64,000 nt of DNA from Lachnospiraceae bacterium (GTDB lineage Bacteria; Bacillota; Clostridia; Lachnospirales; Lachnospiraceae), in contig JAGAYR010000042.1 of NCBI GenBank assembly GCA_017940415.1, positions 56,893 to 120,892 of the forward strand, written 5' to 3'. Shown piece by piece: positions 1-64,000 of this stretch. The first letter of the stretch is position 1; each line of letters begins with the position of its first letter. The position numbers and the translations under genes were made by a program. The notes below the pieces were generated by a model. It was given only the letters and a program-made list of their open reading frames with translations. It had not been told where the DNA came from and did no database searches.

Positions 1-1702
1 CGTAGCTGTAACCCGTCTGGATAGCGGCCCTGCATACAGGATCCGTATCATCACTTGCCCAGATTTGGGGGAAGTAACTGAGTATTCCAAGATCGAATCT
101 GTTTCCGCCGGATGCGCATCCTTCAAAAAGAATACGGGGAAACTTCTCCGTAAGCTTCTTCATTATGCCGTACAGTCCGCAGATATATCTGTGGAATACC
201 TCTCCCTGTTTCTCCGCGGGAAGATACTGCGAATACACATCCGTAAAGGTTCTGTTCATATCCCACTTAACATAGGATATGTCTGCGGATGAAAATACTT
301 CGCTCAGTTTATCGACTATATAGTCACACACTTCGGGATTGGTAAGATCCAGGATTCTCTGCCATCTTCCCTCGGAATGATCTCTTCCCGGAATTTGGAT
401 TGCCCAATCGGGATGAGCTTCATAGAGTTTGGATTTCTCGGAGATCATCTCGGGTTCAACCCAGATACCGAATCCCATTCCCAGCGCGGTGATCTTATCC
501 GCAAGGGACTTAAGACCGCCGGGGAGTTTCTTGGAATTCACATCCCAGTCACCGAGACTCGTGTGATCATCATTTCTTTCTCCGAACCATCCGTCGTCCA
601 TGACAAGAAGTTCTATTCCAACTTCCTTACCGGCCTTAGCCAGCTTCACAAGCTTCTTTTCATCAATATCAAAATATGCGGCTTCCCAGCTGTTTAAGAG
701 GACGGGACGCTCTTTCTTCTTCCACGCGCCTCTTACGATATGCTCACGTACAAAACGGTGCATATGCCTGCTGAGTCCGTTAAATCCTTCCGCGGAATAT
801 GACATGACCGCTTCGGGAGCTTCGAACTTTTCTCCCGGAGAAAGTCTGAATTCAAAACCGTCGGGATTGATACCCGAAATAAATCTTGTTTTTCCGAAGG
901 TCGATACTTCTGCAGCCTCATAGTGATTGCCGCTGTAGATCAGGTTGAATCCGTATACTTCTCCCGCATCTTCGGATGTAGCCTGAGGATGAAGCATCAC
1001 AAAAGGATTTGCCCTGTGAGAGGATTCTCCGCTTCTTGAAGAGTTAACATACTTTCCTCTTGCAAGCATCACGGAAGATTTCTGCATCTCTCTTGCCCAT
1101 GCTCCTCCGAAGGAAGTAAACATATATCCGGAGCGGTCAAAGTCAATCTGAGAGCTCATCAGCCTCTTAAGAACAATCTCTGAAGCGGAACCGTTCTCAA
1201 GAACAGACATCCTGCATATACAGTCGCAGTCTTCATACACATAATAGTGAAGATAAAGTTTAACATCATTTGATTTTTCCTTAAGAGTGATGCACAGATG
1301 CTCACACTTACCGCTCTCATCATAGGAAACGGGAAGAGTATCGGAGACAGGCTCCTTATCATCGATCACAAAACTTTCATACTGAAAATCACAGGTGGAA
1401 GAACCGTCCACAAAGGTAATCTCCGCAAAAGGATCTCTGAGATCTCCTTTTCCGTACGAGCTCATCTCCAGCCTGACATCCTCAAGAGAATATCCGCAGT
1501 GGTCGTTGTCATATACGCATGTATTGCCGGGAGCAAAGACATGCTTTTCAACAAGGGCATCAAGCGCTTTTTCTCCCTCACCTATGCGGATCCTTCTTCC
1601 GTAATACACATGCTCGATCTGTCCGGTAGGAAGAAGAGCCATGGCATACGTAGTATTCGGAGTATCTAAAACCCATGCATGATCATATATATGACGAATC
1701 AT
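1..1702 (-). CDS. Alpha-galactosidase, GH36 (3' end outside window)
   Basis: Hydrolyses terminal alpha-1,6-galactosyl residues of melibiose- and raffinose-type sugars, probably in the cytoplasm since no signal peptide is seen. About 567 codons are visible and the C-terminus is cut by the window edge; the family is usually near 730 aa. The GH36 nucleophile motif KWDMNR (Asp about residue 481) and the acid/base motif SDDTD (about 550-554) are both present, as is the family block MDDGWFG. The start is the ATG preceded by AAGGAG. It is the last visible gene of the minus-strand galactoside operon, 19 bp after the uncharacterised 498-aa gene, and follows a GPH symporter and a GH2 enzyme. Family assignment is firm; the exact substrate is inferred. 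Confidence 0.93.
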   Translation of the reverse strand, partial: MIRHIYDHAWVLDTPNTTYAMALLPTGQIEHVYYGRRIRIGEGEKALDALVEKHVFAPGNTCVYDNDHCGYSLEDVRLEMSSYGKGDLRDPFAEITFVDGSSTCDFQYESFVIDDKEPVSDTLPVSYDESGKCEHLCITLKEKSNDVKLYLHYYVYEDCDCICRMSVLENGSASEIVLKRLMSSQIDFDRSGYMFTSFGGAWAREMQKSSVMLARGKYVNSSRSGESSHRANPFVMLHPQATSEDAGEVYGFNLIYSGNHYEAAEVSTFGKTRFISGINPDGFEFRLSPGEKFEAPEAVMSYSAEGFNGLSRHMHRFVREHIVRGAWKKKERPVLLNSWEAAYFDIDEKKLVKLAKAGKEVGIELLVMDDGWFGERNDDHTSLGDWDVNSKKLPGGLKSLADKITALGMGFGIWVEPEMISEKSKLYEAHPDWAIQIPGRDHSEGRWQRILDLTNPEVCDYIVDKLSEVFSSADISYVKWDMNRTFTDVYSQYLPAEKQGEVFHRYICGLYGIMKKLTEKFPRILFEGCASGGNRFDLGILSYFPQIWASDDTDPVCRAAIQTGYSY

Positions 1703-1721
1703 ATCTGTCTCCTTACGGGAA

Positions 1722-3218
1722 TTATCTGTTCTTCATTCCCATCGCAATCTCAACAACTTTGTAAGCACCGTCATAGATTCCGGATTTCTTGTTGGCGATG
1801 ATCTGTCTGCTCATATCATCAAGAAGCGATGTGCCCAGGAATCTGTCGATCATCTGAAGAGTGTGAGGAATATCCCTGCACTCAAGCGTTCCGTCTCCTA
1901 TCTCTGCGGAGTGGATCGCACCCCACATTTCATGCTTTCCGACTCTTCTGATGAAGAGTTTGGGAACGGGATAGAATGCCAGCTCGGAAGGTTTTGTGAC
2001 AAGAACGTCACTTCCTCTCATGAGAAGATTGGTGCAATAAACCGCTTCGAAAATATTCTTATGCCAGAAGCCGTGAATTCCCGCGATATCCTTGTCGGGA
2101 TCAAGTATCTTCTCAGCAAACTTTTCGGTATCTTCCCAATTGTTCATATGCTCCGTGCAGAGAGCTTCCATTCCGGGAATTTCCTTTTTCAGGTCGTCCC
2201 AGACATTCTTATAATCGCCCACATTTACAAAAAGAGTTGCTGCGCCTGATCTGATATGAGGGATCAGATAGTCGATTATGGCGGCAAAGATTTCCTTCTG
2301 AGCCCCCGCTCCTCCGATGGTAAGAAGGAAACGCATGGGCTTGCCCTGCTCTCTTCTTGCGATCCTCGCTTCGCAGTCAGCTTCAATATTGCTTACGAGT
2401 TCGTGATCGATGTAATGGCCGGTATACTCAAGTGAACCTTCGGGCATGGGCTCGCATACTTCATCTTTCTTCATTCCGTTTAAGATGCTGTATCCCATAT
2501 ATGCGTTATGGCACTGCACGGTATGGATTGCACCCTCCGCAAAGTGAAGAGCCATGGGCCAGTTATCGGGAATGGCATTAACTACATATTTCATTCCCGC
2601 ATGAAGAGCTGCCTGTGCGGGCCATACATGAGTTCCTACAACAGGGATCTCTTTGGGAACATTCTTATAAACGGGTGCCATAAGCTCCGCATTTTTCTGA
2701 TCCGATGCATTATAGGAGATTGCTCTGAATCCTTCATAGTTCAAAGGTTCCCACACAAATCTGTTGAATATGGGATTCTTGGACCATCTTGATCCCAGGG
2801 AATAGAGATCGTTCTGGGCACCGATAACCTTGGTACAGGTTGTCTCGCCGTAGGAATTAAGATCCATCCAATAGGGAACATAACCCATGGACTTTGCAGC
2901 GGATGCGATGGCCATGGATATGCGGTAATGTCCGAATCCCATACGGATATTTCCTACAATGATTCCTTTCTGCAGATCCCAGTCAAGAGCCTCGGCGTTT
3001 CTTTCGGGATCATAGTGAGCGTTCTTTGACAGGTCACCAACCAGAATATTGTTTACTCCCAGGCTGTCTCCGATGTATTTATTCTTCTCGATTCTTACGG
3101 GATAATCCTTATCGGAATCGTCTCCGAATTTTTTGATAAATTTCTGTTTGGACTTAAGTGCTTTTTTATAATCACGGGAGCTTATCTTATTCCCGAATAT
3201 CACTTTTGATCTGTCCAT
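1722..3218 (-). CDS. Uncharacterised protein, possibly GT-B-fold glycosyltransferase-like (498 aa)
   Basis: I do not recognise this as a named enzyme. It has no signal peptide or membrane helix. The segment GNIRMGFGHYRIS near residue 90 resembles the glycine-rich GHYR/GHxxAA loop of MurG- and MGDG-synthase-type GT-B proteins, and TIGGAGAQKEI near 310 resembles the second-domain nucleotide-sugar loop. A glycosyltransferase or phosphorylase-like role is only inference. The ATG chosen has AAGGAGG eight bases upstream; an in-frame ATG 11 codons earlier lies before that site and would overlap the upstream gene. It sits between a galactoside symporter and an alpha-galactosidase in one operon, so a role in galactoside handling is plausible. 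Confidence 0.7.
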   Translation of the reverse strand: MDRSKVIFGNKISSRDYKKALKSKQKFIKKFGDDSDKDYPVRIEKNKYIGDSLGVNNILVGDLSKNAHYDPERNAEALDWDLQKGIIVGNIRMGFGHYRISMAIASAAKSMGYVPYWMDLNSYGETTCTKVIGAQNDLYSLGSRWSKNPIFNRFVWEPLNYEGFRAISYNASDQKNAELMAPVYKNVPKEIPVVGTHVWPAQAALHAGMKYVVNAIPDNWPMALHFAEGAIHTVQCHNAYMGYSILNGMKKDEVCEPMPEGSLEYTGHYIDHELVSNIEADCEARIARREQGKPMRFLLTIGGAGAQKEIFAAIIDYLIPHIRSGAATLFVNVGDYKNVWDDLKKEIPGMEALCTEHMNNWEDTEKFAEKILDPDKDIAGIHGFWHKNIFEAVYCTNLLMRGSDVLVTKPSELAFYPVPKLFIRRVGKHEMWGAIHSAEIGDGTLECRDIPHTLQMIDRFLGTSLLDDMSRQIIANKKSGIYDGAYKVVEIAMGMKNR

Positions 3219-3243
3219 GATACATTCCTCCTTAGAAATCCGG

Positions 3244-4698
3244 TCATTCAAATTTTTCGGACCAGGGATCTTTTACCTTCTTGGATTCGAGCTGTCCCGA
3301 GATCTCGGAGATCTTGGCATCGTTAAGAATGTACTTTTTGTAGAAAACAATAAGTGCAACTATAAGACCGGCAACGGGAATGATGGCCATGGTCATACGA
3401 AGTCCCAGTTTGGATGATGCTGAAACCGCAAGTGAATAATCGATGGCTTCTTCCGTATCTTCTACATCTTTCTGAAGATTGTTGATCTGGAGGCAAAGAG
3501 ATGCCGCAAATGCCGCAATACCGCTTGCAAGCTTTACAACGAATGTCTGCATTGAGAAAATGACACTCTCGTCACGTCTTCCGTTTTTCAGCTCACCGTA
3601 ATCAACGGTATTAGCCAAAAAGACTGTGGTGATAACCTGAAGAACTCCGTTTGCCGCAAATATGAAGAATCCGGGAATGAAGAGAATGACTACGGAACTC
3701 ATATTTGTAAATGCTATGGCAAAAAGAACTGCATATCCGGTAATCGCGCTTATGATACATACATAGAAGATCTTCACATTACTCAAAAACCTTCTGAGAA
3801 GAGGATAGAAAGCCATCATGGAGATGATCTGTACTCCGCCGCCGAACATATTGAAGAGTGTATAGCTGTCTCCCCAGGTTGTTCCTCCGAAATCATATTT
3901 AAAGAAATAAATAACCAGATTCGAAGTCAGATAGATTGATGAATTAATAAGAACTATGGCGATAACAACAGTCATTGCCTGATCGTTTGTAACCAGCGCT
4001 TTGAACATGTCACCGACGGATGCGGTCTTCATGTCAACAAGGCTCTGTTCCTTAACGGTCACACAGGTAATGGTTATGAATACAACAAACAGTATCGCAA
4101 TGATAAGAGTGAAGTATTTAAAGCCCAGGATTTCTCTTACGGTATCGCTTGTTCCGCTTCCCGCGAAGGCGTTACCGAGAGTCTGCACCATCTTTACGGT
4201 AAAGATTGTTACAAGCGCACTTCCTACACCCGCGCAGCTTCTTGCAAGTGTGGTGAGTCCTTCTCTTTCTTTTCCACCCTTGGTAAAAGCAGGGATCATT
4301 GACCAGTAGGGAATATCCATCATGGTATATGTGACACCCCATAGGATATATGTGATGGCTGCGTATGCCACAAGTCCCTTTGCATCAAGGCTCGGAGGGC
4401 ATGCAAACATTGCAAAGAGCACGACCGCATTGGTTATCGTTCCGATCATAAGCCAGGGACGGAATCTTCCCCATCTTGTATGAGTCTTTGCAACGACAAC
4501 GCCCATGATGGGATCGTTGAATGCATCAAACACTCTTGCAACGAGAAGTATAATTCCCATCGCAACGGAGTTTACTCCCAAAAGATCCTGAAAATAATAC
4601 AATACATAGCTTGCGGAAAGCATGTAGACCATGTCTTTACCGACTGCCCCAATTCCATATGCGGCTTTTTCACCGAATGAAAGTCCCCTGTTATTCAT
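3244..4698 (-). CDS. GPH-family sugar:cation symporter (MelB-like MFS)
   Basis: Imports a glycoside with H+ or Na+ across the cytoplasmic membrane. It has about 12 hydrophobic segments over 484 aa, the usual length for the glycoside-pentoside-hexuronide family. The N-terminal block YGIGAVGKD and the loop DAFNDPIMG followed by RWGRFRPW are typical of MelB/XynP-like symporters; the Asp residues of the DAFNDP loop correspond to the cation-binding region in MelB. The start chosen is the ATG four bases after AAAGGAGG; a longer reading begins six codons upstream inside the end of the GH2 gene. The operon context with GH2 and GH36 enzymes suggests an oligosaccharide such as a raffinose- or galactobiose-type sugar, which is inference. 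Confidence 0.92.
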   Translation of the reverse strand: MNNRGLSFGEKAAYGIGAVGKDMVYMLSASYVLYYFQDLLGVNSVAMGIILLVARVFDAFNDPIMGVVVAKTHTRWGRFRPWLMIGTITNAVVLFAMFACPPSLDAKGLVAYAAITYILWGVTYTMMDIPYWSMIPAFTKGGKEREGLTTLARSCAGVGSALVTIFTVKMVQTLGNAFAGSGTSDTVREILGFKYFTLIIAILFVVFITITCVTVKEQSLVDMKTASVGDMFKALVTNDQAMTVVIAIVLINSSIYLTSNLVIYFFKYDFGGTTWGDSYTLFNMFGGGVQIISMMAFYPLLRRFLSNVKIFYVCIISAITGYAVLFAIAFTNMSSVVILFIPGFFIFAANGVLQVITTVFLANTVDYGELKNGRRDESVIFSMQTFVVKLASGIAAFAASLCLQINNLQKDVEDTEEAIDYSLAVSASSKLGLRMTMAIIPVAGLIVALIVFYKKYILNDAKISEISGQLESKKVKDPWSEKFE

Positions 4699-4712
4699 AA
4701 TGCCTCCTTTGA

Positions 4713-7139
4713 TCAAATCTGAGGTGCTCTGTTCACCTTGATATTGAAACTGATCTTGATCTCCCCGGCCTGCATATTAACTATATGAAGCACTGCTTCC
4801 CCTTCTTCTCCGACGGTCTTGATATAGGTTCCGCCGGTTCCGCCCTTGAGTGAGATTGCGGAAGGTCCGATGAGCTGTGCGGGACCGTCTACCTTGAGAA
4901 GAACAGGTTCCTGGAAATAAGGAATATGATTTCCGTTCTGGTCTTCCGCAACGATCCTGATGGCAGCAACATCGTAAGTTTCATTCTCCACAAGCTCTGT
5001 CCTGTAACAATGAGCGGCAAGTCTGATCTCTCTTACAACTTCTTTGGTAACGCTCTTCACCACTTCGCCGTCTTTGATAGCGTCAAATCTGTAGGTGATG
5101 GCATCACCGCCCCAGTTACCAACATATTTGCCGTAGAGCTGATTTGCCTGCTCCATGGTCATTCTGTATACGGTAAGGCACTTAGCCGCAATGGCTTTTG
5201 CCTTGGGACTGAGATCTTCCATTCCGTAAAGCGCGTATTGATTGAGAAGGAATTTTACATCCTCTGCCTGAGCAGGGGTGAAATCTTCTCCCTTTCTGAT
5301 GGCATCTCCCACATAATCGTCAATAAGGATGGGACCGTGTGAGAGATATTTATAAGGTGAATCGGAAGGGAAGTATTCTTTGAGAAGAATGTCGTTCTTA
5401 TACATCTTCACGCTGTCGGCATTGGTATATATCCAGGATTCTCCGATCCTGCTCTCGGGATGTTCTCCGATATCCATGGATGATGAAACCTCGAGAACAG
5501 GTTCGTGTGCTCCAAGGGATGCATAAACATAAGCCGCAAGTTTGGGATTTCTGAACATATCGGTAACACCGTGATAGCAGATACGGTCACCGCTTCCGAA
5601 ATCTTTGTGAGTGTTGTAATCGAACATGCACCATGCAAAAGATCCCGCGATATCGCCTTCTCCCGCAACAGCATCCAGGACGTTTGCATGTCTCAGAGCG
5701 TGCTCTCTTCTGTGCTCCTCATCATCGAAAGCCTTGGTGGGGAAGATATGTCCGCCATACTCGGTAACCAGATAAGGTTTATTAACATCAGAAGTTACCG
5801 CCTTCTTGGGATTACATCCACCGGTCTTTCCGCCGGTGTGTGAGAAATCATTGAAGGTATATACATCTTCAAGGAGCTCACTCTTCTTGAAGCATCTTAC
5901 TCCGCCGGTCTGTCTTGAAGGATCAAGGCTTCTTGCACAGGCGTTTGTCTCCACATAAAAATCATGATCGTCCGGGGATTCATTTATTCTTACGCCCCAG
6001 AGGATTATGGAAGGATGATTTCTGTACTGAAGTACCATATCCTTAGTGTTTTCAACAGCCTGCTTCTTCCAGGCCTCTCCTCCGATGTGCTGCCATCCGG
6101 GCATCTCGGTAAATACCAGAAGTCCTATTTTGTCACATTCGGATATAAATGCATGAGACTGGGGATAATGTGAAGTTCTTACGGCATTAACACCAAGCTC
6201 GTCCTTAAGGATTCTTGCATCTTCCCTCTGAACGGAGTCGGGCATTGCATATCCCACATATGCATAACACTGATGACGGTTAAGTCCTCTGATAAGATAT
6301 TTCTCACCGTTCAGATAGAAGCCGTCTGTCTTCCATACCGCGCTTCTTATACCGGTGGTAACAACCTGCTCATCAAGTACCTTGCCGGATTTATCCAGGA
6401 GCTGAACCTTGATATCGTAGAGAACGGGAGCCTCGGGATACCACTTTTCAACTTCACCGGGATCGCATTCCAAAGAGATAGCGGAAGATCCTTCGGACAG
6501 ATCTGCTGATGCGATCTCTCTTTCCGCATCACTGCTTTCGTGTTTTTTGATGAACTCTTTTACTGATGCCCCGCCCTCAAGGCTTCCTTCCGCATAAGCG
6601 GTTGTGATAAGTTTGACACCTGTGTCATTTATGTCGGAGTAAATGAAAAGTCCCTCCATATGAGGCGCATCGTATACATCCAGATATACGTTTCTGTACA
6701 GACCGCCGTAGGTCATGTAGTCGATTACATGTCCGAAAGGAGGCTGATCCAGATCTTCCCTGCTGTCGAGTTTGACGGATATCAGGTTTTCACATCCATA
6801 TTTGAGAAGAGAAGAAATGTCTATGGTAAATGCGGTATATCCGCAATAATGCCTTCCGGCTCTGTCTCCGTTTACGTAAACATCAGCATAGTGAGCCGCA
6901 CCATCGAAGGTAAGCTTTATGCATCTGCCTTCCCATTCCGCAGGAACATCGATATGCTTTCTGTAAAGAGACAGCATCTGGTATTCGGATTCATCGAAAT
7001 AATTGAAGGGGGTTTCCTTAACGGTATGAGGAATTCTTATGGTCTCAAAAGTCGAATCGTCATACTCGGGAAAAAGCATTCTGTCTTCATAGGACGAGGT
7101 ATATTTCCAATTCTCACTTAAATAAAATCTTTCCTTCAT
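4713..7139 (-). CDS. Glycoside hydrolase family 2 (beta-galactosidase/glycosidase)
   Basis: Retaining beta-glycosidase of 808 aa, cytoplasmic by lack of a signal. Domain order: N-terminal jelly-roll (about 1-155), immunoglobulin-like domain (160-265), TIM barrel (270-560), then C-terminal beta-sandwich segments. Catalytic residues are visible: acid/base Glu387 in WGVRINES and nucleophile Glu460 in VTEYGG; the barrel entry block RGLNRHQ is standard for GH2. GGAGG precedes the ATG. It is the first enzyme after the TetR gene (11-bp gap) and is followed by the symporter, whose start lies a few bases inside its 3' region. Beta-galactosidase is the default reading, but GH2 also holds beta-glucuronidases, beta-mannosidases and others, so the sugar is uncertain. 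Confidence 0.9.
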   Translation of the reverse strand: MKERFYLSENWKYTSSYEDRMLFPEYDDSTFETIRIPHTVKETPFNYFDESEYQMLSLYRKHIDVPAEWEGRCIKLTFDGAAHYADVYVNGDRAGRHYCGYTAFTIDISSLLKYGCENLISVKLDSREDLDQPPFGHVIDYMTYGGLYRNVYLDVYDAPHMEGLFIYSDINDTGVKLITTAYAEGSLEGGASVKEFIKKHESSDAEREIASADLSEGSSAISLECDPGEVEKWYPEAPVLYDIKVQLLDKSGKVLDEQVVTTGIRSAVWKTDGFYLNGEKYLIRGLNRHQCYAYVGYAMPDSVQREDARILKDELGVNAVRTSHYPQSHAFISECDKIGLLVFTEMPGWQHIGGEAWKKQAVENTKDMVLQYRNHPSIILWGVRINESPDDHDFYVETNACARSLDPSRQTGGVRCFKKSELLEDVYTFNDFSHTGGKTGGCNPKKAVTSDVNKPYLVTEYGGHIFPTKAFDDEEHRREHALRHANVLDAVAGEGDIAGSFAWCMFDYNTHKDFGSGDRICYHGVTDMFRNPKLAAYVYASLGAHEPVLEVSSSMDIGEHPESRIGESWIYTNADSVKMYKNDILLKEYFPSDSPYKYLSHGPILIDDYVGDAIRKGEDFTPAQAEDVKFLLNQYALYGMEDLSPKAKAIAAKCLTVYRMTMEQANQLYGKYVGNWGGDAITYRFDAIKDGEVVKSVTKEVVREIRLAAHCYRTELVENETYDVAAIRIVAEDQNGNHIPYFQEPVLLKVDGPAQLIGPSAISLKGGTGGTYIKTVGEEGEAVLHIVNMQAGEIKISFNIKVNRAPQI

Positions 7140-7150
7140 GTCTGCCTCCG

Positions 7151-7723
7151 TTATCTCACGCTGATTCCATCGACGATAATATCTACTACCTCATTAAGTG
7201 CATCCACATATCCGATCTCGTTTCTGATCAGGATATCCCTTGAGAAGAACTGCTCAAGAGAAGCTTCAAACATCATCTTTACAAGCGCTATGTTTACGGG
7301 TCTTATCACGCCTTCTTTTATGCCCTTTTCGATAAGGGAAATTGTAAGATCCCATCCGGTCTCAAGTCTTTCTTCTACTTTTACGTAAATATCCGGATAT
7401 TTCTCACGAAGTATGTAGAGCTGGTTCAGATCCACATTCTTATAACTGTCGGGAAGAACACCGAGAATCTTTCTGATCTTCTCCACCGTGGACAGGTCGG
7501 AATCTTCCACAACCGCTCTCTCACTTTCCTTGATGGAATCAAAGACATAATCAACCATGGCCATGAACAGTGTTTTCTTTTCGCGGTAGACCGTGTAAAT
7601 GGTCTTCTTGCTCATGCCGAGGTGCTTGGCCAGATCGTCCATCGTGAATTTAATGCCCTTTTCACCGTAGACTTCAATACAGCCTTCCAATATGGTTTTT
7701 CTGAGTTTTGCGAAATCCTGCAT
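7151..7723 (-). CDS. TetR-family transcriptional regulator of the galactoside operon
   Basis: DNA-binding repressor of 190 aa. The N-terminal TetR helix-turn-helix is clear: TMDDLAKHLGMSKKTIY at about residues 27-43, with the usual aromatic follow-on YREK. The C-terminal part is all-alpha and variable, as expected for the ligand-binding domain. The gene is the first of the operon and shares its promoter with the GH2, symporter and downstream genes, so it very likely represses itself and them. A 7-bp-arm inverted repeat just downstream of the -10 box is the natural operator candidate. The inducer is unknown. Most sugar operons use LacI, AraC or GntR regulators, so TetR control of this locus is somewhat unusual. 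Confidence 0.88.
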   Translation of the reverse strand: MQDFAKLRKTILEGCIEVYGEKGIKFTMDDLAKHLGMSKKTIYTVYREKKTLFMAMVDYVFDSIKESERAVVEDSDLSTVEKIRKILGVLPDSYKNVDLNQLYILREKYPDIYVKVEERLETGWDLTISLIEKGIKEGVIRPVNIALVKMMFEASLEQFFSRDILIRNEIGYVDALNEVVDIIVDGISVR

Positions 7724-7805
7724 AATTACCTGCCTTTCCGATAAGAAAGAGAACTGAACAGTTACTTAATGAAACGCCGAACCCGGGATAGATCTTTTTG
7801 ATGTG

Positions 7806-7834
7806 TGGAAACGATTTCTAGTTTTTACGTTTCC
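7806..7834. promoter_or_regulatory. Inverted-repeat operator (and cre-like site) of the TetR/galactoside operon
   Basis: GGAAACG and CGTTTCC form a 7-bp inverted repeat with a 14-bp spacer, positioned from the -10 box into the start of the transcript. Its left part, TGGAAACGATTTCT at 7806-7819, also fits the catabolite-response consensus TGNAANCGNWNNCW of CcpA. Either or both readings are possible; the position suits repression. Confidence 0.5.
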
Positions 7835-7863
7835 ATTATAGAATAAGGGCTCCTCACGTACAA
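7835..7863 (-). promoter_or_regulatory. Promoter of the TetR/galactoside operon
   Basis: On the minus strand TTGTAC (7858-7863) and TATAAT (7835-7840) are separated by exactly 17 bp, giving a good sigma-A promoter. The transcript would start near 7828, inside the inverted repeat, about 105 bases before the TetR start codon. Confidence 0.7.
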
Positions 7864-7915
7864 GAAGACCATTTGCTAAATTTAGTTTCCGGATTTTGTG
7901 CATTTCAGCCAACAA

Positions 7916-7956
7916 AAAAACTCTGTACCGATTAAGCTCATCGGTACAGAGTTTTT
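7916..7956. terminator. Rho-independent terminator, bidirectional in form
   Basis: A 12-bp GC-containing stem (CTCTGTACCGAT and its complement) with a 7-base loop is flanked by A-runs and T-runs on both sides. It lies just after the stop of the secreted repeat protein, which it most likely terminates on the minus strand. Confidence 0.9.
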
Positions 7957-7982
7957 GATATCAATATAGATTTACAAGTGGC

Positions 7983-9128
7983 TTATAGCCATAGTGCATA
8001 GACACCCATTCCCGAAACATTCGCGTACGCGCTGTCCCAGTCGAATATGCCGAGGCCTACGATGGTTCCCTGTACGGTGATGTTACTGGAGGTGCAATAT
8101 CCGCCGGGTGCAGATCCTGAATAGGAAGTAGCGATACCTGCGTTGGTGTTCTGAGTCTGCCAGAAGAATACTCTGTCTCCGGTGGTATTGGTGGTTCCGG
8201 GCTTCTTGAATCTTACGTTGGAGAAGTTAGCGATAACGGTATCTCCGTCGATTCTTGCTGCGCCTTCAACGCAAGCACTGAGTTGTCCCTGGAGAAGGTT
8301 GGTATTTGCAACCTGACCTACAAGTGTTCCGTTTACATACAGGTCGATCATTCCGGTCTGAGTATCGAGAACGATCATGATGTTGGTAGGAACGCCGAGA
8401 TTTGCAAATCCGTGTCTGGTATAAACCTGTCCGCCGGGAAGGTTATTAACTACGTTCTCGCAGATGTAAACGGTCTTTCCGTTGTAAGGCTTAGCTCCGA
8501 AGAGGTCATACTGAATACCGAACGAAACTGCGCTTCCGATTCCGTTCATGAGGGAGATCTTAGCGTGATATCCGGTACCTGATCCGTTGAGCATCATATC
8601 TGCGGAAACTGCAGCATATCTTGATCCGAGGCTTGAAATGGTAACTCCGGTGGTAGGAGTTGCTGCTGAAGGAGCTACAGGTGCGGTAACGGAAGCTGCG
8701 CCTGCTGCGTTCTCAGCTGCAGCATTGGGGAATCTTCCCTCTGCCTTGCCGTAGAGATCGTAGTGAAGCTTAAGAACTGCGGGATCATATCCGAGAATCT
8801 GTGCAACATCGGGATATTTCTTAGCATAATATGCAGCATCGAAATCAGCTGATGAAGTGGTTCCGGTTGCAAGTGCGGGAGCTGCGGATGAAGGAGCTAC
8901 CGCAAGTCTTCCTTCTGCTTTTCCGCAAAGCTGATAATGCATGTAGAGCAGATCGGGATTAGTTCCGAATACTGCAGCAACGTCAGGATAAGCCGATGCA
9001 TAATAAGCTGCGTCAAACATGGTTCCATCCGCCATCTTGACGGGTGCTGCCTGTACTTTGAGCGCTGATACGCCGATGACCATCAGTGCCGAAGCCATGG
9101 CAATTACAAGATTTCTTATAATTTTCAT
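7983..9128 (-). CDS. Secreted protein with two YPDV-type repeats and a C-terminal LamG-like region
   Basis: A 381-aa exported protein of unknown function. It begins with a Sec signal peptide (basic start, hydrophobic core, cleavage likely after KVQA near residue 27). Two repeats of about 37 aa follow (about 35-71 and 95-131), each with the pattern FDAAYYA..YPDV....GxxPxxLxxHYxLxGKAEGR. A Ala/Pro/Thr-rich linker leads to a beta-rich region (about 160-320) that could be a concanavalin/LamG-like fold. There is no sortase motif or membrane anchor. The start follows AAAGGGGG; a longer in-frame reading would place extra residues before the signal peptide. It is a single gene with its own promoter and terminator. 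Confidence 0.85.
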   Translation of the reverse strand: MKIIRNLVIAMASALMVIGVSALKVQAAPVKMADGTMFDAAYYASAYPDVAAVFGTNPDLLYMHYQLCGKAEGRLAVAPSSAAPALATGTTSSADFDAAYYAKKYPDVAQILGYDPAVLKLHYDLYGKAEGRFPNAAAENAAGAASVTAPVAPSAATPTTGVTISSLGSRYAAVSADMMLNGSGTGYHAKISLMNGIGSAVSFGIQYDLFGAKPYNGKTVYICENVVNNLPGGQVYTRHGFANLGVPTNIMIVLDTQTGMIDLYVNGTLVGQVANTNLLQGQLSACVEGAARIDGDTVIANFSNVRFKKPGTTNTTGDRVFFWQTQNTNAGIATSYSGSAPGGYCTSSNITVQGTIVGLGIFDWDSAYANVSGMGVYALWL

Positions 9129-9174
9129 AGAACCCCCTTTCAACACATAAAGGTTTTTAAATTTGATAACACAC

Positions 9175-9203
9175 ATTATATCAAATTCCCGAAAATCATT
9201 CAA
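9175..9203 (-). promoter_or_regulatory. Promoter of the secreted repeat-protein gene
   Basis: Minus-strand TTGAAT (9198-9203) and TATAAT (9175-9180), preceded by TGA and spaced by 17 bp, form a strong sigma-A promoter about 40 bases before the start codon. Confidence 0.75.
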
Positions 9204-9230
9204 TTTAGGCTAATGACAAATTCGGGAATT
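9184..9230. repeat. Inverted repeat overlapping the promoter, downstream of mfd
   Basis: AATTCCCGA (9184-9192) is repeated inverted at 9222-9230, with 29 bp between. It lies just past the mfd stop codon and overlaps the -35/-10 spacer of the next gene. It may act as an mfd 3' structure or a regulator site; no T-run follows, so it is not a classical terminator. Confidence 0.4.
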
Positions 9231-9237
9231 CTGTGCC

Positions 9238-12200
9238 TCACTGTTCAATCTTCATGACCTGCATATCGTCGAGGAGCATCTCCGTAAGGGCCATGAGATT
9301 CTGTTCTTCTTTTTCCACAAGAGTTTCGGGCGTATAGAGATATGTAAAGGTGGGCACCCTTCCGTTTGCGGAGAAGCTCAGATGTCTCTTATGCTTTGCC
9401 AGGATCTCCGGAATCTTATTGGGATCCACTTTCGCATCCGCCTTAAAAGAAAACGTGATCTCGCCCTTTCCGCCCTTGATCTCAGTCATGTAAATATTGT
9501 GGCCAAGCCTTCTCATATACGCCACTCTCAGAAGATTTTCAGCAGAGAGCGGTATCTTTCCGAATCTGTCCAGAAGCTCGTCTTTCATGTCACCAAGGTC
9601 TGCCTGTGTCTCCACGGATGCAATCCTCTTGTACATATCCAGCTTCTGCTCTTCGTTAAAGATATACTCCTGAGGGATATAGGCATCGATGTCCAGATTG
9701 ATGACGGTGGAGAAATCATCGTATACTTCCTCTCCCTTAAGTCTTCCGACAGCTTCGCCAAGCATCTTGCAGTATAGGTCGTATCCGACGGCTTCCATAT
9801 GTCCGTGCTGAGTCTTTCCCAGAAGATTTCCTGCGCCTCTTATCTCCAGGTCTCTCAGTGCGATCCTGTATCCGCTTCCCAGATCCGTGAACTCTCTTAC
9901 GGCACCAAGTCTCTTCTCTGCGATCTCTGACAGTATCTTATTCTTCCTGTACATAAGGAATGCAAAAGCAACTCTGGAGGATCTTCCGACACGGCCTCTT
10001 AACTGATAGAGCTGTGAAAGTCCGAAATTATCCGCATCATAGATGATCAGAGTATTTACATTGGGTATATCCATTCCGGTCTCTATGATGGTGGTACTTA
10101 CCAGAACATCGATGTCACCGTTTACAAAATCGTACATGACATCTTCCAGTTCTTTTTCCTTCATCTGACCGTGGGCGAACTCTATTCTGGCATTCGGAAG
10201 CATTTCGCGAAGTGCGTCCGTATGCTCGGGAATTGTTCTTACATTGTTATAGAGATAATAAACCTGTCCGCCTCTTGCAAGCTCTCTGCTTATGGCTTCC
10301 CTTACCATCTCTTCGTTATATTCGCATACAAAGGTCTGTATGGGCTGTCTGTCCGTGGGAGGCTCTTCAAGAAGGCTCATGTCCCTGATTCCCGCAAGGC
10401 TCATCTCCAGAGTTCTGGGAATAGGTGTTGCGGAAAGTGTAAGTACATCCACATTCTCACGGAGCTTTTTGATCTTCTCTTTATGAGCAACTCCGAATCT
10501 CTGCTCCTCGTCGATAATAAGGAGTCCGAGGTCCTTGAAGCTTACATCGTTGGACAGAAGCCTGTGGGTTCCTATGACAATATCTACAAGCCCTTTTCTG
10601 AGGTCGTCCAGAGTCTTCTTGATTTCCTTGGTAGATCTGAATCTGGAAAGGAGACCGATGCCAACGGGGAAATCCTTCATTCTCTGGGTAAAGGTTGCAT
10701 AGTGCTGCTGCGCAAGGATTGTGGTGGGAACAAGGCACGCAACCTGCTTTCCCTCCTGAACCGCCTTGAATGCCGCACGGATCGCAATCTCTGTTTTTCC
10801 GAAACCTACATCGCCGCAGATCAGTCTGTCCATTACCTTGCCGCTTTCCATGTCGGCTTTGGTATCCCTGATGGCATCAAGCTGATCTTCCGTCTCTTCA
10901 AAAGGAAATGTCTCTTCGAATTCTCTCTGCCATACGGTATCGGGACCGTAGATAAATCCGGGAGTTGCCTGTCGCTTTGCATAGAGTTCCACAAGGTCTC
11001 TGGCAATACCCTCGGCAGACTCTCTTGCCCTGGTCTTGGTCTTCTCCCATTCCTTGGTTCCCAGCCTGTTGATCTTGGGCTTTTTATCTATGTCCGCGGA
11101 CGCATACTTCTGAACCATATCAAGTTCCGTGGCAAGTACGTACAAAACTCCGCCGCCGGAATATTCGAGCTTGATGTAATCCTTGACCGAATCTCCGGAT
11201 GAGATCTTCTCAATCCCCTTATAAACACCCAGTCCGTATGTCTCGTGAACCACATAATCTCCGGGATGCAGATCTTCAAGTGCCGCGATCCTGCTTCCTG
11301 TATATGTGGATGATCTTTTCTTCTTTTTCTTACGGATACGTCCGCCGAAGATATCATTCTCGGCGATCACCGCAAATCCCAGCATGGGATATTCGAATCC
11401 TCGCTCCACATATCCGTGCATGATGGTAATGCTGCCCTCGGGAAGAGTTTCTCCGAGGTTCTCCGTATATGCGCAGGGTATTCCGTCCTTCTCAAGTTCC
11501 TGACGCATGCGGTCCGCTCTGGTTCTTGACTGTGAGAAGATAACGACCCTGTATCCTCTTTTCCTGAAGGAAAGAAGATCTTTTTCGAGAAGCTCCGCAT
11601 TTCCGTTATAGGACTGGACATTTCTGCCCCCGATGTCATATTTGTAGGCAGGCGAAAAGCCTTCCTTTGTGGAATCGAATACGGAAAGTCCCACAAGTCC
11701 CGCGCTTTCCATCTCTTCCAATATCAGACCGGTTCCGAATATGAGATCTGCCTGGCCCGGAAGTGCGTATCCCTTCTCAAGTCTGGAAGATACACTTTCC
11801 CTGAACTCCATCTCAATAGCTTTGCCCTGTCCGATACATCTCACGGGTTCATCCGCAAAGTACCTTACACCGTCTCCGAAAAGAGATCTTATCCATGCGG
11901 GAAAAGAAAGCGTCTCCTCCGGGTAAAAATACAGAAGATAACTTTCCAGGTTGAGCTTTCTTCCGATCTCCGTCAGATCTTCCTTAAGTCTGTTTGCATC
12001 CGCCAAAACCCTGGCGCCTTCTTCGGTTCTGAATTCCTTCTTCAGTTTGGCGCTTCTGCTTTCCGCATCCTTCATAATGCGGTCCAGTCCGGCATTAAGT
12101 CTTTCGTCATCCATCAGCATCTCGGATGCGGGATAGATACTTATGTCCTGCAGCTGTTCAATGGATCTCTGGGAATAGGGATCGAATGTCCTGATGGATT

Positions 12201-12816
12201 CGATATCATCACCCCATACCTCGATACGGTAGGGGTTATCTTCCGTAAGATCGTAGATATCTATGATGTCTCCGCGGATTGCAAACTGTCCCGGGCTCTG
12301 AGCCTGGGCGCTTCTTTCATATCCGAGGAAAGTGAGTTTCTTTGCAAGCTTTGAAGAATCAACTGTTCCGCCCACTTTAAGTTTTATGACAGCCATGTCG
12401 TTATTGACAGGAATCTGTCTTGTCATCAATGCGGCGAAGGTGGTGACCACGGTAAGTTCTTCTTTTTCCAGAAGGCCTCTGTAAGTTCTGATCCTGTCCC
12501 TTATCAGATCGTTACTGTTTATATCCGACTGGAAAAAAATAAGGTCCTTAGCGGGGAAATAATAGGTATTCTCATCATAGAGCCTGAATTCGTCCGCTAC
12601 AGCCCTTGCTCTTAGGTCATCATATGTCAGGATGATACGGCATTTAACATCCCCTGAGATACCGGCCGTCAGGTGGAGTTTCTGAGAATCTCCGCAGCCT
12701 GCGATGGATACGGTACCCCCCGGAAGTCTTACGCTTTTTCCCGAAATGATCGTTTTGATATTGTCGATATCTGCAAGCCCCTGAATAGGCTCCAGCAATG
12801 CATTGTTAAGCTTCAT
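9238..12816 (-). CDS. mfd: Transcription-repair coupling factor Mfd
   Basis: DNA translocase that releases RNA polymerase stalled at lesions and recruits UvrA. At 1192 aa it is full length. Domains in order: UvrB-homologous N-terminal module (about 1-350), linker with a basic KKKKKR stretch, RNA-polymerase-interacting domain starting with HPGDYVVHETYGLGVYKG, then the RecG-like helicase core with Walker A GDVGFGKTE and the DEEQ box (IIDEEQRFG), and the C-terminal TRCF domain. The start overlaps the end of pth by 11 bp and has a poor ribosome site, so translation is probably coupled to pth. The pth-mfd order is common in Firmicutes. Confidence 0.98.
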   Translation of the reverse strand: MKLNNALLEPIQGLADIDNIKTIISGKSVRLPGGTVSIAGCGDSQKLHLTAGISGDVKCRIILTYDDLRARAVADEFRLYDENTYYFPAKDLIFFQSDINSNDLIRDRIRTYRGLLEKEELTVVTTFAALMTRQIPVNNDMAVIKLKVGGTVDSSKLAKKLTFLGYERSAQAQSPGQFAIRGDIIDIYDLTEDNPYRIEVWGDDIESIRTFDPYSQRSIEQLQDISIYPASEMLMDDERLNAGLDRIMKDAESRSAKLKKEFRTEEGARVLADANRLKEDLTEIGRKLNLESYLLYFYPEETLSFPAWIRSLFGDGVRYFADEPVRCIGQGKAIEMEFRESVSSRLEKGYALPGQADLIFGTGLILEEMESAGLVGLSVFDSTKEGFSPAYKYDIGGRNVQSYNGNAELLEKDLLSFRKRGYRVVIFSQSRTRADRMRQELEKDGIPCAYTENLGETLPEGSITIMHGYVERGFEYPMLGFAVIAENDIFGGRIRKKKKKRSSTYTGSRIAALEDLHPGDYVVHETYGLGVYKGIEKISSGDSVKDYIKLEYSGGGVLYVLATELDMVQKYASADIDKKPKINRLGTKEWEKTKTRARESAEGIARDLVELYAKRQATPGFIYGPDTVWQREFEETFPFEETEDQLDAIRDTKADMESGKVMDRLICGDVGFGKTEIAIRAAFKAVQEGKQVACLVPTTILAQQHYATFTQRMKDFPVGIGLLSRFRSTKEIKKTLDDLRKGLVDIVIGTHRLLSNDVSFKDLGLLIIDEEQRFGVAHKEKIKKLRENVDVLTLSATPIPRTLEMSLAGIRDMSLLEEPPTDRQPIQTFVCEYNEEMVREAISRELARGGQVYYLYNNVRTIPEHTDALREMLPNARIEFAHGQMKEKELEDVMYDFVNGDIDVLVSTTIIETGMDIPNVNTLIIYDADNFGLSQLYQLRGRVGRSSRVAFAFLMYRKNKILSEIAEKRLGAVREFTDLGSGYRIALRDLEIRGAGNLLGKTQHGHMEAVGYDLYCKMLGEAVGRLKGEEVYDDFSTVINLDIDAYIPQEYIFNEEQKLDMYKRIASVETQADLGDMKDELLDRFGKIPLSAENLLRVAYMRRLGHNIYMTEIKGGKGEITFSFKADAKVDPNKIPEILAKHKRHLSFSANGRVPTFTYLYTPETLVEKEEQNLMALTEMLLDDMQVMKIEQ

Positions 12817-13384
12817 CTTTTTTCGTATTAAATCTGGTCATTGCAAGTTCGGGGCCGTCGGTCACAAGACACTTCACAGCATCCGCGGCCTTTGCGATGG
12901 CTTCATCCATCTTCTTGGCATCCTCGCCGTTAAATCTTCCAAGGACATGGTTCACCATATCACCTGCGGATTCTCCGACTCCGACTCTTACTCTTGTAAA
13001 GGCTTCGCTGCCCATGTGCTGAATGATGTTCTTAAGTCCGTTATGTCCGCCGGCACTTCCTTTTACGCGGATCCTAATGTGTCCCGTGGGAAGAGCAACA
13101 TCATCGGATATAACGATAAGGTCGCTTACACCTTCAAGTTTGTAATAATCATTGAGTGCACGTACCGCTTCTCCCGACAGGTTCATATAGGTCTGGGGCT
13201 TTACCAGTATTACCTTCTCCGTACCTATCATGGCTCTTGCGGTGTGTGCCCTGTGCTCGGCCTTCCATGCACCGGCGCCTATATCAAGATCCTTGGCAAG
13301 CTGCGTGATAACATCAAATCCAACATTGTGTCTCGTATGTTCATAATCTTTACCCGGATTTCCGAGTCCGACTATCATCTTCAT
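12806..13384 (-). CDS. pth: Peptidyl-tRNA hydrolase
   Basis: Recycles peptidyl-tRNA released from stalled ribosomes by cleaving the ester bond. The 192-aa length is normal. The catalytic motif VGLGNPG....HTRHNVGFD is present, with Asn9 and His19 equivalent to Asn10 and His20 of E. coli Pth; the second block VISDDVALPTGHIRIR.KGSAGGHNGL carries the conserved Asp and the substrate-gating Asn. It is followed by mfd with an 11-bp overlap, forming a two-gene unit. Confidence 0.98.
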   Translation of the reverse strand: MKMIVGLGNPGKDYEHTRHNVGFDVITQLAKDLDIGAGAWKAEHRAHTARAMIGTEKVILVKPQTYMNLSGEAVRALNDYYKLEGVSDLIVISDDVALPTGHIRIRVKGSAGGHNGLKNIIQHMGSEAFTRVRVGVGESAGDMVNHVLGRFNGEDAKKMDEAIAKAADAVKCLVTDGPELAMTRFNTKKDEA

Positions 13385-13468
13385 ATATCAAATCTCCGTA
13401 TTATTAGAGTTTATCCCGCCATTACATCGGGTTTTCTATTATAGAGTATTTTTACCCATAAAAAAAGC

Positions 13469-13498
13469 CTTTGGCAGTGGCTTTACGCCCTGCCAAAG
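13469..13498 (-). terminator. Terminator of glgC-glgD
   Basis: A 9-bp stem (CTTTGGCAG with CTGCCAAAG) is flanked by A- and T-runs. On the minus strand it is followed by GCTTTTTTT, just past the glgD stop codon. It can also act in the other direction. Confidence 0.88.
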
Positions 13499-13541
13499 AC
13501 TTTTTCTTCCCCCTCATCCAGCGTTATTCTTCCCCTGAATG

Positions 13542-14663
13542 TTACATAACAAACCGTTCTCTTTGTTCCACCACGACTTTGATCCGTCCCCCCTCGCCTC
13601 TGTGGACTTCTCCGCCGTTTATGGTACTGTGACTTTCAACGATGCAGTTTTCTATGACGGCATTGTCACCAATATAGACATCGTTGAGGATGATGGAATT
13701 TCGGATCACGGTATTGTTTCCGATGTAGCTCGATTTGAAGAGTATCGAGTTCTCTACGCTTCCGTTTACAATGCATCCGCTTGATACAAGTGAGTTCCTG
13801 AGACTTGCACCCGGGTTGTATTTTGCGGGAGGAAGGTCATCAACCTTAGAATAAATGTTGGGATACTGATTGAAATAGTAATCCCTTATCTCGGGTTTGA
13901 GGAAATCCATATTCGCATCGAAGTAATCCTCGACGGATGCTATGTTTTTCCAATAAGAGGTGATCTTGTATCCGAAGATCCTCTTTACATCGCGGTATCT
14001 GATAATGACATCGCGTACGAGATCATATCTGTCTTCTTCCGCACACTTCTCGATAACATCGATAAGCAGTCTTCTGCGGATTATATAGATTCCGCAGGAT
14101 ATGGTCCTGGTCTTGGGCTGAAGAGGTTTCTCCTCAAATCCCACAACTCTCATATCCTCGTTCATCATTATGGTGCCGTATCTGGACATGTCATAGCCTT
14201 CGGGAAGATCCTTGCAGACTACGGTGATATCGGCTTTCTTATCCACGTGATACTCAAGAAGAGTATTGAAATCCATCTTATAAACGCAATCGCCGGGAGC
14301 GATTATAACGTAAGGTTCATGGCTTTCTTTCAGGAATCCCAGATTCTGATAGATGGCATCTGCTGTTCCTCTGTACCAGCTGCTGTTGTCGCATGTCATT
14401 GCGGGTGTGAGAACAAAGAGACCGCCCTGCTTACGTCCGAAGTCCCACCACTTGGATGAATTCATATGTCTGTTAAGACTTCCGGCGTTGTACTGGGTAA
14501 ATACCGCAACCTTCTGAACATGTGAATTGGACATGTTACTGAGAGTGAAATCTATGCTGCGATAACTGCCCGCAATAGGCATAGCGCATACCGCTCTCTT
14601 TTGCGAAAGCTCGGCCATTCTGTGATTGTTTCCGCCGGCAAGTATAATTCCGATCGCTCTCAT
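13542..14663 (-). CDS. glgD: Glucose-1-phosphate adenylyltransferase subunit GlgD
   Basis: Regulatory partner of GlgC in ADP-glucose synthesis for glycogen. At 373 aa it is shorter than GlgC, as in other Firmicutes. The N-terminal nucleotidyltransferase fold is recognisable but degenerate: LAGGNNHRMAELSQKRAVCAMPIAG instead of the canonical GGxGxRLxxLTxxRAKPAVxxGG, which fits a low-activity subunit. The C-terminus has left-handed beta-helix hexapeptide repeats (for example GCIVNGSVENSI). AAGGAG lies upstream of the ATG. The gene is 10 bp after glgC and is followed by a terminator. Confidence 0.96.
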   Translation of the reverse strand: MRAIGIILAGGNNHRMAELSQKRAVCAMPIAGSYRSIDFTLSNMSNSHVQKVAVFTQYNAGSLNRHMNSSKWWDFGRKQGGLFVLTPAMTCDNSSWYRGTADAIYQNLGFLKESHEPYVIIAPGDCVYKMDFNTLLEYHVDKKADITVVCKDLPEGYDMSRYGTIMMNEDMRVVGFEEKPLQPKTRTISCGIYIIRRRLLIDVIEKCAEEDRYDLVRDVIIRYRDVKRIFGYKITSYWKNIASVEDYFDANMDFLKPEIRDYYFNQYPNIYSKVDDLPPAKYNPGASLRNSLVSSGCIVNGSVENSILFKSSYIGNNTVIRNSIILNDVYIGDNAVIENCIVESHSTINGGEVHRGEGGRIKVVVEQRERFVM

Positions 14664-14673
14664 ATCCTACTCC

Positions 14674-15942
14674 TTACTCCTCAGCAGTGATAAGGGTCTT
14701 TCCGCATCCGAGATAACCATCCTCATAATCTTCGTTAGTGGTTATTCCGTATACAACGGAGTTCTTGCCTATTCTCACTCCATCGGGAATAACACTCTTC
14801 TCACCCACGGTCACAAGTCCGTCGGTATAGATCTGAGGTGCTGTATCGTTGGGAACTTCATCTCCGAATCCCATCACGATATTGTTTCCGACTTTTACGC
14901 GTTCCGCGATAATGGCTTTTGTTATGTCACAGCCTTCACCTATAACGGTCTCGTTCATGATTATCGAATCCCTGACCACCGTGTTCTTGCCGATCTTTAC
15001 TCCGCAGCCGATAACGGAATTGTAGACCTTACCGTAGATCTCACTTCCGACGCCGATGATGCATTTGGACACTTCGGATTCGGGGCCGAAATACTGGGGA
15101 GGCTGAATGTCGCTCTTGGTATAAATCTTCCAATACTCTTCATAAAGATTGAACTCGGGAACTATATCGATGAGCTCCATATTGGCCTGCCAGTAGGAAT
15201 GAAGAGTTCCTACATCCTTCCAGTATGAATTGAATTCATATGCATATAATCCGGCACCTTTATCCCTGCAATAAGGGATGATGTGCTTACCGAAATCAAG
15301 ACCGGGCTGATCTTTGAGTGAGATCAGTCCCTGGCGAAGAGTCTCCCAATTGAAAATATAGATACCCATGGATGCCAGATTCGAACGGGGCTTCTTGGGC
15401 TTTTCTTCAAAGTCGATGATCCTCTTGTCCTCATCGGTTATCATGATTCCGAATCTGCTTGCTTCCTCGAGAGGAACGGGCATAACGGCGATGGTAAGAT
15501 CCGCACCCTTTGCCTTGTGGAAATCCAGCATAACTTCGTAATCCATCTTATAGATATGGTCACCGGAAAGTATGAGGACATAGTCGGGATTGTAGTTCTC
15601 TATATATTCCATATTCTGGTAGATCGCATTTGCGGTACCCGAATACCATTCACTTCCCTGAACACTTTCATAGGGAGGAAGTACGCTGACACCACCGATG
15701 TTTCTGTCCAGATCCCAGGGAATACCGATTCCGATATGGGAGTTTAGCCTGAGGGGCTGATACTGGGTAAGAACGCCTACTGTATCAACGCCGGAGTTGA
15801 TACAGTTAGATAAAGGGAAATCGATTATTCTGTATTTTCCTCCGAATGATACGGCGGGCTTAGCGACTTTGGAAGTAAGGACTCCGAGTCTTGAACCCTG
15901 TCCGCCAGCCAGAAGCATGGCTATCATTTCTTTTTTTACCAT
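14674..15942 (-). CDS. glgC: Glucose-1-phosphate adenylyltransferase GlgC
   Basis: Makes ADP-glucose from ATP and glucose-1-phosphate, the committed step of bacterial glycogen synthesis. It has 422 aa. The pyrophosphorylase motif [20 protein letters not shown] is intact, including the catalytic Arg and Lys, and later blocks [22 protein letters not shown] and the beta-helix tail are standard. The start follows GGGAGG. It is the promoter-proximal gene of the glgC-glgD operon and is divergent from bioY; no other glycogen genes (glgA, glgB, glgP) are adjacent. Confidence 0.97.
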
Positions 15943-16282
15943 GTTTAGAGCCTCCCGCTTCAGTACTTTGAACGCCCTGTTTCAGTAAATTAGCGGCATC
16001 TATGAGAATACGTTTTCTGCTAGTGCCCATCGGACGTTCCGTGTTTCTATAGTAAGTACTATAACACTATAATCTGAAAAATTGAATAGTTTTCGCTAAA
16101 ATTATCAAACAATTTATAAAATTTCGCATAATTTACAATATTTTGTGGCATATACCCTTAATATACACAATTCGAAACGCTTTTTATAACGAACGTTTCC
16201 GCCGGGATCAAATGATATCCGAACCTCTCAAAGCCGCACAGCTACTGCATTTCAGACAAATATCCCGTCACGGAAAAATAAA

Positions 16283-16313
16283 TTGTTAACATTTTTCCTA
16301 AAGTAGTTGACAA
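16283..16313. promoter_or_regulatory. BirA-type operator 1 of bioY
   Basis: TTGTTAAC, 15 bp, then GTTGACAA. This is the Firmicutes BirA operator pattern (TTGTTAAC-N14-16-GTTAACAA) with one mismatch. The right half contains the -35 box of bioY, so binding would block RNA polymerase. Confidence 0.75.
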
Positions 16314-16335
16314 TTGCCTTTTCTAATGTTAACAT
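16307..16335 (+). promoter_or_regulatory. bioY promoter
   Basis: TTGACA (16307-16312), a 17-bp spacer and TAACAT (16330-16335). Both hexamers are embedded in BirA-type half sites. Confidence 0.75.
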
Positions 16336-16356
16336 CATCATCGTTTCGGTTAACAA
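16326..16356. promoter_or_regulatory. BirA-type operator 2 of bioY
   Basis: ATGTTAAC, 15 bp, then GTTAACAA: one mismatch from the consensus. It covers the -10 box and the expected transcription start. The spacer length is identical to that of operator 1. Confidence 0.8.
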
Positions 16357-16374
16357 TTAAAAGGCGGTTTTAAA

Positions 16375-16923
16375 ATGAAAAATTCAAGACTTACTCAGAT
16401 TGTATTCATAGGATTATTTGCGGCTCTCATTGCAGTCTGTTCCCAGATACAGATTCCCGGCCCCGTTCCCTTTACGCTTCAGACATTTGCGGTATTCTTA
16501 ACCGCAGGACTTCTTGGCGGAAAGCGCGGTACCGTATCCGTCCTCGTATACATTCTTCTGGGTGCAGTCGGACTTCCGGTATTTGCGGGATTCAAAGGCG
16601 GGCCTACCATTCTTGTGGGATTAACCGGCGGATACATCTTAGGTTTTGTTTTATCTATGCTGATATTCGTACTGTTCGAGATCCTGCTGAAGGAAAAAGC
16701 AAAAAAAATGATCCCTCTCGGGATCTCAATGGTCTTGGGGCTTATAGTCTGCTACGCATTCGGAACCGCATGGTTCATGGTTGTTTATACCAATACAAAA
16801 GAGCCCATCGGATTTCTTTCAGCCCTTTCACTGTGCGTATTTCCTTTCATAATTCCCGATATCATCAAGATCGCACTTGCTCTTACTCTGACATCAAGAC
16901 TGAAAAGATATATTCCTTTTTAA
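16375..16923 (+). CDS. bioY: Biotin transporter BioY
   Basis: Substrate-binding membrane component (S component) of an ECF-type biotin importer. It has 182 aa and six predicted hydrophobic segments. The BioY signature is visible: QIQIPGPVPFTLQTFAVFLT in the first part, followed by GAVGLPVFAGFKGGP and GYILGF. The start has AAGGCGG upstream. It stands alone between its own operators and a terminator, so it probably uses a shared ECF energising module encoded elsewhere. Biotin-responsive repression by BirA is predicted from the two operators. Confidence 0.96.
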   Translation: MKNSRLTQIVFIGLFAALIAVCSQIQIPGPVPFTLQTFAVFLTAGLLGGKRGTVSVLVYILLGAVGLPVFAGFKGGPTILVGLTGGYILGFVLSMLIFVLFEILLKEKAKKMIPLGISMVLGLIVCYAFGTAWFMVVYTNTKEPIGFLSALSLCVFPFIIPDIIKIALALTLTSRLKRYIPF

Positions 16924-16928
16924 AAACC

Positions 16929-16954
16929 ATGGGGCGGATAATAATCCGCCCCAT
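16929..16954. terminator. Bidirectional terminator between bioY and the sensor kinase
   Basis: ATGGGGCGGAT pairs with ATCCGCCCCAT across a 4-base loop. It sits between convergent genes and has T-rich sequence on the plus side. Confidence 0.82.
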
Positions 16955-16963
16955 TTCTTATGT

Positions 16964-17965
16964 TTAAATCATAATCTTCACTATGGTTCCTTCGCCCTCT
17001 TTGGACTCTATCGATATTTCATGTTCGAGTCTTAAACAAAGCTTCCTGCACAGATACAGTCCTATACCCGTGGATGCTCTTCCCGTTCTTCCGTTACTTC
17101 CGGTAAAACCTTTTTCGAAAGCTCTGGGTATCTCGGAAGATTTCATCCCTGTCCCGTTATCTTCCAGATTAAGCACCGTGCGTCCGTTTTCTTCCGTGGT
17201 ATAAAAAGATAACTTCAGATTCCTGTCCGGTGATGCATACTTGATGCTGTTATCTACGATCTGACCGATTATAAACGAAAGCCACTTTCCGTCACTTAAG
17301 ACCTTCTTGCCTTGCGTAAGGTCACCGATATTTATGGATGCACGCATGGGTATAAGGGTCTTTTTTCTCTTGGAGATCACGCCCTTTATTATCTCTTCAA
17401 GATCTGTTTCTTTGATAAAAAAGTCTTTCTCCACATAAGAGCTTCTTGCATAGAATAGCGCCTGCTCCACATATCCTTCGATGCGTTCGATCTCATCGGA
17501 TATGCCGCTTTCGCCGACCGCAGCATCCCCGTGATTTTCTATTATCATCTTGGATGCGGATATGGGTATCTTTACTTCATGAACCCAGGTTTCAATGTAA
17601 TCCCTGTATTCCTCGGAACCTCTGCGGTAATTGGCAACATTATCGCTCATGGACACTTCCGCTTTTTTCAAAACAGATAGAAGCATTTCACTTTCCTGAG
17701 ATTCGGGTTTGTCCATAACTTCCGACACCAGATATTTCTTATCAAGGGCATCGGTCCTTTTCTGAACATCATCGAATAAATTTTTGAGTTTCCTGTAATC
17801 GATATACAGACATACCGTACAGCAAAATGCACATGCAGCTGCAACATATATCATAAGAGGAGCACTTCCTCCTATGGTCATCAGAAATACATCCGTGGTG
17901 ATTATCAGGAATGTACATGCCAGAATATGATATGCATGTTCTTTTAAATATCTCGGAAAGTTCAA
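16964..17965 (-). CDS. BceS-type intramembrane-sensing histidine kinase
   Basis: Sensor kinase of 333 aa with two N-terminal transmembrane helices (about 12-30 and 34-53) and almost no extracellular loop, the layout of BceS/intramembrane-sensing kinases. His129 in ETWVHEVKIPISA is the phosphorylation site; the N box (QIVDNSIKYA), G1 box (EDNGTGM) and GIGLYLCRKL loop follow. The start codon is TTG and overlaps the TGA of the regulator gene (TTGA), so it is translationally coupled. It is last in the order ATPase, permease, regulator, kinase. Such kinases usually sense drug flux through the neighbouring transporter. Confidence 0.93.
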   Translation of the reverse strand: MNFPRYLKEHAYHILACTFLIITTDVFLMTIGGSAPLMIYVAAACAFCCTVCLYIDYRKLKNLFDDVQKRTDALDKKYLVSEVMDKPESQESEMLLSVLKKAEVSMSDNVANYRRGSEEYRDYIETWVHEVKIPISASKMIIENHGDAAVGESGISDEIERIEGYVEQALFYARSSYVEKDFFIKETDLEEIIKGVISKRKKTLIPMRASINIGDLTQGKKVLSDGKWLSFIIGQIVDNSIKYASPDRNLKLSFYTTEENGRTVLNLEDNGTGMKSSEIPRAFEKGFTGSNGRTGRASTGIGLYLCRKLCLRLEHEISIESKEGEGTIVKIMI

Positions 17966-18675
17966 TTGAGCAAATACCCCATTCCTCTTTTGGTCGTTAT
18001 CGCATCTCTTATGCCGATCTGTTCAAGCTTGCCCTTAAGTCTGGTCATGTTAACGGTGAGAGTATTGTCGTCCACGAATGCTTCGTTGTCCCAAAGCTCT
18101 TCCATTATCTTATCTCTGGAAACGATCTTGCCCTGCTCGGAGACCAGAAGTCTCAGAATATGCAGTTCATTCTTGGTAAGCTCGGTTTCTTCAAATCCAT
18201 CGGATGAGATCTTTCCTTTTGACAGATCGATCTTAAAAACTCCGCCGCCCGACAGCCTGACTTCTTTTACATCGGATGATGCGGCAGCAGCGGAATACAC
18301 TCTTCTGAGCACGCTCTCTATCCTGGCCAGAAGTATCCTGGTGTTAAAGGGCTTTGGCACAAAATCATCGGCACCGCTTTGAATGCTCATGAGTTCCGTA
18401 AGCTCGCTGTTATCGCTGGTGATCATAATAACGGGAACTCCGGTATGATCCCTGAAAGCTTTGCATATTCTTATCCCGTCAAATCCGGGAAGAGATATAT
18501 CAAGCAGCAAAAGTGACAGATCCGCTTCAAGAAGCAGATCTGTCATCTTATCTTCACTTATTCCGGCATATCTGTCGGGAGTTATAAACTCCGCTTCATA
18601 TCCGTTTTTTTCAAGAAAAAGTTTTAATTCGGAACCGATCTTAAGATCATCTTCCAATATTCCGATACGGTACAT
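17962..18675 (-). CDS. BceR-type OmpR-family response regulator
   Basis: Two-domain regulator of 237 aa. The receiver has the acidic pocket EDD at 8-10, phospho-acceptor Asp59 in LLLLDISLPG and Lys108 in VPKPF. The C-terminal winged-helix domain (about 135-237) contains the OmpR/PhoB pattern ELTKNELHILRLL. Partner kinase overlaps it by 4 bp. By analogy with BceR it should activate the adjacent ABC transporter genes; I did not find a convincing BceR direct-repeat site upstream of the transporter genes. Confidence 0.95.
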   Translation of the reverse strand: MYRIGILEDDLKIGSELKLFLEKNGYEAEFITPDRYAGISEDKMTDLLLEADLSLLLLDISLPGFDGIRICKAFRDHTGVPVIMITSDNSELTELMSIQSGADDFVPKPFNTRILLARIESVLRRVYSAAAASSDVKEVRLSGGGVFKIDLSKGKISSDGFEETELTKNELHILRLLVSEQGKIVSRDKIMEELWDNEAFVDDNTLTVNMTRLKGKLEQIGIRDAITTKRGMGYLLN

Positions 18676-18693
18676 AAGAGCTTCTCCATCAAT

Positions 18694-20673
18694 TTATATA
18701 CCGACTATTTTTCTACATCCCTCGTATGTTGTCAAGAAATAACCGCCATATATAAGCACCATTATGAACAGAGAAAGTGCGATGCCCTGTGCCATGTTGA
18801 TCATGCCGATGGCATTCATGAATCCTTTGACAAATCTTACTCCGAAAAACGTATCGATGATTGCAAGTGCAAGAGGGAACATGAAGAAAGAAAACACTCT
18901 TGTAAACAATGCTTTTTTCCTGTCATGTGTGCTTGCTCCGATATTTTTGAGGATCGTAAAATGCGAAGCTGAGTCTATGGAATCGGAAAGCATCTTAAGT
19001 CCGATGATGGCTGCGCTCGATATTACGAATACGATACCGAGATACAGAACAACAAACACGATTATAACCGTCATGCCGATGCTGCTTGATCTGATCTCGT
19101 TTTTGGTGGTGTAGAAAACATCATCCTCAAGCTCGCTCAATACGGATTCCGCACTTGCTCCGGCTTCTTCGCTTGCGTAATTGGCTGCTATGAAACTACT
19201 GACCTGCTCAAGTCCGCATTCAGGTGAAGCAAGCACTCTGTCCGGCAAAATAACTATTCCCAGGTTTGCCTCCATTCCAGACATAAGCACACATTCGGGA
19301 ATGACATGATCGTATGCGGGAGATAGTTCTGCGCCGGATACTTTCAATTTATTACCGTCCCTGAGGGCACCGTTTACTATTTCGCCCATCAAATCGAAAT
19401 CCAGAATGAATGCATACTGATCATCATTCATTTCAATTCTGTCACGGCCATACATATCCTCTATGAGGTTATATTCGGACAGACTCATTACTCCAACCAT
19501 GGAATCCCATTCTGCCATTCTGAATGTTTCGGAAGCTTCCTCAATATGATTTCCCAGAAGAGTCCTCAACGTCACCTCTTCTTCCTTATAAATCGGAATC
19601 ATCAGATGATCGGACGACCACTCATCCATGGGAATATCATGCTCTTCAAAAAAGCTGTCCGGCTCCAATGAGAACAGATCCATAGTTATATCCACGGGAG
19701 TATGATTACCGAGTCTTGCATTGAAATAATTCCTGATGGAAAACCCGGTGGAGAAAAACAAAAGTGCAAGGAATAAGAGCAGTGATATGACCGCCATTGA
19801 AATTGATGAAGTGTTGACTCCTGCGGTGAACTGTCTTACCACGAAAGCATTAAGTCCCTTCGTATAAAACTTTCTGCATGAGGAACCTGCCTTCTGTAAG
19901 AATCCGCCGGCCGAGCGGAAGAACAAAAATGTGCATACAAATCCCATGACAACACATATGAGAAAAGCTTTAATGGTAAGGTTTTCGCCGTCAAATCCCA
20001 CACGGATCCAGGCATACACAAGACCGACGATTGAAATCGCAAACAGAGCCAGAGAAGCGGATGAATTTTTGAGCACTTCCTTCTCACTCTTTTTCGATGC
20101 GGTAAGAAGATCTATAAGTTTATTCTTCTTAACGGATCTTTTGTTGAGGAGGAATACTACTATATAAATTCCGATAAAACAAAGAAGAGTTTTTTCAAGA
20201 GCCTGAACCGATATGTCGAATTTAAAATCGGACAGATCCATCATAAACATCTTGGCCACAATAACCGACAGGCACTGTGATGCCACCATGCCCAGAAGTA
20301 TTCCGATAACAAGAGAGAAGAATCCCACTATACAGGTTTCGTACAAAAGAATCCTTGCAACCTTTGAAGAATTCATTCCAAGGAGCATGTAAATTCCGAA
20401 TTCTTTTTTACGTCTCTTGATCAGGAAATTGTTGGCGTATATTATGAGCAGTCCGAATATGATTACAACCGCAACCGATACCATTCCGATGACGGTTACA
20501 AAATTATCAACCGCAGTGTTGGAAGAACACATGGCTTTCTTCATGATACCCTGAGTTCCAACGGCGTTGAACATGTAGAAGATTGTCACGCCAAGTATCA
20601 GAGTGAAGAAATATATGGAATAGTCGCTGCGGCTTTTTTTGATATTTTTGAGCGCTATATCAAACGATCTCAT
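18694..20673 (-). CDS. BceB-type ABC transporter permease (FtsX-like)
   Basis: Membrane component of a peptide-antibiotic resistance/sensing exporter. It has 659 aa, about 10 hydrophobic segments, and a large extracellular domain (about 310-525) between TM7 and TM8, the hallmark of BceB proteins. Two FtsX-like regions flank it. The start is taken as the ATG reading MRSFDIALKN, which lies 8 bases after GGAGG; a GTG three codons earlier overlaps that ribosome site. The reading frame overlaps the end of the ATPase gene by 14 bp. Confidence 0.93.
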   Translation of the reverse strand: MRSFDIALKNIKKSRSDYSIYFFTLILGVTIFYMFNAVGTQGIMKKAMCSSNTAVDNFVTVIGMVSVAVVIIFGLLIIYANNFLIKRRKKEFGIYMLLGMNSSKVARILLYETCIVGFFSLVIGILLGMVASQCLSVIVAKMFMMDLSDFKFDISVQALEKTLLCFIGIYIVVFLLNKRSVKKNKLIDLLTASKKSEKEVLKNSSASLALFAISIVGLVYAWIRVGFDGENLTIKAFLICVVMGFVCTFLFFRSAGGFLQKAGSSCRKFYTKGLNAFVVRQFTAGVNTSSISMAVISLLLFLALLFFSTGFSIRNYFNARLGNHTPVDITMDLFSLEPDSFFEEHDIPMDEWSSDHLMIPIYKEEEVTLRTLLGNHIEEASETFRMAEWDSMVGVMSLSEYNLIEDMYGRDRIEMNDDQYAFILDFDLMGEIVNGALRDGNKLKVSGAELSPAYDHVIPECVLMSGMEANLGIVILPDRVLASPECGLEQVSSFIAANYASEEAGASAESVLSELEDDVFYTTKNEIRSSSIGMTVIIVFVVLYLGIVFVISSAAIIGLKMLSDSIDSASHFTILKNIGASTHDRKKALFTRVFSFFMFPLALAIIDTFFGVRFVKGFMNAIGMINMAQGIALSLFIMVLIYGGYFLTTYEGCRKIVGI

Positions 20674-21430
20674 CAAGTTCACCTCCGAGAACCGTAGTCA
20701 CATCAACTATCCTTCTGAAGAAATCCTTTCTGGTCTCATTTTCATCTTTGACGATCTCAGTAAAGATCTTACCGTCCTTGATAAAAAGAATACGTCCGGC
20801 ATAGCTTGCGGAAAATGTATCGTGGGTAACCATGAGGATGGTGGAATGTCTCTCGGTGTTTAATTTACCCAGGCTTTCCATAAGAGCTTTTGATGATTTG
20901 GAATCCAGTGCGCCGGTGGGCTCGTCCGCAAGAACAAGCTCCGGATCGGTAACAACGGCTCTGGCCGCAGCAACTCGCTGCTTTTGTCCGCCGCTCATCT
21001 CATAGGGAAATTTATCAAGAATTTCAGAAATACCGAGAAGCTTCGCGATATCTTCTATCTTCACATCGATCTTAGAAAGTTCCTCTCCTCTTACGGAAAG
21101 AGCAAGAGCTATATTTTCACGTGCGGTCATGGTATCGAGGAGATTGAAATCCTGGAAAATAAAACCGAGACACTCGGCGCGGAATCTGTCCAGATCTTTA
21201 CCCTTAAGAGTTGCGATGTTTTTATCTTTTATAAGAACTCTTCCGGCAGAAAGTGTATCTATAGTGGAAATGCAATTAAGAAGCGTTGTCTTACCGCTTC
21301 CGCTGGCCCCCATGATACCTACAAATTCTCCTTCGCTTACGGAAAAGCTTAAGTCATTTAATGCAGGTGAGATGTTTCCTTTGTTTCCGTAATATTTCTC
21401 TGCGTTCTGAACTTCCAGGATAACTGACAT
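20660..21430 (-). CDS. BceA-type ABC transporter ATP-binding protein
   Basis: ATPase of 256 aa driving the adjacent permease. Walker A GASGSGKTT, Q-loop FIFQDFNLL, signature MSGGQKQR, Walker B LVLADEPTGALD and the switch His in MVTHD are all intact. It has GGAGGAA upstream of the ATG and is the first gene of the four-gene Bce-type module. Family members confer resistance to bacitracin, lantibiotics or similar cell-wall-active peptides; the ligand here is unknown. Confidence 0.96.
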   Translation of the reverse strand: MSVILEVQNAEKYYGNKGNISPALNDLSFSVSEGEFVGIMGASGSGKTTLLNCISTIDTLSAGRVLIKDKNIATLKGKDLDRFRAECLGFIFQDFNLLDTMTARENIALALSVRGEELSKIDVKIEDIAKLLGISEILDKFPYEMSGGQKQRVAAARAVVTDPELVLADEPTGALDSKSSKALMESLGKLNTERHSTILMVTHDTFSASYAGRILFIKDGKIFTEIVKDENETRKDFFRRIVDVTTVLGGELDEIV

Positions 21431-21447
21431 TTATTCCTCCAAATACC

Positions 21448-21472
21448 GGCCTGCCGTATTTAACGGCAGGCC
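21448..21472. terminator. Stem-loop between the DUF4003 gene and the Bce-type module
   Basis: A perfect 10-bp stem (GGCCTGCCGT with ACGGCAGGCC) and 5-base loop just past the DUF4003 stop codon. There is no long T-run on the minus strand, so termination may be partial and some read-through into the ATPase gene is possible. Confidence 0.6.
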
Positions 21473-21488
21473 TGCAATTAATTACTTA

Positions 21489-22469
21489 TTAGTGGGAAGA
21501 GCTTGTTGCGGCACTCGTTGCTACAACAACAAGCATTACTTCCATCGCGATGATGGTCTGAAGAGTCTCTACAATGATGGGATCCTTGATTCCTTTGCCT
21601 GCATATCCTTCGCAATCAGCTACGATAAGAGCCGCAAACATCAGTCTGTCGGATTTGCCCATAATGGACATTCCCATACCCTTCTGACTTGCAAGATATC
21701 TTTCGGTTTCACAGATTTCCTTTACGAGAGTTTCGGAATCTTTGTCGCTTCCGATAAGAGCACCGAGAGAAGCAAGTCCGTACTCTCTGCTGTATTTTCT
21801 GTGATTTGCCTTGAAAGTATCATAGATCTCAATAACCTTGCCTGCCTTCTCTGCGGGAGTTCCTTCCTGAAGAGTAAGAACCTCTGCAAGTCCCTGTACA
21901 GAATCGGAATTGCCCTTGAAGCGGGTCTTTAAGATCTTGTAGTTTTCTTCAAGCTCTGCAGCGATATCCTCTACACTTCTGTCAGTCATTGCAAGGCTGA
22001 TTGCAAGAGGCATATCATCTCTTCCGGTAAGTACGGGATGATCCTTCTTCATTGTTTTCAGGATCTTATTGAATTTATCTACTATCTCATCCGCATCGTT
22101 CTGACGGCCTGCATCTACGATATTGGCTGCAGCAACGACCATGAAAGAATCAGACATGATGCGGCCTTTCTTAATCTTACCATAAACGGAAACCACATCT
22201 TTGATATACTTCTCGGGATCTGCGGAAAGAGCCATCTTGCTTACGATGAAGAGTCTGTCGCCGCTTCTGAAGGGAGAAAATACTCCGGTATTCTTCTTGA
22301 GAACCTTAAGGCTGTTCTTCATTGCATCAATATCGGCTTCCTTATTTTCCATGGTATATACCATTCCGGAAAGTACGCTCATAAGATGATAATCCCATAC
22401 GAATTTCTTATGGATCAGATTCTTATTGGAAGCAAACAGTTCTACTTTTCTCATTACATTTTCAGTCAT
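21489..22469 (-). CDS. DUF4003 family protein
   Basis: Protein of 326 aa of unknown function, matching the DUF4003 pattern seen in Firmicutes. It is mostly alpha-helical, has no signal peptide, and ends with a hydrophobic stretch (about residues 300-320) followed by a Ser/Thr-rich tail. Motifs such as FSPFRSGDRLFI and DRLMFAALIVA are typical of the family by recollection. AAGGAG precedes the ATG. It follows a 109-aa hypothetical gene by 23 bp and is separated from the Bce-type genes only by a stem-loop, so co-expression with that module is possible. Confidence 0.75.
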   Translation of the reverse strand: MTENVMRKVELFASNKNLIHKKFVWDYHLMSVLSGMVYTMENKEADIDAMKNSLKVLKKNTGVFSPFRSGDRLFIVSKMALSADPEKYIKDVVSVYGKIKKGRIMSDSFMVVAAANIVDAGRQNDADEIVDKFNKILKTMKKDHPVLTGRDDMPLAISLAMTDRSVEDIAAELEENYKILKTRFKGNSDSVQGLAEVLTLQEGTPAEKAGKVIEIYDTFKANHRKYSREYGLASLGALIGSDKDSETLVKEICETERYLASQKGMGMSIMGKSDRLMFAALIVADCEGYAGKGIKDPIIVETLQTIIAMEVMLVVVATSAATSSSH

Positions 22470-22492
22470 CTTAAGTTCTCCTTTAAAAAAAA

Positions 22493-22822
22493 TCAGTTGA
22501 TAGGAAATGCCGGCATTAACCAGATCATTCTGTATGCAATCCTGCGGATCAGGCTGTCGCCGCCGTCTTCAAGATCCACTCCGTCCGAAGCGCTTCTTAA
22601 GATCTTCTTGAAAAGATCTGTTTCGCTGAGCTTCCCCGGAACAAATCTGAAATTGTAGAAGACATATGCGTGTGCGAAGATTTCGCACGAAAGCTGACTT
22701 TCGGTCATACCGTCGATTCTTCCGGATTCGAGAAGCTTTTCGGCAATAACCTTGCATCCTCTTCTTCCGTATAATCTCTCGTTCATCGGTATTCTTAATG
22801 TCTTTTTCTTAATGCTCATCAT
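22493..22822 (-). CDS. Hypothetical protein, 109 aa, upstream of the DUF4003 gene
   Basis: Not recognised. It is a basic, mixed alpha protein with a hydrophobic C-terminal segment (IAYRMIWLMPAFPIN) and no signal peptide. Two adjacent ATG codons are available after AGGGGA; either could be used. The 23-bp spacing and the shared direction put it in an operon with the DUF4003 gene. A long inverted repeat about 75-105 bp upstream may control both. Confidence 0.6.
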   Translation of the reverse strand: MMSIKKKTLRIPMNERLYGRRGCKVIAEKLLESGRIDGMTESQLSCEIFAHAYVFYNFRFVPGKLSETDLFKKILRSASDGVDLEDGGDSLIRRIAYRMIWLMPAFPIN

Positions 22823-22895
22823 TTTGTTCCCCTATCTCCCTTTCGGTGATCTTAGAATACCAATATGTGAGCTTCGGATACATCGAAATACCTTA

Positions 22896-22925
22896 CAGTA
22901 ACCTTACATTCTTGTAAGGTTACTG
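22896..22925. repeat. 13-bp-arm palindrome, operator-like
   Basis: CAGTAACCTTACA and its exact complement are separated by TTCT. A further CCTTACA direct copy lies just outside at 22891-22897. The ACCTTAC/GTAAGGT core resembles MerR-family operators. It is upstream of the 109-aa gene, but no promoter could be placed confidently around it. Confidence 0.55.
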
Positions 22926-22944
22926 AGACAATGGATAAAACAAT

Positions 22945-22993
22945 GGGGACGGTTCCTTTTGGCAATGAATCTTTGCCAAAAGAAACCGTCCCC
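22945..22993. repeat. GGGGACGGTTCC hairpin element, copy 1 (3' of prs)
   Basis: Two 21-base arms pair with one mismatch around a 7-base loop. The stem base is GGGGACGGTT/AACCGTCCCC and the loop begins TGAAT. It lies just past the prs stop codon and likely serves as its terminator. A second element with the same base and loop but a different middle stem is found near 40.37 kb. Confidence 0.85.
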
Positions 22994-23016
22994 TTCGCTT
23001 TATTTGTATTATTTTA

Positions 23017-24213
23017 TTATTCAGACATCTCAAGTTCGCCTGAATTGTATCTGCGAACGATGCTCTGGATCCTCTCATTGGGATTGAGGAGATCGGAGAT
23101 TGATGAATCGTGATTGAGAGTATCGATAATATATGCGATATACTTGCTCAGATCACAGCTGATGTACCACTCCTTCTTAAGAAGCTCGGGAGTCTGGTAG
23201 ATCAGGTTGGTAGTAAGGACTCTTGAGATAAGTCCCTTCTCGTAAGCTTCGTCGAATCTTGACAGCCCTCCGGTGAAAAGACCGAAGGTAGCAAATACGA
23301 AGATATTTCCCGCATTTCTCTTCTTGAGCTCTGCGGCAACCTCGAGAACGGAATCTCCGGATGAGATCATGTCGTCGATGATGATCATATCCTTGCCGGC
23401 AACGTCGCTTCCCAGGAACTCATGAGAGATAATGGGATTTCTGCCGTTTACGATCCTTCTGTAATCACGTCTCTTATAGAACATACCCATATCAAGTCCG
23501 AGAACGTTTGCGATATAGATGGCTCTTCTCATTCCGCCTTCATCGGGGGAAATTACCATCATATGATCCGCATCGATCTTGAGTCCCTTAACATGCTTAA
23601 GGAGACCTTTAATGAACTGATAAGGAGTCTGAACGGTCTCGAATCCGCTCAGAGGAATAGCATTCTGTACTCTGGGCTCGTGAGCATCGAAGGTGATGAT
23701 ATTATCGACACCCATACGTACCAGCTCCTGAAGAGCGATGGCACAGTCCAGTGACTCTCTGGAAGTACGTCTGTCCTGACGGCTCTCATAGAGGAAAGGC
23801 ATGATAACGGTGATTCTTCTTGCCTTACCGCCTACGGCTGCGATGATTCTCTTAAGATCCTGATAGTGATCATCGGGGGACATGTGATTCTCATGTCCGC
23901 AAAGTGAATAAGTCTCGGAATAGTTAAGGACATCCACGAGGATGTAGAGATCTGCACCTCTTACGGATTCAAGGATCTCACCTTTTCCTTCACCGGATCC
24001 GAATCTGGGTACTCTTGCTTTAAGAAGATACGAGTCTCTCTGATATCCCGAAAAAGCAAGCGATCCTTTGTGTTCGCTCTCTCTTTCGAAACGCCACTTG
24101 ACCAGATATGAATCAACTTTCTGGGCAAGATTCCTGCAACCGTCGAGGGAAATGATCCCCAAACTTCCTACAGGAATGCTTTCAAGATTTCTTTTCTCTT
24201 CACGCTTGGGCAT
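23017..24213 (-). CDS. prs: Ribose-phosphate pyrophosphokinase (PRPP synthetase)
   Basis: Makes PRPP from ribose-5-phosphate and ATP for nucleotide and amino-acid synthesis. At 398 aa it belongs to the longer clostridial form rather than the about 315-aa standard one. Recognisable blocks are MPFLYESRQDRR, FDAHEPRVQNAI and the PRPP-binding loop DMIIIDDMISSGDS. The start is the ATG after CAGGAGAA; a longer reading would overlap the dnaI gene. It is the last gene of dnaD-dnaI-prs. The upp gene elsewhere in the window uses its product. Confidence 0.94.
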   Translation of the reverse strand: MPKREEKRNLESIPVGSLGIISLDGCRNLAQKVDSYLVKWRFERESEHKGSLAFSGYQRDSYLLKARVPRFGSGEGKGEILESVRGADLYILVDVLNYSETYSLCGHENHMSPDDHYQDLKRIIAAVGGKARRITVIMPFLYESRQDRRTSRESLDCAIALQELVRMGVDNIITFDAHEPRVQNAIPLSGFETVQTPYQFIKGLLKHVKGLKIDADHMMVISPDEGGMRRAIYIANVLGLDMGMFYKRRDYRRIVNGRNPIISHEFLGSDVAGKDMIIIDDMISSGDSVLEVAAELKKRNAGNIFVFATFGLFTGGLSRFDEAYEKGLISRVLTTNLIYQTPELLKKEWYISCDLSKYIAYIIDTLNHDSSISDLLNPNERIQSIVRRYNSGELEMSE

Positions 24214-24227
24214 AATATATTCTCCTG

Positions 24228-25193
24228 TCATAAAACGTTCCGGAGATCCGGACCGTATAATCTCAAGACATCATATGATCCCGTTATTCTCGAAAATACC
24301 CTGTCCGAATAACGGTCTCTGAGCTGGGAGAGCTCCAGATTGGTGGATATTATCACCGATCTTCTGGAATTGTATCTCTCGGTTATGATCGAAAAAAGTT
24401 CCGTTCCCACAAAAGAATTCGTCATCTCGGTGCCCAGATCGTCTATGATCAGAAGATCGCAGTCATAGATCCTCTCCCTTACTGCAGCGACTTCGGGAAG
24501 CTTTTCCCTTGAAAACTGCGCCTCTGCCAGTGTATCAAAGAGAGTCTTGGCACTCATATATACTACGCTGTGGTATGAAGCAAGAAGATCCGATGCTATA
24601 CAACAGCTCAGGAACGATTTGCCGGTACCTACTGTACCACAAAAAAGGATATTTCGGTAGTCCGTATCAAAAGTATCGATAAAACCCCTGCAATATTCTA
24701 CGGCTTTGACAAAGTGATCCTTGGTCTCTTCATCAAAAACATCCGTACGCATCACGGAAAAGTTGTTGTTCTTAAGGAGTGAGGCCATGCCGGACTGCTC
24801 GAGCAGTATCTCCGACTCCCTTTTCCTGAAACATTTACATTTTTCAGCAGGCCCGTCAGATTTTACGATAAATCCCGTATCTTTGCAATAAGGACATGTA
24901 TAAATCCTGTCGGCATAGGCAGGATCCACGCCTGCTGCCTTTATGAGAGTTTCCCTCTCAGCCCTTTCTAAAGCAAGCTTATTCTCATAACCTGTCTCAT
25001 CGTTTCCTTTGAGGGCCGCCAAAGCTTTTTCCGTGAGAATATCCATTATCCTCTGATCGGATTCTTTGAGCTCGGGATGCTCGGAATAGACCTTTTTAAG
25101 CCTTTCATCTCGGATCTGCTCGTTTTCGATCCTTATGCTGCTGTATTCTTCCTGCAACCTTTCAAAGGCTCCGTTCTGAAGTGCCATCCCCAA
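24228..25193 (-). CDS. dnaI: DnaI/DnaC-type helicase loader
   Basis: AAA+ ATPase of 321 aa that loads the DnaB helicase at origins and forks. The N-terminal part is helical with a zinc-type cluster CPYCKDTGF...CKCF (about 99-120); the C-terminal ATPase has Walker A CGTVGTGKSF, Walker B LLIIDDLGTE and sensor 1 ISTNLE. The gene lies 8 bp after the dnaD-like gene and ends just before prs. Its helicase partner dnaB is in this window at 53.8-55.1 kb. Confidence 0.92.
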   Translation of the reverse strand: MGMALQNGAFERLQEEYSSIRIENEQIRDERLKKVYSEHPELKESDQRIMDILTEKALAALKGNDETGYENKLALERAERETLIKAAGVDPAYADRIYTCPYCKDTGFIVKSDGPAEKCKCFRKRESEILLEQSGMASLLKNNNFSVMRTDVFDEETKDHFVKAVEYCRGFIDTFDTDYRNILFCGTVGTGKSFLSCCIASDLLASYHSVVYMSAKTLFDTLAEAQFSREKLPEVAAVRERIYDCDLLIIDDLGTEMTNSFVGTELFSIITERYNSRRSVIISTNLELSQLRDRYSDRVFSRITGSYDVLRLYGPDLRNVL

Positions 25194-25201
25194 ACTCCGT
25201 T

Positions 25202-26323
25202 TCAGTTCTTGATAAGCTTTTTCTCAAGTTCCTTAAAATCTATGTCCGTTCTCTGAGAGAATCTGTTAAATCTGTTGGTGGAATTATCTCCGGCTCCGGG
25301 TCCCTTTATGACCACGGGGTTCTTCTCGGCCGCAGCTTCGAATGCTTTGTCCAGATCTTCCACATCTCCGAGACTTCCTACGCCCTTATCCTTCCAGTTC
25401 TTCAGGATCTTATCGGCATATTGGAAACGGTTCTTCTCCGTAGCCATTACGGTCCTGTCACAGGCCTCCAGAATGATCTCATCGGAAAATCCGTATTCAT
25501 CGGTCCATTTTGTTATATAAGAGACTTCTTTGTCGGTAGGGGTATTACCCGTCTTACCGAGCTGTCTCATGATGTCGTAGACTTTTCTGTCATATCTTCC
25601 GGGAGCGTTTTCCGCTTCCTGAGGAGTGGTTATACCGCGCTCTTTCCAGGATATGGCAACCTTTTCAATATATCTGAAATCGGACTTATTTCTTGAAGCA
25701 CAAGTTTGGAGGAGGTGATCGAAAAGTTCGTCCGAAAAACCGAGTTCATCGCAGATATAAATTATGGTGCCGATATCCGAAGGTGAAAGAGGCTTCTTCC
25801 TGTATTCCTCGGCGAGATAGAAAATATCTATTCCGCTATCGGAAGCGGTTCGGGATGATTTAAAATCCCTTACCATGGAAGGGGTATAAGAAGGCTTTAC
25901 GGGTATCACTGCAGCCTTGTTCTCGGCCTCTGTGTTACTTTCCGCAGCCTTTCGTTCTGTTTCGCTGAATACTTTGGGCGACTGAAGGTTGTGAGTTGAC
26001 TCCACCGAAGGAGATACACTGTCACTTCTGCACAGATTCTTCAGATGTATGCCGCAGAGGTTTCCGTCCCCGTCATAATCCAGTTCCATTAAACCTTTGC
26101 TCTGCCAGTACTTAAATGCTCTGAGTACATCTTTTTCGGTATAGTTGAACCTGTCGGCTATATCGGATACGGATGTTTCGAGATTTGCACTCATCATGCG
26201 CACGGTATAGAGATATACCTTAAGCTGCGCATCATTTGCATCTGTCATGTACTCGTCGATGAACCTGTTTGAAAGGATCGTCGCATTTATGTAGCTGTCC
26301 TGATAAATTGTTAACTGTGACAA
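25202..26323 (-). CDS. DnaD-domain replication initiation protein
   Basis: Primosome-type protein of about 373 aa. The N-terminal winged-helix region (FIDEYM..., SDIADRFNYTEKDVLRAFKYWQSKGL) is DnaD-like, and two DnaD C-terminal domains follow (about 180-255 and 275-345, each with a Y/W....GI/K pattern such as WKERGITT and WKDKGVGS). The start is placed at a TTG preceded by GGGGG at 8 bases, giving LSQLTIYQDSY; a further in-frame GTG 48 bp upstream has no ribosome site and lies too close to a likely -10 box (TATAAG). It precedes dnaI by 8 bp, a natural pairing. Confidence 0.85.
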   Translation of the reverse strand: MSQLTIYQDSYINATILSNRFIDEYMTDANDAQLKVYLYTVRMMSANLETSVSDIADRFNYTEKDVLRAFKYWQSKGLMELDYDGDGNLCGIHLKNLCRSDSVSPSVESTHNLQSPKVFSETERKAAESNTEAENKAAVIPVKPSYTPSMVRDFKSSRTASDSGIDIFYLAEEYRKKPLSPSDIGTIIYICDELGFSDELFDHLLQTCASRNKSDFRYIEKVAISWKERGITTPQEAENAPGRYDRKVYDIMRQLGKTGNTPTDKEVSYITKWTDEYGFSDEIILEACDRTVMATEKNRFQYADKILKNWKDKGVGSLGDVEDLDKAFEAAAEKNPVVIKGPGAGDNSTNRFNRFSQRTDIDFKELEKKLIKN

Positions 26324-26456
26324 AAAAGTGACCCCCGTTCGCCGCCTGATCCAAATCAGCGGTAATACCACTTATATCACAAAGGGTCCTTCAGCAAAAT
26401 GGACAAAATGACGATTTATCAGAAAGCATGCGGTTTTCAGGGTTAGCCACAAAATC

Positions 26457-26483
26457 GGTGGATTTGGTGGATAAGGTGGATAA
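26457..26483 (-). repeat. Three tandem 9-mers resembling DnaA boxes
   Basis: On the minus strand TTATCCACC, TTATCCACC and AAATCCACC follow each other without spacing. They differ from the DnaA box TTATCCACA mainly in the last base. A further ATATCCACA is at 26517-26525. The cluster lies about 135 bp upstream of the dnaD-dnaI-prs start. Confidence 0.5.
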
Positions 26484-26538
26484 CAGGTGTAAGGTCCGCA
26501 TGGATACTGGATTCAGATATCCACAAAATAATTAAATA

Positions 26539-26581
26539 ATCCACGGTATTTTCAACCCGTCAGGATCGAAATACCGTGGAT
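26539..26581 (-). terminator. Terminator of murC
   Basis: A perfect 13-bp stem (ATCCACGGTATTT and its complement) with a 17-base loop, followed on the minus strand by TATTTAATTATTTTG. It lies directly after murC. Confidence 0.75.
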
Positions 26582-26592
26582 ATGTGGAAAGA

Positions 26593-27984
26593 TCAGCCGT
26601 TTAATAATGAATCGCCTATTTTATATACATCTCCGGCACCCATAGTTATCAACATATCTCCCTCTTGGCAATTTTTTCGGAGGAAGTCCTCAATTTTTTC
26701 AAAAGAGGGGAAATAATAACTGTCGGTACCCTTTTTTCTGACTTCTTCGGCCAAAAGTTCGGAACTCATTCCGAGGGTATCGGTCTCTCTGGCCGCATAA
26801 ATATCTGCCAGAACAACCTTATCCGCCATGCTCAGAACTTCCGCAAAATCATTGAAGAAAGCCTTGGTCCTGGTATAGGTATGGGGCTGGAAAACAACCC
26901 AGAGATCCTTATGCTTCACGGAGAGCGCTGCCTTCATGGTAGCTTTTATCTCTGTGGGGTGATGAGCGTAATCATCAACCAGCATTACTCCGTTTAATAT
27001 GGTTCCCTTTTTCTGGAATCTTCTGTCGGTTCCTTCAAAAGTATTAAGTGCCTTGGATACCGCTGTTTCGTCAGCTCCTACTGCATCTGCAAATGCACAG
27101 GCCGCAAGAGCGTTCAGTATATTGTGCTCACCGGGAACTCCCAGATGAATATGCATTCTGTCGGTGCCGCAAACCTTAAGATCGAACTCGGGGCATCCCA
27201 TATCGTCATAGAATACGTTGTCAGCAGTATAATCGGGTTCTTTTCCGGAGGAGGTCAGGCCGAAAGTCACAACATTGCATTCAAGTCCCTCTGTGATGTA
27301 ATCAGTATTATCGATGGCGGAATTGATGATCAGGGTTCCGTCCTCGGATACCAGATTCGCGAATTTCTTAAAAGAAGCCCTGATGTCATCCAGATCCTTG
27401 AAGAAATCCAAATGGTCTTCTTCTATATTAAGGATAAGTGCTATATCCGGGAAAAAGTCCAGAAAGCTGTTGGTATATTCGCAGGCTTCAGTTACAAAAT
27501 AGTTCCTTCCGCCCACTCTTATGTTGCCGCCTATGGAAGGAAGCATTCCTCCTACGGTTATGGTGGGATCCGTATCCTGAGCAAGGAGGATCTCACTTAT
27601 CATGGAAGTTGTGGTGGTCTTGCCGTGGGTTCCGCTTATGGCAATCGATGTCTTATAGTTCTTCATCAATTGTCCCACAAGCTGTGCACGGGTAAGGGAG
27701 GGAATTCCCAGTCTCTTTATCTCGATATATTCGGGATTATCGGGATGAATCGCAGCGGTAAATACCGCAACAGCTATATCATCAGTGATATTTTCGGTCT
27801 TCTGACCGTAGTAAACCTTGATTCCTTCTTTTTCCAGAAGGTCCGTAACTTCCGAAGGAGCCCTGTCAGAGCCCGATACATCAAATCCTTCACGCTTAAG
27901 TATGGTTGCAAGTCCGCTCATACTTATGCCGCCGATTCCGACAAAATAAACCTTTACAGGCTTAGAAAAGTCGATATTATACAT
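26593..27984 (-). CDS. murC: UDP-N-acetylmuramate--L-alanine ligase MurC
   Basis: ATP-dependent cytoplasmic ligase that adds L-alanine to UDP-MurNAc, the first step of the peptidoglycan stem peptide. It has 463 aa. The N-terminal Rossmann motif VYFVGIGGISMSGLA, the P-loop ISGTHGKTTTTSM, the central LNIEEDHLDFF and the C-terminal DDYAHHPTEI are standard. The start is the ATG after GGAGGCGCGAA; an upstream in-frame ATG 12 codons earlier precedes that site. It is a single gene divergent from queT. Confidence 0.98.
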   Translation of the reverse strand: MYNIDFSKPVKVYFVGIGGISMSGLATILKREGFDVSGSDRAPSEVTDLLEKEGIKVYYGQKTENITDDIAVAVFTAAIHPDNPEYIEIKRLGIPSLTRAQLVGQLMKNYKTSIAISGTHGKTTTTSMISEILLAQDTDPTITVGGMLPSIGGNIRVGGRNYFVTEACEYTNSFLDFFPDIALILNIEEDHLDFFKDLDDIRASFKKFANLVSEDGTLIINSAIDNTDYITEGLECNVVTFGLTSSGKEPDYTADNVFYDDMGCPEFDLKVCGTDRMHIHLGVPGEHNILNALAACAFADAVGADETAVSKALNTFEGTDRRFQKKGTILNGVMLVDDYAHHPTEIKATMKAALSVKHKDLWVVFQPHTYTRTKAFFNDFAEVLSMADKVVLADIYAARETDTLGMSSELLAEEVRKKGTDSYYFPSFEKIEDFLRKNCQEGDMLITMGAGDVYKIGDSLLNG

Positions 27985-28115
27985 TTCGCGCCTCCAATTG
28001 CTTAAAAAAGCAGTAGACATAATTCGGATAATAATATATTATCTCCTTTGTGTCCTAAACAGGTATTATAGCATTTTTCGCTTTTGTCTGCATCTTGGGC
28101 ATTTTATCGTAACTC

Positions 28116-28156
28116 GGTCAGTTCGAAACCTTCCTGACCTAAAACAAAACTAGAGG
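28116..28156 (+). promoter_or_regulatory. preQ1-I-like riboswitch of queT
   Basis: P1 GGTCAG/CTGACC closes the loop TTCGAAACCTTC, followed by the A-rich tail TAAAACAAAAC and then TAGAGG. The loop CCTT can pair with GAGG of the tail, forming the H-type pseudoknot and hiding the ribosome site. This matches the translational preQ1-I layout, and the next gene is a preQ1-type transporter. Confidence 0.8.
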
Positions 28157-28164
28157 AAAAACAA

Positions 28165-28701
28165 ATGAAAAATCACAAAAAAGTTCTGTTCATCACCTAT
28201 GCTGCCGTAATCGCAGCGCTCTACACCGTGCTTACTTATTATGCAGGTGTTCTCAACCTCGCAAGCGGGGTTATCCAGGTAAGATTCTCCGAAGCGCTTA
28301 CCATACTCGCAGCATTTACTCCCGCTGCCATTCCCGGACTCTATATTGGATGTATTATTGCAAACCTTCTTACTCCCGAAAGCGTTCCGCTGGATGCAAT
28401 ATTCGGTTCTCTTGCTACACTGATCGGTGCAGTCGGAACCTACCTTCTCACCCATAAGAAAACAGAGAACGGATGGAAGTTCATGCCCGGCAAAAAGAGC
28501 ATGTTCCTTGCTCCCCTGCCTCCCGTTCTCGCAAATACCATTATCGTTCCTTTTATTCTGGCATATGTTTATCAGTTTGAGGGCACCATTCCTTTCTTTA
28601 TGCTGACCGTTGGTGTCGGAGAAATCCTCAGCTGCTACGTACTGGGAGTTCCCCTCTACAGCGCCCTCGTAAACAAAAAAGACCAGATATTCTTAGCTTA
28701 A
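28165..28701 (+). CDS. queT: Queuosine-precursor ECF transporter QueT
   Basis: Membrane S component that imports a queuosine precursor (preQ1/preQ0) with a shared ECF module. It has 178 aa and about five to six hydrophobic segments. Family marks are AAVIAALYTVLTYY near the N-terminus, QVRFSEALTIL and the segment GCIIANLL. The AGAGG ribosome site is 8 bases before the ATG and forms part of the upstream riboswitch pseudoknot, so translation should fall when preQ1 is abundant. No que biosynthesis genes are adjacent, consistent with salvage. Confidence 0.93.
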   Translation: MKNHKKVLFITYAAVIAALYTVLTYYAGVLNLASGVIQVRFSEALTILAAFTPAAIPGLYIGCIIANLLTPESVPLDAIFGSLATLIGAVGTYLLTHKKTENGWKFMPGKKSMFLAPLPPVLANTIIVPFILAYVYQFEGTIPFFMLTVGVGEILSCYVLGVPLYSALVNKKDQIFLA

Positions 28702-28727
28702 TAAAGCTTTAAACAAGTCTTAAACGC

Positions 28728-28777
28728 ACTCCTCTTCGCTCCTATGCTATATTCAAGGCACAGGACCAAAGAGGAGT
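28728..28777 (+). promoter_or_regulatory. Inverted repeat that can hide the ribosome site of the lipoprotein gene
   Basis: ACTCCTCTT (28728-28736) pairs with AAGAGGAGT (28769-28777), which contains the GAGGAG ribosome site and is followed by TTTTT. The structure could terminate queT transcripts and/or block translation of the next gene. Between the arms, TTAAAC and TATGCT at 17-bp spacing (with the -35 just before the left arm) give a possible promoter. Confidence 0.5.
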
Positions 28778-28783
28778 TTTTGT

Positions 28784-29920
28784 ATGAAAATAAGACTTAT
28801 ATCAGCAATTCTAATAACAGCAATTTCCCTCTCGGCATGCGGTAAATCCACCGGTGATGCACTTGAGGATATTATAGTTTCCACGGAAGAAGTACTGGCT
28901 TCACCCGCGTTGCTTCCCTCGGAAATGAACTCTTCGAATGCTTCCGAATCCGGAGATATCCCCGCAGAGGAAGTCTCAGACGAAGAAAGTCCCGATAAAA
29001 CCAATGTGGCCGTAAAATTCGTGTTTAATCCCCATGTATTTTCCGAAAGGGACACCATAAGGTGGGGTGAGGACACAAGAGAGACTTTCTTCAATTTTGT
29101 GGATGCATTGAGAAACGGTGATGAAACATTCGAATGCGCAAGTGAAAAAGCTTTCTATAACGCCACGGGAGGAAGACTGATCAATTATTATTTCCCCGTA
29201 GCTTCCGTATTTTTTTATCAGGATTATGACATTGTATTCACTTACGACGAGGGAATCGGCAGGATCGATTACAACGGTGATAAGGAAAGATTCCTTGAAA
29301 CAGAAAAAGAATTCGAAAGGGTTGTGACAGACATTCTCAACGAAAACGTTAAGCCTTCTTATTCGGATTTCGAGAAAGCAATGGCTCTCTATCTGTATAT
29401 GAGTACCGCCTATACATATGATTTCGATATGTACGAGATAATGTATACCAGATACTGCGAAGAGATCACAACCTACAGAGCCATGGTTGAAAAAATGGGA
29501 ATCTGCCAGGAGCTGTCCGGAATATACAACTATCTCCTTCTCCAGTGCGGCGTGGAATCCGATGTTATCGGCGGTTCCGATCATCAGTGGAATTTCGTTA
29601 ATATCAACGGCAAGGATTATCACATCGATCCCACCTGGGGACTTTCAAATCCTTATATCGAAGACGGAAAGACACCTCTCGAATATTTCCTGATGACGGA
29701 TGAAGACCGTGAAGCAAACAGCGGTTATCTCATTAACACATTCGGAATATGCGGACTGGATGGGACAGAAAGCAGGGAAATGTTTGATTTCGCCGCAACG
29801 GACGAAAGCTTTAAGCCCTTCAGATTATCATATTTCATCGATATGGATACTGATAAGAACATCGTTACATATTACGACTTCATAAGGGACGAAACCCAGA
29901 CTTTCCAGTACGTGGATTAA
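28784..29920 (+). CDS. Lipoprotein with a transglutaminase-like domain
   Basis: Surface lipoprotein of 378 aa. The signal peptide ends in the lipobox LSAC, with lipidated Cys19. An acidic Ser-rich linker (about 22-75) follows. The transglutaminase-like fold is at about 185-300 with the triad Cys241 (MGICQELSG), His267 (HQWNFV) and Asp282 (HIDPTWG). Such domains act as proteases or protein cross-linkers at the cell surface; the substrate is unknown. A GAGGAG site precedes the ATG. Its stop codon overlaps the stop of the convergent gene on the palindrome TTAA, leaving no room for a terminator between them. Confidence 0.88.
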   Translation: MKIRLISAILITAISLSACGKSTGDALEDIIVSTEEVLASPALLPSEMNSSNASESGDIPAEEVSDEESPDKTNVAVKFVFNPHVFSERDTIRWGEDTRETFFNFVDALRNGDETFECASEKAFYNATGGRLINYYFPVASVFFYQDYDIVFTYDEGIGRIDYNGDKERFLETEKEFERVVTDILNENVKPSYSDFEKAMALYLYMSTAYTYDFDMYEIMYTRYCEEITTYRAMVEKMGICQELSGIYNYLLLQCGVESDVIGGSDHQWNFVNINGKDYHIDPTWGLSNPYIEDGKTPLEYFLMTDEDREANSGYLINTFGICGLDGTESREMFDFAATDESFKPFRLSYFIDMDTDKNIVTYYDFIRDETQTFQYVD

Positions 29921-32466
29921 GTCTTATCCGCCCATATCTCTGAGCCTGCATAGGCATATGTTATGAACTGATTACCGTTATTTTCAAAGACATCTTCCAT
30001 CTTGGAGATGTCTTTTTTATACAATTCTCCGGAAGCGGGATCTAAGATGACGAGTTCTTTCTCGTTATGACCCGTGATAAGAACAGCGCCTCCGCCCTGC
30101 ATAAGTGCCATTACGGGTATATCCCTGTCCAGATAATAGTAGAGCTGATCCAGCGTGCAGCCGTTAAGGTCAAGTACGGTGACTTTATCCATATTTTCCT
30201 GAAGAATATCACTTATCGAACTACCGCCACCAAGGAGAAGTTCCGAATTCCTGAGTATTCCTTCATGGCTCATCATGACATCCATACATACGCTCAGAGG
30301 AGTCTCTCCTTCAGCCGTTTCGGTAGCCACAATATCCATTATCTGATTTACCGTCTTTCTGGATGAGTATTTCCATATGACGTTTCCGTTTTCTTCAATA
30401 GCCGTTCCGCCGCATTCATACGCATTTTCCACCGCAGCACTTTCCGACAGATATATCCTGCATCCGCCTCTGGCATCAAATACATAGAATCTTCTGAGAT
30501 CCTCGGAAAGATCGGGATTAAGAACCGCCACTTCCTCAGTCATGATCTCACCCGGAGTGGTGACTTTCAGGTTATTAACCTTGATGGAATTTCTGGTCTG
30601 GATCTGAACATATCTTTCGTACTTATCTATTACCGCAACGGACAGATAATTTCTTCCGGTCTGATCCTCACTCATGGAAGTGATGGTATCCTCCGAGGCG
30701 GGTGCATAGGAACCGGTAGTTCCCGATAATCTTGAGAGGAATATCATGTTGCCTTTAACTTCCGCTTCGGTAACATAGTATCCTTCTTTTTCATAATATG
30801 TCAGAAGCTTTCCCGTTCCGTCGCATATACATATTCTGTACATGGGAAACAGCAGATTTCCGCTGGTCTCGGTCTGCAGATCTTCCTGACGGGCAACGCC
30901 GTAGATCATATCCTCACCGATAAAACCCAGGAACCTGATATATTCTCCCGTACCTGCGGATACGATCACGGAAGTCTCGTTATTCAGATCCGTTACCGCA
31001 AGGTCTCTTGAAAGCTCACCGGTATCCTCTGTGATGGTAACGATGTATCTTTGATCTTCACTGGTCTGAATAACATCTCCGGACCAATACATTCCGGTAG
31101 TCCTGATGGTCTTTTCTTCCAGATCGATCCTGAATACGGAATTTTCCATCGTAAAATAAAGATGGGAATTGTCGTTCATATACAGAAGTCTTCCTGCCTC
31201 TTCCAGAAGGATATCCGGTGACTTCTCATAGGGAATATACAGGACTTCCTTTATGGAATTAATGGAGTCCTCATACTCATATACGCATATTCCGATATCG
31301 CCCTCATGGTCTCCGCGGTTCATATAGCCGTAAACCGCAAATACCATATCTCCGTTATCCTCGACTCTGAGGATTCTGATATCATGCTTGGAATTGATAT
31401 TTCTTACGTCAAATACACCGTAATCGTAGAAGCTGTATACGGATGCCAGTTTTCCGGAGCCTTCATTATATTCGAACAGTCTTCCACCGGATACGAAGGC
31501 TACACATCCGCCCTCTTCGCTTTCCATCATCTCGGGATGCTCGTCCGCTATTCCCAGGATTATCTTATCGTTTACACACATATCCGTGGGATCGGCGATC
31601 TCTTCCATGGTCCTGTCATAGGCCATGATATATACACCCTTATCCGTATATCTGACGGTTATGGCCTCATGTGCCTTATAAGCGGTCATGTCCGTTCCGT
31701 ATCCGCTTCTGAGCATATAATCGATGCATATGGTGGCATTGGGACCGCAATCCTCGTGCAGGGTAATGAGCGGATCTCCGTAAGGTATAACTTCCAGCTC
31801 TCCGTAAGTAACCTGCGAGAATGACGAGTGAATATCCACATGTGCAAAAGTGGAATTATCGCTTAAGGACGAGTTGGTCTCAAGATGCTTTTTGATGGCA
31901 TCTGCGGTTTTCCTGTCAAAAAGCGCCTCATGGAAAAACTTGGCATAAGCGATCTTGTTATATGCAAGCTCACTGTCACCTGCAATCACGCGGGTATAGT
32001 AATAAATATCCCTTCCGTCCTCCATGTTAAGCTTGATGGCCATGGAATATTCGGCACCGGTCTTATACAGATCCTTAAGTCCGATCTTTGCCGTCATATT
32101 ACCGATATTGTTGAGAAGAAGCTCAGCCTCTCCCTCTTCAATAAGTCTGTTATCCTCGATATTTCTGAGCTCATATGAAGCGGCGGATACTTTCTCACCG
32201 AAAGAATTTATGACAAGAGAAACTCTTCTTCCTTCATCCATATAAGTCAGAGTGTCCCTGTCATAGGAAATATCCCTCTGGCTCGAATATCCGAACAGGG
32301 GGTTATAGGTAATGTCGCCTATGGACATGTATATAACGGGCTGGGAAGCCGGATCCATATCCACGGTAATATTCGTCTGTCTGCGGCTGAATATATGTCC
32401 GAATACCAATACTGATGATATAAAGACCAATATATATACCGCTGCTTTTAGCAGAATTTTTTTCAT
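29917..32466 (-). CDS. Membrane-anchored extracytoplasmic protein with a C39-like C-terminal domain
   Basis: Protein of 849 aa, not matched to a named family. One N-terminal hydrophobic helix (about 5-24) anchors it, the rest facing outward. The middle (about 300-650) consists of short beta-strand repeats (for example KGVYIMAYD, DIRILRVEDN) suggestive of a beta-propeller. The end (about 700-845) looks like a peptidase C39-like papain fold: Cys in PLSVCMDVM, then DIPVMALMQGG, His in LITGHNEKE and DPASGE. Whether the site is active is uncertain. No ribosome site precedes the ATG, which lies only 9 bases after a TATAAT box. Confidence 0.7.
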   Translation of the reverse strand: MKKILLKAAVYILVFISSVLVFGHIFSRRQTNITVDMDPASQPVIYMSIGDITYNPLFGYSSQRDISYDRDTLTYMDEGRRVSLVINSFGEKVSAASYELRNIEDNRLIEEGEAELLLNNIGNMTAKIGLKDLYKTGAEYSMAIKLNMEDGRDIYYYTRVIAGDSELAYNKIAYAKFFHEALFDRKTADAIKKHLETNSSLSDNSTFAHVDIHSSFSQVTYGELEVIPYGDPLITLHEDCGPNATICIDYMLRSGYGTDMTAYKAHEAITVRYTDKGVYIMAYDRTMEEIADPTDMCVNDKIILGIADEHPEMMESEEGGCVAFVSGGRLFEYNEGSGKLASVYSFYDYGVFDVRNINSKHDIRILRVEDNGDMVFAVYGYMNRGDHEGDIGICVYEYEDSINSIKEVLYIPYEKSPDILLEEAGRLLYMNDNSHLYFTMENSVFRIDLEEKTIRTTGMYWSGDVIQTSEDQRYIVTITEDTGELSRDLAVTDLNNETSVIVSAGTGEYIRFLGFIGEDMIYGVARQEDLQTETSGNLLFPMYRICICDGTGKLLTYYEKEGYYVTEAEVKGNMIFLSRLSGTTGSYAPASEDTITSMSEDQTGRNYLSVAVIDKYERYVQIQTRNSIKVNNLKVTTPGEIMTEEVAVLNPDLSEDLRRFYVFDARGGCRIYLSESAAVENAYECGGTAIEENGNVIWKYSSRKTVNQIMDIVATETAEGETPLSVCMDVMMSHEGILRNSELLLGGGSSISDILQENMDKVTVLDLNGCTLDQLYYYLDRDIPVMALMQGGGAVLITGHNEKELVILDPASGELYKKDISKMEDVFENNGNQFITYAYAGSEIWADKT

Positions 32467-32475
32467 AACAGATCT

Positions 32476-32504
32476 ATTATAAAATAAAAAGATCCTGCGG
32501 TCTA
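32476..32504 (-). promoter_or_regulatory. Promoter of the C39-like gene, overlapping the atp terminator
   Basis: Minus-strand TATAAT (32476-32481) with TAGACC 17 bp upstream (32499-32504). The -35 box lies in the loop side of the ATP synthase terminator hairpin and the start codon follows the -10 box by 9 bases, so the message would be leaderless or nearly so. Confidence 0.55.
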
Positions 32505-32520
32505 TTAAAGGCCGCAGGAT
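32492..32520 (-). terminator. Terminator of the ATP synthase operon
   Basis: A 9-bp stem (ATCCTGCGG with CCGCAGGAT) followed on the minus strand by CTTTTTATTTT, just past atpC. Confidence 0.9.
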
Positions 32521-32535
32521 ACTTTGTTTTACGTA

Positions 32536-32931
32536 TTATTTAAGAACGTTGATTCTGGTGATAGCCCTCTGGAGTGCCACTTCGGCACGGCTCATGTCGA
32601 TATCGTCGGTCTTGCTCTCGAGTCTTGACTTAGCTCTTTCCAAAGCTGCCTTAGCCCTCTCTTCATCAATCTCATCGGGCCACTCAACAGCTTCAGCAAG
32701 GATGCTGAAAGAATCGGGAAGGATCTCTGCAAATCCGGCATGAAGTGCGGCTGTCTTGATCTCATCACCTTCATGGATGGTAAGGATTCCCGGTTTACAG
32801 ATAACCGTAAGAGGAATATGGCCGGGATAGCACCCGATCTGCCCTTCCGTCGTATTCATTTCTACCATGTCCGCCTCGCCCTCATAGAAGACTCTTTCGG
32901 GTGTGACGATCCTGAGTTTGAATTTATCCAT
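32536..32931 (-). CDS. atpC: ATP synthase F1 epsilon subunit
   Basis: Central-stalk subunit that regulates and couples F1 to the c-ring; 131 aa. The N-terminal beta-sandwich (LRIVTPERVFYEGEADMV, TTEGQIGCYPGHIPL) and the C-terminal helical hairpin (EERAKAALERAKSRL) are both present. The ribosome site AGGAGA lies about 12 bases from the ATG, a long spacing. It is the last gene of the operon, before a strong terminator. Confidence 0.97.
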   Translation of the reverse strand: MDKFKLRIVTPERVFYEGEADMVEMNTTEGQIGCYPGHIPLTVICKPGILTIHEGDEIKTAALHAGFAEILPDSFSILAEAVEWPDEIDEERAKAALERAKSRLESKTDDIDMSRAEVALQRAITRINVLK

Positions 32932-32950
32932 GAGACAGATGATCTCCTAA

Positions 32951-35229
<2,279 letters not shown>

Positions 35230-35244
35230 TGCACTTACCTCACG

Positions 35245-36762
35245 TTATTCTTCGGTTTTAAGGAATGTCTCCTTGAACTGTTCGATAGCCTTCTTCAGAC
35301 TCTCTTCGTTCTCTTCGCTGAGCACCTTATCCTGCTTGATACCTGAAAGGATCTCGGGATATTTCTTGGAAAGGAATTCGATGAACTCCTTCTCGAATCT
35401 GGTGATCTCGCTTACGGGAACATCAAGCAGATACTTCCTTGTTACTACGTAGATCATGATAACCTGATTCTCTACGGGCATGGGAGAATACTGAGGCTGC
35501 TTAAGAACCTCTCTGATTCTTTCGCCCTGTGCGAGCTTTTCTTTGGTATCATCATCAAGTTCGGATCCGAACTGTGCAAAGGATGCAAGCTCTCTGTACT
35601 GTGCAAGCTCGGTTCTGATGGGAGCCGAGATCTTCTTCATAGCTTTGATCTGAGCGGCACCACCGACTCGGGATACGGAAAGACCTGCATTGATAGCGGG
35701 TCTGAAACCGGAGTTGAACATCTCGGTCTCAAGATAGATCTGTCCGTCGGTAATGGAGATGACGTTAGTAGGAATGTATGCCGAAACGTCGCCTGCCTGA
35801 GTCTCGATGATGGGAAGTGCGGTAAGTGATCCTCCGCCGTACTCTTCGCTCATTCTCGCTGCTCTCTCGAGAAGTCTTGAATGGAGATAGAATACGTCTC
35901 CGGGATAAGCTTCTCTCCCGGGAGGTCTGTGAAGGAGCAGGGAGAGTGTTCTGTATGCGGCAGCGTGCTTAGAGAGGTCATCGTAAATGACAAGAACGTC
36001 ACCGCCGTTCTCCATCCATTCCTCACCGATAGCGCATCCCGAATAAGGAGCGATGTACTGAAGGGGAGCAAGATCGGATGCTGTAGATACAACAACCGTG
36101 GTGTAAGCCATTGCTCCGTATTCTTCAAGAGTCTTAACAATATTTGCAACCGTCGATGCCTTCTGGCCGATGGCTACATAGATACAGTTAACACCCTGAC
36201 CTTTCTGGTTGATTATGGTATCGATCGCAATAGCGGTCTTACCGGTCTGACGGTCACCGATGATAAGCTCACGCTGGCCTCTACCGATAGGGATCATGGA
36301 GTCGATAGCTTTGATACCGGTCTGAAGAGGGGTATCAACGCTCTTACGGGTAATAACACCGCTTGCAACTCTCTCTATGCGGCGGTACTTTGTGGTCTGA
36401 ATGGGTCCCTTGCCGTCAATGGGCTGTCCCAGTGAGTTAACTACTCTTCCGAGAAGAGCATCACCTACGGGAACCTCAACAACTCGTCCGGTTGTCTTGA
36501 CGGTATCACCTTCGCTTATATTCTTGCCAGATCCGAGCAGAACGGCACCTACGTTGTCTTCCTCGAGGTTGAGGACCATGCCGTATACATCTCCGGGGAA
36601 CTCGAGCAGCTCGCCCTGCATTGCCTTTTCAAGGCCGTGCACTCTGGCGATACCGTCGGCAACCTGGATAACTGTTCCAACGTCAGCAACTTCAAGAGTT
36701 GATGCATAACGCTGAATCTGCTCCTTTATAACGGAACTGATTTCTTCAGGTTTCAAATTCAT
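35245..36762 (-). CDS. atpA: ATP synthase F1 alpha subunit
   Basis: Non-catalytic nucleotide-binding subunit of the F1 head, 505 aa. The P-loop [13 protein letters not shown], the segment [12 protein letters not shown] and the arginine-finger region (ISVSRVGG type, here [11 protein letters not shown]) are present. An N-terminal segment [16 protein letters not shown] binds the delta subunit in homologues. It is 29 bp after atpH. Confidence 0.99.
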
Positions 36763-36791
36763 GCCTTCGTTTTTCCTCTCTTCCGGTCGGG

Positions 36792-37340
36792 TCAGCCCAA
36801 CTGGATATCTAAAAGCTTGGAAGTAAGATCATCGAGCCTGGTCTTGACGGATGCATCAGCTACGCGGTCTCCGATGCGGATCACTATTCCTCCGATAATC
36901 GACGGATCAACTTTGTAATGAGTTTCCAGCGACTGATAGGAAGTAGTCTCGCGTATCTTGGCCTCAACGGCCAGTCTCGTATTTATGTCAAGATCCATGG
37001 GAGAGGTTATATACACAACCCCGATCCCGCGGTCTGCTTTGATACGGTCGGTAAAATATTCAAATATGGAATCCAGTTCTTTAAAGCGCTCTTTTTCGAC
37101 AACAGTCAGTAAAAAGCCCGTAAGTTCGTCCATCACTCTTCCGCGGAAAGTCTCTTCGACTATCTTTTTCTTCTCCTCTTTGGAGACGGAAGGATGAAGC
37201 ATGAGCTTGGTGAAATCCGGATTATCATTCAGTATCTTCCTGATAACCGTTATCTCCTGCATCATGTCATCTGAACAATTCGAGCTGACGGCAGTCTCAT
37301 ATAACGCTTCTCCGTAAACACCGGATATTAATTTTGCCAT
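36792..37340 (-). CDS. atpH: ATP synthase F1 delta subunit
   Basis: Links the peripheral stalk (b subunit) to the top of F1; 182 aa. The N-terminal helical domain starts [14 protein letters not shown] and the C-terminal part carries [15 protein letters not shown], the most conserved block of the family. It overlaps the end of atpF by 13 bp, implying coupled translation. Confidence 0.97.
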
Positions 37341-37867
37341 GTGCTCTCACCTATTTCCTTCAGTGCTTCGTCAACAAGCTGGTCCTGCACCTTAGTATCG
37401 ATGGATGCCGAAACGACCTTGCCTGCGATCATTGAAGCAAGCACGACCATTTCCTTCTTAACATCATCAGCCACTTTCTGTTTCTCGAGCTCGGCCTCTC
37501 TGGATGCGTGTTCAACGATCCTGTCAGCCTCCTCATGAGCACGTTTTACGATTGCCTTTTCATTTTCGATTCCGCGCTTATGAGCATCGGACAGAATGGA
37601 TTCGGCTTCGTTATCAGCCTCCTTCATCTTGGCCTCATACTGCTCCTTGAGTTCCTCAGCCTTCTTTTCATTGTCGGCTGCGGCCTTGATGGAATCTTCA
37701 ATGTGCTTTTTTCTGGCCTCCAGATACTTCTTGGCAGGATTCCAGAGAAAATAGCTCATGAACAGAAAGAGAACAAATATGGCGATGATCATCAGGCAAG
37801 AATCGGCAATGAGCTGGAAGTCCAGACCAAAAAGTCTCGGCTCCATTGTCTCAGTCATCAGCAGCAT
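37328..37867 (-). CDS. atpF: ATP synthase F0 b subunit
   Basis: Peripheral stalk subunit of 179 aa with one transmembrane helix near the N-terminus (about 18-40) followed by a long charged coiled coil (KKYLEARKKHIEDSIKAA onward). The start after AAAGGAGG at 7 bases gives MLLMTETM. Only one b gene is present, so the stalk is a homodimer. Confidence 0.97.
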   Translation of the reverse strand: MLLMTETMEPRLFGLDFQLIADSCLMIIAIFVLFLFMSYFLWNPAKKYLEARKKHIEDSIKAAADNEKKAEELKEQYEAKMKEADNEAESILSDAHKRGIENEKAIVKRAHEEADRIVEHASREAELEKQKVADDVKKEMVVLASMIAGKVVSASIDTKVQDQLVDEALKEIGESTWQN

Positions 37868-37913
37868 TCTCTTGCCTCCTTTCTCTTAATATGATGATTA
37901 TCACTATACCTGT

Positions 37914-38225
<312 letters not shown>

Positions 38226-38978
38226 TTAGTTATCGCCTCTTGCACTTGAGATGTAAGTCATCGTCAGCATGCAGAAAACGTATGTCTGGATCGCACCGGA
38301 AAAAAGATCGAAGTAAACGTGGAGTGCTGCGGGCCATCCGGTAGCTATCCAGCCCAGCAGTCCGTAGATCAGAGCCATCATTACCGTTCCGGAAAGGACG
38401 TTTGCGAAAAGACGAAGTGAAAGCGAAATAGGAACCGCTATGTCCGAAATGATATTGATGGGAAGCCAGATAGGAAGCCAGGGAGGAAGGGGTGAACACT
38501 TATCCTTCCAAAGCTGTGAAGGCTTGGAGAATCTGACCTCGCTGTAATGAATAATGGTAAAAGTAATGAGGGCCAGAGGGAGGGTTACGCCGTAATCTGC
38601 CGTGGGCGGTCTCAGTCCCAGAAGACCCGAGATGTTCGATAACAGTATGAAACAGAATAAAGTTGCGATGTAATTGAAAAAAACGGGAGCGCCTTTTCCC
38701 ATTCCGCCGTTAACGGTGTTCATGAGAAACTCAACAAGCAGTTCCACTCCGTTCATAAATCCGCTCTTTGGAGCGAAGTTTTCTTCAGCAAGTGCTTTCT
38801 TGAATCCGCGACCCGCAATTACCGAAAATACCATCAGTATAAGCATCACCATAAGTATACTTACATGAGTATTGGTGATATATACCGTGTGGCCAAAGAA
38901 CGAGTAATCAAACAGTCCGTGGACCATGAAATCGATATTATCTGCAGAGAGCAGTAATCCGTATCCCAAATCCTTCAT
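38226..38978 (-). CDS. atpB: ATP synthase F0 a subunit
   Basis: Stator channel subunit of 250 aa with five to six transmembrane helices. The essential Arg is in the helix PISLSLRLFANVLSGTV. Its ATG overlaps the stop of the upstream gene (ATGA) and immediately follows GGAGG with no spacer, which is poor geometry; a TTG three codons later has 9-base spacing to the same site and could be the real start. Confidence 0.96.
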   Translation of the reverse strand: MKDLGYGLLLSADNIDFMVHGLFDYSFFGHTVYITNTHVSILMVMLILMVFSVIAGRGFKKALAEENFAPKSGFMNGVELLVEFLMNTVNGGMGKGAPVFFNYIATLFCFILLSNISGLLGLRPPTADYGVTLPLALITFTIIHYSEVRFSKPSQLWKDKCSPLPPWLPIWLPINIISDIAVPISLSLRLFANVLSGTVMMALIYGLLGWIATGWPAALHVYFDLFSGAIQTYVFCMLTMTYISSARGDN

Positions 38979-39514
38979 CCTCCGTGTTCTTTATCTTTCG
39001 GTTTCTCATTTTCCGGAACCAGCTCCGGATGCAATGCGTCATATACTTCCTGACTCATCGGAACAGGGTCCGTTTCGCCGAAATACGCATTATAGATCTT
39101 ATGTGTGAGCGGCTGCATGTATGCTGCAATCTTAAGGCACATATAAGCCGCAAAAAAAGCGATGGGATTAAGTCTGTCGGACATACAGAAGATTGCGATC
39201 AGTATTCCGAGGATCACATACCTCTTCAAATATCCGAAGTAAATCTTCTTTCGTGCATCTCCCTCGGGCAAGTCCAAAGCTTTATCGAGGGTCCTGTACA
39301 TATCGAGCGCCGAGACGATTGCGGTCAGTATTCCGAAGATCCAGGAAAACACCGGGGGGAATACTTTGAACTTCCCGCACAGAACTATTATCAGTACTAC
39401 TGCAATTCCTGTAAGACCTAAAAACACTATCCCGCTTACAAGCTCCAAAAGCGTTCTATTTCTTTTTTTCAGAACCGCTTTCAGATTCATTTCCCGCGGG
39501 ATCCTTTTTGTCAT
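38975..39514 (-). CDS. AtpI-like membrane protein of the ATP synthase operon
   Basis: A 179-aa protein with four predicted transmembrane helices (about 24-44, 56-74, 93-110 and 115-135) and a charged C-terminal tail ending in EKPKDKEHGG. The position just before atpB and the four-helix layout fit ATP synthase subunit I, thought to help c-ring assembly; sequence identity to known AtpI is not obvious to me. The start is uncertain: the ATG used here lies inside the end of atpZ, and a second ATG eight codons later is possible. Confidence 0.7.
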   Translation of the reverse strand: MTKRIPREMNLKAVLKKRNRTLLELVSGIVFLGLTGIAVVLIIVLCGKFKVFPPVFSWIFGILTAIVSALDMYRTLDKALDLPEGDARKKIYFGYLKRYVILGILIAIFCMSDRLNPIAFFAAYMCLKIAAYMQPLTHKIYNAYFGETDPVPMSQEVYDALHPELVPENEKPKDKEHGG

Positions 39515-39725
39515 CCGAAATGCTCATCGCAAAACGGTATATATTCCTGAAACCTGCCAGGGCACCGATAAAAAAGAACAATATGGCTATCCATTTTGTC
39601 CCCAATTTACTGTCCAGGAAATATCCCAGAGCGCCCATACCGCATATGGGTACAAGCAGAAACAAGGTAAACTGAAACATCATGGACAGCGCCCGGATCA
39701 CTTGGCGGTTATTATCCCTTCTCAC
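39456..39725 (-). CDS. atpZ: AtpZ-like small membrane protein
   Basis: Protein of 89 aa with two transmembrane helices (about 15-37 and 46-64) and the family pattern GMGALGYFLDSKLGTKWIAILFFF split by a short loop. AtpZ/AtpI pairs begin many clostridial atp operons and have been linked to ion (Ca2+/Mg2+) handling and c-ring assembly. The GTG start lies only about 3 bases after the predicted transcription start; a second GTG eight codons later has AGAAGGG at 14 bases. The start is therefore unsure. The next gene overlaps it by 59 bp. Confidence 0.8.
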   Translation of the reverse strand: MRRDNNRQVIRALSMMFQFTLFLLVPICGMGALGYFLDSKLGTKWIAILFFFIGALAGFRNIYRFAMSISDDKKDPAGNESESGSEKKK

Positions 39726-39734
39726 AACACGCCA

Positions 39735-39763
39735 ATTATACCGCTAATTTGTGGAAAAGTCTA
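39735..39763 (-). promoter_or_regulatory. Promoter of the ATP synthase operon
   Basis: Minus-strand TATAAT (39735-39740) with TAGACT 17 bp upstream (39758-39763). Transcription would begin near 39728, almost at the first GTG of atpZ. Confidence 0.6.
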
Positions 39764-39859
39764 TCAATTCGGCAGTATTTTATGCTATAGTCAATGCAAC
39801 TTGATTCCGTTTCCGAAAGTGGCAAAACAAATTGCCCACAATTGCAAAAAGGAGGACCC

Positions 39860-40339
39860 ATGGGCATCGAAAAACTATTCCGTAAGAGGATAATCCCCGC
39901 AGAATGCAGGCTTCTCGAAGATGACGAGATCGTATACTCCGATGAATCCATTCTCGTGACCAAATGGAAAACCCTCAATCCCAAGACGGATTTTTCCCAC
40001 GGATCCAGTGTTTACGACTACGAAAAAGGCATCAAAGTAAGTAAATTCTACAGAGACGACGATTCCCTCCTCTATTGGTACATCGATATCGTGGAATTCA
40101 GCCCCGGAGCGGACAAGACCGAACTTGTCGTAACAGACCTGCTTGCGGACGTCATAATATACCCTTCGGGCAAAATAAAGGTTGTGGACCTGGACGAGCT
40201 CGCTGAAGCCCTTGAGAAGGCCCTTATAACCCAGGAGCAGACAATCAACTGCATGAAGCAGTTAAACGACCTCCTGACCCTTATCTACAGGGATAAATTC
40301 GATACTTTAACAGAGCCTCTTGATTCCAGAGGATTATAA
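39860..40339 (+). CDS. DUF402 domain protein
   Basis: A 159-aa soluble protein. The DUF402 fold is suggested by WYIDIVEF followed by VTDLLADVIIYPSGKIKVVDLDELAEAL, with the acidic residues that bind metal in homologues. Relatives include nucleoside tri-/diphosphatases (Ntdp, YgaC) and FAU-1-like RNA-binding proteins, so a phosphatase role is possible but not shown. The start follows AAGGAGG; a longer reading 22 codons upstream precedes this site. It is alone, divergent from the atp operon and convergent with the YhaN-like gene. Confidence 0.82.
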   Translation: MGIEKLFRKRIIPAECRLLEDDEIVYSDESILVTKWKTLNPKTDFSHGSSVYDYEKGIKVSKFYRDDDSLLYWYIDIVEFSPGADKTELVVTDLLADVIIYPSGKIKVVDLDELAEALEKALITQEQTINCMKQLNDLLTLIYRDKFDTLTEPLDSRGL

Positions 40340-40340
40340 A

Positions 40341-40403
40341 AAACAGGGGGACGGTTCCGGTGTTTCAATGAATTCCTGAAACACCGGAACCGTCCCCCTG
40401 TTT
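40341..40403. repeat. GGGGACGGTTCC hairpin element, copy 2 (bidirectional terminator)
   Basis: A perfect 27-bp stem with a 9-base loop (ATGAATTCC) between two convergent genes. The base carries A/T runs at both ends, so it should terminate both. It shares GGGGACGGTTCC and the AATGAAT loop with the element 3' of prs but has a different inner arm (GGTGTTTCA in place of CTTTTGGCA). Confidence 0.9.
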
Positions 40404-40411
40404 TCTCTTCT

Positions 40412-42781
40412 TTAGAACTTTCTTGCCTGCTGGCAGGTGAAGTAAACAACCTGGTACTCTTTTGAAAGAGTCTTGATGAACTCGGAAGCTCCCTTGAGCT
40501 TGGTATCATCGAGATTTACGAAAGGATCGTCGAGTACGAGGAAAGGCTTCTCTGCGTTATACATCGCATCAGCCATGGCAACTCTTCTGCAGAGTCCCAC
40601 AAGATCCTTGTAGCCTTCGGAAAGGGTATCGGGAACTCTGGGCTGTCCCTGCTCAAGATATGTTACGTTCAGGTTGGCATCGATGGTGTACTTCTTCTCA
40701 TCGCTTCCGGTGAGCATTGCATAATACTTATCAAATGCAGCCTGAATGTCCTTGATATATCTGGTGTTGAAGTTATCTCTTGCGGTTGCGAGATACTCTC
40801 TTGTCTTGCTGACTGTCTCATATCTGACCTTGAGAGCCTTGAGAGCTTCATCCTTGGTCTCAAACTCTTCACGGGCATTATCCATTGAAGTGAAGATCTC
40901 TTCAGCCTCGGCAAGTTCTTTCTTACATGCATCCATGAGCTTTTCGTCATCCTTGATGGCCTGTTCGCTCTTGGAAAGTGCATCTTCAAGATCATCAACG
41001 GTGATAACGGATTCTTCGGGGCTTTCGAGACTGTCGTATTTGGAAACGTCATGATCAGTCTCAAATACGCTTACTCTCTTGGTTGCATCGTCCAGATCCT
41101 TCTTTCTTACAGTGATCTGCTCGATCCTGGTTGCAATCTCACTTACGGGGATGGAGATTTCCGCAGCATCAGACTCGGGAATTGATGATCTGGTACCCAT
41201 TACGGAACACTTCTTTACATACTCCTTGATGGCAGCAAGTCTGCCGTCATAGTCATATTCCTTGACCAGCTCTTCGTATTTCTTTTTCTTCTCACCGAGA
41301 GCCTCGTATTCCCTAACCTGGTTTCTGAGGTTCATAAGGTCTCCGGTTGCGGATCTGCCTACAAGTCTGATTCCGACATTTCCGAGAAGGTCCTGAGCGT
41401 CCATCTCGGTGCCTTCAACAAGTTCCTCATCCTCTGCGATCTTGGTCATGAGTTCGTTGTATCTTCTGGCAACGCCTTCACCGCTTGTCCTGGTCTCATC
41501 ATTGTGCTTCTTGTTGAGGATTGCACCGTATACGATAAGTGCAACGCCGAGAATGGCAGCTGCAGCGATAAAGTAGATCTTGGTAATAACAGCCGCAACT
41601 ACTGCTGCGAGGATGATTATGATTCCTCCGATGAGCATTGCATAGAAAGGCTTATATTTCTCTCTCTGTGCTTCGAGAGCCTGGTTCTTGAGGATCTCAG
41701 CCTCATCTCTTCTGTCGGGAAGATCATCCTTAAGTTCCTGGATCATATTCCACTGATGGATAAGTCTGTCAATCTCTTTGGAATCGGGAATCTTCTTACT
41801 GAATCTCTTGGTCTCTTCCTCAAGTCTCTCAGCTTCAGCGGGAGTGAGGTTATGAGCTCTGAGTTCTTTCTCGTCTTCTCTAAGCTTGGTAGCGTCTTCA
41901 ACCCACTTTTTGGCGGTAGCTTCGTCGGGAATCTCTCCCTCGAATACGCTCTTTGCGGATCTCAGATCGTCTTCCGCCTTAACCTTGGCCTTTTTGAGAT
42001 TCTCGTAATTGGCCTTCTGCTCTTTCAGATCAAGATATTTTCTGAGGGCATCAAGGCGGGCTCTGAGTTCTGCGGATCTCTTGGTGTCAGCCTTTGCCTT
42101 CTCCGCTGCCTGCTCGTTCTTGTAGGTAAGTTCTTCGCACAGGCTCTTCTGCGAATCTATGTTTCTGAACAGATCCTTTAACTTGGAAAGCTCTGCCTCT
42201 TCTTTGTTGATAAGACCCGTAGCTCTTCCGGGGTTAAGTCTGTCACACTCTTTCTTGAGCGCTTCATCTGCTGCAGCGTAGTTTCTCATGTCGTCGTCTT
42301 TTTCGGAGACGCCGCCGATACGTGCGCTGATGTCACTGGTAACGCTGGTTGCACAATCCTGCTGTGATACGAATGCGGTCTTTTCAAAAGAGTCAGCATC
42401 GATTCCGAAAAGTGCGATACCTATTACAGGCTCGAAATCATGGGATGCCATGCCGGTCTCGGTATTCATTACCTTGGCAACATCCTCGGATTCCTTGGTT
42501 CCGAAAGTTCTGTAGATGCAGTATTTTACTCCGTCTTTTTCGAAAGTAAGATTTCCGCCGTAAGTTCCGCCCTGCCAGGGTCTGTAGAACTTTCTCTCGT
42601 TCTCGATATCGGATCTGGATTTCTCACCCATGAATCCGTAGAACATTACTCTGATGAATGCGGCAAGCGTGGATTTACCGCTTCCGTTATCGTTGATAAA
42701 TGTGTTGAGTCCGTCCGAAAAATCCTTGTCGACATTGCTCAGCAAACCGAAATTCTCTATATGACAAGAAACGAGCTTCAT
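40412..42781 (-). CDS. YhaN/SbcC-like ATPase with two central membrane helices
   Basis: Rad50/SMC-type protein of 789 aa. Walker A NGSGKST (32-38) is at the N-terminus, the ABC signature-like LSEGYKDLVGLCRR and Walker B FLVLDDPFVNLDD at the C-terminus, with long coiled coils between. Unusually for an SMC-type protein, two hydrophobic helices (about 380-400 and 403-422) sit in the middle of the coiled coil, as in B. subtilis YhaN. It overlaps the nuclease gene by 4 bp (ATGA). The pair probably handles DNA ends, perhaps at the membrane. Confidence 0.85.
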   Translation of the reverse strand: MKLVSCHIENFGLLSNVDKDFSDGLNTFINDNGSGKSTLAAFIRVMFYGFMGEKSRSDIENERKFYRPWQGGTYGGNLTFEKDGVKYCIYRTFGTKESEDVAKVMNTETGMASHDFEPVIGIALFGIDADSFEKTAFVSQQDCATSVTSDISARIGGVSEKDDDMRNYAAADEALKKECDRLNPGRATGLINKEEAELSKLKDLFRNIDSQKSLCEELTYKNEQAAEKAKADTKRSAELRARLDALRKYLDLKEQKANYENLKKAKVKAEDDLRSAKSVFEGEIPDEATAKKWVEDATKLREDEKELRAHNLTPAEAERLEEETKRFSKKIPDSKEIDRLIHQWNMIQELKDDLPDRRDEAEILKNQALEAQREKYKPFYAMLIGGIIIILAAVVAAVITKIYFIAAAAILGVALIVYGAILNKKHNDETRTSGEGVARRYNELMTKIAEDEELVEGTEMDAQDLLGNVGIRLVGRSATGDLMNLRNQVREYEALGEKKKKYEELVKEYDYDGRLAAIKEYVKKCSVMGTRSSIPESDAAEISIPVSEIATRIEQITVRKKDLDDATKRVSVFETDHDVSKYDSLESPEESVITVDDLEDALSKSEQAIKDDEKLMDACKKELAEAEEIFTSMDNAREEFETKDEALKALKVRYETVSKTREYLATARDNFNTRYIKDIQAAFDKYYAMLTGSDEKKYTIDANLNVTYLEQGQPRVPDTLSEGYKDLVGLCRRVAMADAMYNAEKPFLVLDDPFVNLDDTKLKGASEFIKTLSKEYQVVYFTCQQARKF

Positions 42782-43890
42782 AAGCTGATCTCCTCCCCCT
42801 TAAGCACCTGAACGGCGCATCTGACTATACGACCTTTCTCCTCCTCGCTCAAGCCTTCCTCTGACTGAAGCAGTCTTACAAGCTCTCCCTTGAGAGAAGC
42901 TTCGTGGAGATATTCATCATAATCGATGGCGATCTTGCTTTCATCTATGACTTCGGCATAGAAGAATCTTCCTACCGCATTTCTCTTGACGTGCTCGATA
43001 TCTTTCTCGATATTGACGTCAGCTTCACCGGTAAGTGTGATTCTTACTAGATCGTCGGAAGTGGCATCCGAAGCCTTGATCGCATCGCTGATGCACTTGT
43101 CGATTTCGGGAGTGGTCATGCACTCGGAGATATCGGCTTTGATCTCGTAAACATTTCTCTTAGCAAAGGGAACAAATTTGGAATCGAATTTAAGAGTATC
43201 CTCATCGATATCGATAAGAACAAATCCATGCTCGCCGCACTCGTCGAATCCGCGTCCTTCAATGCATCCGGAATAGCAGTACTTTCCTCTGGAAGGAAGC
43301 TCGCCTTCGACAAAAGAATGATAGTGGCCGAGTGCAAGATAATCTATGTTTCTGTTCTTGAGTCTGCTAAGGTCAATGCTGTCCGCCTTGTCCTTGCCCT
43401 GATATTTGTCGGCACATCCGTGCATGATAACGATGTTCATGGAATCATACTCAAGATTAAGCTCTGTGTAAGCTTTGTCGAATCCATCCTCGCCGGGAAT
43501 GATACCGGTGATGTTGATCTTCTTTCCCCCGGGAATGGTAAGCGAATAATTCTGAATTCCTTCTTTGTCGAAGATCTTCAGATTAGCAGGAATGCTGCCC
43601 GATTCGAAATATCCTGTCTCGTCATGATTTCCCTTAAGATAATAAAAGAGAACTCCGGGATGTTTCTCGAATGCGTCACGAACTCTGTTTACAGCTCCTA
43701 CTCTCGCACGGCTTGTATCAAAGAGATCGCCCGCTATAATAACGGCTCTTACTCCGTTTTCATCTGCGTAATCTGCGATATTGCAGAACGTGTCCAGTAT
43801 CTCGTCCCTTCTGGTCGCAGCTTTTGACTTGTCCAGCTTTGATTCCATTTTGGAATCAAGGTGGGCGTCTGCCAAGTGAATAATCTTCAT
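42778..43890 (-). CDS. YhaO/SbcD-like DNA exonuclease (metallophosphoesterase)
   Basis: Calcineurin-like nuclease of 370 aa. All phosphoesterase motifs are present: DAH (8-10), GDLFD, GNHDE, MHG and GHYH, which coordinate two metal ions. The C-terminal capping region (about 260-370) is typical of SbcD/Mre11-like proteins. It precedes and overlaps the SMC-type ATPase gene, the usual nuclease-ATPase pair for double-strand-break or hairpin processing. A GAAGAGGGG site precedes the ATG. Confidence 0.9.
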   Translation of the reverse strand: MKIIHLADAHLDSKMESKLDKSKAATRRDEILDTFCNIADYADENGVRAVIIAGDLFDTSRARVGAVNRVRDAFEKHPGVLFYYLKGNHDETGYFESGSIPANLKIFDKEGIQNYSLTIPGGKKINITGIIPGEDGFDKAYTELNLEYDSMNIVIMHGCADKYQGKDKADSIDLSRLKNRNIDYLALGHYHSFVEGELPSRGKYCYSGCIEGRGFDECGEHGFVLIDIDEDTLKFDSKFVPFAKRNVYEIKADISECMTTPEIDKCISDAIKASDATSDDLVRITLTGEADVNIEKDIEHVKRNAVGRFFYAEVIDESKIAIDYDEYLHEASLKGELVRLLQSEEGLSEEEKGRIVRCAVQVLKGEEISL

Positions 43891-43948
43891 GCCCCTCTTC
43901 CTTTCCTATATATCCGAGCCTCTTGCCTGTCGCAAAAAGCTTTTCGTA

Positions 43949-45157
43949 TCAGTAAAAGATATGCCCGCCTATCTGAATGCCCGTCAGTCCCTCAATGGGC
44001 GTTCTGAAATAGACGCATGTTCCGACGTTTGTAACACCTCTCATGGCTTCATCCGCAGCCTGATAGCAGCTGGATGTTGCTTTGTTCTGAGCAAGTGCTA
44101 TTGCCAGTCTTCCGCTTCCCGCAGGTGAGAACTGGCTTCTCTGATATATGACTCCCGTGATGGTATCGGGATATTTTGCACTGAGTAATCTGTTGATGAC
44201 AACCGCACCTACCGCAACCTGTCCTTCGTAGGGCTCTCCTCCCGCCTCGCAATATATCAGATTTGCAAGGAGGTATCTGTCATTTTCATCAAAGGTAACC
44301 TGGGAGATATCTCTCCACACTCCGTTGGCCGCCGCTCTGGACATCGCCATCTCTTCCGCAAGCTTTGCTTTGAGATATGCAAGGTCCTGTTCCTTGGCTT
44401 TTATTGCGGCTTCATATGCAAGTGCCGCAGCTTCGCCGTCTTCTATCTGTCCGGAGTAGACATTTATCGTATCTCTCGTGCTGGCTATGATGCCGTTGAC
44501 CTTGTCCTGCTCGGCTTCGGCCTCGGCTATAAGCGATTCAAGTTCCGCCCTTTCCATTTCCAGGCGGGCTTTCTGGTCTTCTATGAAAGCTCTGTTGTCC
44601 TTGAACTCCTGAAACTTTCTCTGGTCATATTCTTCGATCTTCTCGAAAAATTCCGCAGCCGTAAGCATTTCGGAAATGGATTTTGCGCTTAGAAGCGCAG
44701 AGATAAAATCCTGATCCCCTCTTTCATACATGTCGCGTACTCTGATGACCATGCATTCATACTGCCACTCTTCCGTAGCTACCGCTTCATCAAGAGCTGC
44801 GGATGTTTCTTCGATCTCGGCCTGCTTCTGAACCATTGCCGCTTCAAGGGCAGTGAGATTGTCACTTATGTTCTCCAGTTCCCCACTGAGTTCTCCGACT
44901 CTTGTCATGAGTTCTCCGTGCTGGGTCCTCAGTTCGTTAAGTGCCTGCTCATTGGCCAGACGCTGTGCTTCAAGAAGGTCTTTTTCCGCCTGTGCCTGAT
45001 CGATCTGCTGCTGGGTTGTGGCAAAAACCTCACCCTGCGGTATGAAAACAAGTGCAGATACCAAAGCCGCGGTCAGCAGGCCGCTTATGAAAGTATGGCC
45101 CGCACCTCCGCTTCTGTGCGGTTTAAATATGAGATTTTCACCGCGTTTTTTCATCAT
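43949..45157 (-). CDS. Secreted cell-wall hydrolase with coiled coil and SleB/CwlJ domain
   Basis: Exported 402-aa protein. A membrane/signal segment spans about 22-46 (cleavage after EVFA likely). A PcsB-like coiled coil covers about 48-275, and the C-terminal Hydrolase_2 (SleB/CwlJ) domain covers about 290-400, with the catalytic Glu304 in IYCEAGGEPYEGQVAVGAVVINR-type sequence and the tail YFRTPIEGLTGIQIGGHIFY. SleB-type enzymes are lytic transglycosylases of spore cortex or vegetative wall. The start overlaps the stop of the deaminase gene (ATGA) and lacks its own good ribosome site, so translation is coupled. Confidence 0.88.
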   Translation of the reverse strand: MMKKRGENLIFKPHRSGGAGHTFISGLLTAALVSALVFIPQGEVFATTQQQIDQAQAEKDLLEAQRLANEQALNELRTQHGELMTRVGELSGELENISDNLTALEAAMVQKQAEIEETSAALDEAVATEEWQYECMVIRVRDMYERGDQDFISALLSAKSISEMLTAAEFFEKIEEYDQRKFQEFKDNRAFIEDQKARLEMERAELESLIAEAEAEQDKVNGIIASTRDTINVYSGQIEDGEAAALAYEAAIKAKEQDLAYLKAKLAEEMAMSRAAANGVWRDISQVTFDENDRYLLANLIYCEAGGEPYEGQVAVGAVVINRLLSAKYPDTITGVIYQRSQFSPAGSGRLAIALAQNKATSSCYQAADEAMRGVTNVGTCVYFRTPIEGLTGIQIGGHIFY

Positions 45158-45642
45158 AAAGAAATGCTTATGTTCCTGCCCGTCTCTTTATACTGGGTAT
45201 ATTTGACGCCTGCCGCATCAAACATTCTCTTGGCAGCCAGATTGGTATCGGTTCCGTTGTATTTGTCGCTGTGATAAACAACTTCCTTGATACCGGCCTG
45301 GATTATGGCTTTCGCACATTCATTACAGGGGAAAAGAGATACATAGAGGATCGTATCTTCAAGAGATCCTCCTCTGTAATTGAGTATCGCATTCAGTTCA
45401 CTGTGCGTTACATATGCGTATTTATTGGTTCCGGGATTTCCTTCCCTGCTCCAGGGAAATTCGTCATCGCTGCATCCCTTGGGGAGTCCGTTATATCCCA
45501 TTGAAAGAATCTTATGATCACGGCTTACTATACAGCAGCCCACCTGGGTATTGGGGTCCTTGCTCCTGAATCCGGAGAGATGTGCGACGCCCATGAAATA
45601 TTCATCCCAGCTGATATAATCTTCTCTTTTCTTATCATCCAT
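45154..45642 (-). CDS. Deoxycytidylate (dCMP) deaminase
   Basis: Zinc enzyme of 162 aa that makes dUMP from dCMP for thymidylate synthesis. Zinc ligands and proton donor are His80 and Glu82 (VTHSELNAI) and Cys106/Cys109 (PCNEC). The N-terminal SWDEYFMGVA and KDPNTQVGCCIV blocks are typical of ComEB/dCMP deaminases. Its ATG overlaps the upp stop by one base (TAATG) and its stop overlaps the next start, so three genes are translationally linked. Confidence 0.95.
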   Translation of the reverse strand: MDDKKREDYISWDEYFMGVAHLSGFRSKDPNTQVGCCIVSRDHKILSMGYNGLPKGCSDDEFPWSREGNPGTNKYAYVTHSELNAILNYRGGSLEDTILYVSLFPCNECAKAIIQAGIKEVVYHSDKYNGTDTNLAAKRMFDAAGVKYTQYKETGRNISISL

Positions 45643-46271
45643 TATTTGGTACCGAAAATTCTGTCTCCGGCATCACCGAGACCGGGAACGATGTAATTGT
45701 GGTCATTGAGTTTCTCATCAACCGCACCGATGAAGATATCTACATCGGGATGAGCTTCCTTGAGAACTTCGATTCCCTTGGGAGCTGCGATGATGCAGAG
45801 GAAGTGAATGTTCTTGCATCCTCTGAGCTTGAGCATTGAAATAGCTTCAACTGCGGATCCGCCGGTTGCGAGCATGGGATCTACGACAAAGATCTCACGG
45901 TCTGCACAGTCTGCGGGTATCTTACAATAATATTCTACGGGCTTGGAAGTATCGGGATCTCTGTAGAGTCCGATGTGTCCGACCTTTGCGGTAGGGATCA
46001 TGGAAAGCATTCCGTCCACCATTCCGAGTCCTGCTCTTAAAATAGGGATTACGGCAAGCTTCTTACCTGCAAGCTGCTTAACCGTGGTCTTGCAGATGGG
46101 AGTTTCGATCTCTACATCCTCAAGCTTAAGATCGCGGGTTGCCTCATAACAAATGAGCATTGCAATCTCACTGATGGTCTCGCGGAATTCCTTGGTTCCG
46201 GTCTCCTTTCTTCTGATAAATCCGATCTTATGTCCTATCAAAGGATGATCCATTACCACTATTTTTCCCAT
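45642..46271 (-). CDS. upp: Uracil phosphoribosyltransferase
   Basis: Pyrimidine salvage enzyme making UMP from uracil and PRPP; 209 aa. The family blocks [30 protein letters not shown], the PRPP loop [10 protein letters not shown] and the C-terminal uracil-binding [15 protein letters not shown]-like motif (here [16 protein letters not shown]) are all clear. It lies between rpiB and the dCMP deaminase gene and starts after AAGGAGA. Confidence 0.98.
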
Positions 46272-46298
46272 ACTGCTTCTCCTTGTAACTAAAACTTA

Positions 46299-46733
46299 TT
46301 ATACGTTTTCAATCTGTCTGATCCTTCTTTCGTGGCGCTGTGCTCCTGAAAACGCGGTGTCCACGAATGCATCGGTAATAGCTTCCGCAAGATTGGTTCC
46401 TACGATACCCGCTCCGAGTGCAAGCATATTTGCATCATTGTGAAGTCTGGTCATTCTTGCGCTTAAAGGATCCGAGCAAAGTGCGCATCTGATTCCTTTT
46501 TCCTTGTTTGCACAGATGCTTACGCCGATTCCGGTAGTGCATATTACAATACCCTTTTCGCAGGTGCCGTCAGCTACAAGTCTTGCCGCAGCATGTGCAT
46601 ACTTGGGATAGTCGCAGGAATCTTTTGAATAAGTTCCCACATCCTCGACTTCATGACCCTTTTCCTCAAGATATGCTCTGAGATGCTCCTTGAGATCGTA
46701 CCCGCCGTGATCACAACCGATTGCAATTTTCAT
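46299..46733 (-). CDS. rpiB: Ribose-5-phosphate isomerase B
   Basis: Interconverts ribulose-5-phosphate and ribose-5-phosphate (RpiB/LacA family), feeding PRPP synthesis. It has 144 aa. Conserved parts are IGCDHGGYDLKEHL at the N-terminus, Cys65 in ICTTGIGVSICANK and the phosphate-binding tail QRHERRIRQIE. The ATG follows GGGAGG located inside the end of the upstream gene; only its own stop-to-start boundary separates them. Confidence 0.96.
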   Translation of the reverse strand: MKIAIGCDHGGYDLKEHLRAYLEEKGHEVEDVGTYSKDSCDYPKYAHAAARLVADGTCEKGIVICTTGIGVSICANKEKGIRCALCSDPLSARMTRLHNDANMLALGAGIVGTNLAEAITDAFVDTAFSGAQRHERRIRQIENV

Positions 46734-47798
46734 TTATGCGTCCTCCCACTCGGAACCTGCGGACTTAAGAAGTCTGTTCCAGAAAGCCTCACCAAATCCG
46801 CGTTCCGTAAAATTTTCTACAAAGATGATGTCAACGCTCTCATCATCCATATCCCTGAGTGCGGAATAAAAATGATGTGCTGCGGTCTCGGCATCATCAA
46901 GTGCCCCTGCGTTTCTTATGACATCTGCGTCATATTTTTCTGCATTACCCCTGCTGCAGAAAACACCGGTCTTTTTGCCGGCTTCTTTAGCCTTGATAAG
47001 TTCCCGGCTAATATGCTCAAACACCTTGTCGGGATCTCCCTTTACGGGATGAACCTCTCCCTTCGGTGCATAGTGCCTGTATCTCATGCCGGGTGCCTTG
47101 GGTCTTTCCTTACATGCCGGATCCAGAAGTGCGGGATCCGTCTCTATATCCCTTCCCAGAGCCTTTCCCAGCATCTCGTTGGTTATATATCCCGGTCTTA
47201 AGACCTGCATGGAACCGTCCGTCAGATCTATGATGGTGGATTCCAGACCTATGGCGTTATCTCCGCCGTCTATCACGGCATCGATGCGTCCGTCCATATC
47301 TTCCATAACATAACGGGCTTTCGTGGGAGACGGTCTGCCCGATATATTAGCACTGGGAGCCGCAATAAATCCACCGGAAGCCTTTATAAATTCAAGTGCC
47401 ACCTTGTCGGATGGCATCCTTATGGCTACCGTATCAAGTCCGCCTGTAGTCGTATGAGGAACCCGGCCCGAGGACTTAAGTATCATGGTTAGCGGTCCCG
47501 GCCAGAACTCTTTTGCCAGGATGTAGGCTTCCTCGGGGATATCTTCCGCGATTTCCTTAAGTGCTTCTATATTACATATATGCACTATCAGAGGATTGTC
47601 GGAAGGTCTTCCTTTTGCGGCATATATCTTGGCCGATGACTCTTCATTCAGTGCATCCCCGCCGAGTCCGTATACCGTCTCGGTGGGAAAGGCGACCAGT
47701 CCGCCTCTTTTTATGATCTCACCGCATTCCGCGATCATTCCGAGATCATCTTCGTCAGGGCATGCGGGATTTTTAATTGTATATACCTTGGTGTTCAA
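46734..47798 (-). CDS. L-threonylcarbamoyladenylate synthase (Sua5/YwlC type)
   Basis: Makes threonylcarbamoyl-AMP for the t6A37 modification of ANN-decoding tRNAs. The YrdC domain (about 25-210) has FPTETVYGLGGDA, KGRPSDNPLIVHI, FWPGPLT and SANISGRPSPT; the C-terminal Sua5 domain follows with the linker PGMRYRHYAPKGEV. The start is taken as a TTG 14 bp after the GH18 stop, giving LNTKVYTIKN and 354 aa, a normal length; an ATG 17 codons upstream lies inside the GH18 gene with no ribosome site. Confidence 0.94.
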   Translation of the reverse strand: MNTKVYTIKNPACPDEDDLGMIAECGEIIKRGGLVAFPTETVYGLGGDALNEESSAKIYAAKGRPSDNPLIVHICNIEALKEIAEDIPEEAYILAKEFWPGPLTMILKSSGRVPHTTTGGLDTVAIRMPSDKVALEFIKASGGFIAAPSANISGRPSPTKARYVMEDMDGRIDAVIDGGDNAIGLESTIIDLTDGSMQVLRPGYITNEMLGKALGRDIETDPALLDPACKERPKAPGMRYRHYAPKGEVHPVKGDPDKVFEHISRELIKAKEAGKKTGVFCSRGNAEKYDADVIRNAGALDDAETAAHHFYSALRDMDDESVDIIFVENFTERGFGEAFWNRLLKSAGSEWEDA

Positions 47799-47812
47799 TC
47801 TCTGTACCCCGG

Positions 47813-49534
47813 TTACTGTCCGTAAGTGTACAGGCGGAGCAGGTTCCATGCTTCGGAAGTTCCGTATCCGATTCTCCAGACGCCTACTCCTCCGAGATCC
47901 ATGGTGTTCATTACATTAAGCTTGGCGGAGATGGACATGGTGTCCTCAAGCCAAACCTGATAAAGAGTTGTTCCCTCTCTCCACTCAATATAATTCTGAC
48001 CGGTGGCATCATCCCAAACGGGAGTCTGTCCGATCTGTGTTACGTAATCAGCCTGATTTACAAGGGTCAGGTATTTACCCGAAGTCACGCCGTCCTGAGT
48101 CGTCCATACAACGGTATAGAAAGGAATGGCATTGATAACCTTCTGGGAAGGAACCTTTTCGATGGTCGCATTAAGTCCGTTCTGTACATAAGGAAGACTT
48201 GCTACGCTTCCAGCAACGCCTCCGCTGGGATAATGCTCGTCATATCCCATTATCAGAACATAGTCCACAAACTGTCCCTGAAGATCCAGTCTGTAGTGAT
48301 TGTTGTAATCATAAGGAACATAGTTGTCGGTGGAAAGACAGATACCGTTCAGTCTGCAAAGCACCGATACTTCCCTGAGGAACTGAATGAAATACTCACT
48401 GCTGTCCGAAGGAAGTCCCTCGAAATCGAAATTAAGTCCGTCGGCTCCCACATCAAGAACCGCCTTAACAAGGTCATCCGCAAGTTTTCTTCTGCGAAGC
48501 GTATCCGACAAAAGGAGTGTCTCGTCTATATCTATTCCGTTCTCGTTGCCGTAGTTGAAGTTATCGACAACCACCCATACCTTGATGCCGTTACCATGAG
48601 CTCTTGCTACATAATCGGCAGATGCAAAGCTTCTGAAACCACCGTTTGCATCCGTAAGTGAGATCCAGCTGGGCGCGATGACATTCATTCCGAAAGCTTC
48701 GTTAATGGCTGTTCCCAAAGTATCATTTCCGCCAAGGCCGTAGATGGCATGGAATCCCAGATCAACCTTGGTATCCAGTCTCACGGTGGTGTACTCGGGA
48801 AGAGCAGGGGCCGCGGGAGCCATGTCAGTGTAATTATCCGCGGAAGCCATTCTCTTATTCTCTATGTATCCTATGAAGCCGTCGGAGGTCTTTACCTTGC
48901 TCCAATCCTCCATAGCCTCGATAAGCTCAACCGTCTCGCCCTCTTCGACCGCACGTAAGATAGGACTCTTGATCCCGCCTCTTTCGCGGATCCAAGTGTC
49001 TTTGAGGATTCTTCTCATCTCATGAGTCTGACCCCATGCATTGTAAAGCTGGATATGCCTGTCATATATATCCACAGTAAAGGTCGCAAACATTCTGAGA
49101 TAGTCTGCGGCTATATACAGCTTATCGTTTTCTTTGAAGGTAAGAGGATAACCCAGATCGGTGGATACTCCGGAGACCGAATAGGAAGTGGAGCCGTCCG
49201 TCACCTCATATGTCTCCCTTGCGGTGGTATACATAAGGGTTCCGCCGTTATAAGCGGGATCGTAAAAGAAACCGCTGGTCAGATAAGCCTCTACGGTAGC
49301 CAGATCGAAGTAACATCTGTCGTTACGTATCAGGGCCTGCTCGGGTATCTGGGTATTCTGAAGTATGATCGCGGACATTTCACCGGATACACCATAATGT
49401 TCGCTTAAGTCAGCCATCTCCTTGCCGTAGGAATACTTCTGATATAAAGGTACGCCCACTACAAAGGCTGCAACAACAAGTATAAGAAACAGTGGTATCA
49501 AAACCACCAAAAATCTTCTTTTTCTTCTCTTCAT
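47813..49534 (-). CDS. Membrane-anchored GH18 glycosidase with SH3-like domain
   Basis: Protein of 573 aa with an N-terminal membrane helix (about 8-30). A copper-amine-oxidase-N-like region (about 70-170) and a bacterial SH3 domain (about 185-232) precede a GH18 barrel (about 245-570). The catalytic motif is DGLNFDFE with Glu372; the second Asp of DxxDxDxE is Asn. SleL/YaaH-type relatives cleave peptidoglycan, usually with LysM rather than SH3 modules, so a wall role is inferred. No ribosome site is visible before the ATG. It is the first gene of a dense run of wall and nucleotide genes. Confidence 0.85.
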   Translation of the reverse strand: MKRRKRRFLVVLIPLFLILVVAAFVVGVPLYQKYSYGKEMADLSEHYGVSGEMSAIILQNTQIPEQALIRNDRCYFDLATVEAYLTSGFFYDPAYNGGTLMYTTARETYEVTDGSTSYSVSGVSTDLGYPLTFKENDKLYIAADYLRMFATFTVDIYDRHIQLYNAWGQTHEMRRILKDTWIRERGGIKSPILRAVEEGETVELIEAMEDWSKVKTSDGFIGYIENKRMASADNYTDMAPAAPALPEYTTVRLDTKVDLGFHAIYGLGGNDTLGTAINEAFGMNVIAPSWISLTDANGGFRSFASADYVARAHGNGIKVWVVVDNFNYGNENGIDIDETLLLSDTLRRRKLADDLVKAVLDVGADGLNFDFEGLPSDSSEYFIQFLREVSVLCRLNGICLSTDNYVPYDYNNHYRLDLQGQFVDYVLIMGYDEHYPSGGVAGSVASLPYVQNGLNATIEKVPSQKVINAIPFYTVVWTTQDGVTSGKYLTLVNQADYVTQIGQTPVWDDATGQNYIEWREGTTLYQVWLEDTMSISAKLNVMNTMDLGGVGVWRIGYGTSEAWNLLRLYTYGQ

Positions 49535-49614
49535 AACTTAATAAATTCCGATCAATAAAAAATAGTATGTCAAATAACATACAAAGTTATTTTACCATAC
49601 CATCGGGGTTACGT

Positions 49615-49880
49615 CATTAAAATTTGACCCTTTAGGAGACTGCGGGGCCCATAAACGGCGGGGGTCCCGCTCTCTCATTTAGCATATACCGTTTCCCTTC
49701 GCCGACTTAATCAATTAAGTAAGTTTCGGGTTTCGGAACCGCCAAAAGGCAAGAAAATTCCCGTGAAATATTTTCCTAAAGGTTCCGGCATCTTTCGTCC
49801 GTGACATTTGACCCTTCTTGGGGGTCTGTTTTCGCATTATCCCCTTTCCCATGAAAGGCGGCGCGCCATCAGTTCGGGCG
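49615..49880 (-). ncRNA. Candidate structured non-coding RNA or long 5' leader
   Basis: Downstream of a minus-strand promoter the sequence can form successive hairpins: GCGCC/GGCGC at the very 5' end, CCTTTC/GAAAGG, GACCC/GGGTC, an outer GGAACC/GGTTCC enclosing GAAAAT/ATTTTC and GCC/GGC, ACTTAAT/ATTAAGT, and GCGGG/CCCGC inside GAGA/TCTC. It matches no RNA class I know. It could be a free RNA or a leader of the GH18 operon; no clear terminator is seen at its 3' end. Confidence 0.4.
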
Positions 49881-49883
49881 CAT

Positions 49884-49912
49884 ATTATATTGTTATTGTT
49901 CGGAGTAGTTAA
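49884..49912 (-). promoter_or_regulatory. Putative promoter of the structured region
   Basis: Minus-strand TATAAT (49884-49889) with TTAACT 17 bp upstream (49907-49912). Transcription would start near 49877, exactly at the first hairpin. Confidence 0.5.
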
Positions 49913-50307
49913 ATAGAGATTATTTTTGCAATGCAAAATTTAGTAGGATTTGAATGATCCTGTAAAGATAAGCCCGTCTTGCAATGTGAACTTGCATGCG
50001 GTTCTTTTTTCCCGCAGATCTGATGCTGCGGGTAACAGATATGTGTGTTGCCGGCCTTAAGCCGGCCGAAAACCCTCCATCTCCTTTCCGTCACATATTG
50101 GACGGAAGATGCTCTAAGATTATCCCCTCCCGGCCCTCAAACTCTCAATGGGCAAAATTACCGATTTTTCAATGACATCCACGTCATAACCCTTTACAAA
50201 ACCGTCCGAAAGTACGATATATAAGGAAAATAATCCATTTAGTGATTATTTTTTCATAAAGATTATTACCTTAACCGAAATAGTGTATAAATATACCTAA
50301 AACACTG

Positions 50308-50336
50308 TTGACGGGTATATAAAATAAAGCTATTAT
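50308..50336 (+). promoter_or_regulatory. mecA promoter
   Basis: TTGACG (50308-50313), 17 bp, TATTAT (50331-50336), about 30 bases before the mecA start codon. Confidence 0.75.
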
Positions 50337-50367
50337 AGGAAAAATCTTAAAAAGGGGAGGAAGACCT

Positions 50368-51147
50368 ATGGAAATTGAAGTAGTAGGCAATCTTCGCATC
50401 AAATGCACCCTTACAAAAGAATACCTTGAATCCCGCTGGATCAGTTTGAAAGACCTGGCATACGGAAACTACGCAGCCACGGAGCTGTTCAGAGATATAA
50501 TCGAAGAGACCAAAGCGCGCTTCGGAATCGATTTTCAGGCCAAAGAAAACCACCCTGTAATGATCGAAGCCGTTCCCATGGGTGAGGATTCCCTGGTGGT
50601 CTACATCAGCAAGGCCGAGGATGTGGACGAACTCGACACCAGATTCTCCAGATTCCTGCCCAAGCCCATGTCGGGAGGAATCACCCCCTACGACGACGGA
50701 GAGGACGATTTCTTCGATGATGACGAGGACGAAGATGCACTGTCAGGCTTTGCGCCTTTCTCCAAGCCCGACAAGCCCGTCGTCAGAAAGACCGCTCCTT
50801 CCTACGGAAAGTCATTTTTTGACCTTCTCGAGCAGGAAAAAGAGAACATCAGAAACAGGGGTTGCATCCTGACCGTAAGTTTCGACAGGCTCAGCGATCT
50901 TATCGAGCTTGCTTCCTCCAGCCTTAAATACGAAGGTGAGACCTCCGTATACAAAAGCAAGGCAGACGGCAAGTATCTGCTGGTCATCTCCGCAAACGGA
51001 GAAGATTTCGCCAAAGTCATGAACTTTGCCGAGCAGGCCACCGAATTCGGAACCACCAGACTCATCCCCAAAGCGGATGCAGGATTCCTTGATAACGGTT
51101 ATGATGTGATCATTGCGACAAAAGCCCTTCAAAAGCTGTCTGTATAA
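50368..51147 (+). CDS. mecA: Adaptor protein MecA
   Basis: Adaptor that brings substrates to the ClpC chaperone-protease; 259 aa. The N-terminal substrate-binding domain (about 1-85, starting MEIEVVGNLRIKCTLT) and the C-terminal ClpC-binding domain (about 145-259, CILTVSFDRLSDLIELA) are joined by a strongly acidic linker (DDGEDDFFDDDEDED). It is a single gene with its own promoter and terminator. Substrates here are unknown; the clpC partner is not in this window. Confidence 0.93.
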   Translation: MEIEVVGNLRIKCTLTKEYLESRWISLKDLAYGNYAATELFRDIIEETKARFGIDFQAKENHPVMIEAVPMGEDSLVVYISKAEDVDELDTRFSRFLPKPMSGGITPYDDGEDDFFDDDEDEDALSGFAPFSKPDKPVVRKTAPSYGKSFFDLLEQEKENIRNRGCILTVSFDRLSDLIELASSSLKYEGETSVYKSKADGKYLLVISANGEDFAKVMNFAEQATEFGTTRLIPKADAGFLDNGYDVIIATKALQKLSV

Positions 51148-51164
51148 GTATTATGTAACCCATG

Positions 51165-51200
51165 GCAGGTCGGAAACACAGTTTCCGGCCTGCTGTTTTT
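51165..51200 (+). terminator. Terminator of mecA
   Basis: A 13-bp stem with one G-T wobble (GCAGGTCGGAAAC with GTTTCCGGCCTGC) followed by TGTTTTTATG. Confidence 0.88.
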
Positions 51201-51261
51201 ATGTGCATGTTTATGCTATAATAACTAGGATCTTTTTCTCCAAGTCAGAAAGGTAAAGGCA

Positions 51262-53319
51262 ATGATGAAAACCCGCTTGAAAGTTAAGGGGCACTTAAAG
51301 TCGTATATGCGTTTCAGCATATATCTCGGTTTACTGCTCCTTGCCTTAAACGCAGCAATATTCCTCGTAAATATTCAGGCCGGAGTGCTTCTGTGTGTTT
51401 TTACTGTTTTCTATTTTGTGGTCACTCTCACCCTCTATTACAACAACAAGCCCATGATCATGAATGAGCTTGTGAGTTTCGCCACCGAATACGGACAGAT
51501 TCAGCGAAAACTCCTTAAAGAGCTCGACATCCCCTATGCCCTTCTCGACGAAGACGGCAAGGTCATGTGGACCAACTATGCTTTCGAGCAGGTCACCGAG
51601 ATCGAAGGCAAGTTCACCAAGTCAATTACCTCTCTTTTCCCCGTAATAACCGGAGACAAGCTCCCCAGGGACGAGGAAAACACAGAGTCCGAATTCGACA
51701 TCGAGCACCTGGGTAAGGATTACACCATCAAACTGAAGCGTATCCCCCTCAAGGAAATGGCTGAAAACAGTGCCATTATCGAAGCCGAAGGATACAACGG
51801 CTACCTGATCGCATTGTTCATGTTCGATAAGACCGCACTGAACATTGCCCTCCAGGAACTGGATGATCAGTCACTCTGTGTCGGAATGATCTACCTGGAT
51901 AACTTCGACGAGGCAATGGAGAGCGTTGAGGAAGTCAAGCAGAGTCTCCTTGCCGCACTGATAGACAGAAAGGTCAACAAGTACATCTCAAGCGTAGACG
52001 GCATCTGCCGTAAGATGGAGAAGGACAAGTACCTCATCATCCTCAGGAAGAAGGCCATCGCAGAGATGCAGGACAAGCACTTCGAACTGCTCAGCGATAT
52101 CAAGACCGTCAAGATCGGTGAAAACAGCATGTCCGTAACCACCAGTATCGGACTCGGAACCGACGGTCTCACATATGCCCAGAACTATGAATACGCACGC
52201 AACGCCATAGACCTTGCCCTCGGACGAGGCGGCGACCAGGCGGTCATTAAGACCAAGGATCAGGTAACCTACTACGGCGGAAAATCCCAGACGGTTGAAA
52301 AGAATACGAGAGTCAAGGCGAGAGTTAAAGCTCAGGCCCTCAGAGAGATCATCACCGCCAAAGAAAACGTGCTCATCATGGGACACAGAAATCCCGATGC
52401 CGACGCTTTCGGTGCTGCGGTAGGTATCTACTGTATCTCCAAAGTCCTCGGTAAGAACGCTTATATCGTAATGGATAATCCCAATTCCGATATACAGCCC
52501 ATCGTCGATACATTTGTAAACGGAAGTGAAGAATTCGAAGACGTACTCATCACTTCCCAGCAGGCAATAGATTTTGCATCAACCGGTTCGGTACTCGTAG
52601 TCGTAGACGTAAACAAACCTTCGATCACCGAGTGCCCCGACCTTATCAAGTATTGCAAGACTATCGTTGTCTTAGACCACCACAGGGCAGGAAACGAAGT
52701 CATCGAAAATGCCACCCTGTCATACATCGAGCCTTACGCATCCAGTGCCTGCGAGATGATCTCCGAGATTCTCCAGTATGCTGCGGATAACGTTAAGATC
52801 AGGCCTGAAGAAGCAGACTGCATGTACTCCGGAATCATGGTCGACTCAAACAACTTCCAGAGCAAAGCAGGTGTAAGAACATTTGAAGCTGCCGCATTCT
52901 TAAGAAGATGCGGAGCAGACGTAACAAGAGTCCGTAAGATGTTCAGAGCGGACGCATCCGAATACAAAGCAAAAGCTGATGCCGTATCACAGGCTGAGAT
53001 CTACCGCGGAGCATATGCAATTAGTATCTGTACCGCAGACGATTGCCCCAGCCCCACCGTCATCGGAGCGCAGGCAGCCAACGAGCTCCTCAACATCAGA
53101 GGCATCAAGGCAAGCTTCGTACTTACAGAGTTCGGCAGCAAGATCCATATAAGCGCAAGATCCATAGACGAAGTCAACGTTCAGCTCATTATGGAGCGCA
53201 TGGGCGGAGGCGGACACCTCTCCGTAGCGGCATGTCAGCTTGAAGGAACACAGATAGAAGAAGCTATCGGTGAACTCAAAAATACAATAGATTCTATGAT
53301 GGAAAGCGGTGAGATCTGA
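51262..53319 (+). CDS. gdpP: Cyclic-di-AMP phosphodiesterase GdpP
   Basis: Membrane enzyme that degrades c-di-AMP, controlling potassium, turgor and wall homeostasis. It has 685 aa: two transmembrane helices (about 16-36 and 42-60), a PAS-like domain (about 70-170), a degenerate GGDEF domain (about 175-330), then DHH (GHRNPDADAFG at 374-384, DHH at 472-474) and DHHA1 (MGGGGHLSVAA). The PAS-GGDEF-DHH-DHHA1 order is diagnostic. Its stop overlaps the rplI start (TGATG), the conserved gdpP-rplI-dnaB arrangement of Firmicutes. Confidence 0.97.
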   Translation: MMKTRLKVKGHLKSYMRFSIYLGLLLLALNAAIFLVNIQAGVLLCVFTVFYFVVTLTLYYNNKPMIMNELVSFATEYGQIQRKLLKELDIPYALLDEDGKVMWTNYAFEQVTEIEGKFTKSITSLFPVITGDKLPRDEENTESEFDIEHLGKDYTIKLKRIPLKEMAENSAIIEAEGYNGYLIALFMFDKTALNIALQELDDQSLCVGMIYLDNFDEAMESVEEVKQSLLAALIDRKVNKYISSVDGICRKMEKDKYLIILRKKAIAEMQDKHFELLSDIKTVKIGENSMSVTTSIGLGTDGLTYAQNYEYARNAIDLALGRGGDQAVIKTKDQVTYYGGKSQTVEKNTRVKARVKAQALREIITAKENVLIMGHRNPDADAFGAAVGIYCISKVLGKNAYIVMDNPNSDIQPIVDTFVNGSEEFEDVLITSQQAIDFASTGSVLVVVDVNKPSITECPDLIKYCKTIVVLDHHRAGNEVIENATLSYIEPYASSACEMISEILQYAADNVKIRPEEADCMYSGIMVDSNNFQSKAGVRTFEAAAFLRRCGADVTRVRKMFRADASEYKAKADAVSQAEIYRGAYAISICTADDCPSPTVIGAQAANELLNIRGIKASFVLTEFGSKIHISARSIDEVNVQLIMERMGGGGHLSVAACQLEGTQIEEAIGELKNTIDSMMESGEI

Positions 53320-53765
53320 TGAAGATTATTTTACTCAAAGATGAAAAGAAATTAGGCAAGAAAGGCGATATCATCGAAGCAAGCGACGGATACGCAAGAA
53401 ACTATATTCTCCCCAAGGGAGTAGGCGTCGAGGCAACTCCCGCCAATATGAACACTCTTAAACTCCAGAAGGCTAATGCCCAGAAGGTTGCCGAAGAAAA
53501 GCTCGAAGATGCCAAGGCACTCGCAGAGAAACTCTCCAAGATCACGGTTAAGACCACCATCAAGACCGGTGCCGGCGGACGTGCATTCGGTTCCATCTCA
53601 TCCAAAGAGATTGCCGAGGAGTGCAAAGCTCAGCACGGTATTGAACTCGATAAGAAAAAGATCGTTCTCGACGATGCCATCAAGGCACCCGGAACTTACA
53701 ACGTTCAGGTTAAGATCCATCCCGAAGTTACAGGAACTTTAAGCGTCAAAGTCGAAGAGGCTTAA
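53319..53765 (+). CDS. rplI: 50S ribosomal protein L9
   Basis: Large-subunit protein of 148 aa with two globular domains joined by a long helix. The N-terminal domain has the family block LGKKGDIIEASDGYARNYILPKG in modified form and the C-terminal domain binds 23S rRNA in homologues. It overlaps gdpP by one base and dnaB begins one base after its stop. Confidence 0.98.
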   Translation: MKIILLKDEKKLGKKGDIIEASDGYARNYILPKGVGVEATPANMNTLKLQKANAQKVAEEKLEDAKALAEKLSKITVKTTIKTGAGGRAFGSISSKEIAEECKAQHGIELDKKKIVLDDAIKAPGTYNVQVKIHPEVTGTLSVKVEEA

Positions 53766-53766
53766 C

Positions 53767-55149
53767 ATGGACGGATACAGCGAAAATGTCATCAAGAAAA
53801 TAATGCCCCATGACGACGATGCGGAAAGAGCTGTACTCACCAGCATGCTCATGTCCTCCAAGGCAATAGCCGAGGCTCAGGAGATCATCAAACTCGGTGA
53901 CGAATTCTATAACCGCGTTTACGGCATCATCTACGATACAATCGTCGAAATGGAAAATAACGGGCTTAAGGTAGACCCTGTCACGCTCAAGGATAAGCTT
54001 GGTGAGAAGGAAGTTACCGCCGAGGTCGCAAGCCTCAAATTCCTCATGGATATCATGAAGGACTCTTCTTCCAGCACCAGTGCCAATGTCACCTACTATG
54101 CCCAGATAGTCCACAAAAAGGCGGAGTCCAGAAGCCTTATCAAAGCTGCTGAATCCATTGCAGAGGAAGGCTATCGCGACGATACCGATGTCCAGGACCT
54201 TTTCAATGTGGCCGAAAAGAGAATCTACGATGCCACCCAGTCCAGGATTGTAAGAGACATCAGACCTATTGACGAAGTTTTCTTCGATGCCCTTACCAAT
54301 GTCTCCAATGCATACAGAATGCAGGGTAACATCACCGGACTTGCCACGGGCTTTACGGATCTGGATTTCTTCACATCGGGATTCCAGAGATCGGACTTCA
54401 TCCTTATCGCAGCAAGACCTTCAATGGGTAAGACCGCATTTGCACTTAACATCGCAGAGCACATGGCTCTTAAGAACGGCAACGGTGTCGGCATTTTTTC
54501 ACTGGAAATGAGCTCGACCCAGCTTGCAAACAGACTTATGTCCATGAACTCCAGAGTAAGCGTATCGCTCCTTCGAAGCGGTAAGATCTCCGGCGATGAC
54601 TACCAGAAGATTACCGAGAGCGGTACTCTTTTCGGACGAAGCGGATTGTTCATAGACGATACACCCGGTATCAGCGTAGCGGAACTCAGATCCAAGTGCC
54701 GCAGACTTAAGAGCGCGGGCAAGCTCGATATCATCTTTATCGACTACCTCCAGCTGATGACAGGCTCGGGCCGTGCAGAGAGCAGACAGCAGGAAGTCTC
54801 CCAGATTTCCAGAGAATTAAAGGGACTTGCCAGAGAATTGGACATCCCCGTAGTCGCACTCTCACAGCTCTCACGTACCGTAGAAAGCAGAAAGCCTCCC
54901 AAGCCCATGCTCTCTGACCTGCGTGAATCCGGAGCTATCGAGCAGGATGCCGACGTTGTTATGTTCATCTACCGTGAGGACTACTACAACAAAGACACTA
55001 AGCGTAAGAACGTTTCGGATATAATCATCGCCAAGCAAAGAAACGGCCCGGTCGATGAGTTCCCTCTCGTATGGCTGCCCGAATACACCAAGTTTGCCAA
55101 TATGAGCAAGGATGAAAAAGAAAAACTTAAATCCCACGGCGAAGAATAA
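53767..55149 (+). CDS. dnaB: Replicative DNA helicase DnaB
   Basis: Hexameric fork helicase of 460 aa. The N-terminal helical domain (about 13-115, DDDAERAVLTSML) and RecA-like motor are clear: Walker A AARPSMGKT with Lys222, Walker B DIIFIDYLQLM, and the C-terminal arginine-finger block LRESGAIEQDADVV. GAGG of the rplI end serves as ribosome site. It is the last gene of gdpP-rplI-dnaB. Its loader is encoded at 24-25 kb. Confidence 0.98.
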   Translation: MDGYSENVIKKIMPHDDDAERAVLTSMLMSSKAIAEAQEIIKLGDEFYNRVYGIIYDTIVEMENNGLKVDPVTLKDKLGEKEVTAEVASLKFLMDIMKDSSSSTSANVTYYAQIVHKKAESRSLIKAAESIAEEGYRDDTDVQDLFNVAEKRIYDATQSRIVRDIRPIDEVFFDALTNVSNAYRMQGNITGLATGFTDLDFFTSGFQRSDFILIAARPSMGKTAFALNIAEHMALKNGNGVGIFSLEMSSTQLANRLMSMNSRVSVSLLRSGKISGDDYQKITESGTLFGRSGLFIDDTPGISVAELRSKCRRLKSAGKLDIIFIDYLQLMTGSGRAESRQQEVSQISRELKGLARELDIPVVALSQLSRTVESRKPPKPMLSDLRESGAIEQDADVVMFIYREDYYNKDTKRKNVSDIIIAKQRNGPVDEFPLVWLPEYTKFANMSKDEKEKLKSHGEE

Positions 55150-55158
55150 GACATAAAA

Positions 55159-55187
55159 AAAGCGCAGGTTCGAAACCTGCGCTTTTT
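55159..55187. terminator. Terminator of gdpP-rplI-dnaB
   Basis: GCGCAGGTT pairs with AACCTGCGC around a 3-base loop, flanked by A7 and T5. It lies between convergent dnaB and the ferredoxin gene and can serve both. Confidence 0.9.
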
Positions 55188-55200
55188 CTTTGCTATTTAA

Positions 55201-55371
55201 TTAAGCCTGCTCGATACAAGCAACGGGGCACTGACCTGCGCATGCGCCACAGTCAACGCACTTATCCTTGTCGATCTCGAACTTGCCGTCGCCCATGCTG
55301 ATAGCTCCAACAGGGCACTGTGCCTCGCATCCGCCACAGCAGATGCAGCCTTCGCCAATCTGATATGCCAT
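55201..55371 (-). CDS. 2[4Fe-4S] clostridial-type ferredoxin (56 aa)
   Basis: Small electron carrier of 56 aa, too short for many gene-finding cutoffs. Two cluster motifs are present: CICCGGCEAQCP (about 9-20) and CVDCGACAGQCP (about 38-49), the CxxCxxCxxxCP arrangement twice. AAGGAGG lies 9 bases before the ATG. It is the minus-strand gene next downstream of pflA (108-bp gap) and so may donate electrons to the radical-SAM activase or serve fermentation generally; this link is inference. Confidence 0.95.
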   Translation of the reverse strand: MAYQIGEGCICCGGCEAQCPVGAISMGDGKFEIDKDKCVDCGACAGQCPVACIEQA

Positions 55372-55479
55372 AATACATTTCCTCCTTACAAATACTTCTA
55401 ACCCTACAACCGATATTTTAAACTAATAGTCTGACAATTACAAGAAATTAGCGAGTTAGTCAGAACTAATCTTTCATAG

Positions 55480-56262
55480 TCACTTATGACTAAAATCTTC
55501 CCCCGCTTCTGTAAGTTCTGCCCTTCTCTTCTTGATGCCCTCGATGATAACCTTCTTCTTTTCGATAAGAACCTTGGGGTCCATAGGCTTAACATCCTTA
55601 AGGGGATAATCGATACCAAGCTTCTCATACTTAACCTTACCCATGTCATGATAAGGAAGCGCATCCAATGCTCTGAGATTATGGAACTGTCCGAGGAAAT
55701 ATCCGAGATCATAGAGATACTTGTCATCATCGGTCCATCCGGGAACGACTACATGGCGGATCCACATGTCGACTCCCTTCTCCTGAAGATAAAAAGCAAA
55801 CTTAAGGATATTGGTATTTGGCTGGGATGTGAGCTTCTTGTGATGCTCGTTATCGATATGCTTGATATCCAGCATGACGAGATCCGTTACCTTCACGAGT
55901 CTGTCATGCTTGGCCATCATCTCTGGGTTATCGGGATTAAACATGATGCCCGAAGTATCAAGGCAGGTATGAATACCTTCCTTTTTGCAGAGCTCGAAAA
56001 GCTCAGTTACGAAATCAATCTGAACAAGAGGCTCTCCTCCGGTTACGGTGATCCCGCCTCCGTTCATGTAGAAGCTCTCGTTTCTGTGATACTGCTCGAG
56101 TATATATTTAGGCTCCATTTCGGTTGCGCCCACCTGATCCCAGGTATCCGGGTTATGGCAGTAGAGGCACCTCATGGGGCATCCTTTTGTAAAAACAACA
56201 AATCTTGTGCCGGGACCGTCGACGGTTCCGAAGCTTTCCAGCGAATGGATTTTTCCGATCAT
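55480..56262 (-). CDS. pflA: Pyruvate formate-lyase activating enzyme
   Basis: Radical-SAM enzyme of 260 aa that installs the glycyl radical on pyruvate formate-lyase. The cluster motif is KGCPMRCLYCHNP (CxxxCxxC), preceded by GTVDGPGTRFVVF, and the SAM-binding GGEP segment (VTGGEPLVQ) follows. GGAGG precedes the ATG. It lies downstream of the split pfl genes, separated from them by a terminator. Its substrate here must be the 81-aa radical-domain protein, alone or docked on the core. Confidence 0.97.
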   Translation of the reverse strand: MIGKIHSLESFGTVDGPGTRFVVFTKGCPMRCLYCHNPDTWDQVGATEMEPKYILEQYHRNESFYMNGGGITVTGGEPLVQIDFVTELFELCKKEGIHTCLDTSGIMFNPDNPEMMAKHDRLVKVTDLVMLDIKHIDNEHHKKLTSQPNTNILKFAFYLQEKGVDMWIRHVVVPGWTDDDKYLYDLGYFLGQFHNLRALDALPYHDMGKVKYEKLGIDYPLKDVKPMDPKVLIEKKKVIIEGIKKRRAELTEAGEDFSHK

Positions 56263-56321
56263 ATTCTCACCTCCGTTACCTGATTATCTTACCACATTTG
56301 GGGCATTTATAGGCATAAAAA

Positions 56322-56357
56322 AAGGTCTGTCGCTTTTGCGACAGACCTTCTTATTTA
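56322..56357 (-). terminator. Terminator after the pfl genes
   Basis: A perfect 12-bp stem (AAGGTCTGTCGC with its complement) and TTTT loop, with TTTTTTT on the minus-strand exit side. It separates the pfl cistrons from pflA. Confidence 0.9.
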
Positions 56358-56393
56358 CTTTTAAACAGCACACGGATTGCTCCGTAGCTTCGC

Positions 56394-56639
56394 TTAAAAA
56401 GACTCGTGGAAAGTACGAGAGATAACGTCTGCCTGCTGCTCGGGAGTAAGCTTAATGAAGTTTACTGCATATCCGGATACGCGGATAGTGAGCTGAGGAT
56501 AATTCTCGGGATGCTGCTGAGCATCGAGAAGAGTGTCTCTGTTGAGAATGTTAACGTTAAGATGGTGGCCACCCTTGGTAGCATAACCATCGAGAAGATT
56601 CACAAGGTTTGAAACCTGTGCGGTAGATGCTTCTGCCAT
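56394..56639 (-). CDS. grcA: Separate glycyl-radical domain of pyruvate formate-lyase (GrcA-like)
   Basis: An 81-aa protein equal to the C-terminal radical domain of PflB. Residues 10-81 follow the PflB tail closely: [35 protein letters not shown] with the radical Gly56, and the end [10 protein letters not shown]. In E. coli, GrcA is a spare part that replaces a damaged PflB tail; here the core lacks this tail, so the protein is predicted to be an obligatory subunit. It has its own AGGAGG site and follows two hairpins, which may set its level relative to the core. Confidence 0.95.
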
Positions 56640-56673
56640 GATTATTTCCTCCTGGTAAAATGTGTATACTCAA

Positions 56674-56736
56674 AAATCGCTGATGCGATTTCTTCGTGAT
56701 ACGATCAAAAATTTCTCTGGGAATTTTGATCGTATC
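56674..56736 (-). other. Two hairpins between the 67-aa gene and grcA
   Basis: GATACGATCAAAA and its complement form a 13-bp stem starting at the last base of the 67-aa gene's stop codon. A shorter AAATCGC/GCGATTT stem with TGAT/ATCA loop follows, ending in TTTTTGAG. They may be partial terminators or mRNA-stability elements between cistrons. Confidence 0.6.
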
Positions 56737-56939
56737 TACTGATAATCGTCGATACCCTGATGGAGCGTAGGAACGCTGCAAGCCAATGGGGTTCTGGAAC
56801 AATCCGTGCAACCCATGGTCGTAACATCCTTAACATCTGACTGATCTTCCGACGTGTCTACATTGACATGTCCGGTGCCGCTTGCGAATCCATCATCGAG
56901 CATCTTTACAAGATCATCTATCATGTCTTTCTGATCCAT
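56736..56939 (-). CDS. 67-aa Cys-containing protein between pflB core and grcA
   Basis: Not recognised as a known family. Residues 9-28 (LVKMLDDGFASGTGHVNVD) parallel the start of the neighbouring radical-domain protein ([19 protein letters not shown]), i.e. the helix-turn that leads into the PFL radical domain, but the radical Gly loop is missing. The rest is acidic then Cys-bearing, with Cys44, Cys47 and Cys54 (CTDCSRTPLAC). AAAGGA upstream of the ATG and the conserved spacing argue that it is translated. It could be an assembly, protection or metal/redox factor for the split enzyme; this is inference. Confidence 0.7.
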   Translation of the reverse strand: MDQKDMIDDLVKMLDDGFASGTGHVNVDTSEDQSDVKDVTTMGCTDCSRTPLACSVPTLHQGIDDYQ

Positions 56940-56979
56940 AGTGGTATCCTTTCCGTTTATTTATTTTTCCGGCCCTTCC

Positions 56980-57010
56980 GGCCAAGGTACCGGGAACCCG
57001 GTACGTGGCC
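56980..57010 (-). other. Strong hairpin between pflB core and the 67-aa gene
   Basis: GGCCA..GTACCGGG pairs with CCCGGTAC.TGGCC, with small bulges, about 22 bases past the core stop codon. On the minus strand a second GGCCGGAAGGGCCGG stretch and GAAAAATAAATAAA follow. It may protect the core mRNA or cause partial termination. Confidence 0.6.
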
Positions 57011-57032
57011 TTCGGAGCTTCGAAACATTTAA

Positions 57033-59075
57033 TTACTTGCTGAGGTCAAGGTCGATGTCGCCTGCAAATACCTTGTCATCCTTGCCGAGTGCACCGGGGA
57101 TGATGGTGAAGGTATTGGAGATTCCGTCCTGAGCATCGTTGAAAGGAAGCTTGGATACGGAAGAAAGTGAAGCGACAGCACCGTGGGTATCACGACCATG
57201 CATAGGGTTAGCTCCGGGAGCGAAAGGCATGCCCTTCTTACGTCCGTCGGGAGTGTTTCCGGTTGCCTTACCATAGGTAACGTTTGAAGTGATGGTAAGG
57301 ATTGAGGTGGTAGGAACACCATCTCTGTAGGTGTGATGACGACGTACAGCGGTCATGAACTTGTGAACGATCATCTGAGCGATCTCGTCTACACGGTCAT
57401 CGTCGTTACCATACTTAGGGAACTCACCGGTGGTCTTGAAGTCGATGATGATACCGTCCTCATCGCGGATAACTTCAACCTTAGCATACTTGATAGCTGA
57501 AAGTGAGTCAGCAACGATTGAAAGACCTGCAATACCGGTTGCGAAATATCTCTTAACGTTCTTGTCATGAAGAGCCATCTCTGCTCTCTCATAGCAATAC
57601 TTATCGTGCATGTAGTGGATGATGTTGAGGGTGTTAACGTAAACCTCAGCCTGCCACTCCATCATGTCGATGAACTTGTCCATAACATCATCGTAGTCAA
57701 GGACGTCACCGGTAACAGGGCGGTACTTAGGTCCAACCTGCTTCTTGGTAACTTCATCGATACCACCGTTAAGAGCATAAAGGAGACACTTAGCAAGGTT
57801 AGCACGTGCTCCGAAGAACTGCATCTCTTTACCGATAACCATGGAGGATACGCAGCATGCGATACCGTAGTCATCGCCGTGAACAACTCTCATGAGATCG
57901 TCGTTCTCGTACTGGATTGAAGAAGTGGTGATGGAGATCTTAGCGCAGTACTTCTTCCAAGCCTGAGGAAGTCTGGTTGACCAGAGAACGGTAAGGTTGG
58001 GCTCGGGAGCTGCACCAAGGTTCTCAAGGGTGTGGAGATAACGGAAAGAGGTCTTGGTAACCATGTGTCTTCCGTCAACGCCTACGCCGCCAAGAGACTC
58101 GGTAACCCAAACGGGATCGCCTGCGAAGATCTGGTTGTACTCGGGAGTTCTTGCGAACTTAACGCAACGAAGCTTCATGATGAAGTGATCTACGAATTCC
58201 TGGATCTGCTCCTCGGTGAAGGTTCCGTTTGCGAGGTCACGCTCTGCATAAATATCAATGAAAGTGGAGGTACGGCCAAGGCTCATTGCTGCACCGTTCT
58301 GCTCCTTAACGGATGAAAGATATCCGAAGTAAGTCCACTGGATAGCTTCCTGAACGTTTGCTGCGGGCTTGGAGATATCGCATCCGTAAGATGCAGCCAT
58401 CTCTTTCATCATCTTGAGAGCCTTGATCTGCTCGCTGAGCTCTTCACGAAGACGGATAACGTCATCAGTCATAACGTAATCGGTAGAAAGCTTCTGCTCT
58501 TCCTTGTCCTCGATAAGTCTGTCGATACCATAGAGAGCTACTCTACGATAGTCGCCGATGATACGTCCTCTTCCGTATGCATCAGGAAGACCGGTAATGA
58601 TGTGTGAAGAACGGCAAGCTCTCATCTCGGGGGTGTAAGCATCGAAACATCCCTCGTTGTGAGTCTTACGGTTTACTGCGAAGAAAGCGGAAACCTCGGG
58701 ATCAACTTCATATCCGTTGTCCTGGCAAGCTTTCTCTGCCATTCTGAGTCCGCCCCAAGGCTGAAGTGAACGCTTGAAAGGCTTGTCGGTCTGGAATCCG
58801 ACGATCTTCTCCTTGCTCTTGTCAAGATATCCGGGGCCGTGAGAAACGATGGTTGAAACAACCTTGGTGTCCATATCAAGAACGCCGCCTGCTTCTCTCT
58901 CCTTCTTCTGAAGATCGAGAACCTGTGCCCAAAGATCCTTGGTAGCCTGTGTAGGTCCTGCAAGGAAGCTCTCATCTCCGTCATAGGGATGATAGTTTCT
59001 CTGGATGAAGTCACGGACATTTACTTCTTTGTCCCACTTACCTGTTTTGAAATCCTGCCATTCAGGTCTTTCCAT
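57033..59075 (-). CDS. pflB: Pyruvate formate-lyase core lacking the glycyl-radical domain
   Basis: Catalytic body of formate C-acetyltransferase (pyruvate + CoA to acetyl-CoA + formate), 680 aa against about 760 for intact enzymes. The active-site pair Cys407-Cys408 ([10 protein letters not shown]) corresponds to Cys418-Cys419 of E. coli. The protein stops after [19 protein letters not shown] with TAA, just where intact PFL continues into its radical domain; that domain is the separate 81-aa gene. There is no frame-shifted remnant in between. The start follows AGGAGG. It is promoter-proximal and likely the most strongly expressed gene here. Confidence 0.96.
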
Positions 59076-59183
59076 TTAGTAGTTCCTCCTATTGAAATAT
59101 AGAATTTAAATGTTACGAAGGTCTGTTTTCACGGAGTTTTCGGCATTACATAAAGACTCCTGAACCGCTTCGTGAGTGATTCA

Positions 59184-59213
59184 ATTATAGTTAAGATTGT
59201 ATACAGAAGTCAA
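59184..59213 (-). promoter_or_regulatory. pfl promoter
   Basis: Minus-strand TTGACT (59208-59213) and TATAAT (59184-59189) with an 18-bp spacer. A TGTATACAAT palindromic site lies within the spacer. The leader is about 100 bases. Confidence 0.75.
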
Positions 59214-59276
59214 GGTAAAGCCGTGTACTTTTTTACGTACAAGCCCCATGAAACCTGACTTTTTTGTGTATACAAT
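59196..59276. promoter_or_regulatory. Pair of GTATAC-centred operator-like sites at the pfl promoter
   Basis: ATTGTATACA (59196-59205) lies between -35 and -10, and its inverted copy TGTATACAAT lies at 59267-59276, 71 bp upstream. The core TGTATACA is palindromic and resembles HutC/FadR-type GntR operators. Together they could anchor a loop. Confidence 0.45.
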
Positions 59277-59399
59277 GTTTCACGGAAGATAAATTTTTAA
59301 TTAAAAACAAAAACATATTGGTCAAATTGGTTTTTATGAGATATACTGTCTTGACGTAACGAAATATTTCAGATTAACAATCACTGTACGGAGCAGATT

Positions 59400-59702
59400 A
59401 TGGATACCGAATTAAAAGAAAACCTTGATATGGAACTTGAAGACGAAGAAGTCTCCATGGACGGACAGCCAGTAAGAGAAGTCTGCGGAATCAGATCCAA
59501 CATGACTCTCGGAGACATCATGGCCAAGAAACCCGAAGTCATCCCCATCCTCATGGAAGCAGGCATGCACTGTGTAAGCTGTCCCGCCGCTCTTATGGAA
59601 ACCCTTGAAGAAGCAGCCATCGTTCACGGAATCCTCATCGATGAACTTATGGATTACATTAAAGAGTCCCTTGAAAGAGACGCTAAGCCCGAGGAAGAAT
59701 AA
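59400..59702 (+). CDS. DUF1858 (redox-disulfide) protein
   Basis: A 100-aa protein with an acidic N-terminus and a DUF1858 domain (about 34-95), seen as NMTLGDIMAKKPEVIPILMEAGMHC followed by VSCP; the HCVSCP pair is the CxxC of the family. Such proteins are associated with hybrid-cluster proteins and redox handling in anaerobes. A further Cys lies at about residue 29. It is divergent from the pfl locus and followed by a terminator, so it is monocistronic; a link to pyruvate formate-lyase protection is only a guess from position. Confidence 0.85.
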   Translation: MDTELKENLDMELEDEEVSMDGQPVREVCGIRSNMTLGDIMAKKPEVIPILMEAGMHCVSCPAALMETLEEAAIVHGILIDELMDYIKESLERDAKPEEE

Positions 59703-59714
59703 TCAAAGCTTACC

Positions 59715-59752
59715 AAAAAGCCCGCCCGGAGAATTCCGGACGGGCTTTTATT
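59715..59752. terminator. Bidirectional terminator between the DUF1858 gene and the chemoreceptor
   Basis: AAAAGCCCGCCCGGA pairs with TCCGGACGGGCTTTT with one mismatch and a GAAT loop. It lies between convergent genes. Confidence 0.88.
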
Positions 59753-59772
59753 ATGCCTTAAGAGCTCAGGTA

Positions 59773-62229
59773 TTAAAGTCTGAATCTTCCTACGATGCCG
59801 GTAAGATCCGATACAACCTGCTTGGTCTCGTTAACCTTATCGATACTGTCTGCTGTTTCAGCCGACATCTCGGAAGTCTTCTCAGCGATATCAACAACAC
59901 CGTGGGATGCTTCGGTAACGGTGGTATCGATTCCTTCGATGGAGGATACGATCATATCCATATCCTGAGCAAGCTCCTGAATGCTGGTTCTGATCTCGTT
60001 CATGCTGTTTCCGAATGTATCGGCATCGACCTTGTACTGTTCACTGACTTTGCCGAATTCAGCATAATCCGCAAGAACGTTGGTCTCAAGGAAGTTAGTG
60101 GTCTGAGTCAGACAATCCGACATCTGACCGACGGCACTGTTAACTTCATCTACGATGCTTCCGATGTTCTTAACAGCTTCCGAAGTCTGAGTAGCCAGAT
60201 TGGAGATTTCGGTTGCAACAACCGCAAATCCTCTTCCTGCCTCTCCTGCTCTTGCAGCCTCAATGGAAGCATTAAGTGCAAGAAGTCCGGTCTGTGAGGA
60301 GATGGCCATGATGGTTCCGGTAAGTTCGTTGATCTTGTTAACAGCCTGGGAAGCAACAATGGCTTCTTCAGATTTAACCTTAACGGACTCATAGATCTCG
60401 ATGGTCTTCTTGCTGGCCTTTTCGGTGGTTGCAGCAAGTTCTCCGGCACGGCTTAATACTTCGTCGGAAAGCTTGGTTCCTTCGCCTGCAAGATCATCTA
60501 TGCCGCGTGCGCTCTCACGTACATTGGCAACATTCTGAGCAATGGTAGTGGTGGATGCTGCGGTCTCCTGCATTCCTGCAGCAAGCTCTTCGGTTGTAGC
60601 GGAGTTATCTTCGCATACGGTTCCGACCTTATCAATGGTGGTCTGAAGAACATCAACATTGGAATTGATATTGTTGCTTGCTTCGGATATGGAACCGACC
60701 ACATCTCTCAGATTATTTCTGGTAGTCGCAAGAGCTCTTGCAATGGATCCGACTTCGTCCTTTCTCTTCTCGAGAACTGCGGAATCCTTGTCTTCGGTGA
60801 AGTCGTAGTTTGCGGTCTTGTTGAGTATGGGAACAAGCTGTTCAAGTGCTTTGAGCAGGAACATTGAGAATCCCGCAACAAGAATGATCGCAGCGATGAT
60901 ACCGATGATACCGTAGACAATGAGGCCGCTTCTCATAGCGGAAACGCCTGCCATCATCTTATCTCTGTCAGCGGTAACGATTACGATGTTTCCGTTTCTT
61001 GTAAATGCATAACCCGCAACCTTGTCAGATCCTTTGTACTCATAAGTACATGATCCGTTCGGAACAGTCTTACCTGCCTGAAGATCGGTTACGATTCCCT
61101 TAACAGCTGCATTTTCAACCGGCTGTCCGATCTTCTCGGGATTGGTGTGATAGAGCATGGTTCCCTCGGGAGATACCATGTATGCGTATGATCCTTCTAC
61201 GCCGGACATCTCGATCTTACCGATCAAAGTATCGTAGTCGATCTTGATGAGTTTGTCATAGTCAGCGGTTACAAGAACTATATTACCGGTATCGGTGAAG
61301 GAGTATCCTGCAAGTTTAAGCGCATCCTTGTACTCATAAATGACATATCCGTCATTTACTGTCTTGCCGGCCTGAATGTCTGCTACGATTCCCTTAACTG
61401 CAGCGTTCTCAACAGGCTGTCCGATCTTATCGGGATTGGTATGCCAGAGCATGGTTCCGTCGGGAGATACCATGTAAGCATAAGATCCTTCGACTCCGTC
61501 TATCTCGATATTTCCGAGAAGAGTATCATAATCGATCTTCATGAACTCATCGTAGTCTGCGGTAACGATGAGAATATTTCCCGCATTTGTAAATGCATAA
61601 CCCGCAAGCTTAAGAGCATCTTTGTATTCGTATAAAACAGAACCGTTCTCAACAGTCTTGCCTGCCTGAAGGTCTGCAACGATTCCCTTAACTGCCGCAT
61701 TTTCTACGGGATTACCGATCTTCTCAGGATTTGGATGCCAGAGCATTTCTCCGCTGGGAGATACCATATAAGCATAAGATCCGGCAACGTCCTTGATCGC
61801 AACATTCTTAAGAACGTTATCCAGCTGAGCAGTATTAAGTGCCGCACCGCCTGCGAGATCAACTGCCTTCACGGCTTCCTCAGCCAGATTCTGTGCATAG
61901 GACTTATAAACCGTCTCTCCGAATTCTCTTGAGAAATTAATGGAGATTGCAGCTTCCTGGGCCAGATTCATTGCATATCCGCCGTAAGCCTGCTCTCCGA
62001 ACTCAGTAGCGAAGTCAACACCTATTGCCGCTTCTTCAGCAAGATTCTGTGCGTAATTGAGATATGTGTCCTCCATCGCGCTCGATGCTCTGTTCGAAGC
62101 AACGAGTACCTGAACACATATCACAACGAACACGATAATACTGACTGCCAATGCAATCTTCGTGCTCATCTTGTGAATAAACGTAAGCTTACCCTCGCTC
62201 TGTAGCGACCCGGAACTGTTTGCCGCCAT
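59773..62229 (-). CDS. Methyl-accepting chemotaxis protein with three tandem sensor modules
   Basis: Chemoreceptor of 818 aa. TM1 is at about 23-45 and TM2 at 435-460. The outside region begins with three 26-aa helical repeats (Tyr59, Tyr85 and Tyr111 of Y-A-x-N-L-A-x-E-A), then three near-identical Cache-like modules of 98 aa (GSYAYMVSP at about 150, 248 and 346, each with [20 protein letters not shown] and AGYxFTxxGNIxxVTAD). A HAMP-like segment and the signalling domain with [16 protein letters not shown] follow. GGAGGT precedes the ATG. Ligand unknown; Cache modules often bind small carboxylates or amino acids. Confidence 0.95.
60955..61806 (-). repeat. Three tandem 294-bp repeats inside the chemoreceptor gene
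   Basis: The three Cache-like modules are repeated with an exact 98-codon period, and several blocks (for example CCGTTGAAAATGCAGC-type sequence) are close at the DNA level. The last copy has a divergent end where it leads into TM2. Confidence 0.85.
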
Positions 62230-62502
62230 AATACTTCACCTCCGTTTAGAAAATAAATATATCAATCGGATCCTTCCGATTAACGTCAAAATAGAGATGT
62301 AAAACCAAGGACTAAAACACGAACCGTATTGCAAGAACTAAGACGAACAAAAATGTCGAACAGATAGTACTTTTTCAGTAAATTAGAACAAAAATATTCG
62401 AAAAAATATCCAAAAATTGTCAGATAATTATAATAAACAATTATAATCCGTCTAACGATTCCATGCAATTAAAAGAGTATAAATTACCGTAAAAAGCAAC
62501 AA

Positions 62503-62540
62503 AAAAAGACCGGATATAAAATCCGGTCTTTTTAATACCT
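62503..62540 (-). terminator. Terminator of rpsF-ssb-rpsR
   Basis: AAAAAGACCGGAT pairs with ATCCGGTCTTTTT around ATAAA; a T-run follows on the minus strand. It lies just past rpsR. Confidence 0.9.
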
Positions 62541-62561
62541 TTATTTTGATCAAAAAAGGGA

Positions 62562-62828
62562 TCAATCCTGGGTATAAGGAAGGATTGCCATCTGACGAGC
62601 ACGCTTGATGGCGGTGGTAAGCTCTCTCTGGTGCTCAGCACAGTTGCCGGTGATACGGCGGGGAAGGATCTTTCCTCCCTCAGAGATATACTTACGAAGC
62701 TTGTTAGCATCCTTGTAATCGATTACGTTGTCCTTACCGCAGAAAACGCACACCTTTCTACGTCTTGCGTGCATTCCGCCCCTTCTTCTGGCCGGTCCTT
62801 CCGGTCTCTCAGATTTGGTATATGCCAT
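62562..62828 (-). CDS. rpsR: 30S ribosomal protein S18
   Basis: Small-subunit protein of 88 aa. The family blocks [38 protein letters not shown] and the tail [13 protein letters not shown] are clear. It keeps the zinc-type CxxC (Cys-Val-Phe-Cys), the C+ form. The start is the ATG after AGGAGG; an ATG five codons earlier lies within the leader. It is last in rpsF-ssb-rpsR. Confidence 0.98.
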
Positions 62829-62855
62829 GATTGCCTCCTGCAAACTAAAAACGTG

Positions 62856-63281
62856 TTAGCTGAATGGGAGCTCCTCAACAAGTCCGTCAGGGATGTTCAG
62901 GAAATCATTTCCGCCTGCTGCGGAACCCTGGGACTGTGCACCGGTGTAAGAACCATCGGATGATGCATTCTTGCTCTCAGCAAATTCAATATCCTCAACC
63001 ATGATACGGACATCGTATACCTTCTGTCCGTCCTTATTGGTGTAGTTGTTATTCTGGAGTCTTCCGGAAACAACAACCTTGGTGCCCTTCTTGAGATATC
63101 TCTCTACAAACTCGGCCTGCTTGCCGAAGGAAGTGCAGTTAAAGAAATCCGCATCGGGCTCACCTTCACGCTTAAACCTGCGGTCCACCGCGATACTGTA
63201 CCTGGCAAAAGTCGTTCCTGAGGTTGAACTGCTAACTTCGGGGTCTCTTGTGAGTCTTCCCATTAAAATAACTTTATTCAT
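62856..63281 (-). CDS. ssb: Single-stranded DNA-binding protein
   Basis: SSB of 141 aa protecting ssDNA in replication and repair. The OB fold begins MNKVILMGRLTRDPEV and includes FNCTSFGKQAEFVERYLKKG. A Gly/Ser/Asn linker follows, and the tail ends EELPFS instead of the usual DDIPF; the acidic-hydrophobic protein-binding tip is preserved in character but has one extra residue at the end. It lies between rpsF and rpsR, the standard order. Confidence 0.97.
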   Translation of the reverse strand: MNKVILMGRLTRDPEVSSSTSGTTFARYSIAVDRRFKREGEPDADFFNCTSFGKQAEFVERYLKKGTKVVVSGRLQNNNYTNKDGQKVYDVRIMVEDIEFAESKNASSDGSYTGAQSQGSAAGGNDFLNIPDGLVEELPFS

Positions 63282-63293
63282 AAGTTTATCTCC

Positions 63294-63584
63294 TTATGCT
63301 TCGTCCTGTCTTACGCATAAGTATCTGATGACGCCGTCCATAATTCTCATGCGGCTCTCGATCTCTGAATTCTGATCGCCTTCTGCTTCAAAATGAATGA
63401 AGTAGTAGTAGCCTTCGGTCATCTTCTGGATTTCGTAAGCGAGCTTCTTCTTGCCCCACTCTTCTACATCCGCGATTTTTCCGCCGAATCTCTCAACAAG
63501 TGCCTTGCACTTATCAACTACAGCGGTGCGTGCGTCGTCTTCGATCATAGCGCTGACAACGACAGCTAATTCATACTTTTTCAT
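63294..63584 (-). CDS. rpsF: 30S ribosomal protein S6
   Basis: Small-subunit protein of 96 aa that binds S18. It begins MKKYELAVVVSAMIEDD and contains DVEEWGKKKLAYEIQKMTEGYY split by normal family positions, with the tail GVIRYLCVRQDE. The start is the ATG after AAAAGGAGG; a longer reading 12 codons upstream precedes this site. It is the first gene of rpsF-ssb-rpsR. Confidence 0.98.
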   Translation of the reverse strand: MKKYELAVVVSAMIEDDARTAVVDKCKALVERFGGKIADVEEWGKKKLAYEIQKMTEGYYYFIHFEAEGDQNSEIESRMRIMDGVIRYLCVRQDEA

Positions 63585-63653
63585 GCTGTTACCTCCTTTT
63601 GGTCTCTGGCTCACACTCATAGTGCGAACAAGGAAAATATATCACGGAATTTC

Positions 63654-63682
63654 AATATATCATCCCGTGAATTGTAAATCAA
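63654..63682 (-). promoter_or_regulatory. rpsF-ssb-rpsR promoter
   Basis: Minus-strand TTGATT (63677-63682) and TATATT (63654-63659) with 17 bp between. TCACGG and CCGTGA flank the -10 box as a short inverted repeat, a possible operator. Confidence 0.7.
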
Positions 63683-63874
63683 GCGTTTTTTATTTCAAAA
63701 AAAACATTTATTAAGAAGAATCCCCACTTTTATACCTTTTTTTATCTCAAATTTCAACTCCCGGCGAATTTTTCACGATATATTCTTTTTGTGATTTGAT
63801 ATTAATTTATCGTGTTACAATAAATTTGTGTTGACATTCGATATTTTTAGGTTTATATTGGTAAATAGCAACCC

Positions 63875-63994
63875 GAGAGTCCCGTTTGTACTCCAAGAAG
63901 CCCATTTTGTAAATGAGATTCCTGTTTTGCAATCGAGATTCCCCTTTTGTAAACGAAAATCCCGTTTTGTAAGCGAGATTCCCGAGTTTTCATG
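63875..63994. repeat. Six 20-bp tandem repeats, iteron-like
   Basis: Units of 20 bp follow each other with consensus GAGATTCCCGTTTTGTAAAC; the outer units are more divergent and the middle three differ from consensus at one to three positions. Stop codons in the plus-strand frame make coding unlikely. The array may extend beyond the window edge. Confidence 0.8.
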
Positions 63995-64000
63995 TGTACC

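Follow-up and report, generated by a model that had tools for sequence, protein, structure and literature searches.

Among the main routes by which anaerobes turn pyruvate into acetyl-CoA and formate is pyruvate formate-lyase (PFL), an enzyme with a radical that oxygen destroys. In the 64,000-nucleotide stretch of Lachnospiraceae DNA analyzed here (the window), the catalytic core and the glycyl-radical domain of a PFL are encoded by different genes. The locus raises the question of whether such pieces make up a working enzyme, and of how its active site is kept in order when the radical is carried by a separate protein.

Organization of the pfl locus

The genes lie on the minus strand in the order core, middle, glycyl, activase, ferredoxin. 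As a preliminary description had stated, the core gene (59075..57033) encodes 680 aa with adjacent Cys407-Cys408 and ends at a true TAA. Its product scores 1090.8 bits against the PFL1 model TIGR01255 (cut-off 994.2), and C407-C408 is invariant in 41 of 41 aligned rows. The match ends at position 665 of 744, and the core carries only the first part of PF01228, without the glycyl loop, so that the same-chain glycyl domain of PFL1 is absent; the C-terminal tail of this core contains no Cys. The glycyl-radical subunit, likewise correctly described, is an 81-aa protein without Cys, encoded by a separate gene (56639..56394, minus strand) with its own AGGAGG ribosome site and with Gly56 in RVSGYA. 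It covers positions 663-743 of TIGR01255 and matches nearly the whole of the GrcA3 model NF038360 (156.3 bits, E 1.6e-46), a near miss of the curated cut-off of 158.

The radical domain had been placed immediately after the core stop, which is wrong: the gap between core and glycyl genes is 393 bases long and contains a further gene on the minus strand (56736..56939), encoding a 67-aa protein with a GrcA3-like N-half and a C-half with a GCTDCSRTPLACSVPTLH Cys motif. Upstream of this middle gene there is a weaker GGAAAGGA, whereas the core gene, like the glycyl gene, has an AGGAGG site. The proposal that the core and the 81-aa protein together rebuild a PFL holds in the profile matches (up to 665, and 663-743) and in a superposition over 731 residues (see below); what it missed is the middle gene.

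Downstream on the same strand are genes for a PFL activase of the radical SAM type (260 aa, 55480..56262; TIGR02493, 290.3 bits, cut-off 231.75) and for a 2[4Fe-4S] ferredoxin (56 aa, 55201..55371; NF058577, 76.4 bits, cut-off 65), the latter a possible electron donor to the activase. A similar ferredoxin-like frame is found 3' of the activase at locus L047. Upstream of the operon, a divergent gene (59400-59702, plus strand) encodes a DUF1858/prismane-associated redox-disulfide domain protein.

A candidate sigma-70-like promoter, TTGACT-18-TATAAT, lies upstream of the core gene (59184..59213, minus strand) and matches the consensus at 11 of 12 positions, in a region where the scan gave 9 promoter-like sites against 6.1 in shuffles. 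A 12-bp hairpin followed by a T run 3' of the glycyl gene (56316..56349) is a probable terminator between the glycyl and activase genes; its minus-strand reading was made by eye from the sequence, the automated scan having given the plus strand only. The gap between middle and glycyl genes (56640..56736, minus strand) folds into hairpins (-30.6 kcal/mol, z -5.88 for segment 56636-56745) that might set the subunit ratio; the hairpin upstream of the glycyl gene occurs once in the window. The hairpin upstream of the middle gene was no better than shuffles (z -1.0), and no Rfam family matched positions 53000-61000 at gathering scores.

The split is shared across the genus

The assembly (48 contigs, 84% complete) contains one PFL-core match, that of the gene at 57033..59075, and its Gly_radical matches are the two parts described here plus a 732-aa frame, a putative anaerobic ribonucleotide reductase (RNR). 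A PFL1 match was found in 26 of 31 genomes of the genus, none of the 31 encoding an intact PflB. The 16 genus matches over the cut-off end at positions 665-668, except in G012, where the match was joined across the TAA and reaches 704. Genome G004 also has a broken fused-type PFL fragment at a contig end. In two relatives of 98-99% completeness (G001 and G002) the split form stands alone, save for a weak distant match in G001 (E 5.4e-6).

When the genus relatives were read directly, the stop fell at the same place as in the core, followed by a poorly conserved spacer, which makes a sequencing error very unlikely. Three genomes (G004, G008, G014) had appeared in the profile search as one open frame of 861-883 aa, and translation gave a stop after the core in each. 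Read-through of the stop, joining the three genes, was also rejected, because the spacer varies between relatives and often shifts frame. Substitution ratios among 11 genus members (Nei-Gojobori, own script) gave a median dN/dS of 0.085 for the glycyl gene (48 of 55 pairs usable) and of 0.071 for the middle gene, where silent sites were unsaturated in 18 of the 55 pairs; by this measure the middle gene is under purifying selection.

There is minimal likelihood that the break stems from faulty sequencing or assembly, that it marks a decaying pseudogene, or that the locus supplies a spare part to an intact PflB encoded elsewhere: the missing part of an 84%-complete assembly could hide another PFL gene, but the comparisons of sequence refute error and decay, with an identical break across genus and family loci and a median dN/dS of about 0.07-0.09 for both small genes, and the nearly complete G001 and G002 have the split form, one weak match aside. 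The preliminary description had held that the small protein must be essential, unlike the GrcA repair part, and this gains support, as the sole PFL1 of the assembly is split and repair of the GrcA/YfiD type would call for an intact PFL in the same genome, which was found neither in the 84%-complete assembly nor in the 31 genus genomes. Since no intact PflB was found, catalysis should depend on the free glycyl protein, whose role would then not be one of repair.

The core and the glycyl protein were also modeled, as a single read-through chain, which superposes on E. coli PFL over 731 residues (rmsd 2.1), in line with the proposed rebuilding. The alignment behind this model had 32 rows, some of them fused PFLs (the E. 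coli type included), and the fused rows guide the docking of the glycyl part, which is thus not independent evidence. Residues 665-816 have pLDDT below 50 on a thin alignment, and the middle protein is not resolved, so its docking draws no structural support from the model. A first fold of this chain, made on 41 rows from close relatives (mean pLDDT 41.6), was discarded.

Distribution in the family, the class and viral contigs

Across the family, a PFL1 match was present in 214 of 250 genomes (249 genera); among the matches listed some are intact (1-744) and many are truncated near 665. Truncated cores thus appear to be common in Lachnospiraceae, and the split is not unique to this genome. The middle gene was matched in 67 of the 250, three of these matches being GrcA3 itself, which leaves 64. 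Relatives of the middle protein are encoded by 449 stretches of named genomes, and all of the best 80 of the 449 have the middle gene and a separate glycyl gene beside a Cys-free core end; most of these 80 are titled Lachnospiraceae, and some were already counted in the genus. Other families have short GrcA3-like frames too, as a sample of 341 genomes of the class showed, and 15 loci were newly fetched from this sample, one of them from the same family.

Relatives of the free glycyl protein are encoded on 15 viral contigs of up to 333 kb (L241-L255). The relative on L244 comes after a complete 680-aa split core that lacks a Cys tail; those on L243 and L255 come before a core whose sequence is broken into two frames; the other 12 contigs have no core within the fetched stretch. 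No middle gene was found in the viral contigs with patterns tuned to Lachnospiraceae. In L242 and L247 the glycyl relative lies beside a gene that is NrdD-like by eye, and some of these viral proteins may serve an NrdD-like enzyme.

Composition of the middle protein

The middle gene is conserved in the genus (19 rows aligned). Its product matched nothing in Pfam or NCBIfam at E up to 0.001, and its profile gave chance-level matches to solved structures in the PDB (best E 0.73). The first 29 or so residues are related to the first part of GrcA3 (HHalign probability 94.7%, E 6e-8; with narrower profiles 59.7%, E 8.8e-5), a relation also detected by BLASTP between the middle and glycyl proteins of the window (E 7e-4). 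The C-half resembles the Cys motif in the core tail of loci that have core and glycyl genes alone (two-gene loci, below). The middle protein reads as a copy of the first segment of the radical subunit joined to the Cys tail of the core.

In 14 hand-chosen diverse rows, with L094 and L096 left out, D15, G23, C47, A53, C54 and P57 are invariant. Genus members have three invariant Cys (GCTDC..LAC), and the His near the Cys is replaced in some rows by Glu, Gln, Asp or Met. A C-x6-C spacing is present in 75 of 83 middle rows and a Cys pair was recognized by pattern in 78. The five others are L017, which is cut by the contig, L095, with a wider spacing, L076, a trimmed row whose full locus has the pair, and L094 and L096, whose middle proteins stop after CxxC.

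A cysteine pair in cis or in trans

Wherever the middle gene accompanies the core in genus and family loci, the core tail is free of Cys (82 of 82 loci, window included), and the core ends about 16 residues (median) past the last LG. These 82 comprise 79 loci assigned by profile and three by eye (L012, L079, L091); two further loci stand outside the count, L069 with no core on the fetched stretch and L072 with an unlinked middle gene, and L110 and L122 were read by eye. Conversely, all 26 two-gene family loci among the matches listed, a sample and not a census, have at least two Cys in the core's own C-terminus, as in CSNGACQIPN, CGDMACKVPT and CACCEPN, several tails having three, and the tail is longer (median 34.5 residues over 24 loci). 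This set holds 26 of the 27 listed truncated cores without a full middle match, G148 being left out; the N-terminal middle-profile matches in G095, G115 and G152 are GrcA3 itself. When a wider middle profile was applied to 26 chosen genomes, 11 of which are two-gene, no full middle protein turned up in those 11; the profile's matches there were to the GrcA3 N-terminus, and in one of the 11 (G122) profile positions 50-67 matched the Cys tail of the core (E 6e-5).

At class level, 12 of the 15 loci have a middle gene or a Cys tail: the middle gene lies between core and glycyl genes in four and after the glycyl gene in one, and a Cys tail is present in seven. In the remaining three (G430, G530 and G468) the PFL is split and neither feature was found, G430 being 82% complete. 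Genome G032 has the middle gene on contig C64, and a Cys-free core and GrcA3 together on C11; the unlinked middle gene (L072, 2329-2601) adjoins a gene that is MoxR-type ATPase-like by eye. At L153 (G480) a Cys-tailed split core has its frame broken by a stop into 291- and 420-aa pieces.

A FastTree phylogeny of 121 cores, from which 8 short or missing cores were left out, placed 102 rows in one clade with local support of 100, of which 98 are split and four fused; outside it are 18 fused rows and one split row (L157). The four fused cores nested among split ones, L131, L132 (G126), L158 and L159, are likely re-fusions, judging from their place in the tree. In L132 a Cys-rich linker, TCGCEEVTC, precedes the glycyl domain, where the other 21 of the 22 fused PFLs have at most one Cys. 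With the tail trait coded by hand, and with L144 coded as lacking both features though a middle gene lies after its glycyl gene, the tree requires 10 switches between middle gene and Cys tail. Five independent switch pairs fall on well-supported branches and all five run in the opposite direction (sign test, p 0.0625, the best attainable with five pairs). From these comparisons, the Cys pair appears to trade places between the core tail and the middle protein.

Possible roles of the middle protein

Two close, conserved Cys near the C-terminus, found in 78 of 83 middle rows and in 26 of 26 two-gene core tails among the matches listed, are also a mark of class I RNR. The E. coli NrdA end, DDGCESGACKI, has the C-x4-C of CSNGACQIPN and CGDMACKVPT, and in the available text of PMC11447812 the NrdA C-terminal tail is thought essential for re-reducing the active-site disulfide. 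NrdA is an unrelated protein, and a difference from it is that the Cys pair described here can sit on another polypeptide. Because the Cys pair is the constant element and its spacing and setting recall the NrdA end, we infer a thiol arm that would keep Cys407/408 reduced as radical subunits are exchanged. Our preferred reading, with a probability of about 0.55, is an obligately multi-protein PFL, presumed to be a working enzyme, with an RNR-like Cys tail, here in trans, that docks on the core and re-reduces the active site.

The core would supply the catalytic Cys407-Cys408, and GrcA3 would dock where a one-chain PFL has its glycyl domain, receive the radical from PflA at Gly56, and be needed for catalysis; being separate, it could be replaced after cleavage by O2. 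The middle protein would be the core's cysteine tail on its own polypeptide: its GrcA3-like N-half would dock on the core, and its presumably flexible C-half would bring Cys47/Cys54 to the active-site cysteines and re-reduce Cys407/408 when the radical subunit is absent or lost, like the tail of class I RNR. That subunits cleaved by O2 could be replaced cheaply, and that activity could be controlled through the ratio of subunits, both advanced in the preliminary description, is plausible.

The strongest doubts about such an arm come from the three of 15 class-level split loci in which neither Cys tail nor middle gene was recognized, to which viral L244 may be added, and from the chemistry. RNR spends a thiol pair at each turnover, whereas PFL turnover is not known to consume thiols, so the need for the arm is less obvious. 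The resemblance to NrdA consists of a short motif and may reflect convergence or chance. The middle proteins of L094 and L096, which end after CxxC, also count against the reading.

A possible, though unlikely, alternative is that the middle protein acts in activation, as an adaptor or placeholder: its strand-like N-half would take the position of the N-terminal strand of GrcA3 and hold the core open so that PflA can load the radical on GrcA3, the Cys tail only aiding binding. The available text of PMC8683613 reports that when E. coli PFL is cut at 695, binding of YfiD is undetectable by ITC, and activation is 32-fold below that of PFL retaining 696-733, the cut protein being active once activated. 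As the natural cores end near that cut, their assembly would have to be solved in another way, and the middle N-half, related as it is to the start of the GrcA3 domain, may help. Against this, two-gene split PFLs have no middle gene bearing that N-half and yet keep the Cys pair, so that the constant part is the Cys pair and not the adaptor.

Small subunits exist in 4-hydroxyphenylacetate decarboxylase and benzylsuccinate synthase. By analogy, the middle protein could be an iron-sulfur or zinc small subunit, a reading that fits the three invariant Cys of the genus and the core tails with three Cys, and that we regard as distinctly unlikely, given that two Cys are invariant in the 14 chosen diverse rows, that the His varies, and that each chain offers few ligands; an Fe-S cluster shared between chains may be a variant of it. 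A further reading, very improbable, takes the Cys tail for a decoy that mimics the active-site loop and would hold or quench the glycyl loop. In its favor, IACCVSSM and LACSVPTL look alike by eye; against it, tails such as CACCEPN fit loosely.

Returning to the preferred reading of a redox-active Cys tail, it may tentatively be extended, at what we would judge below even odds: most split PFLs of Clostridia would have a mobile thiol tail, in cis or in trans, that maintains the active-site Cys while the radical subunit is swapped, an RNR-like redox arm combined with an exchangeable radical cartridge, the trans protein having come from a copied docking segment.

Relation to known systems and significance

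The core matches the one-chain PflB of E. coli (PDB 2pfl/1h16) with 975.5 bits to 1h16, and both have the Cys pair, the RVSGYA glycyl loop and a nearby activase; here, in contrast, the glycyl domain is separate and a third protein carries a Cys pair. The 81-aa protein is a free glycyl domain like GrcA/YfiD (E. coli 6owr; NCBIfam GrcA, GrcA2 and GrcA3). In E. coli, YfiD serves to repair PFL that has been cleaved, and its N-terminus is disordered over 60 aa (PMC8683613, available text), whereas here the 84%-complete assembly yielded no intact PFL to repair. The viral GrcA3-like proteins are relatives of the free glycyl protein, one of them with a complete split core, and no middle protein was found with them by the patterns tuned to Lachnospiraceae. 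The best sequence matches to the core are PDB entries 38la and 38lb ('Formate acetyltransferase'; 1102.2 and 1148.2 bits), neither of which was matched by the glycyl query at E up to 0.001. In 38lb, compared without its last 34 residues, ECDMC follows the core. Neither entry was among the structures matched by the superposition of the read-through model. Known by their deposited names and sequences, both entries probably are split cores.

The split is not new in itself, since it is widespread, its radical subunit is close to GrcA3, and the PDB probably holds such cores. In the literature searched, whose coverage leaves out most subscription papers, we found no description of a split PFL, of GrcA3, of the structures 38la and 38lb or of the Cys tail. 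The same search gave none of the middle protein or of the cis/trans Cys exchange, and searches of Pfam, NCBIfam and the PDB left the middle protein without a name.

With a natural split form common in Lachnospiraceae, the idea of a spare part becomes the normal design, and proteins that bear the annotation autonomous cofactor GrcA3 may in many cases be essential subunits. The Cys exchange gives a clear, testable prediction on how a glycyl radical enzyme keeps its active-site thiols in order. For the gut bacterium, a central fermentation enzyme is apparently built from three separately made pieces, and the third protein, with its conserved Cys pair, may help to explain the upkeep of an oxygen-sensitive enzyme.
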